From a virus, in the IMG/VR virus record IMGVR_UViG_3300042863_001519, positions 30,805 to 94,804 of that record: a stretch of DNA of 64,000 nt; one strand, given 5' to 3'. How positions within the stretch are numbered: the stretch's first letter is position 1; each line of letters begins with the position of its first letter. The notes beneath the pieces are model-generated. The model searched no databases. It saw only the letters and a program-made list of their open reading frames with translations, and had not been told where the DNA came from. Shown one piece after another: positions 1-64,000 of this stretch. The translations under genes and the position numbers were made by a program.

Positions 1-224
1 GATGATACTTACCATTTGCTTTGGCACCACCTGATGCAAATGTATACTCTTCACTTCTCAATTTAAAGTCACACCTTTCTAAACTCTCCAAAGTAAGGTC
101 CATAAGTTGACCATGGCTTACTGGTTTGTAGTAAGATGTTTGTTGAGGAACTTCTAAACTTCTAAGAAACTCTCTTGTTGATTTTACTTCTGCTATTGCA
201 TTTACTGCTATATTGTTTTCCATT
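1..224 (-). CDS. DUF932-like phage protein, 5' part only
   Basis: The frame opens with ATG at 224 and runs off the left edge of the window, so only about 74 N-terminal residues are visible. The visible part has an EVPQQTSYYKPVSHGQL-like segment followed by a helix (DLTLESLERCDF). That order (proline-rich start, pVsH, alpha helix, then a Gly/Ala-rich strand) recalls the N-terminus of DUF932 or 'phage/plasmid-like' proteins. The function of that family is unknown. It is the last visible gene of the leftward operon. The family call is an inference from a short segment. Confidence 0.55.
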
Positions 225-233
225 GTTTTTGTT

Positions 234-431
234 TTAAAATGAGCTGATTACACAAATCATGCCGTTCCCATCGGCACCTAAATTTTCCATTGCCCAAGCA
301 ATTGCCTCTTCTCTTGTTTTGAATGTTGCTAGATTAGTCCACTCACCACTATCTATTCTACTCACATGTGGTATATCTACTGCAAAACACTCTTCATCAT
401 TTTCTTCTATGTTATCTATTATCTCACCCAT
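234..431 (-). CDS. small acidic hypothetical protein
   Basis: A 65-residue acidic protein. The C-terminal half (TFKTREEAIAWAMENLGAD, then GMICVISSF) has the layout of a small domain common in phage and plasmid proteins, in which a 'tREEAi' helix is followed by LGAD and a final beta strand. No catalytic motif is visible. It lies 5 bases after the 86-residue gene and 9 bases before the DUF932-like gene, as expected for one co-transcribed block. Confidence 0.7.
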   Translation of the reverse strand: MGEIIDNIEENDEECFAVDIPHVSRIDSGEWTNLATFKTREEAIAWAMENLGADGNGMICVISSF

Positions 432-436
432 TGTTT

Positions 437-697
437 CTATTTTATGCTATTTATATAACCTTGTATTGCTTTCTCGTATATCATAGACTGTAATCTATTC
501 CAGTCTGTTTCTATTTCTGAGTTTTCTATATCTCCCTTGTAGTCTTCTACTAACAGCTGGTGAGCACTGTCTCCTTCTTCATACTCTCCTGTCATTAGTT
601 TGAATACTTCAGCTTCTTTTTTTATCCACTCACATGAGCTGTAGTTAGGATAATAATATTCTACAAAATCCCAAACTTCGCTATTATTTGTTAACAT
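437..697 (-). CDS. hypothetical protein, paralogue of the C-terminal half of the 3550-4011 product
   Basis: An 86-residue acidic protein of unknown function. It begins with a WDFVEYYYPNYSSC block and ends with EKAIQGYINSIK. The same two blocks occur in the protein encoded at 3550-4011 (WDFVEKYYPGYSSC and YQSAIEGYIESLK), with a Leu/Asp-rich middle of similar length. The two genes are therefore paralogues, or this one is a stand-alone copy of that domain. It overlaps the upstream gene by 7 bases. Confidence 0.75.
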   Translation of the reverse strand: MLTNNSEVWDFVEYYYPNYSSCEWIKKEAEVFKLMTGEYEEGDSAHQLLVEDYKGDIENSEIETDWNRLQSMIYEKAIQGYINSIK

Positions 698-1173
698 TGG
701 TAGCTGTTTATTGCGTTTATAATATCTGCTAGACTAATAGTTTCTGTGAAGAACTCTTCTCCAGTGTTCTTACCTAGTCCGGTCCAGTTTACATGATTCT
801 CTCCATAGAGCTTTATAGTATGTCCTTCTACTTCTTGTGTTGGTTTGTGAGTAATATGCTCATCATTATCTTCTATTTCTACGAATGCCCAACCTTGTTT
901 TGGTAGCTGTTCTACTAATAACAGTTCTTCCCACTTATCTCCTACACCATCTGTATTAAGAAACTCCACTTTATGAGTAAGAACTTCTATAGACAACATA
1001 GTAGAGTGTTCATTTTTTAACATACTAGCCCTGTTTCCTATTCTTCTCCAAGGATGCATATGATTATTACCTATATTGTCAATGTGAATCAAAGCACAAT
1101 CACAGCTGTCCCATTCGCTGTTTACATGGGCACGTACTAGTATATGCTCTGTTGGTTTTTGCGATATTTTCAT
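691..1173 (-). CDS. hypothetical protein
   Basis: A 160-residue acidic protein that I do not recognise. It has an N-terminal MKISQKPTEHILVRAHVN beta-like segment, a central Leu/Glu-rich stretch and a C-terminal FFTETISLADIINAINSYQ helix. Its start codon shares a base with the stop of the upstream gene, so translation is probably coupled. Confidence 0.75.
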   Translation of the reverse strand: MKISQKPTEHILVRAHVNSEWDSCDCALIHIDNIGNNHMHPWRRIGNRASMLKNEHSTMLSIEVLTHKVEFLNTDGVGDKWEELLLVEQLPKQGWAFVEIEDNDEHITHKPTQEVEGHTIKLYGENHVNWTGLGKNTGEEFFTETISLADIINAINSYQC

Positions 1174-1403
1174 TACGCTTCTTTTAGTAGTTTAACAATA
1201 TCTTCATCACTCATATTCCACTCATCTTCTGTTAGGTAATAGTACATTAGGTCGTCTATAGCTTCTGCTCTTTCATCACATTGGGCTAAACCCATCATAA
1301 TCTCATCTTCTAGACCTTTTGTACTAACAAAAACCATACCTCTAGAATCATCTAAAAATATCTCTCTATACGGATACTTCTCCCTTTTATATGTTAGTTC
1401 CAT
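1173..1403 (-). CDS. hypothetical protein
   Basis: A 76-residue acidic protein with beta-strand-like LTYKREKYPYREIFLDDSRG followed by two predicted helices (EDEIMMGLAQCDERAEAID and a Glu/Asp-rich end). No known motif. It overlaps the upstream zinc-ribbon gene by 17 bases and ends on the start of the next gene. Confidence 0.7.
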   Translation of the reverse strand: MELTYKREKYPYREIFLDDSRGMVFVSTKGLEDEIMMGLAQCDERAEAIDDLMYYYLTEDEWNMSDEDIVKLLKEA

Positions 1404-1608
1404 TTTCTTCGTTTTTCCATCTTATATAATCTTCTTCTGCACATATGCCATTATGATCTTGACACTTACAGCACCACGTATCATCTTTGCTATCTTCTAT
1501 ATCATCAAGATTCCACTGTATAGAATCTTCATTCAACTTTACCCACTGTTTGAACTCTACATCTGGCGAACCACAGTGCTCACACACCCATATTATCTTC
1601 GTGTACAT
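1387..1608 (-). CDS. small zinc-ribbon protein
   Basis: A 73-residue protein with two cysteine pairs: CEHC near residue 9 and CCKC near residue 46, with a His soon after. The spacing suits a structural zinc ribbon. The rest is acidic and Trp-rich. Its role is unknown; small zinc ribbons in phage early regions often bind nucleic acid or host proteins, but nothing here shows that directly. Confidence 0.7.
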   Translation of the reverse strand: MYTKIIWVCEHCGSPDVEFKQWVKLNEDSIQWNLDDIEDSKDDTWCCKCQDHNGICAEEDYIRWKNEENGTNI

Positions 1609-1825
1609 CTGTTATCTCTTTTACTATTCGGTGAATAAAAATACCACTATCCTGTAGCCAACCAAACTCTGTTAGAATAGCTTCCTCTATTGTAGCTGGT
1701 GGGTATGCATCAACCTCAGCATTAGTAGCTGCACATATCTGCATTATCTCTTCAGCTACTAGTATCTCTACTAAGAACTTCCTTGTTTTATGTGCTTCTT
1801 CTACTATTTCATCTACTGTTTTCAT
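1580..1825 (-). CDS. hypothetical MKT-family small protein
   Basis: An 81-residue acidic helical protein starting MKTVDEIVEEA. The next two genes upstream start MKTIRKITEEL and MKTAKEIAIEI. The three look like tandem relatives with an amphipathic N-terminal helix and an acidic remainder. Function unknown. It overlaps the zinc-ribbon gene by 29 bases and the upstream gene by 4 (ATGA-type junction). Confidence 0.65.
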   Translation of the reverse strand: MKTVDEIVEEAHKTRKFLVEILVAEEIMQICAATNAEVDAYPPATIEEAILTEFGWLQDSGIFIHRIVKEITDVHEDNMGV

Positions 1826-1989
1826 AGGTTATCTATTAGGCTGAGTATTCTACATTCTGTATTATCATCTATTGCTTGGTCAGCACATTCACTAATTATA
1901 CTATTAGCCCACTCTTTGAGTATAGTTTCTGTAGACTCCCAATCATTATATTCTACTAGCTCTTCTGTTATTTTTCTTATTGTTTTCAT
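1822..1989 (-). CDS. hypothetical MKT-family small protein
   Basis: A 55-residue protein if the MKTIRKI start at 1989 is used. An earlier in-frame ATG at 2016 would add 9 residues, but it lies inside the upstream gene, and the MKT start matches the two neighbours. Its ILKEWANSIISEC segment parallels LLQEWADEIKDN in the upstream neighbour. Function unknown. Confidence 0.65.
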   Translation of the reverse strand: MKTIRKITEELVEYNDWESTETILKEWANSIISECADQAIDDNTECRILSLIDNL

Positions 1990-1999
1990 AATATATATT

Positions 2000-2146
2000 T
2001 TACCACTGATGTCCACTTATTTCTGCATTATCTTTAATTTCATCAGCCCACTCCTGTAACAGCTGTTCTATCTGTTTAGTACCCATATTTTTATCTACAA
2101 ATATGCCTTTTTCTATTTCTATAGCTATTTCTTTTGCTGTTTTCAT
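2000..2146 (-). CDS. hypothetical MKT-family small protein
   Basis: A 48-residue protein (starts MKTAKEIAIEIEKG, ends EISGHQW). It resembles its downstream neighbour in both the MKT start and the QLLQEWADEI helix, which supports coding despite its length. Function unknown. Confidence 0.6.
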   Translation of the reverse strand: MKTAKEIAIEIEKGIFVDKNMGTKQIEQLLQEWADEIKDNAEISGHQW

Positions 2147-2174
2147 ACTATTTGTTTTTGCTTAAAATGTTTGA

Positions 2175-2351
2175 CTATTCATGTTCTTGGTTTTCTTCTA
2201 AATAGAAATTAATAACCTGCTCTTTTGCATTTACATAAGAGCTAGCTTCAATTGCTTTATACCACATGCCTGATTGTTCTGCATTCTCAAGAGATATAAG
2301 GTTTATAAACTTTCCCTTTTCTCTCTCATAGCCAACATAATATGTTTTCAT
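2175..2351 (-). CDS. hypothetical protein
   Basis: A 58-residue protein starting MKTYYVGYEREKGKF, with aromatic-rich beta-like N-terminal segments and an acidic C-terminus (LEENQEHE). Its ATG overlaps the TGA stop of the primase gene (ATGA), so it is probably translated after the primase by coupling. Confidence 0.65.
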   Translation of the reverse strand: MKTYYVGYEREKGKFINLISLENAEQSGMWYKAIEASSYVNAKEQVINFYLEENQEHE

Positions 2352-3316
2352 ATTAAATCTTTTGATTTTAATGTTTCAAGTAATACTTCTTCACCATGTA
2401 ACCGATAAAGATCTGCAAAATCTTTAATAGGTAGATATGACCTTGGTACATTAATGTAATTGTACTTAAACTCTTCAGTTATTTTTATGCAATTCTTTAC
2501 ACCAGCATCATCACTATCATAATTAATCCACACTTCTTTGTCACGCAACTCTTCTACAAAACTTTCAGTAAAACATGCTCTAGTTTCATTCTGTACATTT
2601 ATTACATTGTCAAGGTACTTACTGAGAACCAGTCTGTCCTTCTTTGACTTTGTAATAATTATCCTATCTGCACTTTGTATCACCTTTCTGTTTTCCACAA
2701 TTGTCAATGGAATATTACTCTTCCATCTTTCATCTTTAGGTCTATTTGGAAAATAGAGTTTATATCCTTCATCATACCGGTAAACATATGCAAGCTCATC
2801 TTTGAGAACAGGGCATCTATGTCTATTGATCCAAGCTTCTTTTAAAGGATATACATCATCTTCTTTTAACTGAGCAGAAGTAATACCAAACTGTTTCCAG
2901 TAGTTACCATCGGCCTGGTTAAACTTCCTTACAGTAACTTGGATAAAGGAATGTCTCTTTTGGTCTATAAAGGGTTTTACATACTGAGAGGTAATTCTTG
3001 CAGATTCATCTTTACCATCTTCTATACCAAAGTCTTTTGCAATCTTTATTAATGCAGCTTTGATATCAAGATTGTATAGCTGCTCTACAAGATTGATACA
3101 ATCACCTCTAAAAGTATCATCGGAATGATCTCGGTGTTGTATCTTACCATCTCGCATGTAAACAGAAAAAGAAGGATTGTTGTCTTTGTGAAAAGGACTT
3201 TTTCTGGATTGACCTATAGTAAACTCACCAATGTAATATCTGTAAACATCATACTCGTTAATTTTACTAAACAGATAGTCTTTAGATATTGTTTCTTCCC
3301 TTTTTTCCAGTTTCAT
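2348..3316 (-). CDS. DnaG-type DNA primase, TOPRIM variant
   Basis: A 322-residue primase-like protein from the ATG at 3316; an ATG at 3352 would reach further into the preceding gene. The N-terminal region has SPFHKDNNPSFSVYMRDGKI, the landmark of the DnaG zinc-binding domain (usually CPFHxExxPSFxV). Here the first Cys is Ser, and the later Cys pair is replaced by HRDHSDD, so the zinc site is lost or altered. The C-terminal region holds a TOPRIM fold: ITKSKKDRLVL stands in the place of the EGxxD motif, followed by WINYDSDDAGVK (the DxD-type metal motif). TKSxKD-type TOPRIM motifs are known in phage primases. It probably makes primers for the family B polymerase and the DnaB-type helicase encoded nearby. 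It overlaps both neighbours. Confidence 0.85.
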   Translation of the reverse strand: MKLEKREETISKDYLFSKINEYDVYRYYIGEFTIGQSRKSPFHKDNNPSFSVYMRDGKIQHRDHSDDTFRGDCINLVEQLYNLDIKAALIKIAKDFGIEDGKDESARITSQYVKPFIDQKRHSFIQVTVRKFNQADGNYWKQFGITSAQLKEDDVYPLKEAWINRHRCPVLKDELAYVYRYDEGYKLYFPNRPKDERWKSNIPLTIVENRKVIQSADRIIITKSKKDRLVLSKYLDNVINVQNETRACFTESFVEELRDKEVWINYDSDDAGVKNCIKITEEFKYNYINVPRSYLPIKDFADLYRLHGEEVLLETLKSKDLI

Positions 3317-3557
3317 CTTCGTTCTCTTTGTTGTCTTTTCTAAAATGAGCAATAAGATGAAGATATACTTCTTTCATTGCAAAAAACTCATGAGCCCAAT
3401 GTCCTTTTATAATCTTTTCAATAGAACCATCTGGCTGTACTACTGAATCATACAGATCTTCATCTGTTTTATTTTTTGTTGTATCTTTCCAATCTATTTC
3501 TGCAAGACAAGTTGCCAATCCATCAATGTCTATTATATCATATACCGTTTTATCCAT
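3282..3557 (-). CDS. hypothetical protein
   Basis: A 91-residue acidic protein with a DIDGLATCLAEIDW N-terminus and a charged KDNKENEDETGKKG tail. The central GHWAHEFFAMKEVYLHLIAHF segment looks helical. No known motif. Its 3' end overlaps the primase start. Confidence 0.7.
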   Translation of the reverse strand: MDKTVYDIIDIDGLATCLAEIDWKDTTKNKTDEDLYDSVVQPDGSIEKIIKGHWAHEFFAMKEVYLHLIAHFRKDNKENEDETGKKGRNNI

Positions 3558-4011
3558 TCTTCTGTCTTTTGTCTTTTAGTGATTCAATGTATCCTTCTAT
3601 TGCACTCTGGTAAATCTTTACCAGTAACTCATCTTGTACCATTGCTGCTTTCACATGACTCCCATTGAGTTTATATTTCCACATTAACTGTGCAGCTTCT
3701 CCCCAATTACAATCAGGCTCTGTCATAATTACATCAAGGTCATTTGCTTTTGCTATCTGATCACAGCTACTATAACCAGGATAATACTTCTCTACAAAAT
3801 CCCATGGGATGGTCAATTTCTGATCTTCATCTTTCTTTGTTTTTATGTATTTAAGTAGTATCAACCAAAGACTATCTAGTTGAATAGCATCGTATGCTTC
3901 TTGTAACTCTTCACCTTCCCATAAAGACTCAGAGGCCCTGGAAATCTCCAGGACCATCTTATCAAAGTCTTTTTTAGGCATTTCTACCATTGCTTGCTTA
4001 ATTGCTTTCAT
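3550..4011 (-). CDS. hypothetical protein with WDFVE-YYP-GYSSC domain
   Basis: A 153-residue protein. Residues 1-70 are helical and of unknown type. Residues 70-150 carry the block IPWDFVEKYYPGYSSCD ... AIEGYIESLK, which also makes up the whole of the small protein at 437-697. The shared cysteine and aromatic residues suggest a folded domain. Function unknown; the gene sits between SSB-like and primase genes. Confidence 0.75.
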   Translation of the reverse strand: MKAIKQAMVEMPKKDFDKMVLEISRASESLWEGEELQEAYDAIQLDSLWLILLKYIKTKKDEDQKLTIPWDFVEKYYPGYSSCDQIAKANDLDVIMTEPDCNWGEAAQLMWKYKLNGSHVKAAMVQDELLVKIYQSAIEGYIESLKDKRQKNG

Positions 4012-4012
4012 A

Positions 4013-4642
4013 TTATGCTTGTTGTATCTTCTGCATGTACTTTACCAAGAGCTGAGAGTGTTCCTTCTGAAACTCTATCATAACATCACGGTTGCTCTTT
4101 GTCATAGATGTTGGTATCTCTGGTAGTTCTATTCCATCAAGCATTTTTGCCATCTCAATCTTCTCCTGCATTACTTTGATAAAGTCAGCAGCACTCTGTG
4201 CTTTGATAGCAGGATTACCATCTGTAATTCTTCTTGTCCACTGTCTTTTTTGCTTATCTGCTACTGGTGTAGGCTCTACTACTGGTGCCGGTGTACCTGG
4301 TTCTGTTGCAAATCCTGGCATTATTGCAGCTATTCCTGTTCCGGTTACTTCATGTACATTGTTCAGTTCCATTGTTGGTGTTGTTTCTACTGTTCTATAA
4401 GCTAATTCTGCATATTGACCTAGTTGCTCAATAATAAAATCTCTTTGATCTTCTTCACAATCATCTTCATCAAGTAAGTACTCATTTACTTGTCTTATAT
4501 CTTGTACTTTGTTAAAAATATTCAAACAGTTGACAATTACATCTGGCTTAATGTCATTGATGTAAAATACTAATTCATTACTGTCTTGTGTATCAACTAC
4601 TGCAGGTATTGCACCATGTGTGCTTAATATGTAACGATTCAT
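4013..4642 (-). CDS. hypothetical protein with Pro-rich linker
   Basis: A 209-residue protein with an acidic N-terminal domain (about 1-85, including LLDEDDCEEDQRDF), a Pro/Thr/Val-rich linker (about 110-130) and a basic-to-helical C-terminal domain (QWTRRITDGNPAIKAQ onward, rich in Met and Lys). The linker indicates two separately folded parts. Function unknown. It is followed one base later by the 3550-4011 gene and preceded by the terminator after the SSB-like gene. Confidence 0.75.
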   Translation of the reverse strand: MNRYILSTHGAIPAVVDTQDSNELVFYINDIKPDVIVNCLNIFNKVQDIRQVNEYLLDEDDCEEDQRDFIIEQLGQYAELAYRTVETTPTMELNNVHEVTGTGIAAIMPGFATEPGTPAPVVEPTPVADKQKRQWTRRITDGNPAIKAQSAADFIKVMQEKIEMAKMLDGIELPEIPTSMTKSNRDVMIEFQKEHSQLLVKYMQKIQQA

Positions 4643-4651
4643 TGTTTTCTT

Positions 4652-4690
4652 TTTAAAAAGCAGGGGAATTATTATTAGTTCCCCTGCATT
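4652..4690 (-). terminator. rho-independent terminator after the SSB-like gene
   Basis: On the minus strand a perfect 9-bp stem, GCAGGGGAA paired with TTCCCCTGC around a 10-base loop, is followed directly by TTTTTAA. It lies 12 bases past the stop of the 4702-5640 gene, so it would trim or reduce transcription into the next leftward genes. Confidence 0.85.
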
Positions 4691-4701
4691 GTTTCAAATA
4701 A

Positions 4702-5640
4702 TTACCAATCTATCTCAGTTGGTGCTACTTTAGGACTTTCTTCTCCATCTTCTTTAAAGGTATTGTCACCAGTAACTTGATGGATACTTGGGTCAAACTT
4801 CTTCAAGAAGCAAAGCTCAAATGCACCTTTGCAACCATATTTACCAATAGCTTGTTCGTGCCATTTACTCACAGCTTTATCAGCATCCCAGTTTTTGGTA
4901 GACATTGCAAATGCAAACTTCTTAAACTTGTAACTAGAGATAAAATCACCGTACAGGTTCTGATACATTTTTGTATCACCATCTTTCTCTACTATACCTA
5001 CAAATGCAAGAGCTGCAAATGGAGAAGCAAGAGAATTACCATCACCTTTTAACTGACTACGGTATTCTTTTTCAATATAGTTATCCAGATTGCGAAACAG
5101 TTTTCCTTTATCAAAAAGAATATTGGTCTTTTCTGAAAAGAAGTTTGCTTTTCCCAACCAAGCTTGGAGGAAGTTGTAGAAGTCAGCTTCACCTTGTATT
5201 GCCTCACGAACTTTCTTCTTACCAGTAAGAGGGTTACCATCTTTGTCTTCAGTAATAAGATTACCATTCTTGTCTTTAAACTCTGTAAACCACGATGGGA
5301 GATTTTCCTCACTATCTACCCAAGTAGACATACCACTTTGGTTCACAAACTGTTTCTTACCAGATGCTTCAGAAACTACTTTCTTATCTACTATACGGAA
5401 ACGGTGATTAAACTTCTGCTTGTCGGCAGTCTGTGCTTCCATCCAGAAACTCAAAGTCAGAACTTCTTCTTGCTTATCGTTCTTGGTTTCATAAACTTGC
5501 TCACTGGCATTATCTTTCAGCTTATAGTCTAAAATTTCAGCAAGCTCTTCTTTAGAAGGATTGATTGCTAATACTCGGTCCATCATTGCAAATCCTACAA
5601 ATAACGGACGTTCTTGGGCACTACTCTTTTCTAATTCCAT
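4702..5640 (-). CDS. probable single-stranded DNA-binding protein
   Basis: A 312-residue protein in the core of the replication block. It is hydrophilic, rich in Lys and aromatic residues through the middle (for example YKFKKFAFAMSTKNW), and has an acidic C-terminal tail (FKEDGEESPKVAPTEIDW). That tail shape is typical of phage SSBs, which use it to recruit replication partners. No OB-fold signature can be proven by eye, so the call rests on layout, tail and position between the Sak4-like ATPase and the primase. Its own terminator suggests high expression, as expected for an SSB. Confidence 0.6.
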   Translation of the reverse strand: MELEKSSAQERPLFVGFAMMDRVLAINPSKEELAEILDYKLKDNASEQVYETKNDKQEEVLTLSFWMEAQTADKQKFNHRFRIVDKKVVSEASGKKQFVNQSGMSTWVDSEENLPSWFTEFKDKNGNLITEDKDGNPLTGKKKVREAIQGEADFYNFLQAWLGKANFFSEKTNILFDKGKLFRNLDNYIEKEYRSQLKGDGNSLASPFAALAFVGIVEKDGDTKMYQNLYGDFISSYKFKKFAFAMSTKNWDADKAVSKWHEQAIGKYGCKGAFELCFLKKFDPSIHQVTGDNTFKEDGEESPKVAPTEIDW

Positions 5641-5676
5641 AATTTAATTTATTTTTATTTGTTTACTTAATTTTTA

Positions 5677-6390
5677 CTACAGTGAATAATACTCAGACAT
5701 ACGATCAAAGATATACTTACCATCATTTGGTATTTCCAGATGATTGTTGCCGTTTTTATCCGGGAACATGCCTTCTGGTACCTTGGTAGATGTATCCATT
5801 TCAAAAGTCTTTAGGAAGTACTGTGGTTTACCATCCTTCATTCTTGTACCTGTGTACAATACAATAGTAAAGTGTTGCTCGATTTTGCCTTCGAACTCTT
5901 TACCATGTACCGACATCATTCTCTTCTTACCCTCACCCTCTACTTTGAGCCATTCGTCATGAGAGAATACAATAACATCCTTCTCAATGTTTTTGAGAAT
6001 CTCAATGTACTCATACACCTGACGATTGTAATTCTTGTAAATATCAAAGCCCTGAAAGTTCATTGCCATTTCCTTGTTCAGTGTATTGAAAGCCATTGTC
6101 TGACTATCAATAATAATCTGTTTGATCTCAGGATTAGCTCCAAACTTCTCAAGGTTGTCTTTGAACGATGCCCATGTCTTTGGCATACCCATAAATTTGA
6201 AAGGTCCACCATCTTTATAAGGAAGTGGTTTCCTCTCCATGTTAATGTAACCGGTTGTGTTCCGGTCTGCTGTTTTTGACAAGTAGGACTTACCTGCACC
6301 TGTCGGTCCTACAACAGCTAATTTGCCGTAGAACGAACGCTTTAATGAAGATGCTTGTTTCTGCTCTTCACCACTTTTTTGGTTTTCCAT
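5677..6390 (-). CDS. Sak4-like RecA-fold ATPase (AAA_24 type)
   Basis: A 237-residue single-domain ATPase. Walker A is GPTGAGKS at residues 28-35, and a Walker B-like IKQIIIDSQT lies near residue 90. Next come a tyrosine-rich YKNYNRQVYEYIEIL segment and a VIVFSHDE motif typical of the phage AAA_24/Sak4 group. Such proteins are RecA-like single-strand annealing or recombination factors that work with a phage SSB, and the SSB-like gene lies immediately downstream. The N-terminus is a short polar tail. Confidence 0.8.
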   Translation of the reverse strand: MENQKSGEEQKQASSLKRSFYGKLAVVGPTGAGKSYLSKTADRNTTGYINMERKPLPYKDGGPFKFMGMPKTWASFKDNLEKFGANPEIKQIIIDSQTMAFNTLNKEMAMNFQGFDIYKNYNRQVYEYIEILKNIEKDVIVFSHDEWLKVEGEGKKRMMSVHGKEFEGKIEQHFTIVLYTGTRMKDGKPQYFLKTFEMDTSTKVPEGMFPDKNGNNHLEIPNDGKYIFDRMSEYYSL

Positions 6391-6398
6391 ATAATTGA

Positions 6399-6767
6399 TT
6401 AATTGATTACTGCTTTAAAGATTTCTTTTACTTTGGCATCTAGTAGTTCCTTGTTATCTGAAAGTACACCGTTAAGTATCTTGTTACCTTGACTTTGCCA
6501 TCCAAATGAGTGTGAGAAGAAATCAGATAATTTTACTTGTTTGATTGTCTCTTGTATATGCTCATTTAATAGTTCTTTAAAGTTGGGTATCATATCCTGT
6601 ACACCTTCTTTTACTAGATCTTTTGCCAGTTTTCCCATAAGCACTCTTCCTCTTTCACCAGACACTGATACATCTCCTACACAGTTCCTGACATGCTTTC
6701 TTATCTCATCTGTCACTATTTGCTTTATCTCTTCTTCTGAGAGATAGTCTTCTATTTTTATTTCCAT
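6399..6767 (-). CDS. hypothetical helical protein
   Basis: A 122-residue protein, acidic and helix-rich, starting MEIKIEDYLSEEEIKQIV. No motif recognised. It lies between the helicase C-terminal gene and the Sak4-like ATPase gene with short gaps, so a replication or recombination accessory role is possible but only by position. Confidence 0.7.
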   Translation of the reverse strand: MEIKIEDYLSEEEIKQIVTDEIRKHVRNCVGDVSVSGERGRVLMGKLAKDLVKEGVQDMIPNFKELLNEHIQETIKQVKLSDFFSHSFGWQSQGNKILNGVLSDNKELLDAKVKEIFKAVIN

Positions 6768-6780
6768 TTTTTATAGTTAA

Positions 6781-7890
6781 TTAATCAAGAAAATATGCAC
6801 CTGATGTTACTTGCTGGTATATCTCTTCCTTGATATCTTTCTTTCGAGGAAGGGTGCGAAAAATCCCATATTCCGGTTGTAGTGCCATAGGAAACTGTAC
6901 ACCATTTGTACCAAAGGAGTTTTTGAGAATGTGTAATGATCTGTAATAGGTTTTGAAAAATTCATCTCTAAAACCTTTCAGTACATAACCATTCTCTTTG
7001 TGTCCATCTAAGTCACCTACAATATGTCTGTATGGTTCGAACAATGCAAGAACAACATCAGCATCGTGTTGTGTTTGAGATGAATCAGCAAAGTCACTGA
7101 GCTTTGGTGCTAAATCACCGAGTTTCAATCTTGATACATCGGCCAGGTTACGATTCAACTGTTGGATTACAACTGGTGAGAAACCATAGATGTCCCTTGC
7201 CTGTCTCATTACAGTACTGAACTTATCAATCTGTCCTTTAGACTTCTCAAGATCCTTCTCTGGTTTTAAAATACCAATGTGGTCAACAATAACCAGTACG
7301 ATGTGATTAGGATGATTAGGAACATATGTACGATCAGCAAGGATATTTTCCATGCTTTTGTTACTCTTATCCTTGTCGATAATGGTACCGTGTTTCCTTG
7401 CAAATGCCTCTAGGTAAGCACTGATACCGGAAGGGTTCTTACTGCCCTCAAATGCTATCAGCAAGTCATCTGTTTCCCATTCATCTAGTATAGAATAATT
7501 CATCTGTACCAAAGCATACTCCTGGTCATCCATCTTAAAGTTCTTCTGCCGACTCAATAGTTTTTTAGGTGGTATAGGAATACCCTGTTCTGTGAATATC
7601 TTTCTAGCCAACCATCGTGCACTGTACTGGTACATCTTACGTTCCATACCAAACAGAATGATACTCAACTTGATATCAGGACTTTTGTTGTTCAGATACC
7701 ACTCTATAGGTCGTATCATGAACATATCTTGTGCCAAAGTGCTCTTGCCTGAGTTATGTACCAGTATTGGATCTTTTTGTGTTGCCAGATAGAAGTTGTT
7801 ATTATCTTCTACCGATATGTCATATGTTGTTTCGTAAGGAATCTCCTCAAATGAAACAATATCCTGAAGATTTATAACAGATGCTTCCAT
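6781..7890 (-). CDS. DnaB-type helicase, C-terminal part, fused to split-intein C-half
   Basis: A 369-residue protein in two parts. Residues 1-46 are the C-terminal half of an intein: TTYDISVEDNNNFYLA is block F, and ILVHN ending at residue 46 is block G with the terminal His-Asn. Residue 47 is the +1 Ser, and SGKST continues the Walker A motif of the helicase. Residues 47-369 form a RecA-like helicase domain, with LVIVDHIGIL as Walker B, VVIQQLNR as the Gln motif and a late Asp/Arg region. Joined to the 48-residue extein encoded at 8383-8832 it would give a 371-residue helicase with an intact GETGSGKST loop. There is no room for a DnaB N-terminal domain. The protein is expected to be inactive until trans-splicing. 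The intein reading is strong. Confidence 0.9.
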   Translation of the reverse strand: MEASVINLQDIVSFEEIPYETTYDISVEDNNNFYLATQKDPILVHNSGKSTLAQDMFMIRPIEWYLNNKSPDIKLSIILFGMERKMYQYSARWLARKIFTEQGIPIPPKKLLSRQKNFKMDDQEYALVQMNYSILDEWETDDLLIAFEGSKNPSGISAYLEAFARKHGTIIDKDKSNKSMENILADRTYVPNHPNHIVLVIVDHIGILKPEKDLEKSKGQIDKFSTVMRQARDIYGFSPVVIQQLNRNLADVSRLKLGDLAPKLSDFADSSQTQHDADVVLALFEPYRHIVGDLDGHKENGYVLKGFRDEFFKTYYRSLHILKNSFGTNGVQFPMALQPEYGIFRTLPRKKDIKEEIYQQVTSGAYFLD

Positions 7891-8417
7891 GTTCTTTTTT
7901 GTATTATATTTTTAACAACATCAACTGTAGTTCCAAACTTGTCAGCAAGTTCCTTTCTTGTCATACACAATTGACCATTCTCATCATACTTGTTCTTTCT
8001 CCCATGCTTCCACAACTTTCTCATCTCTATCACATCTTCATCTTTTAAATTAGTGTGAGGGTTTCTTTCACCTGTAATGTTTCTTCTTTTACAAGTAAAT
8101 GACCATTTCTGATTCTCACTTGCTGTACACCACTCCAAGTTAATAAGCCGATTGTCTGTACGGATATGGTTAATATGATTTACCTGTGGCTTGTTTTCAG
8201 GATTAGGAAGAAATGTTTTTGCTACTATCCTGTGGACTTTTACAGTTTCGATTTTCCCCTGATCATTTTTTAACATTGTTCGGAGATAACCTGAACCATC
8301 TAAAGCAGGTTTCATTATTCTTTCCTGTCCTGTATTTTTCCAGTTGTAGGTCTTTATTTCACCATCTGTACTAACTTCATAACTACTGTATCCCGGTATC
8401 TTTTTCCATTGCTTCAT
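7872..8417 (-). CDS. free-standing HNH homing endonuclease (NUMOD4-HNH) between split-intein halves
   Basis: A 181-residue protein. Residues 1-45 (WKKIPGYSSYEVSTDGEIKT) are a NUMOD4 domain. Residues 60-110 are an HNH nuclease core (VKVHRIVAKTFL ... VNHINHIRTDNRLINLEW, with N/H pairs and the trailing N-LEW). Residues 115-181 are a helix-turn-helix DNA-binding tail (TNLKDEDVIEM ... RKELADKFGTT). It overlaps the N-intein gene by 35 bases and the C-intein gene by 19, filling exactly the place an inserted endonuclease domain would occupy in a normal intein. It should cleave intein-less helicase genes and so promote spread of the element. Confidence 0.88.
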   Translation of the reverse strand: MKQWKKIPGYSSYEVSTDGEIKTYNWKNTGQERIMKPALDGSGYLRTMLKNDQGKIETVKVHRIVAKTFLPNPENKPQVNHINHIRTDNRLINLEWCTASENQKWSFTCKRRNITGERNPHTNLKDEDVIEMRKLWKHGRKNKYDENGQLCMTRKELADKFGTTVDVVKNIIQKRTWKHLL

Positions 8418-8832
8418 GTTGCAAAGATAGTAATAAATCTTTGATTTTCACAAACTTTTCCCCGGTAAAAAATTCATGATTTTCGGTTACGTTTATAACT
8501 GTTCCGTTTTTCATTTTTATTCTGAGTAGTTTGTCAACATGAGTCTTATGAGTTATGGTATTGGTAACAGTTTTATACTCATTAACCTTGGTCTTCAGAT
8601 TATAAGACAATACCTTATCTCCTACTTTTATTTGAGAAATAGGCATTACCCCTTGTTCTGTATGAACCAACTGTTCTCCAGTAAAACAACCTGTTTCTCC
8701 CCCAATAACATAACCTGTATTTTTAGCAATATCAATATAATCACCTACCCTGTCATAAGGTACAGGTATAATACCGGCTTTACCGTTTCTACCGTTCTCA
8801 ATCTCTTTATGTAATTGCTCTGATAAACTCAT
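8383..8832 (-). CDS. DnaB-type helicase, N-terminal part, fused to split-intein N-half
   Basis: A 149-residue protein. Residues 1-48 are the helicase start and end in YVIGGETG, the first half of a Walker A motif. Cys49 begins the intein: CFTGEQLVHTEQGVMPIS-QIKVGDKVLSYN is block A. KLLRIKMKNGTVINVTENHEFF carries block B, with the conserved His of the T-x-N-H motif. The frame ends about 10 residues later, a normal break point for a split intein. Its tail is coded by DNA that also holds the start of the HNH gene. Splicing to the 6781-7890 product would restore the P-loop. Confidence 0.9.
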   Translation of the reverse strand: MSLSEQLHKEIENGRNGKAGIIPVPYDRVGDYIDIAKNTGYVIGGETGCFTGEQLVHTEQGVMPISQIKVGDKVLSYNLKTKVNEYKTVTNTITHKTHVDKLLRIKMKNGTVINVTENHEFFTGEKFVKIKDLLLSLQHEAMEKDTGIQ

Positions 8833-9311
8833 TATGCACTGTTTGATTCCGTATCATCGGAAAGTTCCTTTAACTCTTCATCTTTCCAGTATACAAACTT
8901 ACCACTGTTTAGATATGCAACAGTAGCTTTCATGTATTGGAAATCATTGTACGTTGGGTCTTTGTGAGTATAACTTGTTACCTTTCTTGACTCTATTTCC
9001 ACTTTGAGGCAGTAAAGCATATCACTATCATCAAAACCTGCTGCTTTCTTTGCTTTATTGTATGTCTCAAATGTTTTTGCTTTGTCATCTCTCAAAGCCC
9101 TTGTACCCTTAAACGTCTTTCCTTTAAACACAAAATTCATGCTTGCCGGGAATGTACACCACCACTGTTCAAACTCTTCAGGATATTCTATATTCTTTTT
9201 GTTCTTCTCTCTCACTGGCCTGTATTGCTCATGCCACTCCTCGTAACCACCATCAGGATTAGCCTCTAAAAAGACTTTGATGTTCTTAAATTGCTGTAGT
9301 GTAACTGACAT
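8832..9311 (-). CDS. probable replication accessory protein or helicase loader
   Basis: A 159-residue protein directly upstream of the helicase start, sharing a base with it. The C-terminal part (YNDFQYMKATVAYLNSGKFVYWKDEEL) resembles the end of phage replisome organisers and helicase loaders, where a 'k.a..yLn...W.de' element recurs. The middle (FPASMNFVFKGKTFKGTR) is basic and could bind DNA. The loader call rests on this motif and on position; a general replication protein is equally possible. Confidence 0.55.
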   Translation of the reverse strand: MSVTLQQFKNIKVFLEANPDGGYEEWHEQYRPVREKNKKNIEYPEEFEQWWCTFPASMNFVFKGKTFKGTRALRDDKAKTFETYNKAKKAAGFDDSDMLYCLKVEIESRKVTSYTHKDPTYNDFQYMKATVAYLNSGKFVYWKDEELKELSDDTESNSA

Positions 9312-9344
9312 AAAATGAGCTTATAAATTTACGATAAATAGTAC

Positions 9345-11420
9345 TTAAAACAAACTTATCTGACCACTTTCTTTCTCTTTTCTATCACGTTGATATATAG
9401 GAGAAATCTTGTCAATTATCTTATTGGTTGCACGTATGTAATACGTATAATCAATACCGTAGTCGTCCCAGTTTTCAGCACTAAAAGGTTTGTTGTACAG
9501 TACCTGGAGCTCACTATCTGATTCACAATTGCTCTTCTCTGGACCTGTTTTATCACTGTTTGGGTTCTTCATCTTATACAACTTCTCACCAATACCTTTT
9601 GAGCAGTAATAACGTACTAGCTTGTTGAGATCAGTTACTGTACCAGTTTTTCTATCAACACTTCGATAGAAGTAATCCCTTGATGCTTTCTTGGCAATAC
9701 AGAAATCGAAGATGTTTCTATGACTTATCACAGTATCTTCAACCGGAATACCCTGAGTAAAGTACTTCTCTAATGCTATAGGAACAATACATTTACTCTT
9801 GTTCTTGTGCAACTCATAACTTGTAAGGAAATCACCTTTCTTTTTTACTCTTTTGTCAAGAGGTTTGTCAATAACTATTGCTTTAAACTCACCATCTTTA
9901 AATACCCAGTCAGCTTTCTTTACTGCCAGATAATCATTAACGGATGTTTGTACAAACAATTCGTACTCTACATACTCCAAGTTACCAAGAATGTCATTAC
10001 CAACTTCTTCTTCCCATGTTTTACATGCATCATAATACTTCTGTACATAATCTTGATGAATCAGTACAGTAATACCATCGGTATTCATACTAGTTATCTT
10101 GAGTGTTGGTATTTGTAGCAGATCCTCAGCTAACATAAATAGATCAACTTGACCACCAATAGTTACTTGCATACTTGCAAATGGGTCATATTGCCAATCA
10201 AACCTATCACCAAGTCGGCCAAAATTCCCATTCATTACTAATTTATAACATTCTTGGAAATTATCATACTTCTTATCACCGGTTTCCTTATACAACTTTT
10301 TAGCCTCTAGTCTCTTTGGAATGTTTATCACATATGCTTCATTCCACTTTGGTCCAAGGTGTGCAGGATAAATGTTTCTTTTACGTATGTTGTTAGGATA
10401 CTGTGAGCCTACGTCAGCATCAATTAGTAGATAACCTTTAGGTATATCAATAATTCTAGGGTTATCTGCAGAGTGTACACCACCCTTTGCAAACATTATT
10501 GTAATGTCAGTAAGAATAAATGGGAACTCCTGTTTTTCATTGAGATTAACCTTTGTCTTACCCAAGTTTGTAAAAAAGTTATTAAACTCAGCTGTATCAA
10601 AATGAGTGTAGTCAGGAAAGCAATCCTTAAATCGGAAACCTGTTTTAGTTTTCCTCTCTTTTACTTTACTATACAACTGAGCTTCATTGATCTTTGCCAG
10701 ATCCATGTACACTTTCTTGTTTAGCTCGGCACCGATCTTAACATCATTCCAGTTAATTGCAAGAGATGGAAACTTATACTCCTCAATAAGATCAAGTCGT
10801 AACTGTACTTTGTTCTTCCCTGCATAATCAGGATGATTAGTATTACCTACTGCAATGTTGTAGAGATTTGCTGTAGCAGCTACATCGTTCCAACAATACT
10901 CAATAACTTCATCAATCTCTTCAGAAGTTAACTCTTCTTTACGAAAGTCAATAGGCAATTCTTCGATGTTACCATCTAAAGAAAACTCTCCAGCCCACTT
11001 CAAAGAACATCTCTTGGCATCATTGTTGTAGTGAAACAACAGAAACAGATCAATCTGTTTGAAGTCAAGATAATGTTCTTTGTAGTGAGGTTGTAATTCG
11101 TAGTTCCTATCATCAATCGTCTTTTGTGCAAACTCAAATATAGCTCTGATGATACGTTCAACCGGCCAGTGTATCCACAATGAACAGTTATCTACTATAA
11201 ACTGAAGTACTTGGGTATCAAAGTAAACTCCATTAAAAGTACAAAATCCCCATCTGTTATACTCAATTAAATGTTTTACAAGAGCATCTAATTGATTTTT
11301 CCTAGATGAAATTTCATACTGAAATCTTTCATTAGTTTTTATATCAAGACCGCAAAACAAAAACATTGAGTAATAGGTTTCAATATCTATCACTTCTATT
11401 TTTAAATCTTCACTTTTCAT
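9345..11420 (-). CDS. family B DNA polymerase with 3'-5' exonuclease
   Basis: A 691-residue replicative polymerase. The exonuclease motifs are present: Exo I DIET at 12-15, Exo II FNGVYFD ending at D68, Exo III YCWNDV with D179. Polymerase motif A is DADVGSQYPN (334-343), motif B is KLVMNGNFG (393-401), and motif C is SMNTDG (444-449), where Asn replaces the first Asp of the usual DTD. The C-terminus GQISLF looks like a sliding-clamp binding peptide (QxxLF). The size is small for family B, typical of compact phage enzymes. The present ATG at 11420 is probably a replacement start: a GIY-YIG gene has been inserted just upstream and the original first codons lie stranded at 12223-12270. Confidence 0.92.
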   Translation of the reverse strand: MKSEDLKIEVIDIETYYSMFLFCGLDIKTNERFQYEISSRKNQLDALVKHLIEYNRWGFCTFNGVYFDTQVLQFIVDNCSLWIHWPVERIIRAIFEFAQKTIDDRNYELQPHYKEHYLDFKQIDLFLLFHYNNDAKRCSLKWAGEFSLDGNIEELPIDFRKEELTSEEIDEVIEYCWNDVAATANLYNIAVGNTNHPDYAGKNKVQLRLDLIEEYKFPSLAINWNDVKIGAELNKKVYMDLAKINEAQLYSKVKERKTKTGFRFKDCFPDYTHFDTAEFNNFFTNLGKTKVNLNEKQEFPFILTDITIMFAKGGVHSADNPRIIDIPKGYLLIDADVGSQYPNNIRKRNIYPAHLGPKWNEAYVINIPKRLEAKKLYKETGDKKYDNFQECYKLVMNGNFGRLGDRFDWQYDPFASMQVTIGGQVDLFMLAEDLLQIPTLKITSMNTDGITVLIHQDYVQKYYDACKTWEEEVGNDILGNLEYVEYELFVQTSVNDYLAVKKADWVFKDGEFKAIVIDKPLDKRVKKKGDFLTSYELHKNKSKCIVPIALEKYFTQGIPVEDTVISHRNIFDFCIAKKASRDYFYRSVDRKTGTVTDLNKLVRYYCSKGIGEKLYKMKNPNSDKTGPEKSNCESDSELQVLYNKPFSAENWDDYGIDYTYYIRATNKIIDKISPIYQRDRKEKESGQISLF

Positions 11421-12192
11421 TCTTTTTGGTTTTTATTCTATTATTTACAATAGGGTATCTATCATACATCAAAAGAAATTCCTTAATTTTTCTACAATTT
11501 GCTGCATATATTCTTACAGTAGATGTTGCACAGTTTAAATAATTTGCACATTTTTCATCATTATTAAAAGTTTCAACAACTGTGTAATCTAAATTACAAA
11601 GCAATAGTGTTCTTCTATTTTTAAAAGTTTTTCCTTTTGTTTTGCTAATTCTTTTTTCTATAGAAGATTTACTTTTTTTCTTACCTTTCCAATAATCACT
11701 TATTTTCTTTTTATGATCAATTGTTAAAAGTTTTCCTGTATTTGCTGCAATAATTGCGGATAAAGTATTAGGGTGCTGAGGTCTTCCTTTCATTTGTTTT
11801 GATTTTTTTGCCTTAAAATCATCACTATGTCGAAAACCTGCATTTGTGCCGGCTATTTGAACAATATTGTACTTTAATTCTATTGGATATTTATCTAAAT
11901 AAAATTGTTCACGAGAGAGTATAAATTTTATCATTTCTTGCTTTGAAACAAACTGACTTTTATCATACTGTTCAATAATCTCAAAATAAAAATTATCTGC
12001 ACCATACTTGTTATAAGCATTTTGCATCTTTTTACAACCGTGTACATTTTTATTTAGTTCTTTTAAATGTAGATGATACCTGTTACTAAAACTACAAAAA
12101 GAACTGCCTATATAAACTTTGTTTGAAATAGGAGTATATATTTGATATACTCCTATTTTTATACCTTCTCCTCTTATTAGTAATGATTTCAT
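11410..12192 (-). CDS. GIY-YIG homing endonuclease with NUMOD3 repeats
   Basis: A 260-residue protein from the ATG at 12192. The GIY-YIG nuclease domain is in the first 90 residues (KIGVYQIYTPISNKVYIGSS, then RYHLHL, and the NAYNKYGADNFYFEIIE block). Two or three NUMOD3-type repeats follow (GFRHSDDFKAKKSKQMKG; GKLLTIDHKKKISDYWKGK), then a basic C-terminal helix-turn-helix region. It overlaps the first 11 bases of the polymerase gene. It lies between the stranded original polymerase start and the present one, so it looks like a mobile gene inserted at about codon 10 of the polymerase. Confidence 0.9.
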   Translation of the reverse strand: MKSLLIRGEGIKIGVYQIYTPISNKVYIGSSFCSFSNRYHLHLKELNKNVHGCKKMQNAYNKYGADNFYFEIIEQYDKSQFVSKQEMIKFILSREQFYLDKYPIELKYNIVQIAGTNAGFRHSDDFKAKKSKQMKGRPQHPNTLSAIIAANTGKLLTIDHKKKISDYWKGKKKSKSSIEKRISKTKGKTFKNRRTLLLCNLDYTVVETFNNDEKCANYLNCATSTVRIYAANCRKIKEFLLMYDRYPIVNNRIKTKKNEK

Positions 12193-12222
12193 TTTACAAA
12201 AATAGTAAAATTTTATCAAAGT

Positions 12223-12270
12223 TTACGACTTTAAAAATAAAATCTCTAATCTGAGTTCTTCTGTCTTCAT
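12223..12270 (-). pseudogene. stranded original 5' end of the DNA polymerase gene
   Basis: A 15-codon frame starts with ATG at 12270 and reads MKTEELRLEI before drifting into LFLKS and a stop. The first ten residues match the polymerase start MKSEDLKIEV at every position, either identical or conservatively replaced. The ATG overlaps the TGA stop of the upstream gene (ATGA), the junction expected for the original polymerase start. The reading as a relic left by GIY-YIG insertion is an inference, but the alignment and the junction agree. Confidence 0.75.
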
Positions 12271-12461
12271 TTTACTTCTTCCTTTTGTTTTTTGCTGATT
12301 ATTACAGTATCTACCAATGCTTTGTCAAAGATTTGTATTTTGTCATAAAAGTGATTCTCTACATCACCTTTGAAAAGTTCCTGTAGCATCATCTTCTCCA
12401 AATCATTCTCTGGGGTAAGTGCTAGTTCTATCTTACCATTGATAGCAAAGTTACATTTCAT
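12267..12461 (-). CDS. hypothetical protein
   Basis: A 64-residue protein (MKCNFAINGKIELALTPENDLEKMMLQELFKGD...). The first part looks like beta strands and the rest is helical and charged. No known motif. It overlaps the gene upstream by 4 bases, and its stop overlaps the stranded polymerase start. Confidence 0.7.
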   Translation of the reverse strand: MKCNFAINGKIELALTPENDLEKMMLQELFKGDVENHFYDKIQIFDKALVDTVIISKKQKEEVK

Positions 12462-12766
12462 GCTTTTTTATTTAAGATACTATCAATGAGGTTATGTGAG
12501 TGAATGGCTATGGTGCCATAGTTGTAACCTACGGTTGCTCTTGGGTTTCTTACTTTCTTTCTAAGCTGCTCCCTTGCTTCTATCACAGCACTCTGCAGTT
12601 CTTGCTTCCTACGTTCAGATGCTTGCCACTTCTGCTCTCTTGTGGCACGTACATAAGTACGGCTTATAAACTCCTTAGAAGGGGCTGGTTTTGGCTCAGG
12701 GCAATATGCTGTTCCCATAATAGCTGATCCTGCAAATAAGAGGATACGTTTCGTGTTATTTTGCAT
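12458..12766 (-). CDS. small basic protein with hydrophobic N-terminus
   Basis: A 102-residue protein. The first 20 residues (NTKRILLFAGSAIMGTAYC) look like a short signal or lipoprotein sequence with Cys at about 21. The rest is Arg/Lys/Glu-rich and helical. A periplasmic or membrane-attached protein is possible, but the lipobox is imperfect. Function unknown. Confidence 0.6.
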   Translation of the reverse strand: MQNNTKRILLFAGSAIMGTAYCPEPKPAPSKEFISRTYVRATREQKWQASERRKQELQSAVIEAREQLRKKVRNPRATVGYNYGTIAIHSHNLIDSILNKKA

Positions 12767-12793
12767 GTTATTGGTTTTTGATTGTGAAAAATG

Positions 12794-13339
12794 TTATAAT
12801 CCTTTTTTAATCTTCTCTATACAACCAGCATAACCAGCAAGGTCAACTAGAGAGTCTTGTTTCTCACAGTTGTCTTTATTGGCTCTACAGATCTTCAACC
12901 AGGCCATCATCAAACCTACTTGCTCAGGGGTAATAGTTGCTTTTGTAATTACTTCCCATCCTTTAGCAATATCTTTGAAGTTGTCAGATGTCTTACCATA
13001 GTCTTTTTCTCGGTCTCCGTATATAAGACCTTTAGCTGTATCTAGAATAGTATGACCAGGTGCTGATTGAATGTCGGGTTGTTGCTCGGTATGGTTTTGT
13101 GTAGGCTTACTCTCCAAACTTGCAATGAAATCGGAGTAGGTAATTTCGGGTAGTTTAGCATTGTCGTTGTAATTGTAATATATCCCTTCATGGCTAGATG
13201 GGTCTATTCTAAAAAATAGAAATTCATCATCAAAATGTATTGCAGATTTCAACCCATACCCCCTTGCCAATTCCGCTAAGTGGTTCAATTCTTGCTCCGT
13301 TGCGAACTTAATCGCTTTGCCTTCAAATGGGTTTGTCAT
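12794..13339 (-). CDS. DUF6378-like protein with an N-terminal domain shared with the 26305-26748 product
   Basis: A 181-residue two-domain protein. Residues 1-75 (FEGKAIKFATEQELNHLAELARGYG ... ITYSDFIASL) resemble the N-terminus of the 26305-26748 product (FTGKSIKCDTWEQMLHLAKLAEE ... IKYSDFI). Residues 95-181 (YGDREKDYGKTSDNF ... QVGLMMAWLKICRANKDN ... DLAGYAGCIE) match the layout of DUF6378, a phage domain of unknown function that looks like an all-helical nucleotide-pyrophosphatase-type fold. The two parts are joined by a Gln/Pro linker. Confidence 0.75.
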   Translation of the reverse strand: MTNPFEGKAIKFATEQELNHLAELARGYGLKSAIHFDDEFLFFRIDPSSHEGIYYNYNDNAKLPEITYSDFIASLESKPTQNHTEQQPDIQSAPGHTILDTAKGLIYGDREKDYGKTSDNFKDIAKGWEVITKATITPEQVGLMMAWLKICRANKDNCEKQDSLVDLAGYAGCIEKIKKGL

Positions 13340-13353
13340 GTGTTATGTTGTTT

Positions 13354-13737
13354 TTAGTTTTTACAATATTTGTTAATAAGAATTTCTTTGTACTCTTTCC
13401 CTTCTTTTGTTAAACCGTTTTCATCCCAGTAATCAGGTAGGTCATGAAAAGATTGAAGATGTTGCCATACATTTATGGCTATATTACTATATTCTTCTTT
13501 CATCTCTTTAAAAACATCTTCTTCCTCTATTTCTATATTATTTTTATGAAGACCAACTACACCACAATCATAATTTTGCTTAGGGTCTAGCATACATCTT
13601 CCAACAGCACACATATTACCTGTTTCCTTATTATAGTACTCACAAAGACCAGTTTTATTAACAGCTCTTCTCTCAGGATTATTCTCATAGTATTCAATAG
13701 TCTCTAGTACTAGTTCTTTTACAGTTTTCTTTTTCAT
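13354..13737 (-). CDS. conserved phage hypothetical with CAVGRCM motif
   Basis: A 127-residue protein with an N-terminal helix (KKTVKELVLETIEYYENNP) and a NMCAVGRCMLDP motif near residue 42. This pattern is common in small phage proteins of unknown function. The Cys residues could form a metal site. The C-terminal half is Trp/Asp-rich (LQSFHDLPDYWDENGL). Confidence 0.7.
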   Translation of the reverse strand: MKKKTVKELVLETIEYYENNPERRAVNKTGLCEYYNKETGNMCAVGRCMLDPKQNYDCGVVGLHKNNIEIEEEDVFKEMKEEYSNIAINVWQHLQSFHDLPDYWDENGLTKEGKEYKEILINKYCKN

Positions 13738-13738
13738 G

Positions 13739-14191
13739 TTATTTTGTTGCTTTTACGGCTAATCCAGCCTCGATTAAAGATGGTATGTGTAGGTAGCCAC
13801 AATCGTAATGCTTTGAGCGTAGGAAGTCGATAATTTGACACCAAGACAATGCAGAAACATTAGTTTGCCTGTTGATGTAAATAGTTACCAGTTCCCTACC
13901 AGCAATAATAATAGATTCTATTGCTTGATACCTACATTGAGCAATCTTCGCCACCTCAATCGCATCATCATCCGTTATCTCGGATAGTGGGGTTAGGATT
14001 GGTTTAATCTCTCCGTAAAATGCAAAGTTTTGTATGGGGCTTTTGACTACATTATTATTCATGTATTCGTACCAAACCCTTGTTTTATTAATAGAATTAA
14101 CATTGCCAATTCTATTTTGTCTAGTGTCCTTTACCTCGCAGCCCATATAAGCCGCAAACATTCCCATTAAAAATTCGTTCGTGTATTCCAT
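13739..14191 (-). CDS. hypothetical protein of a type common in Bacteroidota phages
   Basis: A 150-residue protein (MEYTNEFLMGMFAAYMGCEV...). The C-terminal block (CQIIDFLRSKHYDCGYLHIPSLIEAGLA) resembles a segment seen often in Bacteroidota phage hypotheticals. No catalytic motif is visible. It is the last gene before a 380-base non-coding stretch. Confidence 0.7.
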   Translation of the reverse strand: MEYTNEFLMGMFAAYMGCEVKDTRQNRIGNVNSINKTRVWYEYMNNNVVKSPIQNFAFYGEIKPILTPLSEITDDDAIEVAKIAQCRYQAIESIIIAGRELVTIYINRQTNVSALSWCQIIDFLRSKHYDCGYLHIPSLIEAGLAVKATK

Positions 14192-14571
14192 GTTATTTTA
14201 TTGATGTTACTTTGGTAGGTGAAGATGTGTTTTTGGTAAGATACTGCAACTACTTTACTCACATTGCTCTACCAAAGCTTTTACTGAGAAGTAAGTAACA
14301 GATATTCCTCCCCTATAGTCCCCTCCAATTAAGGAAAAAGCTAAAGTAAGGGCTTTGAGTCAGCTCTGTTCCAGAAACGTGGACTATTTTAAATGAGAAA
14401 ACCCTCATCTGATGAGGACCGGCAAAGGTATCAGAGAGGGTATTCAGAGGAACCAGTCCTCATCATTTTTATCTTAAAGTATGTATTATCCTATTGAAGA
14501 TTTTGCCGGTCCTCTATAGTATTGCAAATATACTACACCCTTTTTCAAATTTCCAATAGTTTCTCAGATAT
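14192..14571. other. non-coding stretch with strong inverted repeats
   Basis: No convincing frame lies in these 380 bases. The right half is rich in paired segments. GAGGACCGGCAAA at 14414-14426 is the exact reverse complement of 14512-14524. CCTCAT-CTG-ATGAGG forms a tight hairpin at about 14403-14417, and GATGAGGAC pairs with GTCCTCATC at 14456-14464, followed by ATTTTT. These pairings exclude each other, as in an attenuator or a regulatory RNA. A terminator for the SPFH gene is the simplest reading on the minus strand (hairpin then GTTTTC). A D-arm-like GGTAGAGCA on the minus strand near 14270 has no matching T-arm. Confidence 0.5.
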
Positions 14572-15381
14572 TTATTTTCCTACTATCTGCATCAACTGAG
14601 GTGTGCCGAAGTAGAGTGGTTGACGAGTCTTTTCCCATGCCCGGATGAACTCAAGCTGCAGGATCTCTTTGGTAATACCTTTGCTACGGATAAGCATCTG
14701 CTCCGTTTTCAAGGCCTCCAGTTCGTTCAGCTTACGTTGCTCAATGATCTGCTGATCCAGTACAGATACGTTGGTATTTACCTCATTACGGCTATCTATC
14801 TTGGCTTTTACCTTATCACTAAAGTCAAGCTGGCAAGAGAATGTAATAAGCTCCAGACCCTTTGCTTCGAATGCATCTGTAACCTTCTTCTGAACATCCT
14901 GCTCAAAACGTAATGAACCACCGTTTGCCATCAGTGTATCAGTAAGATACTTCCGGCTCTCTTCCTTCATGATATCATAGATCTTAGTCTCCAGGATATT
15001 ATCTTCCAAAGCTTTCATAAAGTCATCACCGGCATCCAGATGTTTGTTCTCAAATACTACATCGACTGCACGTTTCTCCATTATCTTGAAAGAGTAGATA
15101 GGTTTTGAGGTAAACTCAGTGTTATCTGCTGCCTTAAGATGAAGAGTCTTATGTGTCTCATCATTGTCATCAAACGATGCACGTTGCTCCCACAGTGGTA
15201 CCTGGAACAGCTCTGTACCGGCACTCATTGTCCACACACGACCTTTCTGCAGACTGAAATCTGCTTTGCCGGCCTTACCGTAATTTTCCATAAGCACACC
15301 GATATAGTTAGGTGCTACACGATCACAAGATGTCATTGTTCCGATCATTGCTACAAGCAGGAAATACATTACTTTTTTCAT
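14572..15381 (-). CDS. SPFH/band-7 (prohibitin-like) lipoprotein
   Basis: A 269-residue protein. The signal peptide MKKVMYFLLVAMIGTMTSC ends in a lipobox Cys at about residue 19. An SPFH-type domain follows (residues 25-180: NYIGVLMENYGKAG ... beta-rich ... FKIMEKRAVDVVFEN). A helical, Glu-rich coiled coil (residues 195-250) follows, ending in a Leu/Gln-rich tail. Such proteins form ring assemblies at membranes; in phages they may affect host proteases or superinfection, but no role is proven. Two more small membrane or lipoprotein genes lie just upstream, suggesting an envelope-directed set. Confidence 0.8.
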   Translation of the reverse strand: MKKVMYFLLVAMIGTMTSCDRVAPNYIGVLMENYGKAGKADFSLQKGRVWTMSAGTELFQVPLWEQRASFDDNDETHKTLHLKAADNTEFTSKPIYSFKIMEKRAVDVVFENKHLDAGDDFMKALEDNILETKIYDIMKEESRKYLTDTLMANGGSLRFEQDVQKKVTDAFEAKGLELITFSCQLDFSDKVKAKIDSRNEVNTNVSVLDQQIIEQRKLNELEALKTEQMLIRSKGITKEILQLEFIRAWEKTRQPLYFGTPQLMQIVGK

Positions 15382-15382
15382 A

Positions 15383-15559
15383 CTACTTCTGGTTTTTGTT
15401 TTTGTTTACGTAATTAATAATAGAATGGATAATCACTACTACTGCAGAAAAACCTGCAATAATCAGAACATAGGGATGTATGTGATTAAATACAATCCCC
15501 GGCACTATACACATAGAGAGTATAGTAAACAACGCAAGGTAAAGTTTGAACTGTTTCAT
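15383..15559 (-). CDS. small two-helix membrane protein
   Basis: A 58-residue protein with two hydrophobic stretches: FKLYLALFTILSMCIVPGIV near residues 4-23 and VLIIAGFSAVVVIIHSII near 31-48. A short Lys/Asn-rich tail follows. It stands between the SPFH lipoprotein and a second lipoprotein. Function unknown. Confidence 0.6.
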   Translation of the reverse strand: MKQFKLYLALFTILSMCIVPGIVFNHIHPYVLIIAGFSAVVVIIHSIINYVNKNKNQK

Positions 15560-15568
15560 TTGTTTGTT

Positions 15569-15820
15569 TTAGTTTATCCTTATGAGATGATCAACATCTG
15601 ATGCTTTAAAAAACCATCCACCAATCTTAAAACTAACCTGATAGATGACATTTGGTTGTTTGCTGGTATCTACTGCATAGTACCTGTGTTCTGACATTAC
15701 AAAAGTGCAATGAGGACACGCTTTACGTATCCCCATTGCTCTCTCATTATAATCAGCTTGCATACTTCTACAACTACTAATGCTCAATGCTAGTAGAGCT
15801 ACTATGATTAACTTTTTCAT
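15569..15820 (-). CDS. small lipoprotein
   Basis: An 83-residue protein with a clear lipoprotein signal (MKKLIIVALLALSISSC, Cys17). The mature part has a CPHC pair followed by VMSEHRYYAVDTSKQ and a beta-rich end. It may bind metal. It shares its start base with the ParB-like gene's stop. Function unknown. Confidence 0.7.
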   Translation of the reverse strand: MKKLIIVALLALSISSCRSMQADYNERAMGIRKACPHCTFVMSEHRYYAVDTSKQPNVIYQVSFKIGGWFFKASDVDHLIRIN

Positions 15821-16566
15821 TACTTTCTGTATAATAAAGATGTTACGTCAATAATTGAACCTTTCCTAGCCTTGTAGTTGTATATCTCACCCAATAGTTC
15901 TATGTAGTGAGTGGCATTGGTACAATCTACCATCTTCTTTTGCTGATATCGTAACTTTTCTATAAAGGTGCTAAAGTTGAAACCAGGTATTGTTGAGATC
16001 TTTACAAAAGCAACAGCAAAGCTTCTCTTTTTATAACCGGCATACAACTCTTTTATAGTTAAAAGCATCTCAGCTACCTCTTCAGCTTTCTTCAGATTCT
16101 TTACCTTAAAGCCACCTATCTTAAAATCATTAAGCATCTGGTTGTAAAAGGTTTCTGTATCACTAAGCAGCATAATATTGATTGCATGACCAAGTTTGTA
16201 CTTCTTTTCAAACTCTTCATACATTTCATAGTCTTTGTTGCCAGTGGTACTGAAGCTATTTACAAACTCAGCAGTACTCCAACGAGAATCATGGTCATTA
16301 ATAGCCCTGACTGTCTCAATGCTGGCACCTTTTACTACATAGTAGTAGAATGGTCTATCTAACCTTTTAGAAGCCTCCAAGCGATGTTGTCCATCAATGA
16401 TCTCAAACTTCTCATTGCATTGTGCAGGTGCAACTGTTTCTGGAAAGTTTTTCATCTTATCCATTACTGAGAGTACACGTCTTTCATCAATAATTCTGTT
16501 ACCACCAATGTATTTAAACATTGCATAGTTTTTAGTTGATGATATTTGATATTGTTTCTGTAGCAT
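15820..16566 (-). CDS. ParB/Srx-fold (ParB-like nuclease domain) protein
   Basis: A 248-residue protein from the ATG at 16566; an earlier ATG at 16623 would overlap the upstream gene. The ParB N-terminal motif FEIIDGQHRLEASKRL lies near residue 70, preceded by a beta-rich start with VLSVMDKMKNF. The rest is helical and Lys-rich. Proteins with this fold may be CTP-using DNA-binding proteins or transcriptional regulators. A parS-like palindrome lies at 29186-29201, but the link between the two is an inference because the recognition helix of true ParB is not obvious here. Confidence 0.7.
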   Translation of the reverse strand: MLQKQYQISSTKNYAMFKYIGGNRIIDERRVLSVMDKMKNFPETVAPAQCNEKFEIIDGQHRLEASKRLDRPFYYYVVKGASIETVRAINDHDSRWSTAEFVNSFSTTGNKDYEMYEEFEKKYKLGHAINIMLLSDTETFYNQMLNDFKIGGFKVKNLKKAEEVAEMLLTIKELYAGYKKRSFAVAFVKISTIPGFNFSTFIEKLRYQQKKMVDCTNATHYIELLGEIYNYKARKGSIIDVTSLLYRK

Positions 16567-16594
16567 GTTATTGCTTTTTAGATGTGAATAAAAA

Positions 16595-17771
16595 TTAAAG
16601 AAATACTCCGTGTTGTTCTTCAAGAGAAGCTAACCATTTGTTAAACAGATGGTCTTGAAATGCTCTTGAGCAATCTTCATGTTTTGTAAGCAGGTGCTCA
16701 TTTTCTTCTATCAAAGTAACAGCAATCTCTCTAATACCTTTTTCAAACTGCTTTGAGGAGATATAGATAGTATTGTTTTTTGCAAGACCTAGTACAGATA
16801 CCTGGCTGAATGTTACTACTTCGATAGGATAACTTATCTCATACTTCATATCAGTGAGTGCTTCAACAGCTTTCTTCAGTTGATAATCCATTTTTGGAGT
16901 AGTCTTTACAGGAATGGTAAAAATATCATTATCTTTATCAACACCACATACTTCCACTTCTGGGAAATCTTCTTTGATCTTTCTTGCCAATGATTTTGAA
17001 ACAATCAGATGCGGTTCTGTTAACCTGTCTACATAAAAACCACTAAGATCCTGATTGATAACTATCCTGTTACCAATTGCATCTCTCCATGCAGAGTTCA
17101 ATTTACGATATGAATCATGAAACTCAAGAGTTGTCTCGATAAACATTGCATCTTTAAAGGCACACTGCATAATAGTTGATGCAACATCTTTAGTTGCATG
17201 TTCCATCAGAAAGTCTCTAATTATTCTTCTTGCACCATACATATTATCTATTACTCTACTCTCGTTAATAGTAAAGTCAGGAAGATCGTAATGATACAAT
17301 GCTTCGCCTGCATCATAACATCTGATACCTCTACGATACAATATTCTCTGGTGCTTCTTACAGATATTCGGAAATACTTTCCCTACAGGTAGATCAATTA
17401 TTGCATCTGTTCTATCAAATGAGAAGTAGGTATCCCAGTTGTTGATTACTTCTTTTATCTGAGCTACATGCTCGATATAGAAACGTGTGTAACCTTCTTT
17501 ACCGGTTACTATTTCTGTACTGGGTATTACGTTATTCTCACCCTCGTCAATAGCATTAGATACAAACTCACGCACTGCCATCCAAGTATCCCACTGTGGT
17601 CCCATATCAGTAGTAAGAGATGTTTCCCTACCATCTATCAATATCTTCTCAAAGCTCTTATCTCTAAAAGCTACAGGTTCTGTTGATAGTACTAACTCCT
17701 TCTCACCAGAGAAGATACGTAATCCTATCTTAGCTTTGAGTAAAAGAGCTATTGCATACTTGTTACCTGAG
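16595..17771 (-). CDS. GHKL (HSP90/histidine-kinase fold) ATPase, rIIA-like, exon 2
   Basis: The second exon gives 391 residues plus the stop. It starts within a glycine-rich loop (SGNKYAIALLLKAK) and continues into REFVSNAIDEGE, the N-box of GHKL ATPases. The frame is open upstream of 17641 but has no ATG until exon 1 at 18769, because a group I intron separates them. The joined protein is about 430 residues, comparable to phage rIIA-type proteins, which are often membrane-associated and affect phage exclusion. The later part is helical with many hydrophobic strands and no clear second domain. Confidence 0.75.
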
Positions 17772-18653
17772 CCATCAGGTATGTTAACTTATAGTTTCCT
17801 ATAAGATCGGACTATATCATCACCCTTCTCATTAAGAGTTAGGGGCCGGGCACTTATACTGGTAATTAAGAACACTATAGTTCTCCAGTAGTCTCTGAAC
17901 CTTTATAGAGTGTACTCTATACTTGGATGCTGATTGGCATATCATTTCTGACTTAGCTTTCCAGCAGTTCACCTCGGTTTTTATTTTCATCCATCTCTGG
18001 AAGGGGTTTCATGGCTCTTTTGTAATTTCTAAGTTCTAAAATAGACATAGGTTTGAGATACTCTTTTTCAAAGTTGCAACTAGCAAAATCTTTAAAATAA
18101 TATCTGTTTGCAGAATCATAAAATATAGCAGCATAAAAAGAATCTTTAAATCTTCCAATTTTTGTTGGACCAGCTCCTTTTTTTATAGTAATTGAAGAGG
18201 AATAATAATGATAAATTTTTCTACCGTTATTATCAGATGTAAGTTGTACACCTCTATATCCGGTTTTATTATCTACCCTTAATAACTTCTTTTTACTATT
18301 GTTTTCATTAGTACATACTCTAAGATTAACAATTCTATTGTCATCTTTTATGTTGTTAATATGATCAATTTGCATATTATCAGGAATTAATGTACCTGTA
18401 TGCAAAAACCAACATAATCTGTGGTATGTGCTTCTATATTCTATATTATCTACTGTAATGTAGATACATTCTCTATAACCTTTTATTGTCTTTCTTGTGT
18501 AAAGTCTATTTTTACGAATGTTGTTTATCTCACCAGTATTGAGATCATAACTAAACATACGCTTGAACACATCTTTTACTCTTTCAGAACTTGCTTCATT
18601 AAATGTTTTTCGGACTCTTTTCATGAAGCAAATATACAAAATTTTATTCTTAA
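17772..18653 (-). ncRNA. group I self-splicing intron carrying an HNH gene
   Basis: The conserved core is visible on the minus strand: P element AACTGCTGGAAAGC (17951-17969), Q AATCAGCATCC (17925-17935), R GGTTCAGAGACTA (17889-17901) and S ATGATATAGTCC (17809-17820). They are in the right order and spacing. The predicted 5' splice site follows GGGTT (U last), the intron ends in G at 17772, and joining restores the frame (MIGF then SGNKY). Neither the exact splice sites nor the internal guide pairing can be proven without an experiment. The endonuclease frame sits in the 5' part, and its end overlaps the P element. Confidence 0.85.
17953..18624 (-). CDS. HNH/AP2-type homing endonuclease inside the group I intron
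   Basis: A 223-residue protein from the ATG at 18624. An HNH core occupies about residues 60-115 (YRSTYHRLCWFLHTG, DHINNIKDDNRIVNLRVC), followed by an AP2/NUMOD-like region with GYRGVQLTSDNNGRKIYHY and GRFKDSFYAAIFYD. The C-terminal codons overlap the catalytic P element of the intron. The protein should cut intron-less copies of the host gene and drive homing. Confidence 0.85.
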   Translation of the reverse strand: MKRVRKTFNEASSERVKDVFKRMFSYDLNTGEINNIRKNRLYTRKTIKGYRECIYITVDNIEYRSTYHRLCWFLHTGTLIPDNMQIDHINNIKDDNRIVNLRVCTNENNSKKKLLRVDNKTGYRGVQLTSDNNGRKIYHYYSSSITIKKGAGPTKIGRFKDSFYAAIFYDSANRYYFKDFASCNFEKEYLKPMSILELRNYKRAMKPLPEMDENKNRGELLES

Positions 18654-18769
18654 AACCCAATCATTGTAGTACTATCTCTCTTGGTAGAACCACCCATCAG
18701 TGTGAGTGCATTTACATCAATTTGTCCTTTGTTCTCGATAAGGAGAAACTGCTTGTTTGTGTTTTCCAT
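18654..18769 (-). CDS. GHKL ATPase gene, exon 1
   Basis: The first exon encodes 38 residues plus two bases: MENTNKQFLLIENKGQIDVN ... LTLMGGSTKRDSTTMIGF. The GGSTKRD/MIG run is the usual stretch before the nucleotide-binding loop of phage GHKL proteins. The frame stops with TAA four codons into the intron, so it makes sense only if the intron is removed. It is joined to exon 2 at 16595-17771. Confidence 0.75.
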
Positions 18770-18799
18770 TTTTTTTGTGTGTTTAAAAGTTAAAAATGA

Positions 18800-18865
18800 T
18801 TAATTTACCCAACTCCATGTTGGTACATCCATTTGAATTGCAAGTAACTCTACGTATTCTTTCAT
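18800..18865 (-). CDS. possible 21-residue micro-protein
   Basis: A short frame, MKEYVELLAIQMDVPTWSWVN, starting in an A/T-rich leader like other genes here. Nothing supports it beyond position and a reasonable start context, so it may be a chance frame. Confidence 0.3.
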   Translation of the reverse strand: MKEYVELLAIQMDVPTWSWVN

Positions 18866-18904
18866 GTTTTTGTATTTACCTGTTAAAAAATTAATTATTT
18901 GTGC

Positions 18905-19225
18905 TTATTTAGCACATTTTTCAAAGTGGAAAATTACCTCATTACTTACATCTGCTACCATACCGTAATCCTTACATAAACTGTATTTACTGTTAAGATA
19001 TTGTAGCTGTTTATGTACCACTGCTATGTGTAGCCTAAACTGCTCAATACTCTTACTCCCCTTACGCCTCTTACACCTCATGCAGCTAGGGTATAACTGG
19101 TTATTAGTGCTGTCTAGTTTTAATGTGCTAATGGTTAACGCATTACCGCAGTACGCACATTTACAGCCATACTTATTTAGCACTTGTAGCCGTTCCGATT
19201 GTGGTATTCTGATTTGTGTTGTCAT
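18905..19225 (-). CDS. HNH endonuclease-like protein (McrA type)
   Basis: A 106-residue protein with a CAYCGNAL pair near residue 23 and a CMRCKRRKGSKS pair near residue 50. The spacing is that of a zinc-HNH nuclease fold, where the Cys pairs hold zinc around the catalytic His. The catalytic DH motif is weak (LDSTNNQLYPSC), so activity is uncertain. It overlaps the next gene by 4 bases. It may be a small homing or packaging-type nuclease. Confidence 0.65.
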   Translation of the reverse strand: MTTQIRIPQSERLQVLNKYGCKCAYCGNALTISTLKLDSTNNQLYPSCMRCKRRKGSKSIEQFRLHIAVVHKQLQYLNSKYSLCKDYGMVADVSNEVIFHFEKCAK

Positions 19226-19485
19226 ATGCCGTTTATATTGTCCAAAATACTACCTATATAATGAGACCACAGCCCTTCTTTTTCTAGATACTTCTGCATA
19301 TTATCTATTACACTTTTCATTTCAGGAGCTGCTGCACAGAGTTTGGCGTTTTCTTCTGCTTCATCCTCTCCTACATCTGTTGGAGATAATATATTGTCAC
19401 CACTTCGGTCTAATATTTTCCAATTTTTCTCGTTTAAGTGCTCTAATACTGTTCTTACAGCATACCATTTCTTACTCTGTTCCAT
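19222..19485 (-). CDS. hypothetical protein of a common phage type
   Basis: An 87-residue acidic helical protein. The block AEENAKLCAAAPEMKSVI resembles the 'a.lIaaAPeLl' element found in many small phage proteins of unknown function. It overlaps both neighbours slightly, as in a compact operon. Confidence 0.7.
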   Translation of the reverse strand: MEQSKKWYAVRTVLEHLNEKNWKILDRSGDNILSPTDVGEDEAEENAKLCAAAPEMKSVIDNMQKYLEKEGLWSHYIGSILDNINGI

Positions 19486-19660
19486 TTTCTATTATACGGT
19501 TTTCGTTAACCTCTGTTATGCTCTGATTGTCTTCAGAGAATGTAAACATGCTTCTTATTACATCCCACCCTTTACCTGTCCATAGAGCTACTTCTCTTTT
19601 TTTAGGATGTCCCACTGCATCTACTGTTACCCAGTAATAGCCTTTCTTTCTTCTTTTCAT
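19472..19660 (-). CDS. hypothetical small basic protein
   Basis: A 62-residue protein with KKGYYWVTVD and REVALWTGKGWDVI, an aromatic-rich pattern common in small phage domains (GYYWV ... W.GkgW). The C-terminus is acidic and Asn-rich. Function unknown. Confidence 0.65.
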   Translation of the reverse strand: MKRRKKGYYWVTVDAVGHPKKREVALWTGKGWDVIRSMFTFSEDNQSITEVNENRIIENGTE

Positions 19661-19663
19661 TTT

Positions 19664-19855
19664 CTACAGTTTTTCTAGATGATTAATACTCACACAGCCT
19701 GATATACCTTCTACATTACACACTGGGTGTCCTGCTCCTACATGCCATACAGCTGATGTTATAGTTGTGTCTGTTGGGTTGTATCGTTCTCCTGTTGATG
19801 TTATTACAGACCAGTATCTTACTGGTGTACCTGGTATTATTTCTTGTTCTTTCAT
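19664..19855 (-). CDS. hypothetical small beta-rich protein
   Basis: A 63-residue protein. IPGTPVRYWSVI and AVWHVGAGHPVCNVEGISGCVSINHLEKL give a typical small beta-barrel pattern seen in Bacteroidota phage proteins. No catalytic residues are evident. Confidence 0.65.
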   Translation of the reverse strand: MKEQEIIPGTPVRYWSVITSTGERYNPTDTTITSAVWHVGAGHPVCNVEGISGCVSINHLEKL

Positions 19856-19864
19856 TTGGTTTTA

Positions 19865-20086
19865 TTAATTGTGAAAATCATCTTCTACTTCCCAGTATCC
19901 TTGTTTAGTTACAGAAGAAGTTTCTTCTTGTTTTTCCTCATCTTGTATGAGTTTGTTAAAAGCTTTTTTCAATATGTCATGATCAACTTTTAGTTTAAAA
20001 AGTCTTTCTTCACATTCTACTTTGGCTGAATATCTACCAATAAGGTATGCACCTAGTGTAAAGATGCATATAAGAAACAGTTGCAT
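19865..20086 (-). CDS. small membrane-anchored coiled-coil protein
   Basis: A 73-residue protein with an N-terminal membrane helix (LFLICIFTLGAYLIGRYSA) followed by a charged coiled-coil segment (ECEERLFKLKVDHDILKKAF). The layout recalls small phage membrane or spanin-like proteins, but it lies in the accessory region, not the lysis region. Confidence 0.6.
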   Translation of the reverse strand: MQLFLICIFTLGAYLIGRYSAKVECEERLFKLKVDHDILKKAFNKLIQDEEKQEETSSVTKQGYWEVEDDFHN

Positions 20087-20124
20087 TTTGTATAAATTTT
20101 GAGGTTAACGTATGTACAAACTTA

Positions 20125-20160
20125 AAATAAAAAAGCCAGGAGTAGAAACTCCTAGCCATT
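20125..20160 (-). terminator. rho-independent terminator
   Basis: On the minus strand a stem GCTAGGAGT / ACTCCTGGC (one G-T pair) with a four-base loop is followed by TTTTTTATTTT. It follows the 20179-20424 gene and precedes the next leftward gene. Confidence 0.8.
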
Positions 20161-20178
20161 TTTCACACACACAAATTA

Positions 20179-20424
20179 TCATCTTGGGTTCTCATCTAAA
20201 TCTATTGCAGCATCTTCTTCTTTACCAAAGTAAGCTTCACTTTCTTCTCTAGTAATACCATTGATCAAAAACTCTCGATCATCTGCACAAAGATGAGGTA
20301 CAATCTTTTGTATAGGTGTACCTGTTTCTCTTCTGTTTTGTACCTGAGCAAACTGCTCTTCTGTAATATCTATCTCCTGGGTATATCTCTTGCCGGAGAG
20401 GATTGATCTTTTAGTTATCTGCAT
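20179..20424 (-). CDS. hypothetical protein
   Basis: An 81-residue acidic protein. RRETGTPIQKIVPHLCADDREFLINGITREE recalls a small phage domain with the pattern 'R..G..IQ...P.L...dREfLi.Git.eE'. Function unknown. It ends before a terminator and overlaps the upstream gene by 14 bases. Confidence 0.7.
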   Translation of the reverse strand: MQITKRSILSGKRYTQEIDITEEQFAQVQNRRETGTPIQKIVPHLCADDREFLINGITREESEAYFGKEEDAAIDLDENPR

Positions 20425-21262
20425 TGCTTTTGCTTTTTTGCCAGAGTTCGTATAGTTGTTGTGATGTTTTATTTTTATATTCCTTACCCGGAGCTACTTC
20501 AGTTCTGTTATACCATGATTTATCTTTTTCTGAAAAACTCCAAAAATTTTGTATAACCCATGTTGCAAACTCAATAGCATTATTAGCTTCTTGTTGTTCT
20601 TGCCATGTTGCTCCGGCTTTGAAATGGAATCTACCATATAGACTACCAGGAGCAGATAAGTTAGCAGCATCTTCAAGTTCTTTATCTTCAGAAGCGTTTC
20701 TTGTTTTCTCAATATACTCTTCAGGATTGTTGAGGAACTTTTCATAGCCTTTATCTGATTCAGATTGCTCTACTATAACAACTTTATTAGCTACTGTGAG
20801 TTTGAGATATTTTGTCATTATACCCAAAGCTCTATGTTCTACAAGTATATCTTCACCAACTATTTCTAACCTCACCATATCTATCTTCCCATCAACATCT
20901 ACATACTGCTTTAAGAATGATTCTGGTATAGCAGGTAAACCTAATGAAGGGTCTGTTGATGCTACTATTTTTTCTGCTTTAGGGTGTTGATTTATTAAAG
21001 TCAGTATATGTGCCCATTTTGTTGTATCTATTTTATCATCGGTAGTGTTATAATACCAATCACCTCCTTTTATCTCTTCATCAGAAGTAAAGTAGATATC
21101 AAATGGTTGTAATATTATACCATGACTTTTGTTAGTAATAAATGCATTTCTGTTTGGTGCTATGTTCCATTCTTTAATATTGTCTATACCAGTAAGATGG
21201 CACATATTAGATTTTTCTGTTGGTAGCATTACTACCTGACAATTAATTGTTTCTTTATTCAT
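20411..21262 (-). CDS. hypothetical protein, paralogue of the 21255-22076 product
   Basis: A 283-residue protein. The N-terminal half contains FDIYFTSDEEIKGGDWYYN and KAEKIVASTDPSLGLPAIPESFLKQYV. The next gene upstream has corresponding LLVLSDDEIQEGDICHD and CKKIIASYPQLPGTLPIS. These features recur in Bacteroidota phage and prophage proteins of unknown function. The C-terminal half is helical with WVIQNFWSFSEKDKSWYN. It overlaps the neighbouring gene by 8 bases. Confidence 0.75.
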   Translation of the reverse strand: MNKETINCQVVMLPTEKSNMCHLTGIDNIKEWNIAPNRNAFITNKSHGIILQPFDIYFTSDEEIKGGDWYYNTTDDKIDTTKWAHILTLINQHPKAEKIVASTDPSLGLPAIPESFLKQYVDVDGKIDMVRLEIVGEDILVEHRALGIMTKYLKLTVANKVVIVEQSESDKGYEKFLNNPEEYIEKTRNASEDKELEDAANLSAPGSLYGRFHFKAGATWQEQQEANNAIEFATWVIQNFWSFSEKDKSWYNRTEVAPGKEYKNKTSQQLYELWQKSKSNADN

Positions 21263-22076
21263 GTCCTAGATCTTTTAGTGCTTGTTTGTAACCTGCTTCA
21301 TAATCTCTTAAACAATTTTCCCACAATTGATGCTCACTTAAAATATTATCCTTACACTTATCGTCAGAGTTATAAAGATTATTTGAATGCTCTAAGGATT
21401 TTTTAAGAATCTCTTCATCAGTAGGAACAGATGGTTTAGATTGTTTTTCACGAATATCATGAGAAAGTTCTTGTAAAAAAGAGTCTTTGAGTTCAGGCGT
21501 TTCTGCATATCGCAATTTTTTGAGAATCTCTTTTTCACTACAAACTTTCTTACCAAACTCTAATAGTAGATTACCTTGAGGGTCGAGTTTTGTTGGGTCA
21601 CCATACTTTACTTTACCTTTTACAACAGAACAATAAATAGTATCACCTATTTCAACACTCCCCTCTCCAGGTGTACCAGCATCTATCCAAGCCTGTACTG
21701 TTTCTTTAGATATTGGTAGAGTACCTGGAAGTTGTGGGTATGAAGCGATTATTTTTTTGCACCAACCTAAACCTGTTTTATAATCTTCAAATTCTATCCA
21801 ACCATTTGTTTTATCTACCGATAAACATTTTCCTATGAGGTGTTTATATGGAGGTTGTCCAGCATCACAATAATCATGACATATATCACCTTCCTGTATC
21901 TCATCATCACTAAGAACCAGTAGTTGTTGTGCTCTTCCATTTTCCCCATCGGGATTATCGTTAGCTGCTATTAAATATTTCTTATCAATAGATGTGAGAG
22001 TATGAGAGCAAATATCACCTTTACCCCAACCTTCTTTATTCAAAGGTATAGTTACTATCTGTACTGTCTTTTTCAT
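21255..22076 (-). CDS. hypothetical protein, paralogue of the 20411-21262 product
   Basis: A 273-residue protein related to its downstream neighbour by the SDDEIQEGD and KIIASYPQLPG blocks. The first 70 residues are beta-rich, and the C-terminal 100 residues are charged and helical (ELSHDIREKQSKP ... YEAGYKQALKDLG). Function unknown. Tandem paralogues point to duplication followed by divergence. Confidence 0.75.
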   Translation of the reverse strand: MKKTVQIVTIPLNKEGWGKGDICSHTLTSIDKKYLIAANDNPDGENGRAQQLLVLSDDEIQEGDICHDYCDAGQPPYKHLIGKCLSVDKTNGWIEFEDYKTGLGWCKKIIASYPQLPGTLPISKETVQAWIDAGTPGEGSVEIGDTIYCSVVKGKVKYGDPTKLDPQGNLLLEFGKKVCSEKEILKKLRYAETPELKDSFLQELSHDIREKQSKPSVPTDEEILKKSLEHSNNLYNSDDKCKDNILSEHQLWENCLRDYEAGYKQALKDLGHE

Positions 22077-22087
22077 GTTTATTGTTT

Positions 22088-22471
22088 TTATATAAGTGTT
22101 ATTGCTTTTTCAATTACTGCTTGTCTTGCTTCATGATAAGATTCTGCCGCACCTCCAACATTTATGTAACAATCAACAAAATACCAACGATATAATAACA
22201 TAGTTGTAACACCCCTGCTAGTAGCAAAATCAACTAAATCTTTATCGTTCCTAGCTATGACAATGTGAATATTACGTTTCTCTCTAAACCAATCAATGAC
22301 TTGTTGCCAGAGTGGAGCTGCAATACATTCGCCTATACTCCTGAAGTTTTTAAAATCTGTATCGATTGGTTGTATTTCTTTTTCCCCGTCAAAATAAGCA
22401 AAACACTGTTTATCGAATCCTTTTTCCCTTAAATTAAGTGCTATCTCGTATGGTACAAATTCTTCTTCCAT
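22088..22471 (-). CDS. conserved Bacteroidota phage hypothetical
   Basis: A 127-residue protein with FVPYEIALNLREKGFDKQC, then APLWQQVIDWFREKRNIHI, and a terminal EARQAVIEKAITLI helix. This arrangement is common in phage-derived regions of Bacteroidota, with no assigned function. It is preceded by a terminator, so it may start its own transcript. Confidence 0.8.
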   Translation of the reverse strand: MEEEFVPYEIALNLREKGFDKQCFAYFDGEKEIQPIDTDFKNFRSIGECIAAPLWQQVIDWFREKRNIHIVIARNDKDLVDFATSRGVTTMLLYRWYFVDCYINVGGAAESYHEARQAVIEKAITLI

Positions 22472-22510
22472 GTTTGTATGTGTTTTTAAAAAGTTTCAGA
22501 AATAATAAAA

Positions 22511-22552
22511 ATAAAAAAGAGAGTAGTGATCGAACAACACTACTCTCTTAGT
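22511..22552 (-). terminator. rho-independent terminator, probably the original tmRNA terminator
   Basis: On the minus strand GAGAGTAGTG pairs with CACTACTCTC around a 9-base loop and is followed by a run of T. It lies downstream of the stranded tmRNA 3' end (22616-22638) with no gene between. It therefore fits the role of the terminator of the older, uninterrupted tmRNA transcript. Confidence 0.8.
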
Positions 22553-22615
22553 TTGTTGGCATACGTTTGTCTGGTGACAACACTCATGTATACCTGTATA
22601 GCCATGGCAGCTATT

Positions 22616-22638
22616 GTGGACCTGCTCGGAGTCGAACT
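22616..22638 (-). pseudogene. stranded tmRNA 3' end (T-loop and acceptor strand)
   Basis: Read on the minus strand, the segment carries TTCGACT (canonical T-loop), CCGAG (T-stem 3' strand) and CAGGTCC-A (acceptor 3' strand with discriminator). It begins right at the HNH stop codon. CAGGTCC can pair with the 5' GGGCCCG of the tmRNA at 6 of 7 positions. This is what remains if an HNH element inserted into the 3' end of the tmRNA gene and supplied its own 3' end. A functional role cannot be ruled out. Confidence 0.6.
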
Positions 22639-23177
22639 TACACTGATTGATATGTTCTACCAGCACTAATATCCCTTATTACAGTCTCTTTTATTTTAAA
22701 CTGTATAGCGATGTCTTTTACTTTCTTTTCTTTAGTTGCTAATAGTCTTTTTATTTCTATAGCATTTTCTCTAGACAGCTTTCTATTGCATATAGATTGA
22801 AACTCTATTACTTTAGGCACATGATCAAACTTAGAGTAATGACCATGTACATATCTGCCATTTTGTTTTCCTTTAGCTTGTCTGAACTTGTTTACTTTAT
22901 CTTGACAGTTGTCATTGTGTGTACCTACAGACAGATGAAAAGGATTTACACATGCTGGTACATCACAAGAATGCATGATTACTTTTCCTTCTGGTATAGT
23001 TCTGTTATAGTAATACATATAAGCAACCCTATGTGCTCTATGATGTAGTTTACATCCATCTACAACTTCTTGAATAATACCATAGCCATCTCTACCTAGT
23101 CTTTTGTATAGTATACATTCGTTCTTATCTATATTCTGCAGATAAGGCTTTATTCTATTCATTACGCTTGTTGTCAT
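22638..23177 (-). CDS. HNH homing endonuclease next to tmRNA
   Basis: A 179-residue protein. The HNH core includes HHRAHRVAYMYYYNRTIPEG and VIMHSCDVPACVNPFHLSVG (Cys/His-type HNH, residues 55-90). A basic QAKGKQNGRY stretch and a helix-turn-helix tail follow (SRENAIEIKRLL ... VKDIAIQFKIKETVIRDIS). Its stop directly abuts a second tmRNA-like 3' end, and a terminator separates its start from the tmRNA. It probably targets the tmRNA 3' end of related phages or hosts. Confidence 0.88.
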   Translation of the reverse strand: MTTSVMNRIKPYLQNIDKNECILYKRLGRDGYGIIQEVVDGCKLHHRAHRVAYMYYYNRTIPEGKVIMHSCDVPACVNPFHLSVGTHNDNCQDKVNKFRQAKGKQNGRYVHGHYSKFDHVPKVIEFQSICNRKLSRENAIEIKRLLATKEKKVKDIAIQFKIKETVIRDISAGRTYQSV

Positions 23178-23202
23178 ATCTCTATATTTTCAACAAAGAT
23201 AA

Positions 23203-23246
23203 TAAAAAAGTGGAACTAATCTACATTAATAGTTCCACTTTTTTTG
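23203..23246 (-). terminator. rho-independent terminator after the tmRNA
   Basis: A perfect 10-bp stem, AGTGGAACTA with TAGTTCCACT, is flanked by A-runs on one side and T-runs on the other, so it may act in both directions. It starts immediately after the tmRNA 3' end. Confidence 0.85.
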
Positions 23247-23616
23247 TAGTGGACCCGGAGGCATCCGAGAGCCTCGTCCAAACAGTGTTCCTCTCAAAAA
23301 AGTTACGACTATGACTTGTTTTTACTCTGCTGTCTTCAGAGATGCTTGAAAGTTCTGCATAATCTACATCTACTTACAACGTCAATAGTTTTTATTTTAA
23401 ACAGTCAGATTTCTCTTCTTATCTGTGGTGAATTAGGCTGCTTCTGCTACTAGAGCATTTGCAAAGCACATATTAATAATACGTGCACCTTCTTCCTGAC
23501 GAGCAACTTTTTCGTTGTTTGCATCTATTGTTTGAATCTATTTATTTAAAGGACTACATCCTTGTCCTTAGTCGCCTTTTCTACTATACTAGCTGCTGTC
23601 AAAACCAATCGGGCCC
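23247..23616 (-). ncRNA. ssrA: transfer-messenger RNA (tmRNA)
   Basis: The minus strand starts GGGCCCGATTGGTTTTGACAG, with the tmRNA acceptor and the conserved GGTTT-GAC D-region. Its first seven bases pair with CGGGTCC near the 3' end (one G-T pair). A resume region AATAG-AT-GCAAACAACGAAAA is nearly identical to the standard one, with GCA as resume codon at 23522. The tag frame runs 29 codons to TAA at 23433, reading ANNEKVARQEEG ... ANALVAEAA, longer than most host tags and ending in an Ala-rich degradation signal. The 3' end is GAGGC-loop-GCCTC-CGGGTCC-A, with CTA in place of encoded CCA. The 8-base loop is not canonical. It should rescue ribosomes stalled during infection. Confidence 0.9.
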
Positions 23617-23681
23617 ATATTGTAATAATACACTCTGATCAGTTTCCTAACCAGAGTGCAAAAATAAACTAATAAACTTAA

Positions 23682-23834
23682 TTAGTTTGCTAATTTCTCA
23701 ACAGTTTCTACAACAACATCATCATGTCCTACATCACGGTATTCATTGGCTAAATAGTCAGCTTCTTCTTTTGTAAGAAGGTAATTATTAACCTCAATGC
23801 CCCCTACCCAAACGGTGTAAATCTTTTGTTTCAT
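23682..23834 (-). CDS. hypothetical small protein
   Basis: A 50-residue acidic protein (MKQKIYTVWVGGIEVNNYLL ... VETVEKLAN). It looks like a small alpha/beta protein with a 'TkEEAdyLAneY' helix, a form common in phage accessory genes. The 3' end is followed by a hairpin (CACTCTG/CAGAGTG) just before the tmRNA. Confidence 0.65.
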   Translation of the reverse strand: MKQKIYTVWVGGIEVNNYLLTKEEADYLANEYRDVGHDDVVVETVEKLAN

Positions 23835-23838
23835 AATA

Positions 23839-24102
23839 TTAGTTTGCTAATTTTTCAGCATGTTCATACTGTAACCATGTTTTATTTCGACCATCTGGGT
23901 GTTTCCAAACATTGTATTCTGTTTGATCATAGCAATAACCAGCTGCACCAAAGTGACCATTATCAACTACACATACCATGTTTGGTACAAACTCTTCATT
24001 TGATATTCTTGTAGCACCATCTGCTATAAGTGACCTTACTTTCTGATCAAAGCTTGAACCCAGTGGTAAGCTTCTGCTATCTTGGTTGATATACTTTCCC
24101 AT
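23839..24102 (-). CDS. hypothetical protein
   Basis: An 87-residue protein. An N-terminal polar region (GKYINQDSRSLPLGSSFDQ) is followed by VPNMVCVVDNGHFGAAGYCYDQTEYNVW. It ends in EKLAN, the same five residues as its downstream neighbour, perhaps by chance. No motif recognised. Confidence 0.65.
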   Translation of the reverse strand: MGKYINQDSRSLPLGSSFDQKVRSLIADGATRISNEEFVPNMVCVVDNGHFGAAGYCYDQTEYNVWKHPDGRNKTWLQYEHAEKLAN

Positions 24103-24124
24103 TGTGTGTAAAATTTAGATTGTT

Positions 24125-24168
24125 AAAAGAAAATAGCCGGAAATTGTTACATCCCCGGCTATTTGTTT
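24125..24168 (-). terminator. rho-independent terminator
   Basis: On the minus strand AAATAGCCGG pairs with CCGGCTATTT and is followed by TCTTTTAAC. It lies 20-60 bases past the stop of the 24187-24564 gene. Confidence 0.75.
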
Positions 24169-24186
24169 ACTTTGGTAAAAGAAGTA

Positions 24187-24564
24187 TTAGTCTTGGCTAA
24201 CCATAGCTTTCCATGTTGGAAAATACGTATTACGAAGACCTTTTAATCTGCTGATGCCGGCTTCATAGCCTTCTATCTCTTTGTCTTTCTTGGCCACATC
24301 ATTCCACTGAACATTCTTAGTGTTTAACATACTAGCTCTAAACTTCTTCGCAGTATCCAGATCCCTTTGGGTAGCCGCTATGTTGGACTGCAAAGAGTTC
24401 AGATTGTCCAGAACATCGTAGGCTAGTTCCTGTGCTTCTACTTCCTGTGCTGATTGTTTCCTGATCTGTTCGTAGGTTAAGGGTTGTACCTGAATACCCA
24501 CTGTTTTGGTTGTTGATGTTGCTACTGTAGCTGTCTTGTTGCTGTTTCTGTTTGTTGTTGCCAT
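24187..24564 (-). CDS. hypothetical helical protein
   Basis: A 125-residue protein from the ATG at 24564 (MATTNRNSNKTATVATSTT...). The polar N-terminal part is followed by a long helical region (YEQIRKQSAQEVEAQELAYDVLDNLNSLQ ... TQRDLDTAKKF). The frame upstream of 24564 is open only as read-through of the overlapping gene. Residue composition in this frame looks like real protein, whereas the overlapping frame does not after about residue 415. Function unknown. Confidence 0.7.
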   Translation of the reverse strand: MATTNRNSNKTATVATSTTKTVGIQVQPLTYEQIRKQSAQEVEAQELAYDVLDNLNSLQSNIAATQRDLDTAKKFRASMLNTKNVQWNDVAKKDKEIEGYEAGISRLKGLRNTYFPTWKAMVSQD

Positions 24565-25807
24565 TGTTTGTTGTTTGGTTTTTTGTTTTGTTATTAGTTG
24601 TATTATCTTCTTTTTCTTTACTCTCACTATAAGGTATCCAGTCACCTCTTTTTATGTAGTTGTCTATTTGTTTTGCAGTATATGAATAACGACTCATTTT
24701 GTCTTCTCCATCTACTGTTTCCACTTTATAGTTATCTCTACTGACTTGTTTTATATACCAACCTTCTGTATTAGGTATATCTACATCATCAGCCATATCA
24801 GCAGGATTACAATATCTATCACCCACTTTCCATTTCCTACCAGCTGGTTGTTTCTGCTTACTAATATATTCTTCAGCAGCTTCAAAGGTACTGAACAGTA
24901 GTTTATTATGGTCTTTATGGTTTTCTTTATCTGTAAACAGTACTTTATCACCTTTTTCGTTGCCATACCAGCTACCACTTGGGTTCAACCACCATACTAT
25001 ATCTCCCTCATACACTTTAACACCATCAGTAGTAACAATAGACCACTTTTCTACAGCTGGTTGTTTTACTTGGTTGTCTGGTGTTGTTAGAATCTGTTTC
25101 CAGAGTTCGTATGGTACTATTGGTAGATCGTCTTCTTGCTTTTTTTCTGTTGGTATTACATCTTCTGGAGTTATTTTATACCAGATTCCATCACCAGTCC
25201 AGTGTATACCACCAGTTAACATTTTTAGATATTGAGCTATTTCACAAGACTCGCTATCAGGATTCTCTACCCAATACTCATCTGGTAGTACATCACCATC
25301 CCATATATATAGTTCTGGTTTTTTAACAGCTACAGGTTCTACTTTGGTAACAGATGCTATTTCTTCAGGAGTAGCTGGTCTTATCTTATTTGCACTAGCT
25401 CCCCATTTTGTTAGTGCAGTATCTGTTCTGGTAATATTTCTTACACATACACTATCATTATTCACATTAATTACTTGGGTTACTGTACCTTCAGGATCTC
25501 CACTTTGATCTTCTAGTATAACTACCCAATCACCTACTTCATACTCTATTGTTTCTTGATACTGTTGTAAGAACTGAGCAGCTGTTAGTTTTGTAGTAAT
25601 AGGCCTACCTGTAATATATGCTATTTTCTTGTCTTTAGTAGTTTCTATGGTCTTAAAAGAACATGTTTGTTTTTCATGTGGTTTTTGTCCTGAGAACCAG
25701 ACCCACCCAGCATCTTCAAACACCTGCATTACATCTTTCCATTCTTGTTCTCCATTGAGCTCTATCCGTATATCTTCAGGGATAGGCGGTGCATTTGTTC
25801 TTTTCAT
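24338..25807 (-). CDS. large hypothetical protein with repeated small domains
   Basis: A 489-residue protein. It has VGDWVVILEDQSGDPEG followed by NKIRPATPEEIA, and later a KWKVGDRYCNP/GWYIKQVSRDNYKVE block, both common in Gram-positive and Bacteroidota phage hypotheticals. LFSTFEAAEEYISKQKQPAG is a recurring helix element. The last 75 codons (to 24338) overlap the next gene in another frame and look like low-complexity read-through. The functional protein may end near residue 410. It starts 4 bases inside the upstream gene. Confidence 0.65.
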   Translation of the reverse strand: MKRTNAPPIPEDIRIELNGEQEWKDVMQVFEDAGWVWFSGQKPHEKQTCSFKTIETTKDKKIAYITGRPITTKLTAAQFLQQYQETIEYEVGDWVVILEDQSGDPEGTVTQVINVNNDSVCVRNITRTDTALTKWGASANKIRPATPEEIASVTKVEPVAVKKPELYIWDGDVLPDEYWVENPDSESCEIAQYLKMLTGGIHWTGDGIWYKITPEDVIPTEKKQEDDLPIVPYELWKQILTTPDNQVKQPAVEKWSIVTTDGVKVYEGDIVWWLNPSGSWYGNEKGDKVLFTDKENHKDHNKLLFSTFEAAEEYISKQKQPAGRKWKVGDRYCNPADMADDVDIPNTEGWYIKQVSRDNYKVETVDGEDKMSRYSYTAKQIDNYIKRGDWIPYSESKEKEDNTTNNKTKNQTTNNGNNKQKQQQDSYSSNINNQNSGYSGTTLNLRTDQETISTGSRSTGTSLRCSGQSELFAVQHSGYPKGSGYCEEV

Positions 25808-26211
25808 AATAGTTGATTTTGTTTTTTCTGTTCAATAAAAGCAATAACCTCTTCTATATCTTCGTCAGAGAGATACGTAATATTCTCTAGTATAACATGT
25901 ATGCTGTTGATATAATCTTCAGCCAGATCTTTTGCTATACTATTCCAGGTGCCGGGCTCAATAACCTTCATCATTTTAGGAATCATACTATCCAGTTGCC
26001 TTATAGCATCTGCAGCTACAACAGTGAGATCTACAAAGTCTCTAGCTTTATTCTGTTTAGCTTGTTCTCTATAGAATATAAGAGTCTCACTAGTACGTAT
26101 ATCATTCAGAGTTTTTCGAAACAGCTGCCTCTCTATGAATAATCTCTTATAAGAGTCAGCTAGTATCTGTCGTCTAGTCTCTGTTATCTGTGATGGGTGA
26201 GTTATTTTCAT
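25804..26211 (-). CDS. hypothetical helical protein
   Basis: A 135-residue, almost fully helical protein (TRRQILADSYKRLFIERQLFRKTL ... LSDEDIEEVIAFIEQKKQ). No known motif. Its start shares bases with the upstream gene's stop (TAATG). Confidence 0.7.
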   Translation of the reverse strand: MKITHPSQITETRRQILADSYKRLFIERQLFRKTLNDIRTSETLIFYREQAKQNKARDFVDLTVVAADAIRQLDSMIPKMMKVIEPGTWNSIAKDLAEDYINSIHVILENITYLSDEDIEEVIAFIEQKKQNQLL

Positions 26212-26345
26212 TACTTATTTTGTTTGCTATTTACAATAAAATACCTAACTACCAAAGCTATAACTAAAAAAACACCAGCACCTATTGATTGTATTATTAC
26301 ATCTTTATTGACATACGATATTGGTATGTATAATAGTTGTGTCAT
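26211..26345 (-). CDS. small single-span membrane protein
   Basis: A 44-residue protein (MTQLLYIPISYVNKDVIIQS, then IGAGVFLVIALVVRYFIVNSK). One clear membrane helix is followed by a basic tail. It is coupled to the next gene by TAATG. Its 5' part overlaps the 3' end of the upstream gene by about 41 bases. Function unknown. Confidence 0.55.
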   Translation of the reverse strand: MTQLLYIPISYVNKDVIIQSIGAGVFLVIALVVRYFIVNSKQNK

Positions 26346-26748
26346 AGTGTTTTAATTGAATGGTTAATGATGCTTTTTTAAGTGGGCAAGTGGTGAATAT
26401 GTCTGCACTGCTTACTATGTACGATGGGTGTTCACAAAAATTGCCGCCACCTAAACCAACATGGAACGGACAATCCACACACCCTGTTATTTCTACTACC
26501 TCAGTTGGTAATGAAGGGTTGATAAAATCGGAGTATTTAATAATTACTTTCTCTTGTGGCTTTTGTAAGTTTAGGTAGTACATTTTTGATGTTGTTTCAA
26601 AATAAATGCCACCATTATCATCAAACCATCTTTTAGAAAAACCCCCACTTCCCATTTCTTGTTCCTCAGCCAACTTAGCAAGGTGCAGCATTTGTTCCCA
26701 AGTATCGCATTTTATGCTTTTGCCTGTAAAATCGTGTTTGTTAGTCAT
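26305..26748 (-). CDS. hypothetical protein sharing the N-terminal domain of the 12794-13339 product
   Basis: A 147-residue protein. The first 80 residues (FTGKSIKCDTWEQMLHLAKLAEE ... IKYSDFI) resemble the N-terminus of the DUF6378-like protein. The C-terminal part has CVDCPFHVGLGGGNFCEHPSY and TCPLKKAS, a Cys/His cluster (four Cys, two His) that looks like a small zinc site. Function unknown. Confidence 0.75.
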   Translation of the reverse strand: MTNKHDFTGKSIKCDTWEQMLHLAKLAEEQEMGSGGFSKRWFDDNGGIYFETTSKMYYLNLQKPQEKVIIKYSDFINPSLPTEVVEITGCVDCPFHVGLGGGNFCEHPSYIVSSADIFTTCPLKKASLTIQLKHYDTTIIHTNIVCQ

Positions 26749-26954
26749 TGTGTATATAGTTGCTGTTTTTGTATTTTATTTGATATATTTTCCCATGCTT
26801 GTTCAGGTGTGTTAAATCTTATAGTTATATCGTCCCCGCCTTTTTTATTTTTTATATAATACCTAAAAGCGTGTGTTCCCGATACGTTATAATCCCATTC
26901 GCAATACGCCATAGGATATACTGATAATACCTTTTCTTTGGCTGTCTGTGCCAT
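26745..26954 (-). CDS. conserved small phage protein
   Basis: A 69-residue protein. EKVLSVYPMAYCEWDYN resembles the 'vl..yP.Ayce' opening of a small family found in Bacteroidota phages. The C-terminal half ends in a helix (TPEQAWENISNKIQ). It overlaps the downstream gene's start by 4 bases. Confidence 0.7.
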   Translation of the reverse strand: MAQTAKEKVLSVYPMAYCEWDYNVSGTHAFRYYIKNKKGGDDITIRFNTPEQAWENISNKIQKQQLYTQ

Positions 26955-27015
26955 GTGTTATTTATTTTTAGATAAAAAAAAAGATAGGGTTTATAGGTAC
27001 TCATTACAGATGTTG

Positions 27016-27270
27016 TTATTCTACTGTTTCTGGTATTACGTAGATAGAGGAGAGTTTGTTGCCTTTGTATACACCAGGATTAGTAGCTTTGTTATTAACA
27101 AAATACACAAAGTTATGTAATATTACCTGAGACTGTATTACAACAGCTTCTTCTGTTGTAGGAGTGTATACTTTGGCATCTCTGATATCGTCAGACATAT
27201 CACAAAATGTACTGCAGTGGTATCCGATAAAGTCATTATCTCTATTGACGTACTTAAATACTTTCTTCAT
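27016..27270 (-). CDS. hypothetical protein
   Basis: An 84-residue protein (MKKVFKYVNRDNDFIGYHCSTFCDMSDDIRDAKVYT...). The central TPTTEEAVVIQSQVILHNF looks helical. No known motif. Cys residues near 19 and 23 are the only metal-binding candidates. Confidence 0.65.
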   Translation of the reverse strand: MKKVFKYVNRDNDFIGYHCSTFCDMSDDIRDAKVYTPTTEEAVVIQSQVILHNFVYFVNNKATNPGVYKGNKLSSIYVIPETVE

Positions 27271-27281
27271 TTTTGTAGTTT

Positions 27282-27776
27282 TTAGTAGTTGTGAATTATT
27301 CTTTTTGTTCGAAACTTCTTGAAGATATCAAAATGATCAATGTCAATAAAGATTACGTTAAATACAACTAGTGCAGTTGCTATTCCAACTATTGACTTTT
27401 CTTGTTCACTTACAGTATCTACATTTACTATTACTAGCTTTGATAGGTAAACACAAAAGATTGCCAGTAGATTGCAAAACAGTACTAGAAAGTTACTGTC
27501 TCTTGTTACTGTATCTACGTGTTTTTCTGGCAGTATCAACTCTTCTTTTTCCAACTCAAAGTAGTGGTACTTTACAACATCATAATTTGTATAGCTACTA
27601 ATATCTATTGTGAGTGGTGCTGATTCAATAAAGAAACAAATAGCTACATCGGTGTCATACATTTTTACACCCAAAGTAATATTGTTTTTCTCAACAAACT
27701 CTTTGAGTTCTTCATTATTACCAAACCATACAGAACATGTTGTATTTTGGATGTCTTTCAGTTTTATCTTTTTCAT
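27282..27776 (-). CDS. membrane protein with two spans near the C-terminus
   Basis: A 164-residue protein. The N-terminal 90 residues are soluble and acidic. FLVLFCNLLAIFCVYLSKLVIV and IVGIATALVVFNVIFIDI are membrane helices, ending in a basic KKFRTKRIIHNY tail. Function unknown. It starts on the stop of the 27776-27910 gene (TAATG). Confidence 0.7.
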   Translation of the reverse strand: MKKIKLKDIQNTTCSVWFGNNEELKEFVEKNNITLGVKMYDTDVAICFFIESAPLTIDISSYTNYDVVKYHYFELEKEELILPEKHVDTVTRDSNFLVLFCNLLAIFCVYLSKLVIVNVDTVSEQEKSIVGIATALVVFNVIFIDIDHFDIFKKFRTKRIIHNY

Positions 27777-27910
27777 TAGATAATTGGTTGTGCAGGTGAA
27801 ACAATAATAACATTGGGGAACTTGTTCTCAAACTCATTCCAGGTACCAACAAAAGTGTATACAATACAACTTTTTGCAACTCTTTTCTTAAACGTGAATA
27901 CAAAGCTCAT
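27776..27910 (-). CDS. hypothetical small protein
   Basis: A 44-residue basic protein (MSFVFTFKKRVAKSCIVYTFVGTW ... IVSPAQPII), translationally coupled to the next gene by TAATG. A different minus-strand frame in the same stretch lacks that junction and was rejected. Confidence 0.55.
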   Translation of the reverse strand: MSFVFTFKKRVAKSCIVYTFVGTWNEFENKFPNVIIVSPAQPII

Positions 27911-27944
27911 GATCTGTGTGTTTTTAGAGCGTGAATAATAAAAT

Positions 27945-27975
27945 CGAAAAAAAAGGGGAGTTGAACCCCTTCCCC
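27945..27975 (-). terminator. rho-independent terminator
   Basis: On the minus strand AAGGGG and CCCCTT pair around TTCAACT and are followed by eight T. It lies directly downstream of the 27994-28326 gene. The stem-loop looks like a T-arm, but there is no tRNA around it. Confidence 0.85.
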
Positions 27976-27993
27976 GGCCTTTAACCGATTTTT

Positions 27994-28326
27994 TTAGTTT
28001 GCTGATGGATCTACAAGATTATCTTCTGTTTCATCATCGTCATTGTCATTTCCAAATAGTTTTGTTCTCATCTCTTCCAGTTGCTGCAACTCAGCAAACT
28101 GTTCAGTTTTGTATTGGATCATGTATCCCATATAAAGCAATTCTGTTCTACTGATGTCCAATGGCAGCTCTTTCTCACATGCAACAAAGGAGTTAACACG
28201 ATTTACTTTTTCGGTTTTACCAAGTTTTTCAATAGCAGCAATAACAATGCTTACTAATTGATCATTACGTTCTTCAGACATACCAAGACTTGAAGATAAT
28301 GTACTTTCTGTGTTCTGATTTTCCAT
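27994..28326 (-). CDS. hypothetical acidic protein
   Basis: A 110-residue acidic helical protein (SSLGMSEERNDQLVSIVIAAIEKLGK ... NDDDETEDNLVDPSAN). The acidic C-terminal tail is notable. No motif recognised. It has its own terminator. Confidence 0.7.
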   Translation of the reverse strand: MENQNTESTLSSSLGMSEERNDQLVSIVIAAIEKLGKTEKVNRVNSFVACEKELPLDISRTELLYMGYMIQYKTEQFAELQQLEEMRTKLFGNDNDDDETEDNLVDPSAN

Positions 28327-28356
28327 TTTGTTTGTTTTTGATTGTTAGTATTGTTA

Positions 28357-28659
28357 TTACCAGCTATGATCCTCATGAAAGTAATCATCTTCTGACATCT
28401 GATCATTAAAAAAAGCAGCTATATCCCCATTAAGACTAAACTGATGCCGTTGATGCATATTAGATGTATTTTCCCAATACTGAGCATTTTCAGCTTCTAG
28501 ACAATCATCATGCATAAACATACCATTTGGTCTTTTGTACATTGTACCTGTAGATTCACCACAAGATGCACATTTTACTGTATCACAACCTTGTGTATGT
28601 GTGTATTTCTCAGGTAGTTCTATTTTACCTATTATACGAGGTCCTATTTGATTACTCAT
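28357..28659 (-). CDS. hypothetical protein with a zinc-binding CxxC
   Basis: A 100-residue protein with VKCASCGESTGTMYKRPNGMFMHDDC (Cys pair, then His-Cys), a likely zinc site near residues 28-53. The C-terminal part is acidic (FNDQMSEDDYFHEDHSW). Function unknown. Confidence 0.7.
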   Translation of the reverse strand: MSNQIGPRIIGKIELPEKYTHTQGCDTVKCASCGESTGTMYKRPNGMFMHDDCLEAENAQYWENTSNMHQRHQFSLNGDIAAFFNDQMSEDDYFHEDHSW

Positions 28660-28712
28660 TGTGTGTTTTGTTTTAGATTGTTACTACAATTATGTTTAGG
28701 AGTGTTAATAAA

Positions 28713-28883
28713 TCAAAGTTTGCTCTCTAGTATAGAGCAACAGGCTGCAAGGCACAAGAATACACCAGCATATAGGAATGTAGTACCATTACTGGTATAC
28801 ATACTACTTACCAAAGCAGCAGCAGCTACTACGGTAAGAAAGACACATAAGAACAAGAGAACAAGATTACGAGTACGTAGCAT
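28713..28883 (-). CDS. possible small two-span membrane protein
   Basis: A 56-residue frame from the ATG at 28883 (MLRTRNLVLLFLCVFLTVVAAAALVSS, then TTFLYAGVFLCLAACCSILESKL). Both halves are strongly hydrophobic. No support beyond composition; it lies at the edge of the non-coding region. Confidence 0.45.
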   Translation of the reverse strand: MLRTRNLVLLFLCVFLTVVAAAALVSSMYTSNGTTFLYAGVFLCLAACCSILESKL

Positions 28884-28978
28884 GATACATAAGCCACTAC
28901 AGTAGGCCCACACTATTTGATTAATACGATTATTGCCAAGAGTACTTCTTTCTACCAAAGTAACTATAGATAGAAACA

Positions 28979-29004
28979 GAAAGAAAGAAAGAAAGAAAGA
29001 AAGA
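28979..29004. repeat. AAAG tetranucleotide tract
   Basis: About six tandem AAAG units on the plus strand (CTTT on the minus strand). Such tracts vary in length by slippage. It may serve as an unstructured A-rich tract, or its length may affect promoter or origin spacing. Confidence 0.8.
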
Positions 29005-29185
29005 TAAAGAACAAGAAAGAACCAGTAACAAAAACACTGTGGCAGATGTGCAATAGAGTTCGATACTGATTGTATGGGTAAAAAGAGAGGTTTTAGGGTT
29101 ATTAAGGATAGTGGTTGATATCAATAAGAGGAAAAGGTGAGCAAAATACTGGGTTTTTACCCCTGTTTCACACACATTTACTAAT

Positions 29186-29201
29186 TGTTCCACGTGGAAC
29201 A
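29186..29201. promoter_or_regulatory. parS-like 16-bp palindrome
   Basis: TGTTCCACGTGGAACA is a perfect 16-bp palindrome. It matches the bacterial chromosomal parS consensus (TGTTTCACGTGAAACA) at 14 of 16 positions and is like the variant used in several bacteria. Chance occurrence of a perfect 16-bp palindrome of this class is low. It may recruit the host ParB or the phage ParB-like protein encoded at 15820-16566. Confidence 0.7.
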
Positions 29202-29483
29202 TTATAAAACTGCATAAACAATCAGTTATACATAACAGATTCTTCTATACGGCTTATTTCATTGATATAACCCTGGGATTTTCGACACTTTATATAACGT
29301 ATAAACTATATGAAGATGTATAACTGCATTGAAAGCTACATGTTATTACTGTGGAACATCATGTATAACTCGTTGATTATCAATACTAATTATAAAACAC
29401 AATTACGTAGCTGAAGTTAAACCGGAAAGGTCAGCTAGATATTAAGTGAGATACACAATACTGACATATCCTTGCAGCACATA

Positions 29484-29540
29484 GACATATAGTACGTAAC
29501 ACCGACATGGGTCAAAACACCGACATATGGTACGTAGCAC
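29484..29540. repeat. two iteron-like direct repeats
   Basis: GACATATAGTACGTAACAC at 29484-29502 and GACATATGGTACGTAGCAC at 29522-29540 differ at 2 of 19 positions. ACACCGACAT occurs twice between and within them. The spacing is 38 bases, close to 3.5 helical turns. This suggests binding sites for a replication or regulatory protein. Confidence 0.65.
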
Positions 29541-29554
29541 AAATACAACATGAG

Positions 29555-29590
29555 GGAAAACAACACATGGGTATTATCCCATGTGCTGTG
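29555..29590 (-). terminator. rho-independent terminator
   Basis: CACATGGG and CCCATGTG form a perfect 8-bp stem with a 6-base loop. On the minus strand it is followed by TTGTTTTC. It lies 30 bases past the stop of the 29618-30217 gene. Confidence 0.7.
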
Positions 29591-29617
29591 TTCATTTCCC
29601 TTTGTTCATGTCATGAG

Positions 29618-30217
29618 CTACTTCTGCTTACGGTTAGCAGCTCCACGAAGTGCATTACTGTTTGGCTTGTTAGCAGCAGCATTGGCAGCAAGATTAACTT
29701 CTTCGATTTCCTCAAAGTTATCATGAGCAAGTAATACGTCTACTGATGTACCAGATGGGTCATAGTACTTTATCTGATAAATTATTTCATCATTAATAGT
29801 ACAAGCTATTCCAGCTAGTTTACAATCATTAGAAGCATACTTCACGTCTTGCTTAATATCTTCAGCATTTGGTGGCTCAAGAGTTTCTTCAATAGCTATA
29901 CGACCAGGTAATATTTGACCTACTTCGTACTTAGCCTCAAAGCGGTCAATACGACCAACAGAGATAGCCCAATGTTCAATCTCAAGGTCAAGACGTTTGT
30001 TCTTGGTTGTCATTGGGGCAACCTGATAGAAACTCACATAACCCATTTTTGGGTTTTTCTTTGAAGGTACAACACATGTATCTTCAATAAGTTCTCCGTC
30101 AATGACTGCTGGTAGAACAATAACAGGGTTAGTGATACCCTTTTTGACAGCCTCTGCCATGATTTCTTGTGCGAATGCACGTTTTAGTTCTGCTGAACTT
30201 TGTGTAATCTTTGCCAT
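29618..30217 (-). CDS. hypothetical protein
   Basis: A 199-residue protein with a helical start (KITQSSAELKRAFAQEIMAEAV), a beta-rich centre, and an Ala/Asn-rich C-terminal tail (LAANAAANKPNSNALRG). No motif recognised. It has its own terminator and lies beside repeats at 30291 and 30351, so it may be well expressed. Confidence 0.75.
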   Translation of the reverse strand: MAKITQSSAELKRAFAQEIMAEAVKKGITNPVIVLPAVIDGELIEDTCVVPSKKNPKMGYVSFYQVAPMTTKNKRLDLEIEHWAISVGRIDRFEAKYEVGQILPGRIAIEETLEPPNAEDIKQDVKYASNDCKLAGIACTINDEIIYQIKYYDPSGTSVDVLLAHDNFEEIEEVNLAANAAANKPNSNALRGAANRKQK

Positions 30218-30290
30218 GTTTTTGATTTTTAGGCGGTTAACAATAAATAATAAAATACATAAAAATGCTGAAGACAGCTCAAGTAAAGAA

Positions 30291-30371
30291 CTCGTGAAAA
30301 TATAATAGTTTCTTGTTACACTTGCTGGACTGTGACAGCAGCAGTATGAGCTCGTGAAAATATAATAGTTT
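30291..30371. repeat. pair of exact 21-bp direct repeats 60 bp apart
   Basis: The 21-bp unit starts CTCGTGAAAATATAATAG and lies at 30291-30311 and 30351-30371. A third, diverged copy (GTAAAATATAATAGTTTC) lies at about 30943-30960. All are between genes of the leftward arm. They may be phage promoters or operator sites; the shared AAAATATAATAGTTT core is the conserved part. Confidence 0.75.
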
Positions 30372-30377
30372 TTAAGT

Positions 30378-30408
30378 TATAACAAGGGTTATTACACCCT
30401 TATTATCT
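30378..30408 (-). terminator. candidate rho-independent terminator
   Basis: On the minus strand AAGGGT pairs with ACCCTT around a 6-base loop, followed by GTTAT. It lies just past the stop of the 30410-30757 gene. The T-run is weak. Confidence 0.55.
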
Positions 30409-30409
30409 T

Positions 30410-30757
30410 TTAGCATTCAGCACTTTGGTTCTCCAAGCTATTGAGTTCACACTCATTACGAGCATCTTCCATTTCTTTAAACATCTTCTTTAGCCTTATC
30501 TTCTCTTCAAGAATAAAAGCATTTCTAATCTCTTCCTCAAAGCCAGCTTGTTCTCTTTCCTGTTGTATAGCCTCACGTATCAGAACACACGTACTAGCTA
30601 TAGCCATAAAGCTTAGTAATCCTACCCATATCCAGATGTCAACAATAGCATGTTCATACTGCTTCTTACATGTAACATCAATAGCAGCTAAGTTCATTGC
30701 TAGTACAAGCAGTACCAATACAACTGTGTAGGCATTCAAAAACGTACTTCTTTTCAT
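30410..30757 (-). CDS. membrane protein with coiled-coil tail
   Basis: A 115-residue protein with two membrane helices (YTVVLVLLVLAMNLAAI; IWIWVGLLSFMAIASTCVLI) and a long charged coiled coil (REAIQQEREQAGFEEEIRN ... MFKEMEDARNECELNS). Two spans plus a cytoplasmic coiled coil suit a phage inner-membrane regulator. The function is unknown. Confidence 0.7.
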   Translation of the reverse strand: MKRSTFLNAYTVVLVLLVLAMNLAAIDVTCKKQYEHAIVDIWIWVGLLSFMAIASTCVLIREAIQQEREQAGFEEEIRNAFILEEKIRLKKMFKEMEDARNECELNSLENQSAEC

Positions 30758-30795
30758 TTGTTTTATATATTAAAGGTTAAACAATACTATACTAA

Positions 30796-30828
30796 AAAGA
30801 AACAGGTGCTTATAGTGCACCTGTCTCC
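30796..30828 (-). terminator. rho-independent terminator overlapping the stop of a micro-gene
   Basis: ACAGGTGC pairs with GCACCTGT (8 bp, 7-base loop), and on the minus strand it is followed by TTCTTTTT. The loop contains the TAA stop of the 31-residue frame. Confidence 0.85.
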
Positions 30829-30905
30829 ATTAACCATATCATCTCTGCAATAGCTACTGCATCAATCTCAGCTTGCTCAAGAGCTATATCTCTATTAGAT
30901 ACCAT
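30810..30905 (-). CDS. possible 31-residue micro-protein
   Basis: A frame of 31 residues (MVSNRDIALEQAEIDAVAIA ... IWLMETGAL), acidic and helical. Its stop lies within the loop of the terminator, a compact arrangement typical of small phage genes. It may be real; no relatives can be checked. Confidence 0.45.
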   Translation of the reverse strand: MVSNRDIALEQAEIDAVAIAEMIWLMETGAL

Positions 30906-31252
30906 AGTAAAGCCACTTTTTATTGGGCTATAGCATGGCTATAGTAAAATATAATAGTTTCTTTGTTAAAAAGAATAGAGAACATTACTGTTCTCTATCC
31001 CTAACTCTTGGTAGGAAGCCACTCCTTGTTTACGGTTCTTACATCTCCAAGGCAAGTAAGGAGAACGCCTCTGATTTAAAAAACATGACGTTTCAGTTTT
31101 TATGAGTTATACACAAACTCTCATCTGAAACTTGGCTAGGGGGATACCCCTGCTACAGTAGTGAAGCCGTGCAATATTATAGTTAGGCATATACCTTCTC
31201 TAATATACAACTAGCTATTTGATACAGGTACCGAAAAGGAGGGTCAAAATTT
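30906..31252 (-). ncRNA. candidate structured RNA with terminator
   Basis: About 347 bases with no convincing gene. On the minus strand there is GGGGTATCCCCC, then a long hairpin in which GTTTCAG pairs with CTGAAAC and ATGAGAGTTT lies opposite AACTCAT. More paired stretches and a classic terminator follow: ATAGAGAACA/TGTTCTCTAT at 30975-30998, then TCTTTTT. A transcript of about 200-250 nucleotides would start near 31200. The family is not recognised; an antisense or regulatory RNA fits. Confidence 0.5.
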
Positions 31253-31903
31253 TTAGAAAAAGTTTTTTTGAATACCATACTCTGCCATTAGTAAAGCTAT
31301 TTCTCTCTCAAGGTGGTAGTAGTGTTGTTTGTTGTATCTTGTTAAGGGTATTCCGTTGTTGCTGCAGAACTTATCTTTTAGGGTGTCTTTTTCTTTTTGC
31401 TGTGGTGTGCAGTGGGAGCTTTGGCCATCATATTCTATCATGTGTATCCCTTTAGAAGTTAGTATCAGAAAGTCGTACCTGGCATATCCATACTCAGTAA
31501 ACTTTAATCCTTCAAATGCTACCTCCCGGTACCAATCTACTTTGTACTTGTTCAACTCCTGTACTATTAACTTCTCTGCTTCACTAATCTGATTCTGTGC
31601 ACGATCAACTACAAACCAATCTAATGGTCTCTTTACAGAACCTGCAACATTCCTGATTGTAGTACCAGCACCCTTTCTTTTAGCACCAAAGTATTTTCTT
31701 GCTTTTGCCATCTTTTTTTCTTTCTCTTTCTCTTTCTCCTTTTCCTTCTCGTGCCGGTTAGAAATTGTAACTAACTCCTCATGCTTTTTCTGAGTAATAC
31801 TTTTAGATGAATCAAATCTACTACTAGCAATACTGCCATTAGAATTACTCAACAGATAAAGAACAATAATACATATTACAAGCACAGTTATCACAAAAGC
31901 CAT
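31253..31903 (-). CDS. membrane-anchored PD-(D/E)XK/Vsr-like nuclease
   Basis: A 216-residue protein. A membrane helix (AFVITVLVICIIVLYLLS) is followed by a linker with a KEKEKEKEKE run (residues 53-62) and a basic stretch. The C-terminal 110 residues form a nuclease-like domain, with YDFLILTSKGIHMIEYDGQSSH, then KEKDTLKDKFCSNNGIPLTRY. This is the E-x-D-G-x-x-H ... D-x-x-K-x-x-x-c pattern of Vsr/DUF559-like nucleases. It is unusual to see such a fold behind a membrane anchor. An alternative start at residue 65 (MAKARKYFG) would give a soluble protein. Confidence 0.7.
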   Translation of the reverse strand: MAFVITVLVICIIVLYLLSNSNGSIASSRFDSSKSITQKKHEELVTISNRHEKEKEKEKEKEKKMAKARKYFGAKRKGAGTTIRNVAGSVKRPLDWFVVDRAQNQISEAEKLIVQELNKYKVDWYREVAFEGLKFTEYGYARYDFLILTSKGIHMIEYDGQSSHCTPQQKEKDTLKDKFCSNNGIPLTRYNKQHYYHLEREIALLMAEYGIQKNFF

Positions 31904-31918
31904 AAAAAATATTTTTTA

Positions 31919-31955
31919 CAAAGGTATTGTTATTTCCGAAATAGTTATATCTTTA
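31919..31955. promoter_or_regulatory. divergent promoter region between the two arms
   Basis: On the plus strand TTG at 31927-31929, an 18-base spacer and TATCTTTA at 31948-31955 match the Bacteroidota promoter form (TTG-N19-TAnnTTTG, one mismatch). On the minus strand TACCTTTG (31919-31926) is a full match to the -7 element, though no good upstream box is seen. This fits the origin of the rightward structural transcript at 32005 and the leftward early one. Confidence 0.65.
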
Positions 31956-32004
31956 CACAAGAAATGTTTATTGCACATTTAAAATGTATACACAAAAATA
32001 GTTT

Positions 32005-32427
32005 ATGGAAGAGAAAAAACTTAAAAGGCCGACAGTAAGAGAACAGTTTGCAACAGGGCCTGAGCAAACAGAACAGAAAGCTCCAATGAGCAAAGAAGAC
32101 ACGATAAAGTTCTATGAGGAGAACTTACCTTTTATGAGAATGCAGGATGAGTATGAGAAACTTGCATTTGGATTTGCAGAAAGGAAAGTTGAACATCTTG
32201 AACTACAGGTTCGTGAACTAGAAGCTATTGGTTATTTGAGTCAGTGGAAAGCTGGTCAAGACGAAGCTAAAAGAAGACAAGAGCACGAAGAAAAAATGAA
32301 AGCTGAGTGGGATGCTATGACACCTGAGCAACAAGATGAATATCGTAAACAAGCCGAAGCTAATCTTGCAGAGATGCAGAACCAAGCAACAGAAGCAGCA
32401 AAGTTATCTAATCAAACAATAAGCTAG
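32005..32427 (+). CDS. hypothetical coiled-coil protein
   Basis: A 140-residue charged, helical protein with a Lys/Glu-rich start (EEKKLKRPTVREQF) and a long coiled coil (EYEKLAFGFAERKVEHLELQVRELEAIG ...). The C-terminal 30 residues are Gln/Ala-rich. First gene of the rightward arm. Function unknown. Confidence 0.75.
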   Translation: MEEKKLKRPTVREQFATGPEQTEQKAPMSKEDTIKFYEENLPFMRMQDEYEKLAFGFAERKVEHLELQVRELEAIGYLSQWKAGQDEAKRRQEHEEKMKAEWDAMTPEQQDEYRKQAEANLAEMQNQATEAAKLSNQTIS

Positions 32428-32429
32428 TT

Positions 32430-32705
32430 ATGATTAATGAGCTGAGAGAGTTTGAATATGATATTATTGAAAGCATGGGTTACGTTATCTATGATGAGAT
32501 AGGTCGGAAGCAGAATGGTGATACTACCTGGTCCAAAGTTATTAAAGAGGATCAAATGTTTATAGTAACTGGTACCAGATACTCACAAGGAGGTGAAAAG
32601 AAAGAGTACCGGGAACTATATGACAGTGCAGAAGATTTTAAACTTGGTAAGTTAAGTAACGGTGAAAAGCAGAATGAGAATGAGAAAGAGAAAGAGAATG
32701 AATAG
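32430..32705 (+). CDS. hypothetical acidic protein
   Basis: A 91-residue acidic protein starting INELREFEYDIIESMGYVIYDE and ending in a Glu/Lys/Asn run (EKQNENEKEKENE). No motif recognised. It follows the previous gene after two bases. Confidence 0.7.
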   Translation: MINELREFEYDIIESMGYVIYDEIGRKQNGDTTWSKVIKEDQMFIVTGTRYSQGGEKKEYRELYDSAEDFKLGKLSNGEKQNENEKEKENE

Positions 32706-32725
32706 TATTAAAATAGGAACCAACA

Positions 32726-33103
32726 ATGGCTGAAGTACAAGTAGTAAAATGGAACAAGACAATTCCCAATATGGAGAAACCGGATATTATTCGGTTTCAG
32801 TTTATGGTGCATTGTTATATCCAGAAGACTGCTAACATTAGTCCTGCACTTCTTGATTGTCTAACTTTATTGGGCACATTAGGAAGTGCAGAACTTCTGC
32901 CATTTTGTGAGATGCTTACAAAACAAGGTATATTTCAAAGTATACAAAGTAGCAGAAATGCCATTACTCGTTTACAGGATAAGAACCTTATCATAAAAGA
33001 GGGCAGGAATAAAAAGTTACTCAAAGTTCACCCTGATGTAAAAATATACAACAAGGGTAATGTATTGGTTGATATAAAATGTTTTAGTCCAGATAGAGCA
33101 TGA
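32726..33103 (+). CDS. winged-helix-turn-helix DNA-binding protein
   Basis: A 125-residue protein. The central part (LLGTLGSAELLPFCEMLTKQGIFQSIQSSRNAITRLQDKNLIIKEG) is a typical winged-helix pattern: a recognition helix with SSRNAITRLQDK followed by a wing. It probably regulates transcription of this arm or assists in packaging. The stop overlaps the start of the next gene. Confidence 0.65.
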   Translation: MAEVQVVKWNKTIPNMEKPDIIRFQFMVHCYIQKTANISPALLDCLTLLGTLGSAELLPFCEMLTKQGIFQSIQSSRNAITRLQDKNLIIKEGRNKKLLKVHPDVKIYNKGNVLVDIKCFSPDRA

Positions 33104-33513
33104 CACCAACTAAAGTAAAAGACTTGATTCCTGAGGTTGCAAAAAAACTAGGAATACCAGAAGAGCATCTTGCTGCAATGTATTCGTTCTACATTAAAGA
33201 GAACAAAAAGATATTGTCTAACATGGAAGAACTTCACGTAACTTTAAAAGGACTTGGTACAATGACCATCAAAGGATGGGAAATAAAAAAGGAAATAGAA
33301 AGAAGAAATGCTAAAATACTTAATTCTTTTAATGAAGAGAATATCAAGGAGTTACGTGAGGAGATTGTTTTGTATGAAAAAGTACTTGTAAAATGGGAAG
33401 AGCAGGAACAAAGAAAAAAGCTTACTGGTAAAAAGAAACAAGAATTTTATAAAAATAAAGAAAAAGAAGCTAACAATGAATCTGAAAGAAAAACTACAGG
33501 CAGCTTGGAATAA
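33100..33513 (+). CDS. IHF/HU-like DNA-bending protein
   Basis: A 137-residue protein whose first 70 residues fit the HU/IHF fold: EVAKKLGIPEEHLAAMYSFYIKENKKIL (helices), then LHVTLKGLGTMTIKGWEI (beta arm base). HU/IHF-like subunits next to the structural genes are typical of crAss-like and related Bacteroidota phages. The C-terminal 60 residues are a charged helical extension. It probably bends DNA for packaging or regulation. Confidence 0.7.
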   Translation: MTPTKVKDLIPEVAKKLGIPEEHLAAMYSFYIKENKKILSNMEELHVTLKGLGTMTIKGWEIKKEIERRNAKILNSFNEENIKELREEIVLYEKVLVKWEEQEQRKKLTGKKKQEFYKNKEKEANNESERKTTGSLE

Positions 33514-33865
33514 CAAGGGTACTATCATGGAGGGTTTCTACAATGCTTATGTTTCCTGCAACCAGGAAGTAAAAGATGAAGCTCTTAAAAGATTGGCATT
33601 ATGTAGAACAAATCAGTGTGGTTTCCATGACCCAAAAGGTCAAAGTGAAAAAGCAGTATTCAAAGGAAAAGAAAGCTGTGGTGGTTGTGGTTGTGATCTG
33701 TTTGCAAAGGCACATGCTATGAGTGCACAGTGTTATCTTGGGGATATAGATCCTGCTACAGGAGAACCAAGGGGTATTCCAATATGGACAGCTATAATGA
33801 CACAAGAACAGGAATTAGAAATAAACAAGATAGCCTATCAACGCCAGTTTGAAAATAGAAAATAA
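33476..33865 (+). CDS. Cys-cluster (zinc) protein
   Basis: A 129-residue protein. Clustered Cys residues lie at CRTNQCG (about 42-48), then SCGGCGCDL (about 67-75), and a later AQCYLG. The CxxCxC and spaced Cys suggest one or two zinc sites. The layout is common next to capsid or packaging genes of gut phages. Its start overlaps the IHF-like gene by 38 bases. Confidence 0.7.
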   Translation: MNLKEKLQAAWNNKGTIMEGFYNAYVSCNQEVKDEALKRLALCRTNQCGFHDPKGQSEKAVFKGKESCGGCGCDLFAKAHAMSAQCYLGDIDPATGEPRGIPIWTAIMTQEQELEINKIAYQRQFENRK

Positions 33866-33904
33866 GTAATCAATAAAACAAACAATTCGAAAATCGTAAA
33901 TAAC

Positions 33905-34288
33905 ATGGACAATATCATAATACCAATGCAGGAAATGACTTCTAATAAGAAGAAGAAACCAACTCTTGAAGAAGCACAGATGTTTCAAATACCATTTGAT
34001 GCATTGCTTAATACAGTAATTGTAGTGCACATTGCAGAGCCGGAGAAAGAAAAAAAAGGTGGTATTTATGTACCTGATTACATCAAGGAGCAAATGGCAA
34101 TAACTGAGAACATGCTTGTCAAAGCTCTTGTAAAATCTGTAGGTACTAATAAAGAAGGTCGGACTCCTGTAGTAGCAGTAGGTGATGTGGTATATGTTTA
34201 CCCTGGTGGCTATGGTGCAAAAATATTTGATGGGGAAGCTGAGTATCTTATATACGCAGAATTGGACATGATTGTTAAACTGAAATAA
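33905..34288 (+). CDS. GroES-like co-chaperonin
   Basis: A 127-residue protein. IPFDALLNTVIVVHIAE, then KKGGIYVPDYIKEQ and VVAVGDVVYVYPGGYGAKI ... DGEAEYLIYAE match the order of beta strands and the GxxVGDxV motif of GroES/gp31-type proteins. No GroEL gene is in the window, so it probably pairs with the host GroEL to fold the large capsid protein, as phage T4 gp31 does. The N-terminal 25 residues are a charged extension. Confidence 0.8.
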   Translation: MDNIIIPMQEMTSNKKKKPTLEEAQMFQIPFDALLNTVIVVHIAEPEKEKKGGIYVPDYIKEQMAITENMLVKALVKSVGTNKEGRTPVVAVGDVVYVYPGGYGAKIFDGEAEYLIYAELDMIVKLK

Positions 34289-34518
34289 TGGAAGAGCAAG
34301 AGAAACTATATTACTGGATACTGTTTGCCAATACCAGAGCAAGCAAAGACTCAATGTATTGGGATGAAACAGTTATTGACATTCACCCATTTACTGCAAC
34401 TAAGATACTGCACAAACAGATTATTAGTTGGAATGTGATTAGCAAAAAAGAGTATGATCTTTGGAAACAATTAAACAATAACAAAGATGAACCAGTAGAA
34501 CCAGTAAGCAATGATTAA
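34288..34518 (+). CDS. hypothetical protein
   Basis: A 76-residue protein, overlapping the GroES-like stop by one base. The start EEQEKLYYWILFAN is followed by MYWDETVIDIHPF and a helical tail. No motif recognised. Confidence 0.7.
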   Translation: MEEQEKLYYWILFANTRASKDSMYWDETVIDIHPFTATKILHKQIISWNVISKKEYDLWKQLNNNKDEPVEPVSND

Positions 34519-35329
34519 ATTTATAGAAGAAGGGCATATTTACACCTCAGTTATACCTGACGACATTAAGTGGTTGGGTGTAACTACTCTTGTAGGTCAC
34601 CTCCACGAAAAGTTTGATGCAATTGAGCAATCTGTTAAATCTTCTAACAAAAAACCTACAATAAAATCTGCTAACAAATGGTATGGCTTATCTCCTAAAG
34701 AGATACGTACTGCTTGGGAAACTGAAGGTAAAAGATCAATAGAGCTTGGTAGCTGGTACCACAAAATGAGAGAAGATGCTCTTTATGAAAAAGGAACAGT
34801 AGATACTTTCAAACCGGATATAAGAGAAGGTGTTAAATACGCACCTGACCAAAGCCTTGTAGAAGGAGTATACCCAGAGCATCTTGTATATCTGAAATCA
34901 GAAGGTATCTGTGGACAATCAGACTATGTAGAAGTAAAAGGAGCAAAGGTCTATATCAGAGATTACAAGACATCAAAAGAGATAAAACGTAAGGCTTTTG
35001 TAAACTGGGAAGGAGTTATAAAAATGATGACAGGGCCAGTAAAGCACTTGGAAGATTGTCATTTCTATCACTATGCTTTACAGCTTTCTATTTACATGTA
35101 TATAATACTAAGACACAATCCAAATCTTTCTCCAGGTACTTTGGTAATTGAGCATGTAAAGTTTGAAATAGAAGATGAAGATCAGTACGGATACCCTATT
35201 TACAAAAAGGACGAGAACGGAAACTTTATTGTAAAAGAGATAGAGGAAATAGAACTTCCTTATTTAAAAAAAGAAGTTCATACTATAACTAACTGGTTAA
35301 AGTTAAATAAACAAAAATTGATCAAATGA
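34511..35329 (+). CDS. PD-(D/E)XK nuclease (Cas4/RecB-like exonuclease)
   Basis: A 272-residue protein. ICGQSDYVEVKGAKVYIRDYKTSKEI contains the G-x-x-D and D-Y-K-T (DxK) motifs, and HYALQLSIYMYI is the QxxxY motif of the RecB/Cas4 nuclease fold. The start overlaps the previous gene by 8 bases. It likely processes DNA ends in recombination or packaging. No iron-sulphur Cys cluster is seen, unlike Cas4 proper. Confidence 0.75.
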   Translation: MIKFIEEGHIYTSVIPDDIKWLGVTTLVGHLHEKFDAIEQSVKSSNKKPTIKSANKWYGLSPKEIRTAWETEGKRSIELGSWYHKMREDALYEKGTVDTFKPDIREGVKYAPDQSLVEGVYPEHLVYLKSEGICGQSDYVEVKGAKVYIRDYKTSKEIKRKAFVNWEGVIKMMTGPVKHLEDCHFYHYALQLSIYMYIILRHNPNLSPGTLVIEHVKFEIEDEDQYGYPIYKKDENGNFIVKEIEEIELPYLKKEVHTITNWLKLNKQKLIK

Positions 35330-36402
35330 GGTTACAGTTTGTAGTACAACAGAAGTCAGGTATTGCATATCATCGTCTTGTAACTCCAATGGAGTTTATG
35401 CAATGGGATGAAACAGATAGTTCAGAAATGTTATGGATTGTCAACGATGAACATAAGATAGATGGAGATATACTGTTGTATAGTAAGTTTATATGGACAA
35501 CCCCTGATCAACTTAAAGCAATTAAAGCAAAGGGAACAAAGATTGTAGTAGACGTAGATGACTCTTGGGATATTCCTCCACTGCATCCTTTTTATAATGT
35601 TTGGAAACAAAGAGAGAGTGCACAAAAGGTTATTGAGAATATAAAAATAGCAGATCTTGTTATTTGTACAACATTAAAGTTGCAGGATAAGATTCGACAG
35701 TATAACAAGAACACTGTTGTAATTCCTAATGCTCTTCCTTTTGGTTATGAAAATTACGTACCCAAGCCTATAGCACATGAAAAAATGACATTTATTTATG
35801 TAGGTGGTTCTTCTCACTTACTAGATATTGAAATGCTAAAAGGCAAGTTCAAAAAGATTGGTGGGGAACCATTTATTAAAAACAATGCAGAGTTTGTCTT
35901 AGCAGGTTATGAAGCAACATCAGTTCCTCGTTATTTAAGTAAGGAAGACTTTGATAACAAGAAGCCTACAATGGTACCTGTACGTGATGTTTGGGAAAAA
36001 ATGACTTCAATATTTGCTGAAACAAGATCTCATAGAATACTCCCATCTACTGATCTTGAGAAGTATATTGATTACTACGATCAAGCAGATGTTGCACTAA
36101 TACCTCTTGTTAACAGTGACTGGAACAACCATAAAAGTGAACTGAAGATTATTGAGGCCGGTTGCAAAGGTATACCTGTTATCTGCTCTAAGGTTCTTCC
36201 CTACAGTACCCTTTATGGTAAAGAAGGAATCATGTGGGTAGAAACTCCAGATGATTGGATTAAACATATTAGATATTGTGTTAAGAACCCTAACTTTGTA
36301 AAAGACATGGGTCAGAAAATGAGTGAGTGGGTAAAAGAAGAATACGATCTTTTAAAATGGAACAATGTTAGAAAAGAAGTTTTCAAAAATTTATTAAAAT
36401 GA
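35326..36402 (+). CDS. glycosyltransferase, GT4-like
   Basis: A 358-residue protein. TKIVVDVDDSWDIPP is followed by a region with IPNALPFGYENY and FIYVGGSSHLLD. The C-terminal nucleotide-binding part has DVALIPLVNSDWNNHKSELKIIEAGCKGIPVICS, the typical E-x7-E-like motif of GT-B group 1 enzymes (SELK-IIEAGCKGIPV). It may glycosylate virion or DNA. It overlaps the nuclease stop (ATGA), so it is co-translated. Confidence 0.85.
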   Translation: MRLQFVVQQKSGIAYHRLVTPMEFMQWDETDSSEMLWIVNDEHKIDGDILLYSKFIWTTPDQLKAIKAKGTKIVVDVDDSWDIPPLHPFYNVWKQRESAQKVIENIKIADLVICTTLKLQDKIRQYNKNTVVIPNALPFGYENYVPKPIAHEKMTFIYVGGSSHLLDIEMLKGKFKKIGGEPFIKNNAEFVLAGYEATSVPRYLSKEDFDNKKPTMVPVRDVWEKMTSIFAETRSHRILPSTDLEKYIDYYDQADVALIPLVNSDWNNHKSELKIIEAGCKGIPVICSKVLPYSTLYGKEGIMWVETPDDWIKHIRYCVKNPNFVKDMGQKMSEWVKEEYDLLKWNNVRKEVFKNLLK

Positions 36403-36569
36403 TAGAAGATATTTTAGAAAAGTTTACTCCTTATTTGCACAATGGTAAACGATTGTACGATGAAGAAGATGTAAAGAAAATGCTGGTATCTGTAATGCAA
36501 AAAAGTTGGTATCCTTATAACAGTAATGAACAACATTGTGTAGAACAATACCCAGAAGCAACATGTTAA
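36399..36569 (+). CDS. hypothetical small protein
   Basis: A 56-residue protein (MIEDILEKFTPYLHNGKRLYDEEDV ... VEQYPEATC), coupled to the GT4-like gene by ATGA. It is acidic with a helical centre. Function unknown. Confidence 0.6.
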   Translation: MIEDILEKFTPYLHNGKRLYDEEDVKKMLVSVMQKSWYPYNSNEQHCVEQYPEATC

Positions 36570-36572
36570 AAA

Positions 36573-36800
36573 ATGAAAGAAAAAATAGCAATACTCTTAC
36601 TAAGCTCTGCAGCAAAAAGGCATTTAAAAATTACTAAACATCTACGTTGGTTAATTTCAACAATTCATGATGATTGGGGGAGCCCAAGTAAAGTAAAGAA
36701 AGAAAAAGAAATGCTTGAATCAGATGCAGAGAAACATGAAAATGCTGCTAGAAGAATTGAAAAAATAATAAACTTATATAATGCTGATAAACCTCTTTGA
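36573..36800 (+). CDS. hypothetical helical protein
   Basis: A 75-residue helical protein with an N-terminal hydrophobic stretch (KIAILLLSSAAKRHLKI) and a charged C-terminal coiled coil. It overlaps the next gene by 20 bases. Function unknown. Confidence 0.6.
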   Translation: MKEKIAILLLSSAAKRHLKITKHLRWLISTIHDDWGSPSKVKKEKEMLESDAEKHENAARRIEKIINLYNADKPL

Positions 36801-37329
36801 TGTTGAAGATCGCAAGCTTACCCCAAGCCAAGCATGTTATGCAATACCTTGGCTAGAACGTATAATGAAGCTGTACCCAAAAAACTACATACAGGTATAT
36901 AAGTACATCTTCTTTACTACTTGCCCTGATGGTACAATCAACCCCTATGTTAATCTGCCTGAAGATGAAAGAGAAGATGTTGTCATGTCTGATTTAGCAC
37001 CACTTACATTCTCTTTAGAAGATGAGATTGTTATTGATACTTTACAAAGGTGTAAAAAGTTATACGAGACACCAGTACTTAGAACCTTTATAGGTGCCAA
37101 AAAAATGCTAGACAAAGTGGGTAGGTTTCTTGATGTAGAAGAGATCACTACAGGTAAAGATGGTAATGCCAGTGAGATAAGAGCTATGCTTAAAGAACTA
37201 TCTACCTACTGGGAGAACTACAACAAGCTAGAGAATGTTTTGAAGGAAGAGCAAGCTAAGGTAAAGGGTGACAGAGTAATACCATTTCATCAACAAGCCG
37301 GATACAAAGAAACTAAAACTTATGAGTAA
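36781..37329 (+). CDS. conserved virion or packaging-associated protein
   Basis: A 182-residue protein. INPYVNLPEDEREDVVMSDL, then RCKKLYETPVLRTFIGAKKMLDKV, ITTGKDGNASEIRAMLKEL and the final EEQAKVKGDRVIPFHQQ follow the pattern of a protein conserved in crAss-like and related Bacteroidota phages, where it lies near the terminase. Role unknown; possibly packaging or head assembly. Confidence 0.7.
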   Translation: MLINLFDVEDRKLTPSQACYAIPWLERIMKLYPKNYIQVYKYIFFTTCPDGTINPYVNLPEDEREDVVMSDLAPLTFSLEDEIVIDTLQRCKKLYETPVLRTFIGAKKMLDKVGRFLDVEEITTGKDGNASEIRAMLKELSTYWENYNKLENVLKEEQAKVKGDRVIPFHQQAGYKETKTYE

Positions 37330-37903
37330 TATGCAGAACAGTATAAGAATTAAGGTAGAGTTACCTTTAGAGCAATACAATGCTTTTATAAAAAATATGG
37401 ATATTAATAATGTTAAAATTGATTATAACATTTACGATTATCCTGTTATTAATATAAATATTCCAAATCTTCCTAGCATTCATATAGATATAATTAATGT
37501 AAAAGTACCACTGCCTACTAATGAAGAAATAACTGCAGAGTTATGTACTCCGGAAGAATGTTTAAGTACAGGTAGAGGATTGTTTAGCACAGATGTCTTA
37601 GACCAAATAGTAAAAGAGGATAATTATATTTCTCTTGTGTCAAGTTTGTCAAAGATTATGACAGGTGTAATAGATAATGGTTCTTACAATATACATTTAG
37701 GTTTAAAAGCTTTTGAGTTACTGATGCCATTTCTTTTAAAGCAAATAGAGAATGATAGTAATTCAGTTTATTACATCTCAAATGTACCTGAGTTAAAAAA
37801 TACAAAATTTCTAATAGATGAAACAATAAACCCTGTTCTTGCTATAGTTAAACACAAGGATGTTGAGAAAAAACTATGGGCATCTAAACTTGCAAAAGAC
37901 TAA
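37322..37903 (+). CDS. hypothetical protein
   Basis: A 193-residue protein with an N-terminal beta-rich, Ile/Asn-rich domain (NSIRIKVELPLEQYNAFIKN ... ININIPNLPSIHIDI) and a helical C-terminal half. It sits between the packaging-associated gene and the first glycosyltransferase. No motif recognised. It overlaps the previous stop. Confidence 0.7.
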   Translation: MSNMQNSIRIKVELPLEQYNAFIKNMDINNVKIDYNIYDYPVININIPNLPSIHIDIINVKVPLPTNEEITAELCTPEECLSTGRGLFSTDVLDQIVKEDNYISLVSSLSKIMTGVIDNGSYNIHLGLKAFELLMPFLLKQIENDSNSVYYISNVPELKNTKFLIDETINPVLAIVKHKDVEKKLWASKLAKD

Positions 37904-37905
37904 TT

Positions 37906-38481
37906 ATGAGTAACAAACCAATAGTAACATTTGTAGTCATTACCTATAAGGAACAATGGGAACCGTACATGTTCATAGGTATGCTCAAGTGTATGAAGAA
38001 CCCTAACTGGAAAGCTATTGTGTGGCATGATGGACCTAATCCTGAAATGAGAGCCATCTTTGAAGCTTTTGGTGATGAAAGGATACAGTACATAGAGAAC
38101 GAAGAGAACAAGGGTTCCTGGGGCTGCTATAACCGCATAGAGGCATTGAAGATGGTTGACACAGAGTTTGTGGTACAGACAACAATACAAGAGTACTACG
38201 TGCCGGTTTTTGTTGACTACATAGAGCAGAACAAGAATAATGACCTGATCTACTGGCCTTGTATACATCACTCATTTGGCTATGGTATCATAAATGCAGA
38301 ACCAGTAAGAGGCAGAATGGATTGGAGCAACTTTGCACTCAAAGCCCACATTGCAAGAAAAGTAGGAATCAATCATCCAGATGCATACATGGCAGATGGT
38401 TTATTTATTGAAGAGGTGATAGCATCAAATTTGGTAAAAAAGAAAATAAGAATTGAAAAAGTACTAAACGTAAAAAACTAA
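37906..38481 (+). CDS. glycosyltransferase family 2-like protein without a clear DxD
   Basis: A 191-residue protein. IVTFVVITYKEQWEPYMFIGML opens like a GT2 enzyme, then KAIVWHDGPNPEMRAIFEAF and ENEENKGSWGCYNRIEALKMVDTEFVV. The place of the usual DxD (in DTEFVVQTTIQEYY) has TTIQE instead. The protein could have altered substrate use or be inactive. It is followed directly by a GT2-like gene with DxD. Confidence 0.65.
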   Translation: MSNKPIVTFVVITYKEQWEPYMFIGMLKCMKNPNWKAIVWHDGPNPEMRAIFEAFGDERIQYIENEENKGSWGCYNRIEALKMVDTEFVVQTTIQEYYVPVFVDYIEQNKNNDLIYWPCIHHSFGYGIINAEPVRGRMDWSNFALKAHIARKVGINHPDAYMADGLFIEEVIASNLVKKKIRIEKVLNVKN

Positions 38482-39170
38482 TGAAATTTGAACTTTTTTG
38501 TCCGGTGTATAATGAAGAATACATGTTACCTTATATGGTTAATTGGTATAAACATAAAGTAGGTGAACACAATATAGTGTTTAATATCTATGACAATGGT
38601 TCTACTGATAATACTGTCCAAATAGCAAAAGACTTAGGTTGCAATGTAGGTGTGTTTGAAACTGGGGGACAGGTAAGAGATGACCTATTAATGGACTGGA
38701 AAAACTCTATCTGGAAAGACTCTAAAGCTGATTTTGTTATTGTATGTGACTGTGATGAGTTTGTAGATATATGTGTAGAGCAACTTAATGGATATACTCT
38801 TCTACCAACTATTGGGTATAATATGGTTGGTATACTTGGAGAAAATCCCGATATTATAGTTGATGGGGTACCATCTGAAGATATGAATAAAGTTTGTGTA
38901 TTTAATCCTGAAGCAATAAAAAACATAAATTATGTACACGGAGCTCACGTATGTAATCCAAAAGGAGAAATAAAAAAAGCTTCTCCTGTAGGATTATACC
39001 ATATGAAGTTTATATCTGAACAATATATAGTTGATAAATATAAAAGCAGTCAAAAAAGATTAAGTGATATTAATAAAAAACATGGATGGGGGTTTCAGTA
39101 TGAGATGGAAGAAGCTGCAATAAGAGTAATGTATGGACACATGGTAAATGCCAAAAAAAGAATAAGATAA
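38481..39170 (+). CDS. glycosyltransferase (GT2/GT92-like) with DxD
   Basis: A 229-residue protein. FELFCPVYNEEYMLPYMVNWYKHK and NIYDNGSTDNTVQIAKDLG are typical of GT-A family 2/92 enzymes. VIVCDCDEFVDI carries the DxD metal motif. A late VHGAHVCNPKGE and LYHMKF are typical of the acceptor side. It is one of four sugar-transferase genes before TerL. Confidence 0.8.
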   Translation: MKFELFCPVYNEEYMLPYMVNWYKHKVGEHNIVFNIYDNGSTDNTVQIAKDLGCNVGVFETGGQVRDDLLMDWKNSIWKDSKADFVIVCDCDEFVDICVEQLNGYTLLPTIGYNMVGILGENPDIIVDGVPSEDMNKVCVFNPEAIKNINYVHGAHVCNPKGEIKKASPVGLYHMKFISEQYIVDKYKSSQKRLSDINKKHGWGFQYEMEEAAIRVMYGHMVNAKKRIR

Positions 39171-39240
39171 AAAAACTATAAAAAGAGAAAATTCAGTTAG
39201 GTAATCTTATTAATAAATGTAAACAAGAACTAAGTAAAAT

Positions 39241-39915
39241 ATGAAACTAATAAACGGTACCTCTTTTTTTATATCTCTGGAAGATCCTGCAATAAATGCT
39301 CATTTTAATGATGCTAAAAATTACACTAAAGAAATATTACACCAATTTGACACAGATTACTATATTCCTTTTTTAGATAAAGAAGATCGGATAGTTTTGG
39401 ACATTGGTGCTAATATTGGACTATTTACCTTACATGTACTTCCTTTTGTAGAAAAAATATATAGTATTGAACCAACCACTACTCATTTTAATATATTACA
39501 AAAGTTGACTGCTTTCTCTGACAAAGTTGTACTTTTTAATAAGGCTTTGTCTAATACAGAAGATGATGTTACTTTTTACATAACAGATAGTAACACTACT
39601 ATGAACTCTCTGTTACCGACCAGTAATACTTTTATCACTGTAAAAGCATGCACTTTAAAATCTTTAGTGGGGCTAATAGGTGTTACAGTAGATTTTTGCA
39701 AAATAGATATAGAGGGTAGTGAAAGCATTGCTTTGACTGAATTAGAAATAGCTTCTGTAGCAGACAGAGTTAAAAAGTTTTTTGTGGAATTTCATGCGGT
39801 AAATGGTATAGATTTTGATACTATTAGAAAATCGTTTATACCTATTTTTGAAAAATATGGATACACGGTACAATTATATGCAGCAGATTCTTTATTTTGT
39901 AAAAAGCGTTTATGA
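39241..39915 (+). CDS. FkbM-family methyltransferase
   Basis: A 224-residue protein. VLDIGANIGLFTLHVLPFV is the AdoMet-binding motif I, IYSIEPTTTHFNIL is motif post-I, and VDFCKIDIEGSESIALTE is the FkbM-type motif. FkbM enzymes methylate sugars, so the protein probably O-methylates a glycan built by the neighbouring transferases. It overlaps the next start by 4 bases. Confidence 0.85.
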   Translation: MKLINGTSFFISLEDPAINAHFNDAKNYTKEILHQFDTDYYIPFLDKEDRIVLDIGANIGLFTLHVLPFVEKIYSIEPTTTHFNILQKLTAFSDKVVLFNKALSNTEDDVTFYITDSNTTMNSLLPTSNTFITVKACTLKSLVGLIGVTVDFCKIDIEGSESIALTELEIASVADRVKKFFVEFHAVNGIDFDTIRKSFIPIFEKYGYTVQLYAADSLFCKKRL

Positions 39916-40592
39916 TAATATATTCTTTATGGATAGCCGGAAAGTTATCCCCTCTTAACAATCTTTGTATAAAGTCTTTTCAAGAACAAGGACATGAAAT
40001 TATTATCTACTCTTTTGATGATAGTATAGATCCTGGTTGTGAGGTAAGAGATGCTGCAAGAATATTACCAAAAGATGAAGTATATTATTATAAGCATCTG
40101 GGAGAGAATTTTAAATTTGGAGGTATTGCTGAAAGATTAAAAGCAGAAATGCTTTATAATTTAGGAGGATGGCATGTAGATTTAGATGTAGTCTGTCTAA
40201 GTAATTTTCAAGATATAAGTAGTGAGTATGTATTAAGACCTCATTCTACTGGAGTAGTTGGAAATATTATAAAAGCTCCTGCTTTTAGTAAATTAGCAGG
40301 TAAATATGTATCATGGACAAGAGAGATAACTTCAGAAAATAGAGATTGGGAAAAAAGTTTTAGAGGCTTAACATTTGCTGTAAATGATTTAGGTCTTCAA
40401 CAGTATATAGTAGATTCTAGTATTTTTGGAACAGATGATTCTTCATTTTGGATGCCTTTTTTAAATACTACAGATACTATACCTAATGTTGAATGTAAAG
40501 CCATACATTTTTGCGGAGCTATGAAATATTATGAAAATTATGTAAAAGGTTCTTTTTATGAACAGTTGTTACAGAAATACAAATTAATATGA
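39912..40592 (+). CDS. GT32-like glycosyltransferase
   Basis: A 226-residue protein. IYSLWIAGKLSPLNNLCIKSFQEQGHEI is the start of the sugar-transferase DXD family (OCH1-like), and AEMLYNLGGWHVDLDVVCLSNF contains DxD. The C-terminal CKAIHFCGAMKYY is like the acceptor end of the family. It overlaps TerL by four bases, so it is on the same transcript. Confidence 0.8.
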   Translation: MIIYSLWIAGKLSPLNNLCIKSFQEQGHEIIIYSFDDSIDPGCEVRDAARILPKDEVYYYKHLGENFKFGGIAERLKAEMLYNLGGWHVDLDVVCLSNFQDISSEYVLRPHSTGVVGNIIKAPAFSKLAGKYVSWTREITSENRDWEKSFRGLTFAVNDLGLQQYIVDSSIFGTDDSSFWMPFLNTTDTIPNVECKAIHFCGAMKYYENYVKGSFYEQLLQKYKLI

Positions 40593-42910
40593 GCATTCTA
40601 TATAGAAACATACCGACAAGAGAAGAAGATGGTAGCTGGGGATATACTCAGTTTGAGACTAAAGAAGAGTTTAGAGAGTTTGTAAAAGGTCTGTTTAAAG
40701 TTCCTGGTAAATATGACTTTGATAAGGTAGCAATTGAGGAGTTTAGTAAACATGCCAGAACCTTTATGACAAAAGGTATGTTCTCTGATGCTCCAAGAAT
40801 GTCAAGAGATTACATAGACTATTGGGATACTGAAAGAGAGAAGTGTAGGAAAGGTGTTATTATAAAAGGTAGCCGGGGCCAGGTATGGTATCTTCCAAGG
40901 TTTCTATACCACTGGCTGAACTTTTTACAGATATACAATACAGTACATACAAAATTTGAGTTTCCTGGCCTCAGAGATGTACAATACCACATGGCTCTCT
41001 ATGAGATATTAGCAGAACTACATGGAATGAATGTTGCTATAGTTAAGAAGAGGCAGATGGCTTCTTCTTATTTTCATATAGCCAAGCTCTACAACAAGTA
41101 CATCTTTGAGGAAGGTTTTGTTGCTAAGATAGGTGCATCTGATAAGAAGTACATAGATGCTACCAACGGTTGCTGGAAGTTCCTTACCCAGTACCACAAC
41201 TTTACTAATAAGCATACAGCATGGGCATGTGGTAACTTTCCTGATAAAGTATTCTCATGGCAACAAAAGGTTGAGACCAAAACACCAGATGGTAGAAAAG
41301 TAGAGATTGGTACTATGGCAACTATTGCCGGCATCTCTTTTGATAAAGATCCTGTATCTGGTGTAGGTGGTGCCTGTAACGAAATGTTTTATGAAGAAGG
41401 TGGTGTTGCACCAACTGCAGATATTACATACGGTTACATGAAATCGGCAATGAGACAAGGTACAGTTGTAACCGGTGTATTTACAATAGCCGGATCAGTA
41501 GGTGACCTTTCTCAATGTGAACCTCTTAAAAACTTTATACTTGAACCTGAGAGCAATGGTTTTTATCCAGTAGAAAGTAATCTTTTAGACGATAAAGGCT
41601 CTACTGGTACCACAGCCCTTTTCATTCCTGAACAATGGAGTCTAACAGGTGAAGGAGAAACAAACTTTACAGATGAGTTTGGTAACTCTAAAGTAGAAGA
41701 AGCTCTTGTATACCTAGACAAAGAGTTTGAGAGGATGAGAAGAACAATGAGCGAGGAGAAATACCAGCTTGAAGTTTCTCAGAGACCAAGAAACATTGCA
41801 GAAGCATTTGCAATGAGGTCACTTTCCATTTTTCCAGTACAGCATACAGTTAGTCAACTAAGACGTATTGAAGAAAATGAATACGCAATGGAATACGTTG
41901 ATCTCATTCGAAACACAAAGAATGAGATAGAAGCAGTCCCATCTAACAGGAGACCTATCAATGAGTTCCCCCTTCCAATGAAAACTGCCGACAAGAAAAG
42001 CATTGTTTGTATTCATGAACATCCCATAAAGAATGCACCACACGGTACATACGTATGTGCAATTGACCCAGTAGAGGTTGGTAAGACAACAACTTCTGCA
42101 TCATTAGCATCTATTGTATTATACAAAATGGATGTCGAAGTTATTAATGAAGAGGTGTTTCACAAAGCTCCAGCTCCAGGTAAAGAAGGTGTAGAACTTG
42201 AGTGGGGTCCAATTAGCAAAAAGAAACAAGAACAAGAAAAGACTGATGTAAAAGTTACTAGTCATATAGAAGGTGGAAAGATAGTAGCATTTTGGTGCGG
42301 AAGGTTTGATGACCCAAATGAGACCAATGAATACATATCAAGATTGATTGAATATTATAATGCCCGGGCATTGTGTGAAAACAACAAACCTGGCTTTATT
42401 AATTACATGCGTTCAAAGAAACGTCAAAAGTATCTGGTATTCAAAGATGAGATGATTTTTGATAAAGAGCTTGATGTTAAACTTAGTGGTAATGAACGCT
42501 ATGGTATTACAATGACTCCTCGACTTTGGAAAGTTCTTTTGGAATACGCAATCAATTCTTTGTCAGAAGTAATGCATGAAGAAAAAGATCAGGAAGGAAA
42601 TATTACACATATTCACTATGGTGTAGAAAGAATAACTGACCCAATGATTTTAAAGGAGATGCAAATTTATCAACATGGCATGAATGCTGACCGATTGATT
42701 TCTTATGCACTACTTATGGCTTTTGTAAAGATACTTCAGGCTGCAGGTAGAATGAGAAAGAAAATTGAAAGGTCAAATGATAAATTGGAAAATCCATCAA
42801 AATTTGTTACATTTAAAGGGGGAGATAGACCGTTATTTCAAAATATTGGTAGGTCCGGTAATGGAAATATGATGAGGGCAAACAGAAACCCATTCAAAAA
42901 TATTAGATAA
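40589..42910 (+). CDS. terminase large subunit
   Basis: A 773-residue protein. NVAIVKKRQMASSYFHIAKL (about 148-167) is the Walker A-like region of this terminase type, in which KKRQMASSY replaces GKT. ACNEMFYEEGG (about 263-273) is Walker B-like. The nuclease domain starts YVCAIDPVEVGKT (about 490) and continues with ALCENNKPGFINYMRSKKRQKYLVFK; Asp/Glu residues at usual places are seen. This enzyme packages DNA into the prohead. The long form is typical for crAss-like and related Bacteroidota phages. Confidence 0.9.
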   Translation: MSILYRNIPTREEDGSWGYTQFETKEEFREFVKGLFKVPGKYDFDKVAIEEFSKHARTFMTKGMFSDAPRMSRDYIDYWDTEREKCRKGVIIKGSRGQVWYLPRFLYHWLNFLQIYNTVHTKFEFPGLRDVQYHMALYEILAELHGMNVAIVKKRQMASSYFHIAKLYNKYIFEEGFVAKIGASDKKYIDATNGCWKFLTQYHNFTNKHTAWACGNFPDKVFSWQQKVETKTPDGRKVEIGTMATIAGISFDKDPVSGVGGACNEMFYEEGGVAPTADITYGYMKSAMRQGTVVTGVFTIAGSVGDLSQCEPLKNFILEPESNGFYPVESNLLDDKGSTGTTALFIPEQWSLTGEGETNFTDEFGNSKVEEALVYLDKEFERMRRTMSEEKYQLEVSQRPRNIAEAFAMRSLSIFPVQHTVSQLRRIEENEYAMEYVDLIRNTKNEIEAVPSNRRPINEFPLPMKTADKKSIVCIHEHPIKNAPHGTYVCAIDPVEVGKTTTSASLASIVLYKMDVEVINEEVFHKAPAPGKEGVELEWGPISKKKQEQEKTDVKVTSHIEGGKIVAFWCGRFDDPNETNEYISRLIEYYNARALCENNKPGFINYMRSKKRQKYLVFKDEMIFDKELDVKLSGNERYGITMTPRLWKVLLEYAINSLSEVMHEEKDQEGNITHIHYGVERITDPMILKEMQIYQHGMNADRLISYALLMAFVKILQAAGRMRKKIERSNDKLENPSKFVTFKGGDRPLFQNIGRSGNGNMMRANRNPFKNIR

Positions 42911-42927
42911 GATAAAGATATTATTAT

Positions 42928-45672
42928 ATGGCAGTATTAAATAGTATTCAGTTAAAAGCTGGAGCAAAGGTTGAACCACTTTATGGTAAAACACTTGGTG
43001 GTATATACCAACCTTACCAGATGTTGCCAATGAAGGAGAAGGATCCACAATGGACGGCACAGTGCATGGACTACATTGAGTGGACTGGTATGAGACAGCT
43101 TAAACGAGTTTCGGGCAAGCTGCTCAAAAACTACAAGTTGGCTAACTCACAAATTGAGAAAAGTGATTATATTATAGCAGAGAGTGATTACAGTGAGGTG
43201 ATTGAACCATTAATCCAAGAAGATGTTTCTGCCCTTGAGTTAAAGTTTTATCCAATTATTCCTACAATTGTTGATGTACTAACTAATGAGTTTTCAAAAA
43301 GGTATTCTCGTATCACTTTCGAAATGAGAGATGAACAGAGTGCTAATGAAATGCTTGAGCAAAAATACAAAGATGTTGAAGAAGTTCTTTTACAAAAAGC
43401 TACAATAAAGCAACAGTTTGCTTTACAGCAGATGGGAATGGATCCAGAATCAGAGGAAGCTCAACAAATGATGAATCCTCAAACAATTAAAAGTTTACCA
43501 GAGATTCAGAAGTTTTATGCAAAAGATTATCGTTCAATGTATGCTGAATGGGCAGAGCACCAAATGGCAGTTGACAATGACAGATTTTCAATGCAAGAAT
43601 TGGAACGTCAGAATTTTAGAAACTCATTAATTACTGACAGGGAGTACTGGCATTTTGTAATGGGAGAAGATGACTATGTTGTAGAAACATGGAATCCTAC
43701 CCAAGTATTTTATCGTAAATCTCCCAATGTCAGATACATATCAGATGCTGCATGGGTTGGTATGATTACTTTGATGACAGTACCAGAGGTGATTGATAAG
43801 TACGGTTGGATGATGAGTCAGGATCAAATGGAGACACTGAACTCACTTTATCCTGTACGAGGTGCAATGTACACTCAGACTGGTCTGGGTAATGAGAGTG
43901 GTGCTTTCTACGATCCTACTATGTCTTATGAATGGAATACTCAGGGCCCGGGTGTGGGCATGAGACAGTTTATGAGTGCATACAATACCCATAAAAGCAA
44001 TGGTGATATTATACGTTGGATACTTGATGAGAATGAGGATCTTCAGGATACTGACTCAGCATACCTTGTAAGGGTAGCTACTATTTATTGGAAGACACAA
44101 AGAATGATGGGTCATCTTACTAAAATAGATGAGACAGGTAATGTAATACAGGAAATTGTAGATGAGAGTTATAAAACAACCGATAAACCATTGTATAACA
44201 CAGTGGTGTTTAAAGAGAAGAGCAAGGATAACCTGATTTTTGGTGAGCACATAGATTGGTTCTGGATGAATGAATCGTGGGGTGGTTACAAAATAGGTCC
44301 AAACATTCCTGGTTTTATTGGTATGAATAACCCTTCTGGTTTTGCACCAATGTACGTTGGTATGACTGGTGGTATTCCAGGCAGGATCAAATATCAGTTT
44401 AAAGGAACAAAAACTACTTGGGGCTGTAAGTTGCCAGTAGAAGGTAGAATTTTTAATGACTACAACACTCAAAGTAAATCACTAGTAGACCGACTAAAAC
44501 CGTATCAGGTAGGTTACAACATGGTACTGAACCAGATACAGGATATCCAAATAGATGAGCTGGGTACCATTATTGTATTTGACCAAAGGACACTTCCAAA
44601 GAACTCAATGGGTGAAGATTGGGGTGAGAACAATATCCAGAAAGCATATCTGGCAGCTAAGAACTTCTCAATGATTCCAATAGATACGTCTATTCTGAAT
44701 ACAGAAACTGCTATACAGCAGATGCCTTTCCAGAAAATAGATATGAGTCAGCATGAGAGAATTATGTCTAAGATTAGACAAGCTCAGTGGATTAAGGAAG
44801 AAGCATTGTCGTCTATTGGTTTGAATCCTCAACGTATGGGCACACCAATTGAGCAAACACAAACTGCTACTGGCATAGAGCAAGCTATTGCTGCATCATA
44901 TGCTCAAACAGAACAGTACTTTATTCAACACTCAGATGAATTAATGCCACGAGTTCATCAGATGAGAACTGACTTAGCACAGTTCTATCAATCAACAAAT
45001 CCTTCTATACGTCTGCAATATGTTACTAAAGAAGATGAGAAGGTAATGTTTATGCTTAATGGAGAAGAATTAATTGGTAGAGATATTAATGTTACCTGTC
45101 ATACAAGAGTTGGTATGCGTAATATCCTTGAGAACATTAAGCAGATGATGCTTAAAGATAATACTACAGGTAGCACTCTTTGGGACAGAATCAGAACCAT
45201 CAAAGCTGATGATATGGTTGATCTTGAGAATGGTTTAAAAGCAATGGAAAACCGTTACGAAAAAGAGCAAGCAGAAAAATCACAACAGGAACAGCAAGCA
45301 CAGCAAGCTGAACAAGAGCATCAGGCACAAATGCAACAACAAGCACAACAGTATGAAGCTGAACAAAAACAACTGGACAGAGATGCTCGTATACAAGAAG
45401 CACAAATTAGAGCTGCTGGTTTTTCAGGTGCAGTGGATATTGATGACAATAAACAAAATGATTATATGGATAATCTAAAGTTTATACAAGGTCAATCAGA
45501 ACATTCAGATAAAATGAATCTTGAAAAAGATAAGTATCTGGTTAACACCAGATTAAAAGAAAACGAACAACAAATACAACTTAGAAAACTTGAGGAACAG
45601 GCAAAACGTACTAATGCAATGACCCAAGTTGCTAAGATTAACAACAAAGTTAAAGAGAAAAACAAGAAATAG
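42928..45672 (+). CDS. portal protein
   Basis: A 914-residue protein directly after TerL. It has a helical N-terminal domain, a beta-rich wing (NMVLNQIQDIQIDELGTIIVFDQ), and a TNPSIRLQYVTKEDEKVMFMLNG segment near the crown end. The long C-terminus from about 790 is a Gln/Ala/Glu-rich coiled coil (QAEKSQQEQQAQQAEQEHQ...). Such large portals with extended barrels are found in crAss-like phages. It forms the ring through which DNA enters. The identity rests on size, order and neighbours. Confidence 0.8.
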   Translation: MAVLNSIQLKAGAKVEPLYGKTLGGIYQPYQMLPMKEKDPQWTAQCMDYIEWTGMRQLKRVSGKLLKNYKLANSQIEKSDYIIAESDYSEVIEPLIQEDVSALELKFYPIIPTIVDVLTNEFSKRYSRITFEMRDEQSANEMLEQKYKDVEEVLLQKATIKQQFALQQMGMDPESEEAQQMMNPQTIKSLPEIQKFYAKDYRSMYAEWAEHQMAVDNDRFSMQELERQNFRNSLITDREYWHFVMGEDDYVVETWNPTQVFYRKSPNVRYISDAAWVGMITLMTVPEVIDKYGWMMSQDQMETLNSLYPVRGAMYTQTGLGNESGAFYDPTMSYEWNTQGPGVGMRQFMSAYNTHKSNGDIIRWILDENEDLQDTDSAYLVRVATIYWKTQRMMGHLTKIDETGNVIQEIVDESYKTTDKPLYNTVVFKEKSKDNLIFGEHIDWFWMNESWGGYKIGPNIPGFIGMNNPSGFAPMYVGMTGGIPGRIKYQFKGTKTTWGCKLPVEGRIFNDYNTQSKSLVDRLKPYQVGYNMVLNQIQDIQIDELGTIIVFDQRTLPKNSMGEDWGENNIQKAYLAAKNFSMIPIDTSILNTETAIQQMPFQKIDMSQHERIMSKIRQAQWIKEEALSSIGLNPQRMGTPIEQTQTATGIEQAIAASYAQTEQYFIQHSDELMPRVHQMRTDLAQFYQSTNPSIRLQYVTKEDEKVMFMLNGEELIGRDINVTCHTRVGMRNILENIKQMMLKDNTTGSTLWDRIRTIKADDMVDLENGLKAMENRYEKEQAEKSQQEQQAQQAEQEHQAQMQQQAQQYEAEQKQLDRDARIQEAQIRAAGFSGAVDIDDNKQNDYMDNLKFIQGQSEHSDKMNLEKDKYLVNTRLKENEQQIQLRKLEEQAKRTNAMTQVAKINNKVKEKNKK

Positions 45673-45756
45673 CTAAGAGTGCCTTTTTCTAAACATAGAA
45701 TGTTTTTTCTTTGCCTTAATGGTGTATATTAATAATGAACCAACAAACAAATATAA

Positions 45757-47019
45757 ATGCAAACAGTAGTAACTAATGAGACTGTAGATCTCGATAAGTT
45801 GTTTCCGGGTATAGATACATCAGATGTACTTACATCCAAAGTGCCAAATATCCTGAGTAATGATACTGACATGTCATTTTTAGATAAACCAGCTTTAACA
45901 AAAGAAAATGAATCTAATACAGATTCAAATTCTGAAAATGAAACTGCTAAAGTAAAACCAATTGTCAATGAAACAGAAGCTAACAAGATTCTGGATTTGA
46001 TAGGCAAAGAAGATGATGAAGATGAGGATGGTCAGGGTTATACAAATGCAGGTACAGGAAGACCAAAATCAGATAAGAATGCTTTGGCAGGATATCTGAA
46101 ACAAAAAATAGAGGCAGGTGATTTTTCTGCTTTTGAAGATTGGGATGAAAAGAAACAAACTCTTGATGAGTATCTTTCAAAACAACCTGAGAAAGTATTA
46201 CATCAAATGCTTGATGCAAACTGGGAGTCTAAGGAGAGAGATCTTCTTGAGCGTACTCCAAAAGAGTTCTTTGAAGCGTTACCTGAAGAGTTGCAATATG
46301 CTGCAAGGTATGCAATGGAAGGTGGACAGGATATGAAAAGTCTGTTTGCTGCACTTGCCCGGGTTGAACAGGTAAGAGAGTTAGATCCTGAAGATGAAGA
46401 TGGTCAAGTTATTATAGCCAGAAATTATCTACAGGCAACAAACTTTGGTACATCTGATGAGATTGAGGATGAAATATCTAACTGGAAAGAAAACAATCGT
46501 CTTGAGAAAAAAGCTAAAGACTTTAAACCAAAGTTAGATCTAATGCAGAAACAGCAGGTTGAATATCAACTTGCACAACAAGCAGAGTTTAACAATCAAC
46601 AAAGACAAGCTGCTCAGACGTATGTAGCAAATGTTGGACAAGCTCTTCAAAAAGGTGACTTAAATGGTTTGAAGCTTGATAGAAAAACACAAGCTATGTT
46701 GTATGAAGGTTTAACCAATGTTGCCTACCCAAGTGCATCGGGCAAAGCAACAAACCTTTTGGGACATATGTTAGACCGTATCCAGTATGTTGAACCAAAC
46801 TTTGAATTACTTGCAGAAGTAACTTATATGCTAAGTGATCCGGAAGGATATAGAAACAGTATAAGACAACAAGGTAAAAATGTTGCAGTGAATGAAACAG
46901 TAAAAAAGTTAAAAACAGAACAGTTACAAAACAATGGTACTTATAGTGTTGATGATGTTGAGGAAAATAAATCAACTAAGAAAAAACTCTTTAAGCCAAA
47001 AAACATGTTTGAGAAGTAA
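45757..47019 (+). CDS. scaffolding-like protein between portal and capsid
   Basis: A 420-residue acidic protein. The N-terminal 150 residues are acidic and disordered-looking (KEDDEDEDGQGYTNAGTGR). The central part is helical (EFFEALPEELQYAARYAMEGG, then a Gln-rich LMQKQQVEYQLAQQAEF coiled coil). The C-terminus is basic (STKKKLFKPKNMFEK), which could bind the capsid. Position and composition suit a capsid scaffold. Confidence 0.7.
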   Translation: MQTVVTNETVDLDKLFPGIDTSDVLTSKVPNILSNDTDMSFLDKPALTKENESNTDSNSENETAKVKPIVNETEANKILDLIGKEDDEDEDGQGYTNAGTGRPKSDKNALAGYLKQKIEAGDFSAFEDWDEKKQTLDEYLSKQPEKVLHQMLDANWESKERDLLERTPKEFFEALPEELQYAARYAMEGGQDMKSLFAALARVEQVRELDPEDEDGQVIIARNYLQATNFGTSDEIEDEISNWKENNRLEKKAKDFKPKLDLMQKQQVEYQLAQQAEFNNQQRQAAQTYVANVGQALQKGDLNGLKLDRKTQAMLYEGLTNVAYPSASGKATNLLGHMLDRIQYVEPNFELLAEVTYMLSDPEGYRNSIRQQGKNVAVNETVKKLKTEQLQNNGTYSVDDVEENKSTKKKLFKPKNMFEK

Positions 47020-47056
47020 ACAATTTTCGTAAACAATAAACAATAAATAAACAGCA

Positions 47057-48679
47057 ATGGCTACTCCAGTTTTAAACAATGGTATCGCACTTCGTGATAA
47101 CGTGTATGAGATAGGTTCAAATTATGATTCCTATCACCTGTACAATATGATGAAGGATGCGAAACCTACCGATCTAGGTCCCATCGAATTTTGGGCAAAC
47201 ACACAGGTTGCACAGATGCCCCTGTACGCATTCTCTAATTTTGGTAAAGGTAATACCATTGATGTAGATGATCCTCGTGGTCGTTATACATGGCAGACAC
47301 CAGTTGCCAATGACCTTCCTCAGATCACTCGTGATATTGATCCTTCTGATGGCAAGAAAGGTATTGCAGAGAAATCATTCCGTATTGTATTAAACCGTAG
47401 GGAATATGGTCATACTGCAGTTCTGACTTTTGATAAATACCGTGGTTTGGAGTTTCGTGTAACGGAAGACCCAATCATCTCTATGGGTAACAACGAGTTT
47501 GTTTACACATGTAAACTGATTAACAACAACACTGCTGCTTACCTTGATAACAAATACCTTGTTCCTGGTACCAAAGTATTCCGTGTAACTTCAGGTCGTG
47601 GTGAATATGGTGAGCGTTGGGATGACGTTGTTTCTCGTGCTGGCTACAGGGAGTTTTATAACATCCTTGGTAATGCAGAAGCGAATGCTTCTTACCACAT
47701 TACTCAGAGAGCTGATGCTATGATGAGAAATGGTCAGAACACAGGTGGTATTCCTGTAACTGAGATATGGAAAGTTAACGATCCATCTCTTCGTGCTGAT
47801 CCATCACTTCGTACTTTGGAAGACATCTCAACACGTCTGGGCCAAGTAGGTATGTTGAAAGCAATGAAAGAAGGTCAGATTAGCAAAGCGTTTATCACTG
47901 AGATAGAGCGTCAAGCAATCAAAAAAGTAACAACAGACCTTGAGACTTACTTGATGTGGGGTAAAGGTGGTCGTGTTCAGCAGGATGGTCCAGATGATCT
48001 GAGATTCTCTACAGGTCTGTGGATACAGTCTGACAACGGTTACAAGAAAGTGTACAACATTGGTACTTTCAGTACTGACATGTTCAACTCTGAAATTTAC
48101 AACTACTACATTGGTAAAGTAAACTTTGAGGGTCCTGATCCTAAGCGTAAGCTGATAGTTCAGACTGGTCTTGCAGGTATGCAGCAGATGAACAAAGCTA
48201 TTCAGCAGTTTGCTATCAACTCTGGTCTGGTACAGAATGCACACGAACTTGGTGCTATCAAAGGTGAAGCTCTTGACCTTGATTTTGGTTATGCGTTCAC
48301 TTCATACACTATACCATTCTTAGCAAACCTGAAGTTTGTTATTAACCCTGCGTTTGATAATGTAGAAGCTAACGAGATTGAGAATCCAATCATCAATGGT
48401 TTCCGTCTGTCTTCATACTCTTACATCATCTTTGACGTAACAGATCGTGGTACAGATAACATCAAAATGCTTCGTGACAAACATGACCACGAGTTCCATT
48501 GGATGTATCAAAATGGTACAGCGGATTACATGGGCCGTACAAAAGGCTTCCAGTCTTCAAGTGACTTCAATGGTTACAAAGTGAAGATGTTCCAAAAGCA
48601 AGGTGCTTTGGTTGTAATGGATCCTACAAGGTTGCTGAAGATAGTTGCCAAGAATCCTATAACAGGGTATTCACTTTAA
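47057..48679 (+). CDS. major capsid protein
   Basis: A 540-residue protein, the only long one of the right size between the scaffold-like and connector genes. It is beta-rich (TDLGPIEFWANTQVAQMPLYAF ... RGRYTWQTPVANDLPQI) with a long helix-containing middle. Codon use is G/C-richer and more regular than in its neighbours, as for a highly expressed gene. A strong terminator follows. The size fits the HK97-fold major capsid proteins of crAss-like phages. Residue motifs alone do not prove the fold. Confidence 0.85.
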   Translation: MATPVLNNGIALRDNVYEIGSNYDSYHLYNMMKDAKPTDLGPIEFWANTQVAQMPLYAFSNFGKGNTIDVDDPRGRYTWQTPVANDLPQITRDIDPSDGKKGIAEKSFRIVLNRREYGHTAVLTFDKYRGLEFRVTEDPIISMGNNEFVYTCKLINNNTAAYLDNKYLVPGTKVFRVTSGRGEYGERWDDVVSRAGYREFYNILGNAEANASYHITQRADAMMRNGQNTGGIPVTEIWKVNDPSLRADPSLRTLEDISTRLGQVGMLKAMKEGQISKAFITEIERQAIKKVTTDLETYLMWGKGGRVQQDGPDDLRFSTGLWIQSDNGYKKVYNIGTFSTDMFNSEIYNYYIGKVNFEGPDPKRKLIVQTGLAGMQQMNKAIQQFAINSGLVQNAHELGAIKGEALDLDFGYAFTSYTIPFLANLKFVINPAFDNVEANEIENPIINGFRLSSYSYIIFDVTDRGTDNIKMLRDKHDHEFHWMYQNGTADYMGRTKGFQSSSDFNGYKVKMFQKQGALVVMDPTRLLKIVAKNPITGYSL

Positions 48680-48706
48680 TGCAACCAGTTACAGAATATA
48701 TACAAG

Positions 48707-48741
48707 ATGGTGTGGTTTTCGAATCACACCATTTTTGTTTT
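48707..48741 (+). terminator. rho-independent terminator after the major capsid gene
   Basis: ATGGTGTG pairs perfectly with CACACCAT (10-base loop) and is followed by TTTTTGTTTT. It will limit transcription past the capsid gene. Confidence 0.9.
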
Positions 48742-48778
48742 ATAATATTTTGAAAAGTCGTACATTTGTCGTACATTT
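48733..48778 (+). promoter_or_regulatory. candidate promoter for the post-capsid genes
   Basis: TACATTTG at 48761-48768 is an exact TAnnTTTG -7 box, and TACATTT recurs at 48772-48778 after GTCG. TTTTG at 48733-48737 is a possible upstream box, though with a 23-base spacer. A restart of transcription right after the terminator makes sense. Confidence 0.5.
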
Positions 48779-48803
48779 AAAATGAACCAACAAAAAAAGC
48801 AAA

Positions 48804-49871
48804 ATGAATATTAAAGTAGGAAGCAGGGTTAGTATTAAACCTTACATTAGTGGATTACCAAATGCAGGGCTTGAAAAGTATGATATGGTTGTAGCAGACG
48901 GTGCACAACATAAGGAACTTTTAGGTCTTGTAGAACGTAATGGTATTAAGTGTTATTTGACTGGTCTTAATGAACTGGCACCTGAAGTACAGAACATTAG
49001 AGATGTAGAAAAGAAAGAAGCAACTATCAGAGACATTAGAAAAACTGTGGTGTTTCTTGAAAACTCATTAGCAGGTAACTTTAGCCTTACTGAAAAAGAT
49101 ATTGATGAGTATGATGAGAAAGGAAAACCTACTGGTAAACTTTCCCCTATATTCTGGAGTAAGGTAACAATGTTTATCTCTCAGACTCCTGATAAGTTTG
49201 ATGACAAAAAGAATCGTATTCCTACCTATTGGGATGGAGTTGAAATTAAGTGTTCAAACAGTACAACATACCTTGACCCAAAGAATGCACATGACCTTAT
49301 ATTGATACATGCTATCCAAGCCGGTGGATTTCTTTGTGTTGCACCATCTATGGAAGCAGCACGAAATGCAGTAGAACCACCAAAGTGGTACTTGGATAAA
49401 GAAGAGGAGACAGCAGGTATCAAAACTGAAGTTAAGAAACTTCGTAACCAAGCTGGTGCAGAACTGCAAAAACTTTATGACAAAGATCAAACTAAGATGT
49501 TCTATGTTACTAAACTTTGTGCAGTAAACTCTTTGAGTTACAGAAAGTCTACTCCAAATGACATTATGTATGATGATTGTGATAAATACATTAATGGTGA
49601 AACAGTAGACAAGAATAAAAAACTTACTGCTGAAAAGTTTATTGAATATTGCAAACAACCATTGGCACAGTTACGTGTTCAGGCAATTGTCAAAGATTCT
49701 ACTGAAATGCAACTGTTGACTTACAAAACAGACGGTCAGCTGTATTATAATGCTACTGGTACACCAATGGGAAAGAGTGTTAATGATGTAGTGAAGTTTT
49801 TGGAAAATCCTCTAAACAATGATGTTCTTAGTAGTATTACAGATACTGTTGAAGAGGAATGGGTAAAGTAA
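48804..49871 (+). CDS. hypothetical virion-associated protein
   Basis: A 355-residue protein. The N-terminal 60 residues are beta-rich (VGSRVSIKPYISGLPN ... YDMVVADGAQHKELLGL). The rest is mixed, with charged linkers. It lies in the capsid-to-connector interval, so it may be a decoration or head-completion protein. No motif recognised. Confidence 0.7.
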   Translation: MNIKVGSRVSIKPYISGLPNAGLEKYDMVVADGAQHKELLGLVERNGIKCYLTGLNELAPEVQNIRDVEKKEATIRDIRKTVVFLENSLAGNFSLTEKDIDEYDEKGKPTGKLSPIFWSKVTMFISQTPDKFDDKKNRIPTYWDGVEIKCSNSTTYLDPKNAHDLILIHAIQAGGFLCVAPSMEAARNAVEPPKWYLDKEEETAGIKTEVKKLRNQAGAELQKLYDKDQTKMFYVTKLCAVNSLSYRKSTPNDIMYDDCDKYINGETVDKNKKLTAEKFIEYCKQPLAQLRVQAIVKDSTEMQLLTYKTDGQLYYNATGTPMGKSVNDVVKFLENPLNNDVLSSITDTVEEEWVK

Positions 49872-49890
49872 TCTCTAAAATCAACATAAA

Positions 49891-49956
49891 ATGGCAAAAG
49901 GAAAAAAGCCAGCACCAATGCCGGCACCGAAACCAAAAAAAGGAAAAATGTGTTAA
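49891..49956 (+). CDS. 21-residue Lys/Pro-rich micro-protein
   Basis: MAKGKKPAPMPAPKPKKGKM followed by Cys and a stop is a short, strongly basic protein. It sits 19 bases after the previous stop and 3 before the next start. Its composition and tight fit between two genes suggest a real protein; short K/P-rich proteins next to head genes occur in other phages. Possible DNA-binding or head role. Confidence 0.6.
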   Translation: MAKGKKPAPMPAPKPKKGKMC

Positions 49957-49959
49957 CCG

Positions 49960-50667
49960 ATGACCAACGAGTTATTACAGGTAAAATTTCAACAGCGGCT
50001 TAATAAACTATCATCTAGCGATTATGGGAACATAGAATGCTGGATGATAGCTGAAGCCTTTAACAAAGGCATGGATGCTTGGGTATCCAGGCAGTTGCAA
50101 GGTATTAATCAAACCAAGAGTACTGCAGAAGGATCTATTAGGAGTATAGACAAGCTCCAAGTAATTTTGAAACAATCTCCTCTTGCAATGGTTGATCAGG
50201 GTATTTATTGGGATGTAGATCTTCCAACTGATTATCTTGAATGGTCAAGGATAAGTGCAGATGCTCAAGCAGGAGATTGTTGTCCTCCAAGAAGACTCAA
50301 GATATTTCTTGGTGAAGAGGCCGATATGGACATGGTACTCTTAGATAAAAACAGACAACCTTCTTATGACTGGGGAGAGACAGTTGCCACAGTAATGGGT
50401 AAGAAGTTTAAAATCTATACAAACAAGTGTTTTGATATTGTCAATTCTACCATTACCTATTACAGAAAATCAATTCACATAAAGATAGAAGGATGTACTG
50501 ATCCTGATACAGGATTGATTGTACCTCCCGGAGATGGGATAGAATGTGAATTTCCAGATAACATAATAGAGATTCTTATTGATGAAGGTGCAGCAATTCT
50601 CGCAGATGATATGGACAACTATACAAAACAACAAAACTTAAATATGAATGCCGAACGCAATAACTAA
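49960..50667 (+). CDS. head-tail connector-like protein
   Basis: A 235-residue protein. ELLQVKFQQRLNKL is followed by NIECWMIAEAFNKGMDAWVSRQLQG, then GIYWDVDLPTDYLEWSRIS, a pattern of a connector/adaptor family in crAss-like phages. The last residues LNMNAERNN overlap the start of the GIY-YIG gene and appear again (LNQSAERNN) at the end of that gene. This suggests that the original 3' end was displaced by insertion. Confidence 0.7.
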   Translation: MTNELLQVKFQQRLNKLSSSDYGNIECWMIAEAFNKGMDAWVSRQLQGINQTKSTAEGSIRSIDKLQVILKQSPLAMVDQGIYWDVDLPTDYLEWSRISADAQAGDCCPPRRLKIFLGEEADMDMVLLDKNRQPSYDWGETVATVMGKKFKIYTNKCFDIVNSTITYYRKSIHIKIEGCTDPDTGLIVPPGDGIECEFPDNIIEILIDEGAAILADDMDNYTKQQNLNMNAERNN

Positions 50668-51409
50668 CATAGCAGGTATTTATAAAATTACAAATCTTGT
50701 AAATGGTAAGTTTTATATTGGTAGTACGTGTAATTTAAAAAGACGTAAGGGGAATCATTTTGCAGAACTGAATAGAAATAAACACTGTAATATTAAGTTG
50801 CAGAATGCATGGAATAAATACGGAGAAAAGGCATTTTACTTTGAAATTATATCTACCTGTCCGAAGGAATATCTTTTAAAATTAGAGTATTGGTTCATAA
50901 AAACATTATCTCCTTTTTATAATATTATTCAAGTACAGGAAGATTACAAAATAAAGATTAAATCTTTACATAAAAATAAGTTTAGAGAGTCTGTAAATCC
51001 AAGGGGATCAATACCCATATCTGTTTTTGATATAAACAATAATTTAATTGCTAATTTTGTATGTCTTTTAAGATGTGCAGAGTTTTTAAATACTCCAGTT
51101 TCGGGTATAAGTAAATGTCTTAAAAAAGGAAGACCTTTAAACAATAAATATATTTTTAAATATACCAAGAAAGATAATATTGAATATATAGATAATCGAT
51201 TAACAAGAGCAAAACTCTTTACAAAAGAAGGTCAGTTCTTAGGATTATTTGATACTTATGAACAGTTAGCAAAACATTTAAGTGTAAGTAAGGATACAGT
51301 TTATAGAACTATTAATAAAAAGACTACATTTTTATCGGCCAAATATCTTATATTTAAAGAGAAAGATAAAATGCAAGTACTGAATCAAAGTGCAGAACGT
51401 AACAATTAA
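50648..51409 (+). CDS. GIY-YIG homing endonuclease at the 3' end of the connector gene
   Basis: A 253-residue protein. The nuclease core is AGIYKITNLVNGKFYIGSTCNLKRRKGNH, then NAWNKYGEKAFYFEIIS. The C-terminal half is DNA-binding: IPISVFDINNNLIANFVCLLRCAEFLN and LGLFDTYEQLAKHLSVSKDTVYRTIN (helix-turn-helix). It starts inside the end of the connector gene, and its last 12 residues (MQVLNQSAERNN) repeat the connector C-terminus. That tail is probably the stranded original 3' end of the connector gene. Confidence 0.9.
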   Translation: MPNAITNIAGIYKITNLVNGKFYIGSTCNLKRRKGNHFAELNRNKHCNIKLQNAWNKYGEKAFYFEIISTCPKEYLLKLEYWFIKTLSPFYNIIQVQEDYKIKIKSLHKNKFRESVNPRGSIPISVFDINNNLIANFVCLLRCAEFLNTPVSGISKCLKKGRPLNNKYIFKYTKKDNIEYIDNRLTRAKLFTKEGQFLGLFDTYEQLAKHLSVSKDTVYRTINKKTTFLSAKYLIFKEKDKMQVLNQSAERNN

Positions 51410-51434
51410 TGACACCATAGTAAAATTTTAATAA

Positions 51435-53648
51435 ATGTCTTTACCAGTACTAAACCGACTAGGTTTTTGGTATGCAACTACTAACACACCATCTCTTGTA
51501 GATGGTGTTGGTACTTTAGGGGACTGCTATCAAATAGTAACTACTAATTTAACAGCAGATCCTCCTGCTGGTTACTTTATGTTCAATAGGGACTTGGGTA
51601 GTGGTGTAAAGACATGGATATCAACTCTTTACGTTTATTATGATGGTGCTGAATGGCAGATGATTGGTGGTGTTAGTGGAGGTGGTTCCGGCACTGTTAC
51701 CCAAGTAAATACTGCAGGTCTCATCTCAGGTGGACCAATAACAACTACTGGTACTATATCTACTTCTATGAATACCAATAAACTGGTAGGTAGAAGTACT
51801 GCTGGCACAGGTGTTATGGAGGAGATTATAGTAGGTTCTGGACTTACTCTTACAGGAGGTACGCTTAATAATACAGCTACACCATCACCACTTGGTTACT
51901 ATGGTGCATGGCAGGATAATATTACTCAAACTGCAGCAGCAAGTAATGTTGGTTATCCTATGAAGTTTAGGATAGCAGATATTACTCCTAATGGAATATC
52001 TATTGTCAGCGATACTAGGATAACTTTTGCAAACACTGGTATTTACAACATACAGTTTTCTTCCCAGTTTCAAAATACAGATAATACACACCATGATGTA
52101 ACTATTTGGTTGAGATTAAATGGTTCTGATGTTACAGGTTCTTCGGGTTTAGTATCTGTTCCTGCAAGAAAATCAGCAAGTGCAGGTGATCAAGGTCACA
52201 CTATAACAAGTTGGAATTATTTACTAAGTGTTGTAGGTGGTCAGTATTATGAAATTGTGTGGAGTACTGAAGATCATACACATGTTACTATGCAGTTCTA
52301 TGCTGCAGGTAGTCCACCACCATCAGCAGCTTCTGTTATTCTTAGTGTTACACAACAGTCAGGCATTATGGCTGGCACTGGTATAACTGCAATAAACAGT
52401 CTTACAGGTGCTGTTCAAACAATGGTACCCGGTACAACAGGAACTGATTTTGCAATATCTTCTAGTGGTACTGCTCATACATTTAACTTACCAACAGCAT
52501 CTGCTACAAACAGAGGAGCTTTATCTTCTGCTGATTGGAGCACTTTTAGTGCCAAAGTACCAGCAGGTTCTGTTACAACTTCTGGTCTTACTCAGACTAC
52601 TAATAAACTTCTAGGTAGAGGAACAGCAGCTACTGGGGCTATTGAAGAAATAACACTAGGTACCAATCTTAATCTATCAGGAACAACATTAAATGCTGCA
52701 AATCCTCCTGGAGGATCTACTACCCAAGTACAGTATAATAATGCTGGTTCTTTTGGTGGTGCTGCTAATGTTACTATAGATACAGATGGTAGACTCATAT
52801 TTCCTGCCGTTAGTGCCCTTCCTACAATATCTACTGGTGGTAAACTATATGGTGATACATCATCAGGATTACCCCAAGCTAGATGGTTGCCTAATCTAGG
52901 AATAGATGCACCACTACAAAGGAAACTAGGATATGGTACTATAGGTTCTATAACTCCTTCAGCTGTCAGTACTCTTTTTGCAGAGGGACATTTTTCAGGA
53001 GCATCTATTCAGACTAACCCTGTCAGTACCGGTAGTAATAACAGTGGTAAAACACACAGCAGTACTAGTGTGTTGTCATGCAAGACTAGATATGTAATAG
53101 CTAGTGCAGCTGCAATAAACTCTACTGCTCTTGTAAGAATGGGTAACTCTCAGGCCAGTGGTCTAATAATGAATGACAGTGTATATGGTGGTGGCACATT
53201 GCTAACAATAGTGGTAGGTTTTCCTGCATATGCATCTACAGAGAGAGTGTTTCAAGGATACCAAACATCTAACTCTGCTATTGCTAATAACGTAGATATA
53301 TCTACTCTAACCAACATGTTTGGTATAGGAAAAGATACTGGAGATACTAATTTACAATGGATGCACAATGATGGTTCTGGTACTGCTACCAAAGTAGACA
53401 CAGGTATAGCTATCAGCACTAATAATGTATATACTATAGAGCTGTTTGTACCTTCCAACAGTACTGCTATGTACGGAGCACTATATGAGATGACTAAAAC
53501 TACTAATGCTTTAATCAGTACAATCACAGCTAGTACTAACATACCAGCTGTAGGTACTAGGTTGTTTTTCCAGCAGTTTATATCAACAGCAGCAGGCACT
53601 GCTTCCATATCTTTGGCTATTATAACAACAGTAGAAGAAAACTATTAA
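51435..53648 (+). CDS. large tail fibre or receptor-binding protein
   Basis: A 737-residue protein. Residues 1-75 share an NTPSLVDGVGTLGD ... DLGSG pattern with the 53936-55093 protein. Two related segments (TNKLVGRSTAGTGVMEEI and TNKLLGRGTAATGAIEEI) are internal repeats of a known tail-fibre domain. Between them is a jelly-roll-like domain (GIYNIQFSSQFQNTDNTHHD). The C-terminal 250 residues are Ser/Thr-rich. It probably determines host range. Confidence 0.8.
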   Translation: MSLPVLNRLGFWYATTNTPSLVDGVGTLGDCYQIVTTNLTADPPAGYFMFNRDLGSGVKTWISTLYVYYDGAEWQMIGGVSGGGSGTVTQVNTAGLISGGPITTTGTISTSMNTNKLVGRSTAGTGVMEEIIVGSGLTLTGGTLNNTATPSPLGYYGAWQDNITQTAAASNVGYPMKFRIADITPNGISIVSDTRITFANTGIYNIQFSSQFQNTDNTHHDVTIWLRLNGSDVTGSSGLVSVPARKSASAGDQGHTITSWNYLLSVVGGQYYEIVWSTEDHTHVTMQFYAAGSPPPSAASVILSVTQQSGIMAGTGITAINSLTGAVQTMVPGTTGTDFAISSSGTAHTFNLPTASATNRGALSSADWSTFSAKVPAGSVTTSGLTQTTNKLLGRGTAATGAIEEITLGTNLNLSGTTLNAANPPGGSTTQVQYNNAGSFGGAANVTIDTDGRLIFPAVSALPTISTGGKLYGDTSSGLPQARWLPNLGIDAPLQRKLGYGTIGSITPSAVSTLFAEGHFSGASIQTNPVSTGSNNSGKTHSSTSVLSCKTRYVIASAAAINSTALVRMGNSQASGLIMNDSVYGGGTLLTIVVGFPAYASTERVFQGYQTSNSAIANNVDISTLTNMFGIGKDTGDTNLQWMHNDGSGTATKVDTGIAISTNNVYTIELFVPSNSTAMYGALYEMTKTTNALISTITASTNIPAVGTRLFFQQFISTAAGTASISLAIITTVEENY

Positions 53649-53650
53649 TC

Positions 53651-53917
53651 ATGACAAAAGCAATACAAGAAAAGGTAATAGACGGACAAACAGCTACATC
53701 TATACAGATATGGCAGACATTTAACAGTATGGAAACAGACCCTGAGATAGGTGGTTATGCACTCATTCAGTACACTATACTCAACAGCACAGGCAGCTGT
53801 ATAACTACTGGTTATATTAGAATAGATGGAGACAGTTATTACTCATGGAATGGGAACTATGAATATGCAGCTGATTACATAGCAACAGAGCTAGAATTGT
53901 TTTTTTTATTAGACTAA
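53651..53917 (+). CDS. small virion-associated hypothetical protein
   Basis: An 88-residue protein between two fibre genes. It is beta-rich with YALIQYTILNSTGSCITTGYIRIDG and ends in hydrophobic LELFFLLD. No motif recognised. Confidence 0.65.
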   Translation: MTKAIQEKVIDGQTATSIQIWQTFNSMETDPEIGGYALIQYTILNSTGSCITTGYIRIDGDSYYSWNGNYEYAADYIATELELFFLLD

Positions 53918-53935
53918 AAAGCTTATCTTAATCAT

Positions 53936-55093
53936 ATGGGAAGCACAGGCAGAACTCCAAATGTATATGGTATACCGGCCACTTTAAACTGGTGTGTTGA
54001 AGCAATTGCACAACTAAAAGGACAGGTGTGGGGTATTGTTCAGAATGGTAGTGGAGGTACTCAAAATCTTACTTCTGTTCTTTTAGAAGGTAATAGTGCT
54101 AACAACAATATTAACCTAACAGATGGAGGAGCACAACTAGCAATCCATAGCCCATCTGGTTTTGTAGTTACTTATGGTGATATTGATGGTACTGCAAGTA
54201 TTAACTATTTAGCAGATAGTATTGTATCTTCAACTAACGAAGGTACAAGATATACTACTTTAGAGTTTGATCAAACTACTCCAGGGGGAGTAAACATTAT
54301 CACATTTCCTGATGACAGTGGTGACGTTCTTTTAGATAGTCAACTAGGAGTAGCAAACGGTATTGCTACTCTAGGTGGAGACGGTATAGTACCTCTTAGT
54401 CAGTTGCCTTTTGGGTCTGCTCTTATTAATAAAGGGGCTTGGAATGCATCTACTAATACTCCAACACTAATAGATGGGACAGGTACCAATGGGGATTTTT
54501 ATGTGGTTTCTGTAGGAGCTACAAGAGATCTTGGTTCCGGTAACATTGACTTTGTAGCTGGTAATGGCGTGTTATATAATGGGTCTGTTTGGCAACAAAT
54601 AGGAGCTGTAATGACAGCTACTATTACGTCAGTATCTTCTGCTAATGTAGCTAGATTGTCAGTTGTTGCTGGAACAGGTCCTAATCCTACCTTAGACGTT
54701 GTGTCTGCTCCTAAATTACAAACTGCTAGAAACATTAATAATATTGCCTTTGATGGTACTGCTAGTATTCTTCTTAATAGTACGTACAATAATCAAACAG
54801 GTACTACATATACTTTTGTATTAACAGACAATCAAAAGATTGTAACAGCTACTAATGCGTCTCCCCAAACATATACGGTACCTCCTAATACTGGAGCAGG
54901 TTCTGTTGCTTTTCCTATAGGTACTAGAATAGATGTTATACAGCTAGGGGACGGTAAAGTTACTATAGCAGGACCCGGTGTTACTATAAATTCTTATCTT
55001 GGATATAAAGCAATAGCTGCAAAATATGTAGGAGTAACTTTATTAAAAACAGATACTAATACTTGGGTACTAATAGGTAATTTAATAGCATAG
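53936..55093 (+). CDS. tail fibre-like protein
   Basis: A 385-residue protein. Residues 165-220 (NTPTLIDGTGTNGDFYVVSV ... NGSVWQQIG) match the first residues of the 51435-53648 protein (NTPSLVDGVGTLGD ... DGAEWQMIG). The N-terminal part is polar and Gly/Asn-rich. The C-terminal part is Thr/Ser-rich and beta-like. It probably forms part of the tail tip or fibre. Confidence 0.75.
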   Translation: MGSTGRTPNVYGIPATLNWCVEAIAQLKGQVWGIVQNGSGGTQNLTSVLLEGNSANNNINLTDGGAQLAIHSPSGFVVTYGDIDGTASINYLADSIVSSTNEGTRYTTLEFDQTTPGGVNIITFPDDSGDVLLDSQLGVANGIATLGGDGIVPLSQLPFGSALINKGAWNASTNTPTLIDGTGTNGDFYVVSVGATRDLGSGNIDFVAGNGVLYNGSVWQQIGAVMTATITSVSSANVARLSVVAGTGPNPTLDVVSAPKLQTARNINNIAFDGTASILLNSTYNNQTGTTYTFVLTDNQKIVTATNASPQTYTVPPNTGAGSVAFPIGTRIDVIQLGDGKVTIAGPGVTINSYLGYKAIAAKYVGVTLLKTDTNTWVLIGNLIA

Positions 55094-55094
55094 T

Positions 55095-55757
55095 ATGTTA
55101 ATAACACTTGGTATATTATCGGCAGCTGGTTCATCAAGAGTATATGCTACACTAGATCCAGTAAGACATAGTTCTAATGTAACTACATCAGACGGAAACT
55201 TAACTGGCTCTAACCCAGGAAATGCTGCTGGTGTTGGTATAGCTACTATAGGAAAAAACAGTGGAAAATGGTATTGGGAAGCAGTAGTAAACAATTCCAC
55301 TATTGGTACTTATGGAAAGATTGGAGTAACTAACGTGCTTATGATACCACCTTACGATAAACCATCTGGACTAGGTGCTGGCGGTACTAATGGCACTGGT
55401 GGAGTAGGGTATTGGGGAACAACAGCAACTGATGGACAGACTAAGGTAGGTGCTAACTTTGCTGGCTCACTTGTTCAATTGCCGGGTAATGGTGGAATAA
55501 TTGTAAATGGAGACATATTATCTGTAGCATTAGATGCAGGTAATAATCAGGTTACGTTTTATCGTAATGGTGTGTTAGCTGTCTCTCTTAATCTGTTACC
55601 TATTAGTAGAACCTGGTATCCAGCATTTGCTTCTACATCTGCTCCTACCTCAGTAACATTTAACTTTGGTCAGAATGCGTGGAGTACAAATCCAGCAGTA
55701 GAAAGTACTAGAAATGACTTGTTTACACTTTATGGTTATAATGAAGGTTTATACTAA
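55095..55757 (+). CDS. SPRY-domain virion protein
   Basis: A 220-residue protein. GKWYWEAVVNNSTIGTYGKIG, then NGDILSVALDAGNNQVTFYRNGV and a WYPAF ... VTFNFGQNAW end are the order of the SPRY/B30.2 fold, with a Gly-rich middle (GLGAGGTNGTGGVG). SPRY domains bind proteins or sugars; in phages they occur on fibres. It probably takes part in host binding. Confidence 0.8.
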   Translation: MLITLGILSAAGSSRVYATLDPVRHSSNVTTSDGNLTGSNPGNAAGVGIATIGKNSGKWYWEAVVNNSTIGTYGKIGVTNVLMIPPYDKPSGLGAGGTNGTGGVGYWGTTATDGQTKVGANFAGSLVQLPGNGGIIVNGDILSVALDAGNNQVTFYRNGVLAVSLNLLPISRTWYPAFASTSAPTSVTFNFGQNAWSTNPAVESTRNDLFTLYGYNEGLY

Positions 55758-55775
55758 AACAACATACACACTAAA

Positions 55776-56060
55776 ATGAAAATAGATATTACTAAAGCAT
55801 TTTTAACCACTATCTCGATATTTATTGCATTTCTTGGGTGGTTTGGAAAAATTACTTATGACAAATTGACCAAAATTGAGAATGATGTACAGACATTATT
55901 AATTGCTACCGGCATTGATAGAAATGAAATACAGAACATTAAAGATAGATTAAATAGCTCAGGGCCTAAAAAGCCAATAAGTTACCATCATTATCATAGT
56001 GAATTTGTATTACCTGAGAATAACATTCAAAAGAGGAAAAAACTTATTGAGAAAGTATGA
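55776..56060 (+). CDS. holin-like or XhlA-like membrane protein
   Basis: A 94-residue protein: a membrane helix (AFLTTISIFIAFLGWFGKIT) near residues 6-25 is followed by a coiled coil (LTKIENDVQTLLIATGIDRNEIQNIKDRL) and a basic end. This shape fits XhlA-type holin partners. It lies at the start of a set of three small membrane proteins, but no endolysin is seen in the window. Confidence 0.55.
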   Translation: MKIDITKAFLTTISIFIAFLGWFGKITYDKLTKIENDVQTLLIATGIDRNEIQNIKDRLNSSGPKKPISYHHYHSEFVLPENNIQKRKKLIEKV

Positions 56061-56422
56061 ACAGTAAAATAGCTTTGGTATCATTAATAGCTGTAATTAC
56101 AATTGTCATTTTTGGTAACTATATTGTTTTCCGTAAAGGAGTAAATCACTTTGATGGTATCACAGCCAAACAACTAACGGATAGTTTAAGAGCTCACAAT
56201 AAACTAAGAGAACAACAACTATCAGTATTAAAAGACAAATACAAACAAGACTCTGTAAGAATAAACAGTATTCAAAATCAGATAAATAAAGTACCAGATC
56301 TTGTAAAAGAAATAAGCAAAAGCTATGATAAAAAAAGGAACCACATTAATTCTCTTTCTGCTGATGAGCAAGTTAGCTATATGTCAGATTGGTTATCCAA
56401 AGATACTAGTATTAGAGAATGA
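56057..56422 (+). CDS. i-spanin-like (Rz-like) protein
   Basis: A 121-residue protein with an N-terminal membrane helix (IALVSLIAVITIVIFGNYIVF), followed by a charged coiled coil (LTDSLRAHNKLREQQLSVLKDKY ...). The next gene starts inside its 3' end in another frame. This is the architecture of Rz/Rz1 spanin pairs, which fuse inner and outer membranes at lysis. Spanins have little sequence conservation, so this is a layout-based call. Confidence 0.55.
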   Translation: MNSKIALVSLIAVITIVIFGNYIVFRKGVNHFDGITAKQLTDSLRAHNKLREQQLSVLKDKYKQDSVRINSIQNQINKVPDLVKEISKSYDKKRNHINSLSADEQVSYMSDWLSKDTSIRE

Positions 56423-56756
56423 CACTGTTGTAGCAATAACAAAAATGCAGATGAAGAAGATCAACAATCTTTATCTACATAACAACGAGTGCAAAGAAAC
56501 AAACCAGCTTTTAATTAGTACTATAGATAGTTGTAAAGTAACATTTGCAATCTATGATACCATAGTGTCTAATCTTAAAGATCAAGTACAGATATACAAA
56601 CACGGAGCAGCAGAAAGCAATAAAGTTATTACTGAAATAATAGAACTAGATAAGAAAAAGAACAAAAGAATTAACAGCCTTAGCTCTCAAAACAAACTCC
56701 TCAAAGCCAGTACAATAATAGTTCTTATTAGTGCAGTAATCTTTGCAGTTATTTAG
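56325..56756 (+). CDS. spanin-partner candidate with signal peptide and C-terminal span
   Basis: A 143-residue protein. The start is a signal-like sequence (IKKGTTLILFLLMSKLAICQ), the middle is a coiled coil, and the C-terminus is a membrane helix (ASTIIVLISAVIFAVI). That is the layout of a one-piece (u-) spanin, or an unusual partner to the Rz-like gene that it overlaps by 98 bases. It lacks a clean lipobox. Confidence 0.5.
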   Translation: MIKKGTTLILFLLMSKLAICQIGYPKILVLENDTVVAITKMQMKKINNLYLHNNECKETNQLLISTIDSCKVTFAIYDTIVSNLKDQVQIYKHGAAESNKVITEIIELDKKKNKRINSLSSQNKLLKASTIIVLISAVIFAVI

Positions 56757-56789
56757 GTATTTATGATAAAAATAAATATCTCAAAATAA

Positions 56790-56820
56790 TTTGCTGAAGA
56801 ATAAAAAAAGTGTATATTAT
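56790..56820 (+). promoter_or_regulatory. promoter for the 56888 virion gene
   Basis: TTTG at 56790-56793, a 19-base spacer and TATATTAT at 56813-56820 fit the Bacteroidota pattern (TTTG-N19-TAnnTTTG, two mismatches in the -7 box). The leader to the start codon is 67 bases. It has a small GC-rich repeat (GAGAGGGGAAG) similar to the terminator after the gene. Confidence 0.65.
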
Positions 56821-56887
56821 ATATGAGAGGGGAAGATACTCTCTCCATTCAAGTTACTTGGGTGTCACAAAATAACTTTTTTAAACA

Positions 56888-58303
56888 ATGATTTTTCCGT
56901 ATTCATTTAGACGAGCCTACTTAGGCAACACTACTGGACCTAGCTCTAGTCCCACTTTGGTGACTGCTACTGCAGGACAACTAACAGAAGATCTTTCATC
57001 AGGTCAAACAGGTTTCTGTACTGCACCTAACGGTATTGAGGGCAATATGATTTCAGGAGGTACAAGTACTACTCTGAAAATGGTAGTTGGTAGCTGGCAC
57101 ACTGTTGACCAGATTGCACCATTCTATGGTGGTCTTCAAGCACCTTACTACAGTAAGGCAATTGACCCACGTAGAGTAACAAGGTTCATTCACTCAAAAG
57201 CAGCAGAGGCTAAACAGCAAATTATTGTTGCTGGTTGGGATTTGAGCTCTGCATCAACAGTAGGTCCAAAGTTCTACTGTGGTGAATCTTACTTGCTTCG
57301 TTTGGACATGATCGGCTCTCCGGCTCTTCGTCTTTTGAATCACCAATTATATGTAACTCTACCTTCTTTTGGTGGTTGTTGCGGTAATGATTGTTCTTCT
57401 GCTTGTACATCTACTGCAGTTGATGCTGCATGTATTATGCTTCAGTGGAATGACTTTATGAGATATGGTACTTACAATCCTGGTATAGGTGCTCCTGATT
57501 TCCAAGCTCCATCAGGTCAGATACCATATCTGAAGCAGTTCTTCCTACCAGCAGTATATGTACAAAATGGAGCAACTGCTGATCGAGTATATAGTCAACT
57601 TGACTGTGAAGCAGCCCTTGCAGGTAAATACGGTACTGCTGCTGAAAATAATACAGTAAGACTTTGGTATATTGCAAATGGTGAACAAGGTTATCAATGT
57701 AATACTGCAAACCCAGAATCTGTAGTAGCAGGTTTCCAGCTTACTGGTGCTTACTATCAGACAAACTACAACAACTGTACATTTACTCCATCAGATTACT
57801 TTGAGATAGAGCCTATCTTCTGTAAAGTGTCTTTGATGACTGGTAACTTCTCTGGTGTAAACAACTTCTCTCCATGTGGTTGGGATACAACAATCAACAC
57901 ATCGGTACCTAACATGGTTACGGAACTTCAAGCTCCTGTATATCCTAAAGGTCTTGGTGAGCAGGTTGTCCGTGAAATCATACAGTCTGAAAGATACCGT
58001 CAGGATCACTTTGCCGATAGCATCTTTGTAGATAGCTACCGTATGAGGGAGATAGAAAACCAGGATTGGATACTGAATAATGTAAACCGTCAGGGTTACT
58101 ATGACAGTGTTGCAATTGTGTACAATATCTTCAGACCTCAGAACAGTCAGAGTGTACATGACAATGATGAATACACTGAAATTCTTTATGTGCCAACTAA
58201 TACAGATGTAAGTGCATTTACAAATGTTCTTACTCAGTCATTGGTTGCAGTAGGTAGTCCAGTAACACTGGAAACAACTGCAGGTAACGGTTCAGGTATA
58301 TAA
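56888..58303 (+). CDS. major tail-type virion protein, Cys-rich
   Basis: A 471-residue protein with its own promoter and terminator, so it is probably made in quantity. The sequence is beta-rich with about 16 Cys, including FGGCCGNDCSSACTST, and many Gly/Asn. It may be a tail-tube, sheath or fibre protein; its size and high Cys content are not typical of a known tail tube. The best-supported point is strong, separate expression. Confidence 0.65.
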   Translation: MIFPYSFRRAYLGNTTGPSSSPTLVTATAGQLTEDLSSGQTGFCTAPNGIEGNMISGGTSTTLKMVVGSWHTVDQIAPFYGGLQAPYYSKAIDPRRVTRFIHSKAAEAKQQIIVAGWDLSSASTVGPKFYCGESYLLRLDMIGSPALRLLNHQLYVTLPSFGGCCGNDCSSACTSTAVDAACIMLQWNDFMRYGTYNPGIGAPDFQAPSGQIPYLKQFFLPAVYVQNGATADRVYSQLDCEAALAGKYGTAAENNTVRLWYIANGEQGYQCNTANPESVVAGFQLTGAYYQTNYNNCTFTPSDYFEIEPIFCKVSLMTGNFSGVNNFSPCGWDTTINTSVPNMVTELQAPVYPKGLGEQVVREIIQSERYRQDHFADSIFVDSYRMREIENQDWILNNVNRQGYYDSVAIVYNIFRPQNSQSVHDNDEYTEILYVPTNTDVSAFTNVLTQSLVAVGSPVTLETTAGNGSGI

Positions 58304-58321
58304 TTAAGAATAATTAATCAT

Positions 58322-58364
58322 CGAGAGGGGAAGGGTAAGAAATGAGACCCCTTCCTCTCTCTTT
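58322..58364 (+). terminator. rho-independent terminator after the 56888 gene
   Basis: GAGAGGGGAAGGG and CCCCTTCCTCTC form a long GC-rich stem (small bulge) followed by TCTTTATTT. Confidence 0.85.
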
Positions 58365-58375
58365 ATTTGCAACTG

Positions 58376-58984
58376 ATGGGAAAGCACATATTACAACTTA
58401 ATTTTCCAGATAGCACTAATGAGGGAGTATTTCTTATAGATGACATATCAATTTATGACAACACTCTTTTAGGAATATCTTCTGCAATATCTGGTTCAAC
58501 AACACCTCCTTGTTCTGGGGTTATAATCCCATGTGCTAATTTACAAATTACTCCTCCCGGTTTCTATACTCCTACATTAATAAGTGTTGCTTATGGGAAC
58601 TTTAGGCTTGTATTCAATGCTTGTACTTTGGGCATTACAGGTTCTATAAATTGTGTATCAAGTTGTCCTGCTATACCGGATGGTTTGTACAATGTTCGAT
58701 ACTCAGTGGCACCGAATGATAAAGTATTTGTAGAGTACAAGATTCTCAGGATTACTCAGGCAATGAATAGGTATTATAACTTACTTTGTAGAATAGGGTT
58801 AACAAATTGTCTACCGAGCCAAGAGTTGCAATATCAGATTAACAATCTCCAAACAATCAATACATACCTTACTGCTGCCAAAGTAATGGTAGAGAATGAA
58901 CATCAGTTTACTGATGGAATGAACCTTTATCGTTTTGCAGTAGAGTTAATGGATAAAATGAGTTTTGAACCAAACAATTGTTAA
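58376..58984 (+). CDS. virion-associated protein with Cys
   Basis: A 202-residue protein from the ATG at 58376. MGKHILQLNFPDSTN is followed by a beta-rich, Cys-containing region (TTPPCSGVIIPCANLQITPPG; INCVSSCPAIPDGLYNV) and a helical C-terminus (INNLQTINTYLTAAKVMVEN). It resembles tail proteins of Bacteroidota phages. Function unknown. Confidence 0.75.
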   Translation: MGKHILQLNFPDSTNEGVFLIDDISIYDNTLLGISSAISGSTTPPCSGVIIPCANLQITPPGFYTPTLISVAYGNFRLVFNACTLGITGSINCVSSCPAIPDGLYNVRYSVAPNDKVFVEYKILRITQAMNRYYNLLCRIGLTNCLPSQELQYQINNLQTINTYLTAAKVMVENEHQFTDGMNLYRFAVELMDKMSFEPNNC

Positions 58985-58989
58985 TAGTT

Positions 58990-59157
58990 ATGAAGAACCA
59001 ACAAAAACAGTTTATGATTCCCCAAAATGCAACACATTGTCCTAGCTGTGGAAGATGTTTTTGCGGTGTAGCCAAAACAAGTACATCTGATGGCAAACCA
59101 ATTTGTGTTAATTGCAAACCAGCATACGAAGCTAAGATAGCAAAACAACAACAATAA
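58990..59157 (+). CDS. small zinc-ribbon protein
   Basis: A 55-residue protein with THCPSCGRCFCGV and ICVNCKP, a typical pair of CxxC zinc ribbons, followed by a Lys/Gln-rich tail. It is placed between virion genes. Its role is unknown. Confidence 0.65.
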   Translation: MKNQQKQFMIPQNATHCPSCGRCFCGVAKTSTSDGKPICVNCKPAYEAKIAKQQQ

Positions 59158-59158
59158 G

Positions 59159-59506
59159 ATGAACTACAAAGATGGAATAAAAAGAATCAATAAAGATTAT
59201 GCTAACACAACTTATGCTACCTATTTAAAACAACAGTGGGGCATCAAAGTTGGCTATAACATAGTTAATCCTGATACTATGTACATGAGAAAGAAACTAG
59301 CTGACTGGCAGTTATCTTACGATTGTGCTGATGATCTTTGTAGTAAATCAAGAGTACAACCAATAGTTATAAAAAGTACAGCAGGTAGTTATCCTACAGG
59401 TACATGTGATATACTTAATCCACCTTTACATGCTAATTGTAATAATTGGTGGCGTGACTGGCCAAGAAATGTAAGAGAGATTTTAATAAATAGTTTTACT
59501 AGGTAG
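59159..59506 (+). CDS. hypothetical protein with Cys/Trp motif
   Basis: A 115-residue protein. NYKDGIKRINKDYANTTYATYLKQQWGIKVGY has a helical start. SYDCADDLCSKSRVQ and TCDILNPPLHANCNNWWRDWPRN are the Cys-containing parts. Possibly a tail-associated protein. No motif recognised. Confidence 0.7.
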   Translation: MNYKDGIKRINKDYANTTYATYLKQQWGIKVGYNIVNPDTMYMRKKLADWQLSYDCADDLCSKSRVQPIVIKSTAGSYPTGTCDILNPPLHANCNNWWRDWPRNVREILINSFTR

Positions 59507-59541
59507 TATTTTCCAAGATAATTTTGTATATTTAAGATAAG

Positions 59542-60174
59542 ATGGCAGATCCAATAAAAAGTAATTTATTATCAAACACTTGCGGAGAACTTACAAGTTC
59601 TAATTGTGTTACTTGGGCTGGTCCAAATCTTGTTGGTCTGAGTCTATGTAGAGGTGCAACTTTAACTGATGTTATTTATGCTTTAAATAACAGCTGTTGT
59701 AATCAAGGTTTGTCACCTTGTTATACTGGAGAATGGGTCAGCCTAGTACCTACTATACCCCCTTCTGGTACAGCTGGTTCTACTACATGGACACTCAGTA
59801 ACTTTGGTATATCACAAGAGTTTTCTTTATCTGTTAATACAGAAGACGTACCAGGATATAGATGGACTAAAGACGGTAACATACAATTAAGAGGAACATC
59901 TGATTTTACCTTTGTCAGTTTTGTTGGTACCGAGGTATTTTCTATTCCATTAGGAACTGTTTCAACTACTTGCCTACCAGCTGGTATGAAGGCTCAATCA
60001 CATCTCATATCAGCAGATCTTGTAGATGCTGACCAACGGTTTGTAATATTTTGTAAAAGCTATATACGTATTACTAGTTCTGGTACACTAGAATTATTAG
60101 TATCTATTCGTTCACTAGCTCCTTTTACTGGTAGATACGTACTAGGATTAGGAGGCGTAACATTTAATCTATAA
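59542..60174 (+). CDS. tail-associated virion protein
   Basis: A 210-residue protein with a Cys-rich N-terminus (LSNTCGELTSSNCVTWAG, then NNSCCNQGLSPCYTGEW) and a beta-rich C-terminal part (DFTFVSFVGTEVFSIPLG). The N-terminal Cys element resembles that of the next proteins. Likely a tail fibre or tip protein. Confidence 0.7.
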   Translation: MADPIKSNLLSNTCGELTSSNCVTWAGPNLVGLSLCRGATLTDVIYALNNSCCNQGLSPCYTGEWVSLVPTIPPSGTAGSTTWTLSNFGISQEFSLSVNTEDVPGYRWTKDGNIQLRGTSDFTFVSFVGTEVFSIPLGTVSTTCLPAGMKAQSHLISADLVDADQRFVIFCKSYIRITSSGTLELLVSIRSLAPFTGRYVLGLGGVTFNL

Positions 60175-60177
60175 TAT

Positions 60178-61353
60178 ATGCCACAGCTTCAACCATATGT
60201 ATCAAATACTCCCTTAGTAGTAGCTAAGAATTTAAGATTCTTAGTTGCTGGCATTCCTATTACTGAAATGCTACCTATAGGTATGGTAGGTACTGTGGTA
60301 AATGATAATCCTGAGACCGGTTACATCTCAAGAATAGGTGCCACACTAAGTGATCAAATTGACCTGTACAACAATGTTGAGCTTACTTTAAATCAGTACC
60401 TTATTGATATTAACAGTTTGGATACTAGAGTAACTGATCTTGAGATATCTGGCACTACTGTTCCTTCTGTAAATGGTCAATGTTACAATGGTAACTCTGC
60501 TATACTGGTAACAGATATGGTTGACTTGCTTACTTCTGACATGTGTCAATACAAACCTGTTCTTGGTACACCAAGTGAGCTTACATCGGCATTGGGTACT
60601 TATGCACCTGGTACAACAAATCTTTTATCTGCATTTAGTCAGAATAGCACTTTGTCTGGTTTAAATGGATGGTTATCAACATTAACTCCTACCATAGCAG
60701 ATGCTTTTAATAATATCTGGCTAGCATACTTTGATACAAGGGGTGCTATAGAGACTGTACTTGAAGCAGTTACACCAAATTGCTCTCAGGTTATTGTTGA
60801 TTTTCAATCTGTATACAGTTCAACTGCAGGTGGTTTCAATTTGTTTTTTAGTGGCTATTCTTTTATTCCTTCTGGTTATCAAGATGGTGGAAGTACTGTT
60901 ACAATAACAGATGACCAAAGTGGTATACTTTTTACCGGTTTCAATATAGTAAACCAGGCAGCTAATGTAAATCCTCTTTTTCTTCCAATTTCAGGATCTA
61001 CACTATCACCAACATCTGCTTTTTATACAGTTAGTATAACATCAAATGTTGCCAATGCTACTATAGGTACAATTTGTGTAAAGACAGTTATTCATACAAG
61101 TTCTCTTGAAGGAGGTGCTGGTTCTATCTATAACATAGGTAACTACACAGCTGCTATATCAGGAAGTACTGCAACAATAGTTTCTGGTTTAACATATGGA
61201 CCTAGTTTTGTACAGATAACACCTAAGGATAATCAAACAGCAACAGAATTAATAAACGGTTACTACTTGAGTTATACAAATGACGGTGCAACACTTATAT
61301 TGTTGACACCTGCTGTAACAACACTCAACATTGATTGGATAGCTTATAAATAA
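60178..61353 (+). CDS. large virion protein, fibre-like
   Basis: A 391-residue protein. The first 90 residues include FLVAGIPITEMLPIGM and a coiled coil (SDQIDLYNNVELTLNQYLIDINSL). The rest is beta-rich and Thr/Ser/Asn-rich (GNYTAAISGSTATIVSGL). Composition resembles a tail fibre. No enzymatic motif is visible. Confidence 0.7.
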   Translation: MPQLQPYVSNTPLVVAKNLRFLVAGIPITEMLPIGMVGTVVNDNPETGYISRIGATLSDQIDLYNNVELTLNQYLIDINSLDTRVTDLEISGTTVPSVNGQCYNGNSAILVTDMVDLLTSDMCQYKPVLGTPSELTSALGTYAPGTTNLLSAFSQNSTLSGLNGWLSTLTPTIADAFNNIWLAYFDTRGAIETVLEAVTPNCSQVIVDFQSVYSSTAGGFNLFFSGYSFIPSGYQDGGSTVTITDDQSGILFTGFNIVNQAANVNPLFLPISGSTLSPTSAFYTVSITSNVANATIGTICVKTVIHTSSLEGGAGSIYNIGNYTAAISGSTATIVSGLTYGPSFVQITPKDNQTATELINGYYLSYTNDGATLILLTPAVTTLNIDWIAYK

Positions 61354-61358
61354 ATAAC

Positions 61359-61817
61359 ATGTGTAATTGTACTTCATCACCAGCTAATATATGCAATCAA
61401 TGTGCACAAGGAAACACATGTGGTTGCCCTCCTGATTATACTGTAATGCCATTACCTGTAGCATGTGGATGCTGCCCTACTGGATTTGTTTATATTCCTG
61501 CTACCCCTAATACCGCTGCAACATGTAGAGATATAGATGGTAAAACAACACTTCCCATACCTTGCCCAAGTTGTGAGGAAACATTATCTTCAAACTGTGT
61601 AATAGTACCTCCAGTAACTTGTATTAATTTTATAGGAGGATCAGTTACAGATCTTAGTAATCATCTTTGTAGTGAGGCATTTATAACTAGTCTATTAGTA
61701 AAAATAAATAACAGTTCAGCATTAGCAACAGCATTTTGTCGATTAGTAAATGCATGTCCTGCTACACCAGTAGGTAGTACACCAATAATAGGACCTATAA
61801 TTTCTTCTTTCCCATAA
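61359..61817 (+). CDS. very Cys-rich virion protein
   Basis: A 152-residue protein with about 24 Cys. The N-terminal 50 residues (CNCTSSPANICNQCAQG, then TCGCPPDYTV ... CGCCPTGFV) hold the densest cluster, and the rest has spaced Cys. This could form disulphides or metal clusters outside the cell. High Cys content in an exposed tail protein is unusual. Confidence 0.7.
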   Translation: MCNCTSSPANICNQCAQGNTCGCPPDYTVMPLPVACGCCPTGFVYIPATPNTAATCRDIDGKTTLPIPCPSCEETLSSNCVIVPPVTCINFIGGSVTDLSNHLCSEAFITSLLVKINNSSALATAFCRLVNACPATPVGSTPIIGPIISSFP

Positions 61818-61827
61818 ACGATAAAAC

Positions 61828-62403
61828 ATGGCAACTTTTAATATACCAATAGTATGTCCAGATAGAACTGGTACAACTAACTTTAGAGTAAGATATCGTC
61901 TTAGTGGAGATGTTACATGGACTGCATTTCTTATTGCTAATGATGCAACAGATGTTACTATACCACAAGATTCACCTACAACTGTATTGGAGAACAATAG
62001 AATATATGACTTTCAAGTTCAGAACATAAATGGAGCTGATAATCCTTTGTCTTTGATTCTTCCAGGTATTGGTATTACTGATCCTGGTGTTGTTTTCTCT
62101 CCTACCAATACTTCGGTAGGTTTTGAGTTTCCAAATCTCTCAGTTGATATTGATAGTTACTTAATAACTCTTAGTACAGTAGAAGACCCATCTACAATAA
62201 TTGGTACTCAAACATTGTTTACTAGTAATGTTTATCCTTTGACAATGACAGGAACTTTTTCATCTTTGGATCCACTTACTGCTTATAGGTTTGTAATAAG
62301 TCCTGCAGCAAATCAATTTACCGAATCTTTTGTATACACGTTTATTACAGAAGCAACGGAACAATATCCTAACGTAATTTCTGTAACAGCAACTCTTTCT
62401 TAA
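61828..62403 (+). CDS. Fn3-like virion protein
   Basis: A 191-residue protein made of two Fn3-like beta domains: TTNFRVRYRLSGDVTWTAFLI and RIYDFQVQNINGADN in the first, SVGFEFPNLSVDIDSYLITL and LTAYRFVISPAANQF in the second. These give the typical 'Y.f.V...n' strands. Probably a tail or head decoration that binds sugars or proteins. Confidence 0.7.
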   Translation: MATFNIPIVCPDRTGTTNFRVRYRLSGDVTWTAFLIANDATDVTIPQDSPTTVLENNRIYDFQVQNINGADNPLSLILPGIGITDPGVVFSPTNTSVGFEFPNLSVDIDSYLITLSTVEDPSTIIGTQTLFTSNVYPLTMTGTFSSLDPLTAYRFVISPAANQFTESFVYTFITEATEQYPNVISVTATLS

Positions 62404-62404
62404 T

Positions 62405-63307
62405 ATGAATTTATCAATAGCTTGGGTACCACCTGTACCTGCTCCGACTTGTGGATATAGAGCTCTTTACCGGGCTAAAGGTGCATCTGCCTATACAGAG
62501 ATCAGTACCTCTGGTACCACAGCTACAGTAGTACTTACTGCACCTGCATGTTATGAAGGACTTGTAAAAAGTGACTACTGTTCAGGTACAGCAAGTGGTG
62601 TACCATTTGGAGTAAATGCATACGGAGAGTTTTCTGTAGATGGCACACTAAATGAAAGTAATGAAGTAGAAATTACAATCACCTCTGTATACCCAAGCCC
62701 ATATGATTTGATGGTATCAGGTACATATGATCTTACTGCAAACTTAGTTACTACTACGGAAACCTTTACTGATATAACACTAACTGCAGGAGATACTACT
62801 TATAGTGAAATAGTTACAGCACCTGTATCTGGTTCTACTACAATTTCAAATACTTTAGTTACTGCATTTGCCTCAGTATTTAATGAAGGAGGAGAGTTGC
62901 AACAACTTGACCTTGTAACTACACCAGAGTACTTTCAATTCTATTGGGACCAGGACGGTGAACCTGTATGGGATGGTGCACCAATAACTCTTCCTTCATT
63001 TACCCTTGATAGCTTTACTGTTACTGAGCAAGACATAGAAGGTAACCCTACTGCTGGTACATTGAACTTTTCTTACATTGTGTCTGATGGTCCTGCTCAA
63101 CCTTTCAATCTTGTAGAGATTATAGCAAACGATGACAATGGTAATATTGGTACAACAATAATATCTATTGAAAACAAAGGTGTTACAAACGGAACAATAG
63201 ATATTACTATTACTGGTTTACTTTCGGACAATCGTAGATTAAGAGCGTACTGGCCAGATACTACTCTTATTGCACTAAGGGATTTTGTGTTACCTACTGT
63301 TGATTAA
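62405..63307 (+). CDS. Fn3-like virion protein
   Basis: A 300-residue protein. The first 70 residues (LSIAWVPPVPAPTCGYRALYRAKGASAYTEI) form an Fn3-type domain. The rest has more beta domains (NLVTTTETFTDITLTAGDT; FNLVEIIANDDNGNIGTT). It is probably partnered with the preceding Fn3-like protein. Confidence 0.7.
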   Translation: MNLSIAWVPPVPAPTCGYRALYRAKGASAYTEISTSGTTATVVLTAPACYEGLVKSDYCSGTASGVPFGVNAYGEFSVDGTLNESNEVEITITSVYPSPYDLMVSGTYDLTANLVTTTETFTDITLTAGDTTYSEIVTAPVSGSTTISNTLVTAFASVFNEGGELQQLDLVTTPEYFQFYWDQDGEPVWDGAPITLPSFTLDSFTVTEQDIEGNPTAGTLNFSYIVSDGPAQPFNLVEIIANDDNGNIGTTIISIENKGVTNGTIDITITGLLSDNRRLRAYWPDTTLIALRDFVLPTVD

Positions 63308-63337
63308 AATAGCTGGTGTTGTTGGTTCCATCACTGC

Positions 63338-63390
63338 CGAGATAATCCGAAGAGCAATCTTCGGAAGTCTCGTATCTTTGCATTTTTTAC
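63338..63390 (+). terminator. rho-independent terminator
   Basis: TCCGAAGA-GCAA-TCTTCGGA forms a perfect 8-bp hairpin, nested within CGAGA/TCTCG. It is followed by TATCTTTGCATTTTTT. TATCTTTG (63373-63380) is also a full TAnnTTTG match, so a promoter for the next gene may begin here. Confidence 0.75.
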
Positions 63391-63453
63391 ACATAAAATG
63401 TTTATTGAGAGTAGCTCTTTGCACAATGGGAGTTTATTCGTATATTTATTCTG

Positions 63454-64000
63454 ATGGAACCAATGAGTAAAAATTTACAATTTACAATAGCAGATCTTCA
63501 TGCCCCTCGATTTTTTAAAAAGAGGTATGATCTTTTAGATAGAGATAATATACCCATCTTTAAAAAAATGAAGAGTGTTTATCCTGAACTAAAAGAGTAT
63601 ACAACTGCTGAGATAATCAAGTGTGTACGAGCAGTTAATGCTGCTATTGCAATAGAGGTTTTAGATAATAGAAATGGTGTTCGTTTGTCTGATGGTCTTG
63701 GAATTATAGTTGCCGGGGCATGTAAAATAAGTACAGAAACAGCAAGTAAAAATATTGATTACAAAGAATCAAAAAGACTAGGTAAGTTAGTTTATTATCA
63801 GAATCAAGTAAGTGATCAATATATTGCCAAAGTTAAATACAGCAATGATTTAGATCGGCACATGTTTGATAACCATCACATGTGGTGCTTTGATGCTGAT
63901 AGAAAATTATCTTCTAGTTTAGCAAAAGAGTTTAGAAAAGAAGGTGGTTATAAAAAGTACATAGTGTTTACTACAAGGCAGCACATTGGTCATTTGTTTC
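63454..64000 (+). CDS. conserved virion-type protein, 5' part only
   Basis: The frame opens with ATG at 63454 (a second ATG at 63463 is possible) and runs off the right edge. The visible 180 residues begin MEPMSKNLQFTIADLHAPRF and include IKCVRAVNAAIAIEVLDNR, then NGVRLSDGLGIIVAGAC, YKESKRLGKLVYYQNQVSDQY and HHMWCFDADRKLSSSL. This layout recalls a structural-region protein of crAss-like phages of unknown function. Confidence 0.7.
   Translation, partial: MEPMSKNLQFTIADLHAPRFFKKRYDLLDRDNIPIFKKMKSVYPELKEYTTAEIIKCVRAVNAAIAIEVLDNRNGVRLSDGLGIIVAGACKISTETASKNIDYKESKRLGKLVYYQNQVSDQYIAKVKYSNDLDRHMFDNHHMWCFDADRKLSSSLAKEFRKEGGYKKYIVFTTRQHIGHLF

Follow-up and report, generated by a model that had tools for sequence, protein, structure and literature searches.

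A GIY-YIG homing endonuclease gene that very likely entered a crAss-like phage connector gene together with a divergent replacement for the severed gene end

Results

A GIY-YIG reading frame overlaps the end of a connector-like gene

The DNA analysed here, a stretch of 64,000 nucleotides that we refer to as the window, comes from a 94.8-kb virus record. The source phage is crAss-like, and its major capsid protein has a match in the crAss capsid family. Two genes after the capsid gene there is a gene for a connector-like head/neck protein (Table 1), the body of which is, by identity profile, closest to that of L002, a relative without a homing endonuclease gene (HEG) at this locus. We found no PDB match for the connector, and found no connector gene of this kind in named phages. 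The protein has the C-terminus KQQNLNMNAERNN, its terminal residues before the stop codon being TKQQNLNMNAERNN. Within its final codons, in another frame, starts an ORF for a GIY-YIG/NUMOD1 protein with the C-terminus KMQVLNQSAERNN, giving an overlap of 20 nt; the original prediction described the two C-termini and the out-of-frame overlap correctly. The GIY-YIG ORF keeps the invariant residues Y12, Y23, G25, R33, H37, E80, and N92, and its DNA-binding module was identified as NUMOD1 (Pfam, 1.3e-5), which appears as a repeated module in the predicted structure. On the basis of the catalytic domain, NUMOD1, polymorphism at the site, and the absence of an intron or intein, we classify the product as a putative free-standing homing endonuclease for which cleavage and preferential inheritance are predicted. 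The same arrangement was present in an independent contig (L001) that was 99.1% identical to the window over 7.6 kb (56 mismatches), which excludes an assembly error.

Table 1. Features of the connector and polymerase loci (window coordinates)
Feature	Position	Strand	Basis
Connector-like head/neck gene, 235 aa; proposed invaded gene	49960..50667	+	PHROG 29507 virion structural protein, E 6e-8; relatives L002-L010; identity profile
GIY-YIG homing endonuclease ORF (putative), 253 aa; residues 241-253 apparently not its own	50648..51409	+	Pfam GIY-YIG 3e-9, NUMOD1 1e-5; PHROG 7168 3e-23; I-TevI catalytic domain 1e-10
GIY-YIG catalytic domain, residues 10-89	50675..50914	+	Pfam match 10-89; confident predicted fold, pLDDT mostly 86-97
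Copy A, proposed replacement connector 3' end, 13 codons and stop; holds the GIY-YIG start codon	50626..50667	+	L006-like
Copy B, proposed displaced native connector 3' end, 13 codons and stop; in frame with the endonuclease, gives its stop codon	51368..51409	+	L002 nt 6667-6708; 31/39 nt to L002, L007
Next gene, shared with relatives	51435..53648	+	Directly after the connector in L002 and L006 (empty site)
Proposed displaced start of DNA polymerase (MKTEELRLEI)	12241..12270	-	Match to the native start in HEG-free L185/L191; 98% identity over the 300 nt upstream
Second GIY-YIG endonuclease ORF, at polymerase 5' end	11410..12219	-	Same arrangement in contig L184
Proposed replacement for first 180 nt of polymerase	11241..11420	-	64% identical to L185 versus 97% for the rest

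Relatives without the endonuclease place the insertion inside the coding region

The endonuclease was absent from this site in five distinct connector relatives (L002/L003, L004, L005, L006, and L007; 74–82% amino acid identity), so that a single connector site is polymorphic for the presence of the HEG among relatives. L002 DNA aligned with the window through the entire connector up to the stop, and L002 nt 6667-6708 aligned twice, to 50626-50667 and again to the end of the GIY-YIG gene, from which the alignment ran onward into the shared next gene, to 51868. Since these last 42 nt of L002 match twice, 42 nt of the 3' end flank the insert on both sides. By this comparison the connector reading frame was interrupted 13 codons short of its stop; the relatives thereby agree with the earlier proposal that the HEG was inserted near the connector 3' end and that the old end was left fused to the endonuclease. 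Among 92 connector loci pooled from several scans (some contigs were fetched twice), the connector C-terminus was repeated downstream in the window's phage only (score 44 versus ≤35 elsewhere), and no insertion at the same site was found in wider relatives; the connector insertion was seen in one lineage only.

The two 3' ends resemble different relatives

Copies A and B matched at 23 of 39 nt, and a codon-level comparison found that, of the five AERNN codons, four differ at the wobble position, confirming that the two ends use different codons. AERNN is the C-terminus across the whole connector family and is ancestral for it, which is why both copies carry it; its presence in both therefore shows connector origin, and what informs on the history is the KQQN/KMQV difference together with the empty site. 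The connector ends in KMQ[AV]LNQNAEHSN in L002, L004, L005, and L007, and in KQQNLNQNAEHSN (KQQNL type) in L006. The GIY-YIG tail is of the KMQ[AV]L type, matching L002 and L007 at 31 of 39 nt each and sharing the stop codon of the native L002 connector end; as the binomial P for this match is ~1e-11 at window composition, the likeness is not due to chance. The present connector end of the window is of the KQQNL type and matches L006 at 31 and L002 at 25 of 39 nt, i.e., the displaced C-terminus is closer to the sister L002 than the inserted one is. Informative sites within the window's connector were L002-like at 24 of 28 positions in the 108 nt upstream and L006-like at 8 of 9 in the last 42 nt, a switch with a Fisher P of ~1e-4, the sites not being fully independent. 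An IMG/VR scan found the KMQ-type end in five native connectors and the window's phage and nowhere else, and the KQQN-type end, in the IMG/VR viral-contig scan, was found in L006 and the window's phage only. No donor with the same HEG was found in the viral-contig scans.

With a tail of L002 type and a connector end of L006 type, the resident end is the one now on the endonuclease, and the present connector end is a foreign allele. The original prediction had a recoded copy restoring the connector; a replacement end is upheld by this comparison and a synonymous rewrite of the resident end is not, as the new end is probably a foreign L006-like allele brought in with the HEG, a link to L006 that is based on few sites (8 of 9).

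A second GIY-YIG gene lies at the polymerase 5' end in the same genome

A parallel with the polymerase gene had also been proposed, and we found it to be real and sharper, with 180 nt at 64% identity giving way to 97%. Two HEG-free relatives (L185 and L191, 95% amino acid identity) show the native polymerase start, which in the window persists on the minus strand, with its ATG at 12270, upstream of the second GIY-YIG gene. So abrupt a change in identity suggests a single replacement event that came with the HEG, in which the polymerase start would have been swapped.

Cultured Bacteroides phages carry similar arrangements

When PhiCrAssBcn18 was compared with crAss001, the upstream gene was 99.6% identical and the HKD gene was 50% identical over its first 60 nt versus 98.5% over the rest; the native first 25 HKD codons persist upstream of a short GIY-YIG remnant. 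This phage suggests that a gene-end swap may outlive its nuclease. The GIY-YIG gene at the HKD 5' end (L218:889-1185) appears truncated, and the replacement HKD start is still present.

In Kehishuvirus 'tikkala' an HNH endonuclease (WEU69811.1) lies between the lysozyme and HKD genes (L220:761-1300 versus L219:301-774). The last 60 nt of this HNH gene match the 3' end of the crAss001 lysozyme gene exactly (60/60) and are read in frame as YAEDPQYVEKLKNIVKRYE; the lysozyme of tikkala itself ends in recoded form, as YATDTNYIQKVKSIEHGLSKN. The HNH start lies within the lysozyme gene, giving an overlap of 20 nt as in the window, and the displaced end keeps its native 8-nt overlap with the start of the downstream gene. 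Judged by these alignments, tikkala is a cultured phage with the same gene-end arrangement as at the connector, here involving a nuclease from an unrelated family.

Terminal duplications at other endonuclease loci

We scanned 95 loci around GIY-YIG genes (some redundant) for terminal duplications, using as the null 1121 mismatched pairs (99% point 44.8, maximum 62). Strong matches were obtained for the start of a nucleotidyltransferase-like gene (L082, L083, L087, L088, and L073; scores 87–107) and at the 5' end of an HKD nuclease gene in the crAss-like cr112_1 (L203; score 76). At a further locus (L041, score 59) a displaced start, MNAQRQTNTFVGGMNI, is in frame at the endonuclease N-terminus, a fusion that is the mirror of the connector case. 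A wider scan found a 3'-end case with an antisense HEG in L033, L035, and L044 (scores 63–65). Weak matches in L049, L029, L014, and L025 are plausible candidate cases. In L049, the ORF at 3385-4434 is an in-frame fusion of a GIY-YIG domain to the N-terminus of a host gene, and what may be the displaced host end follows it (score 51). Most scanned GIY-YIG loci had no detectable terminal duplication, and gene-end swapping is not the sole mode among them. The scan is blind to strongly recoded ends (it failed on tikkala, where the empty-site comparison was decisive) and so understates the frequency.

The window's HNH genes at 7872, 17953, and 22638 had no terminal duplication. The first of them (7872-8417) lies between, and overlaps, two ORFs that look like halves of an intein-split, helicase-like P-loop protein (window 6781-8832, minus strand), which we take to resemble the published 'fractured gene' split-intein arrangement. 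At 17788-18660 (minus strand) a group I intron (17788-18048; Rfam, 70.9 bits) overlaps a 235-aa HNH ORF (17953-18660). A full-length tmRNA match (23247-23616, minus strand; Rfam, 62 bits), which ARAGORN did not report, lies just upstream of the third HNH gene (22638-23177).

Discussion

We consider it very likely that the HEG was inserted in the connector gene with a divergent replacement end and that the resident end was displaced onto the endonuclease. A free-standing GIY-YIG HEG would have entered 13 codons before the stop, bringing with it a divergent replacement for the severed end that completes the connector, and the resident end would have been carried beyond the insert, so that it now forms, in frame, the final 13 residues of the endonuclease and provides its stop codon. 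What carries this reading are sequence comparisons, namely the empty site, the origin of both ends, the fusion, and the occurrence of similar arrangements at other sites and in a second nuclease family. Homing is what we infer from them: the enzyme would cut the uninterrupted gene end of HEG-free phages during co-infection, and repair from the carrier would copy the HEG together with the carrier's replacement end. The divergent end would keep the gene working while lacking an intact target, and its different sequence would also make it ill suited to the direct-repeat recombination that could delete the HEG. We read such loci as candidate homing cassettes consisting of an endonuclease and a replacement gene end.

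We weighed this history against a tandem duplication in place, by which the connector 3' end was duplicated at HEG insertion and the copies later drifted. Both copies do keep AERNN, as a direct repeat flanking the HEG, but they resemble different HEG-free relatives, L006 and L002. Furthermore, in PhiCrAssBcn18 and tikkala the displaced ends are identical or nearly identical to crAss001 and the new ends differ at about half of positions between flanks of 98–99% identity, which makes drift after duplication very unlikely in those phages; for the connector we regard a duplication as improbable. It is also quite improbable that the tail is functional, with the connector-derived residues binding the connector protein or autoregulating the endonuclease. 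The tail has been kept in frame with no early stop and AERNN is unchanged, but residues 244-253 are predicted to be disordered (pLDDT <50), and the native 8-nt overlap kept by the displaced end in tikkala offers a simpler reason for its retention there. We regard it as, most probably, a passive scar, and it needs no removal step given the predicted disorder and the same kind of fusion in another nuclease family.

We give hardly any credence to the possibility that the tail is native to a GIY-YIG gene that landed, tail included, between two genes, copy A being in that case the original connector end, never altered. An intact connector such as this could be native, but it turns from L002-like to L006-like near its end, and the tail runs into resident downstream sequence as L002 does. 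The original prediction had pointed to GIY-YIG proteins with unrelated neighbours as the place where a conserved tail should be sought, and the viral-contig scan returned only native connector ends and this phage. Lastly, we rejected as barely credible that the element is spliced, whether as a group I intron or as an intein, copy B then being the real exon and copy A a pseudo-exon: intron HEGs are common and the window has a genuine group I intron elsewhere (17788-18048), but there is no intron match at 50300-51800 and hence no group I intron core at the site, the connector has its own stop, and Pfam finds no intein domain in the ORF.

An HEG inserted together with a replacement end suggests how a selfish nuclease gene can sit in an essential gene without splicing, i.e., by bringing a differently coded copy of the part it severs. 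If this is true, abrupt jumps in divergence at phage gene ends would be explained and some intergenic HEGs would actually be intragenic. More broadly, we somewhat favour the view that many 'intergenic' free-standing phage endonucleases are really intragenic cassettes that pair a nuclease with a replacement terminus. Such cassettes would be natural home-and-rescue drives, employed by both GIY-YIG and HNH enzymes, that would repeatedly rewrite the ends of essential genes and leave fused remnants of the old ends as footprints. For annotation, the warning is that part of an endonuclease ORF can be the end of a host gene. The mechanism is testable, as cultured Bacteroides phages with and without cassettes exist.

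The closest precedent is found in fungal mitochondria, where mobile ORFs replace gene 3' ends and push the native end downstream (Allomyces atp6; Glomus atp6, atp9, cox2, and nad3; PMC3630166). In both systems an endonuclease ORF adjoins an essential gene at its 3' end, the inserted C-terminus is divergent and in frame with the host gene, and the native C-terminus is displaced downstream and is closest to sister species (PMC3630166). The phage case differs in that the end is much shorter, at 13 codons, the displaced end is fused in frame to the endonuclease, and there are mirror cases at 5' ends. In open-access literature, our coverage of which was not exhaustive, we found no phage precedent for gene-end swapping; in the passages of Barth et al. 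2023 that we consulted, HEGs near or within essential genes are covered and replacement ends are not described (PMC10448857).

The free-standing HEGs of T4 are placed in intergenic regions (PMC2988022). SegC, SegF, MobA, and MobC are, as here, compact GIY-YIG or HNH genes that overlap the upstream gene by 11–24 nt (20 nt for SegC), and T4 free-standing HEGs are likewise variably present and adjoin essential genes; however, they are described as inserting between genes, whereas here the insertion lies inside a gene that a replacement end appears to repair (PMC2988022). T4 gene 39/60 shares with our case an HEG in an essential gene and a compensating change, which in T4 is a 50-nt bypass insert in gene 60, but T4 gene 39/60 is split into two subunits and the connector gene stays whole (reviewed in PMC5009743). 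By analogy, we read the gene-end cassettes as a natural counterpart of synthetic "home-and-rescue" drives, which work alike in placing a nuclease in its target gene with a rescue version; those drives are engineered CRISPR constructs in Drosophila, and the parallel is one of analogy and not of family (PMC7968924).
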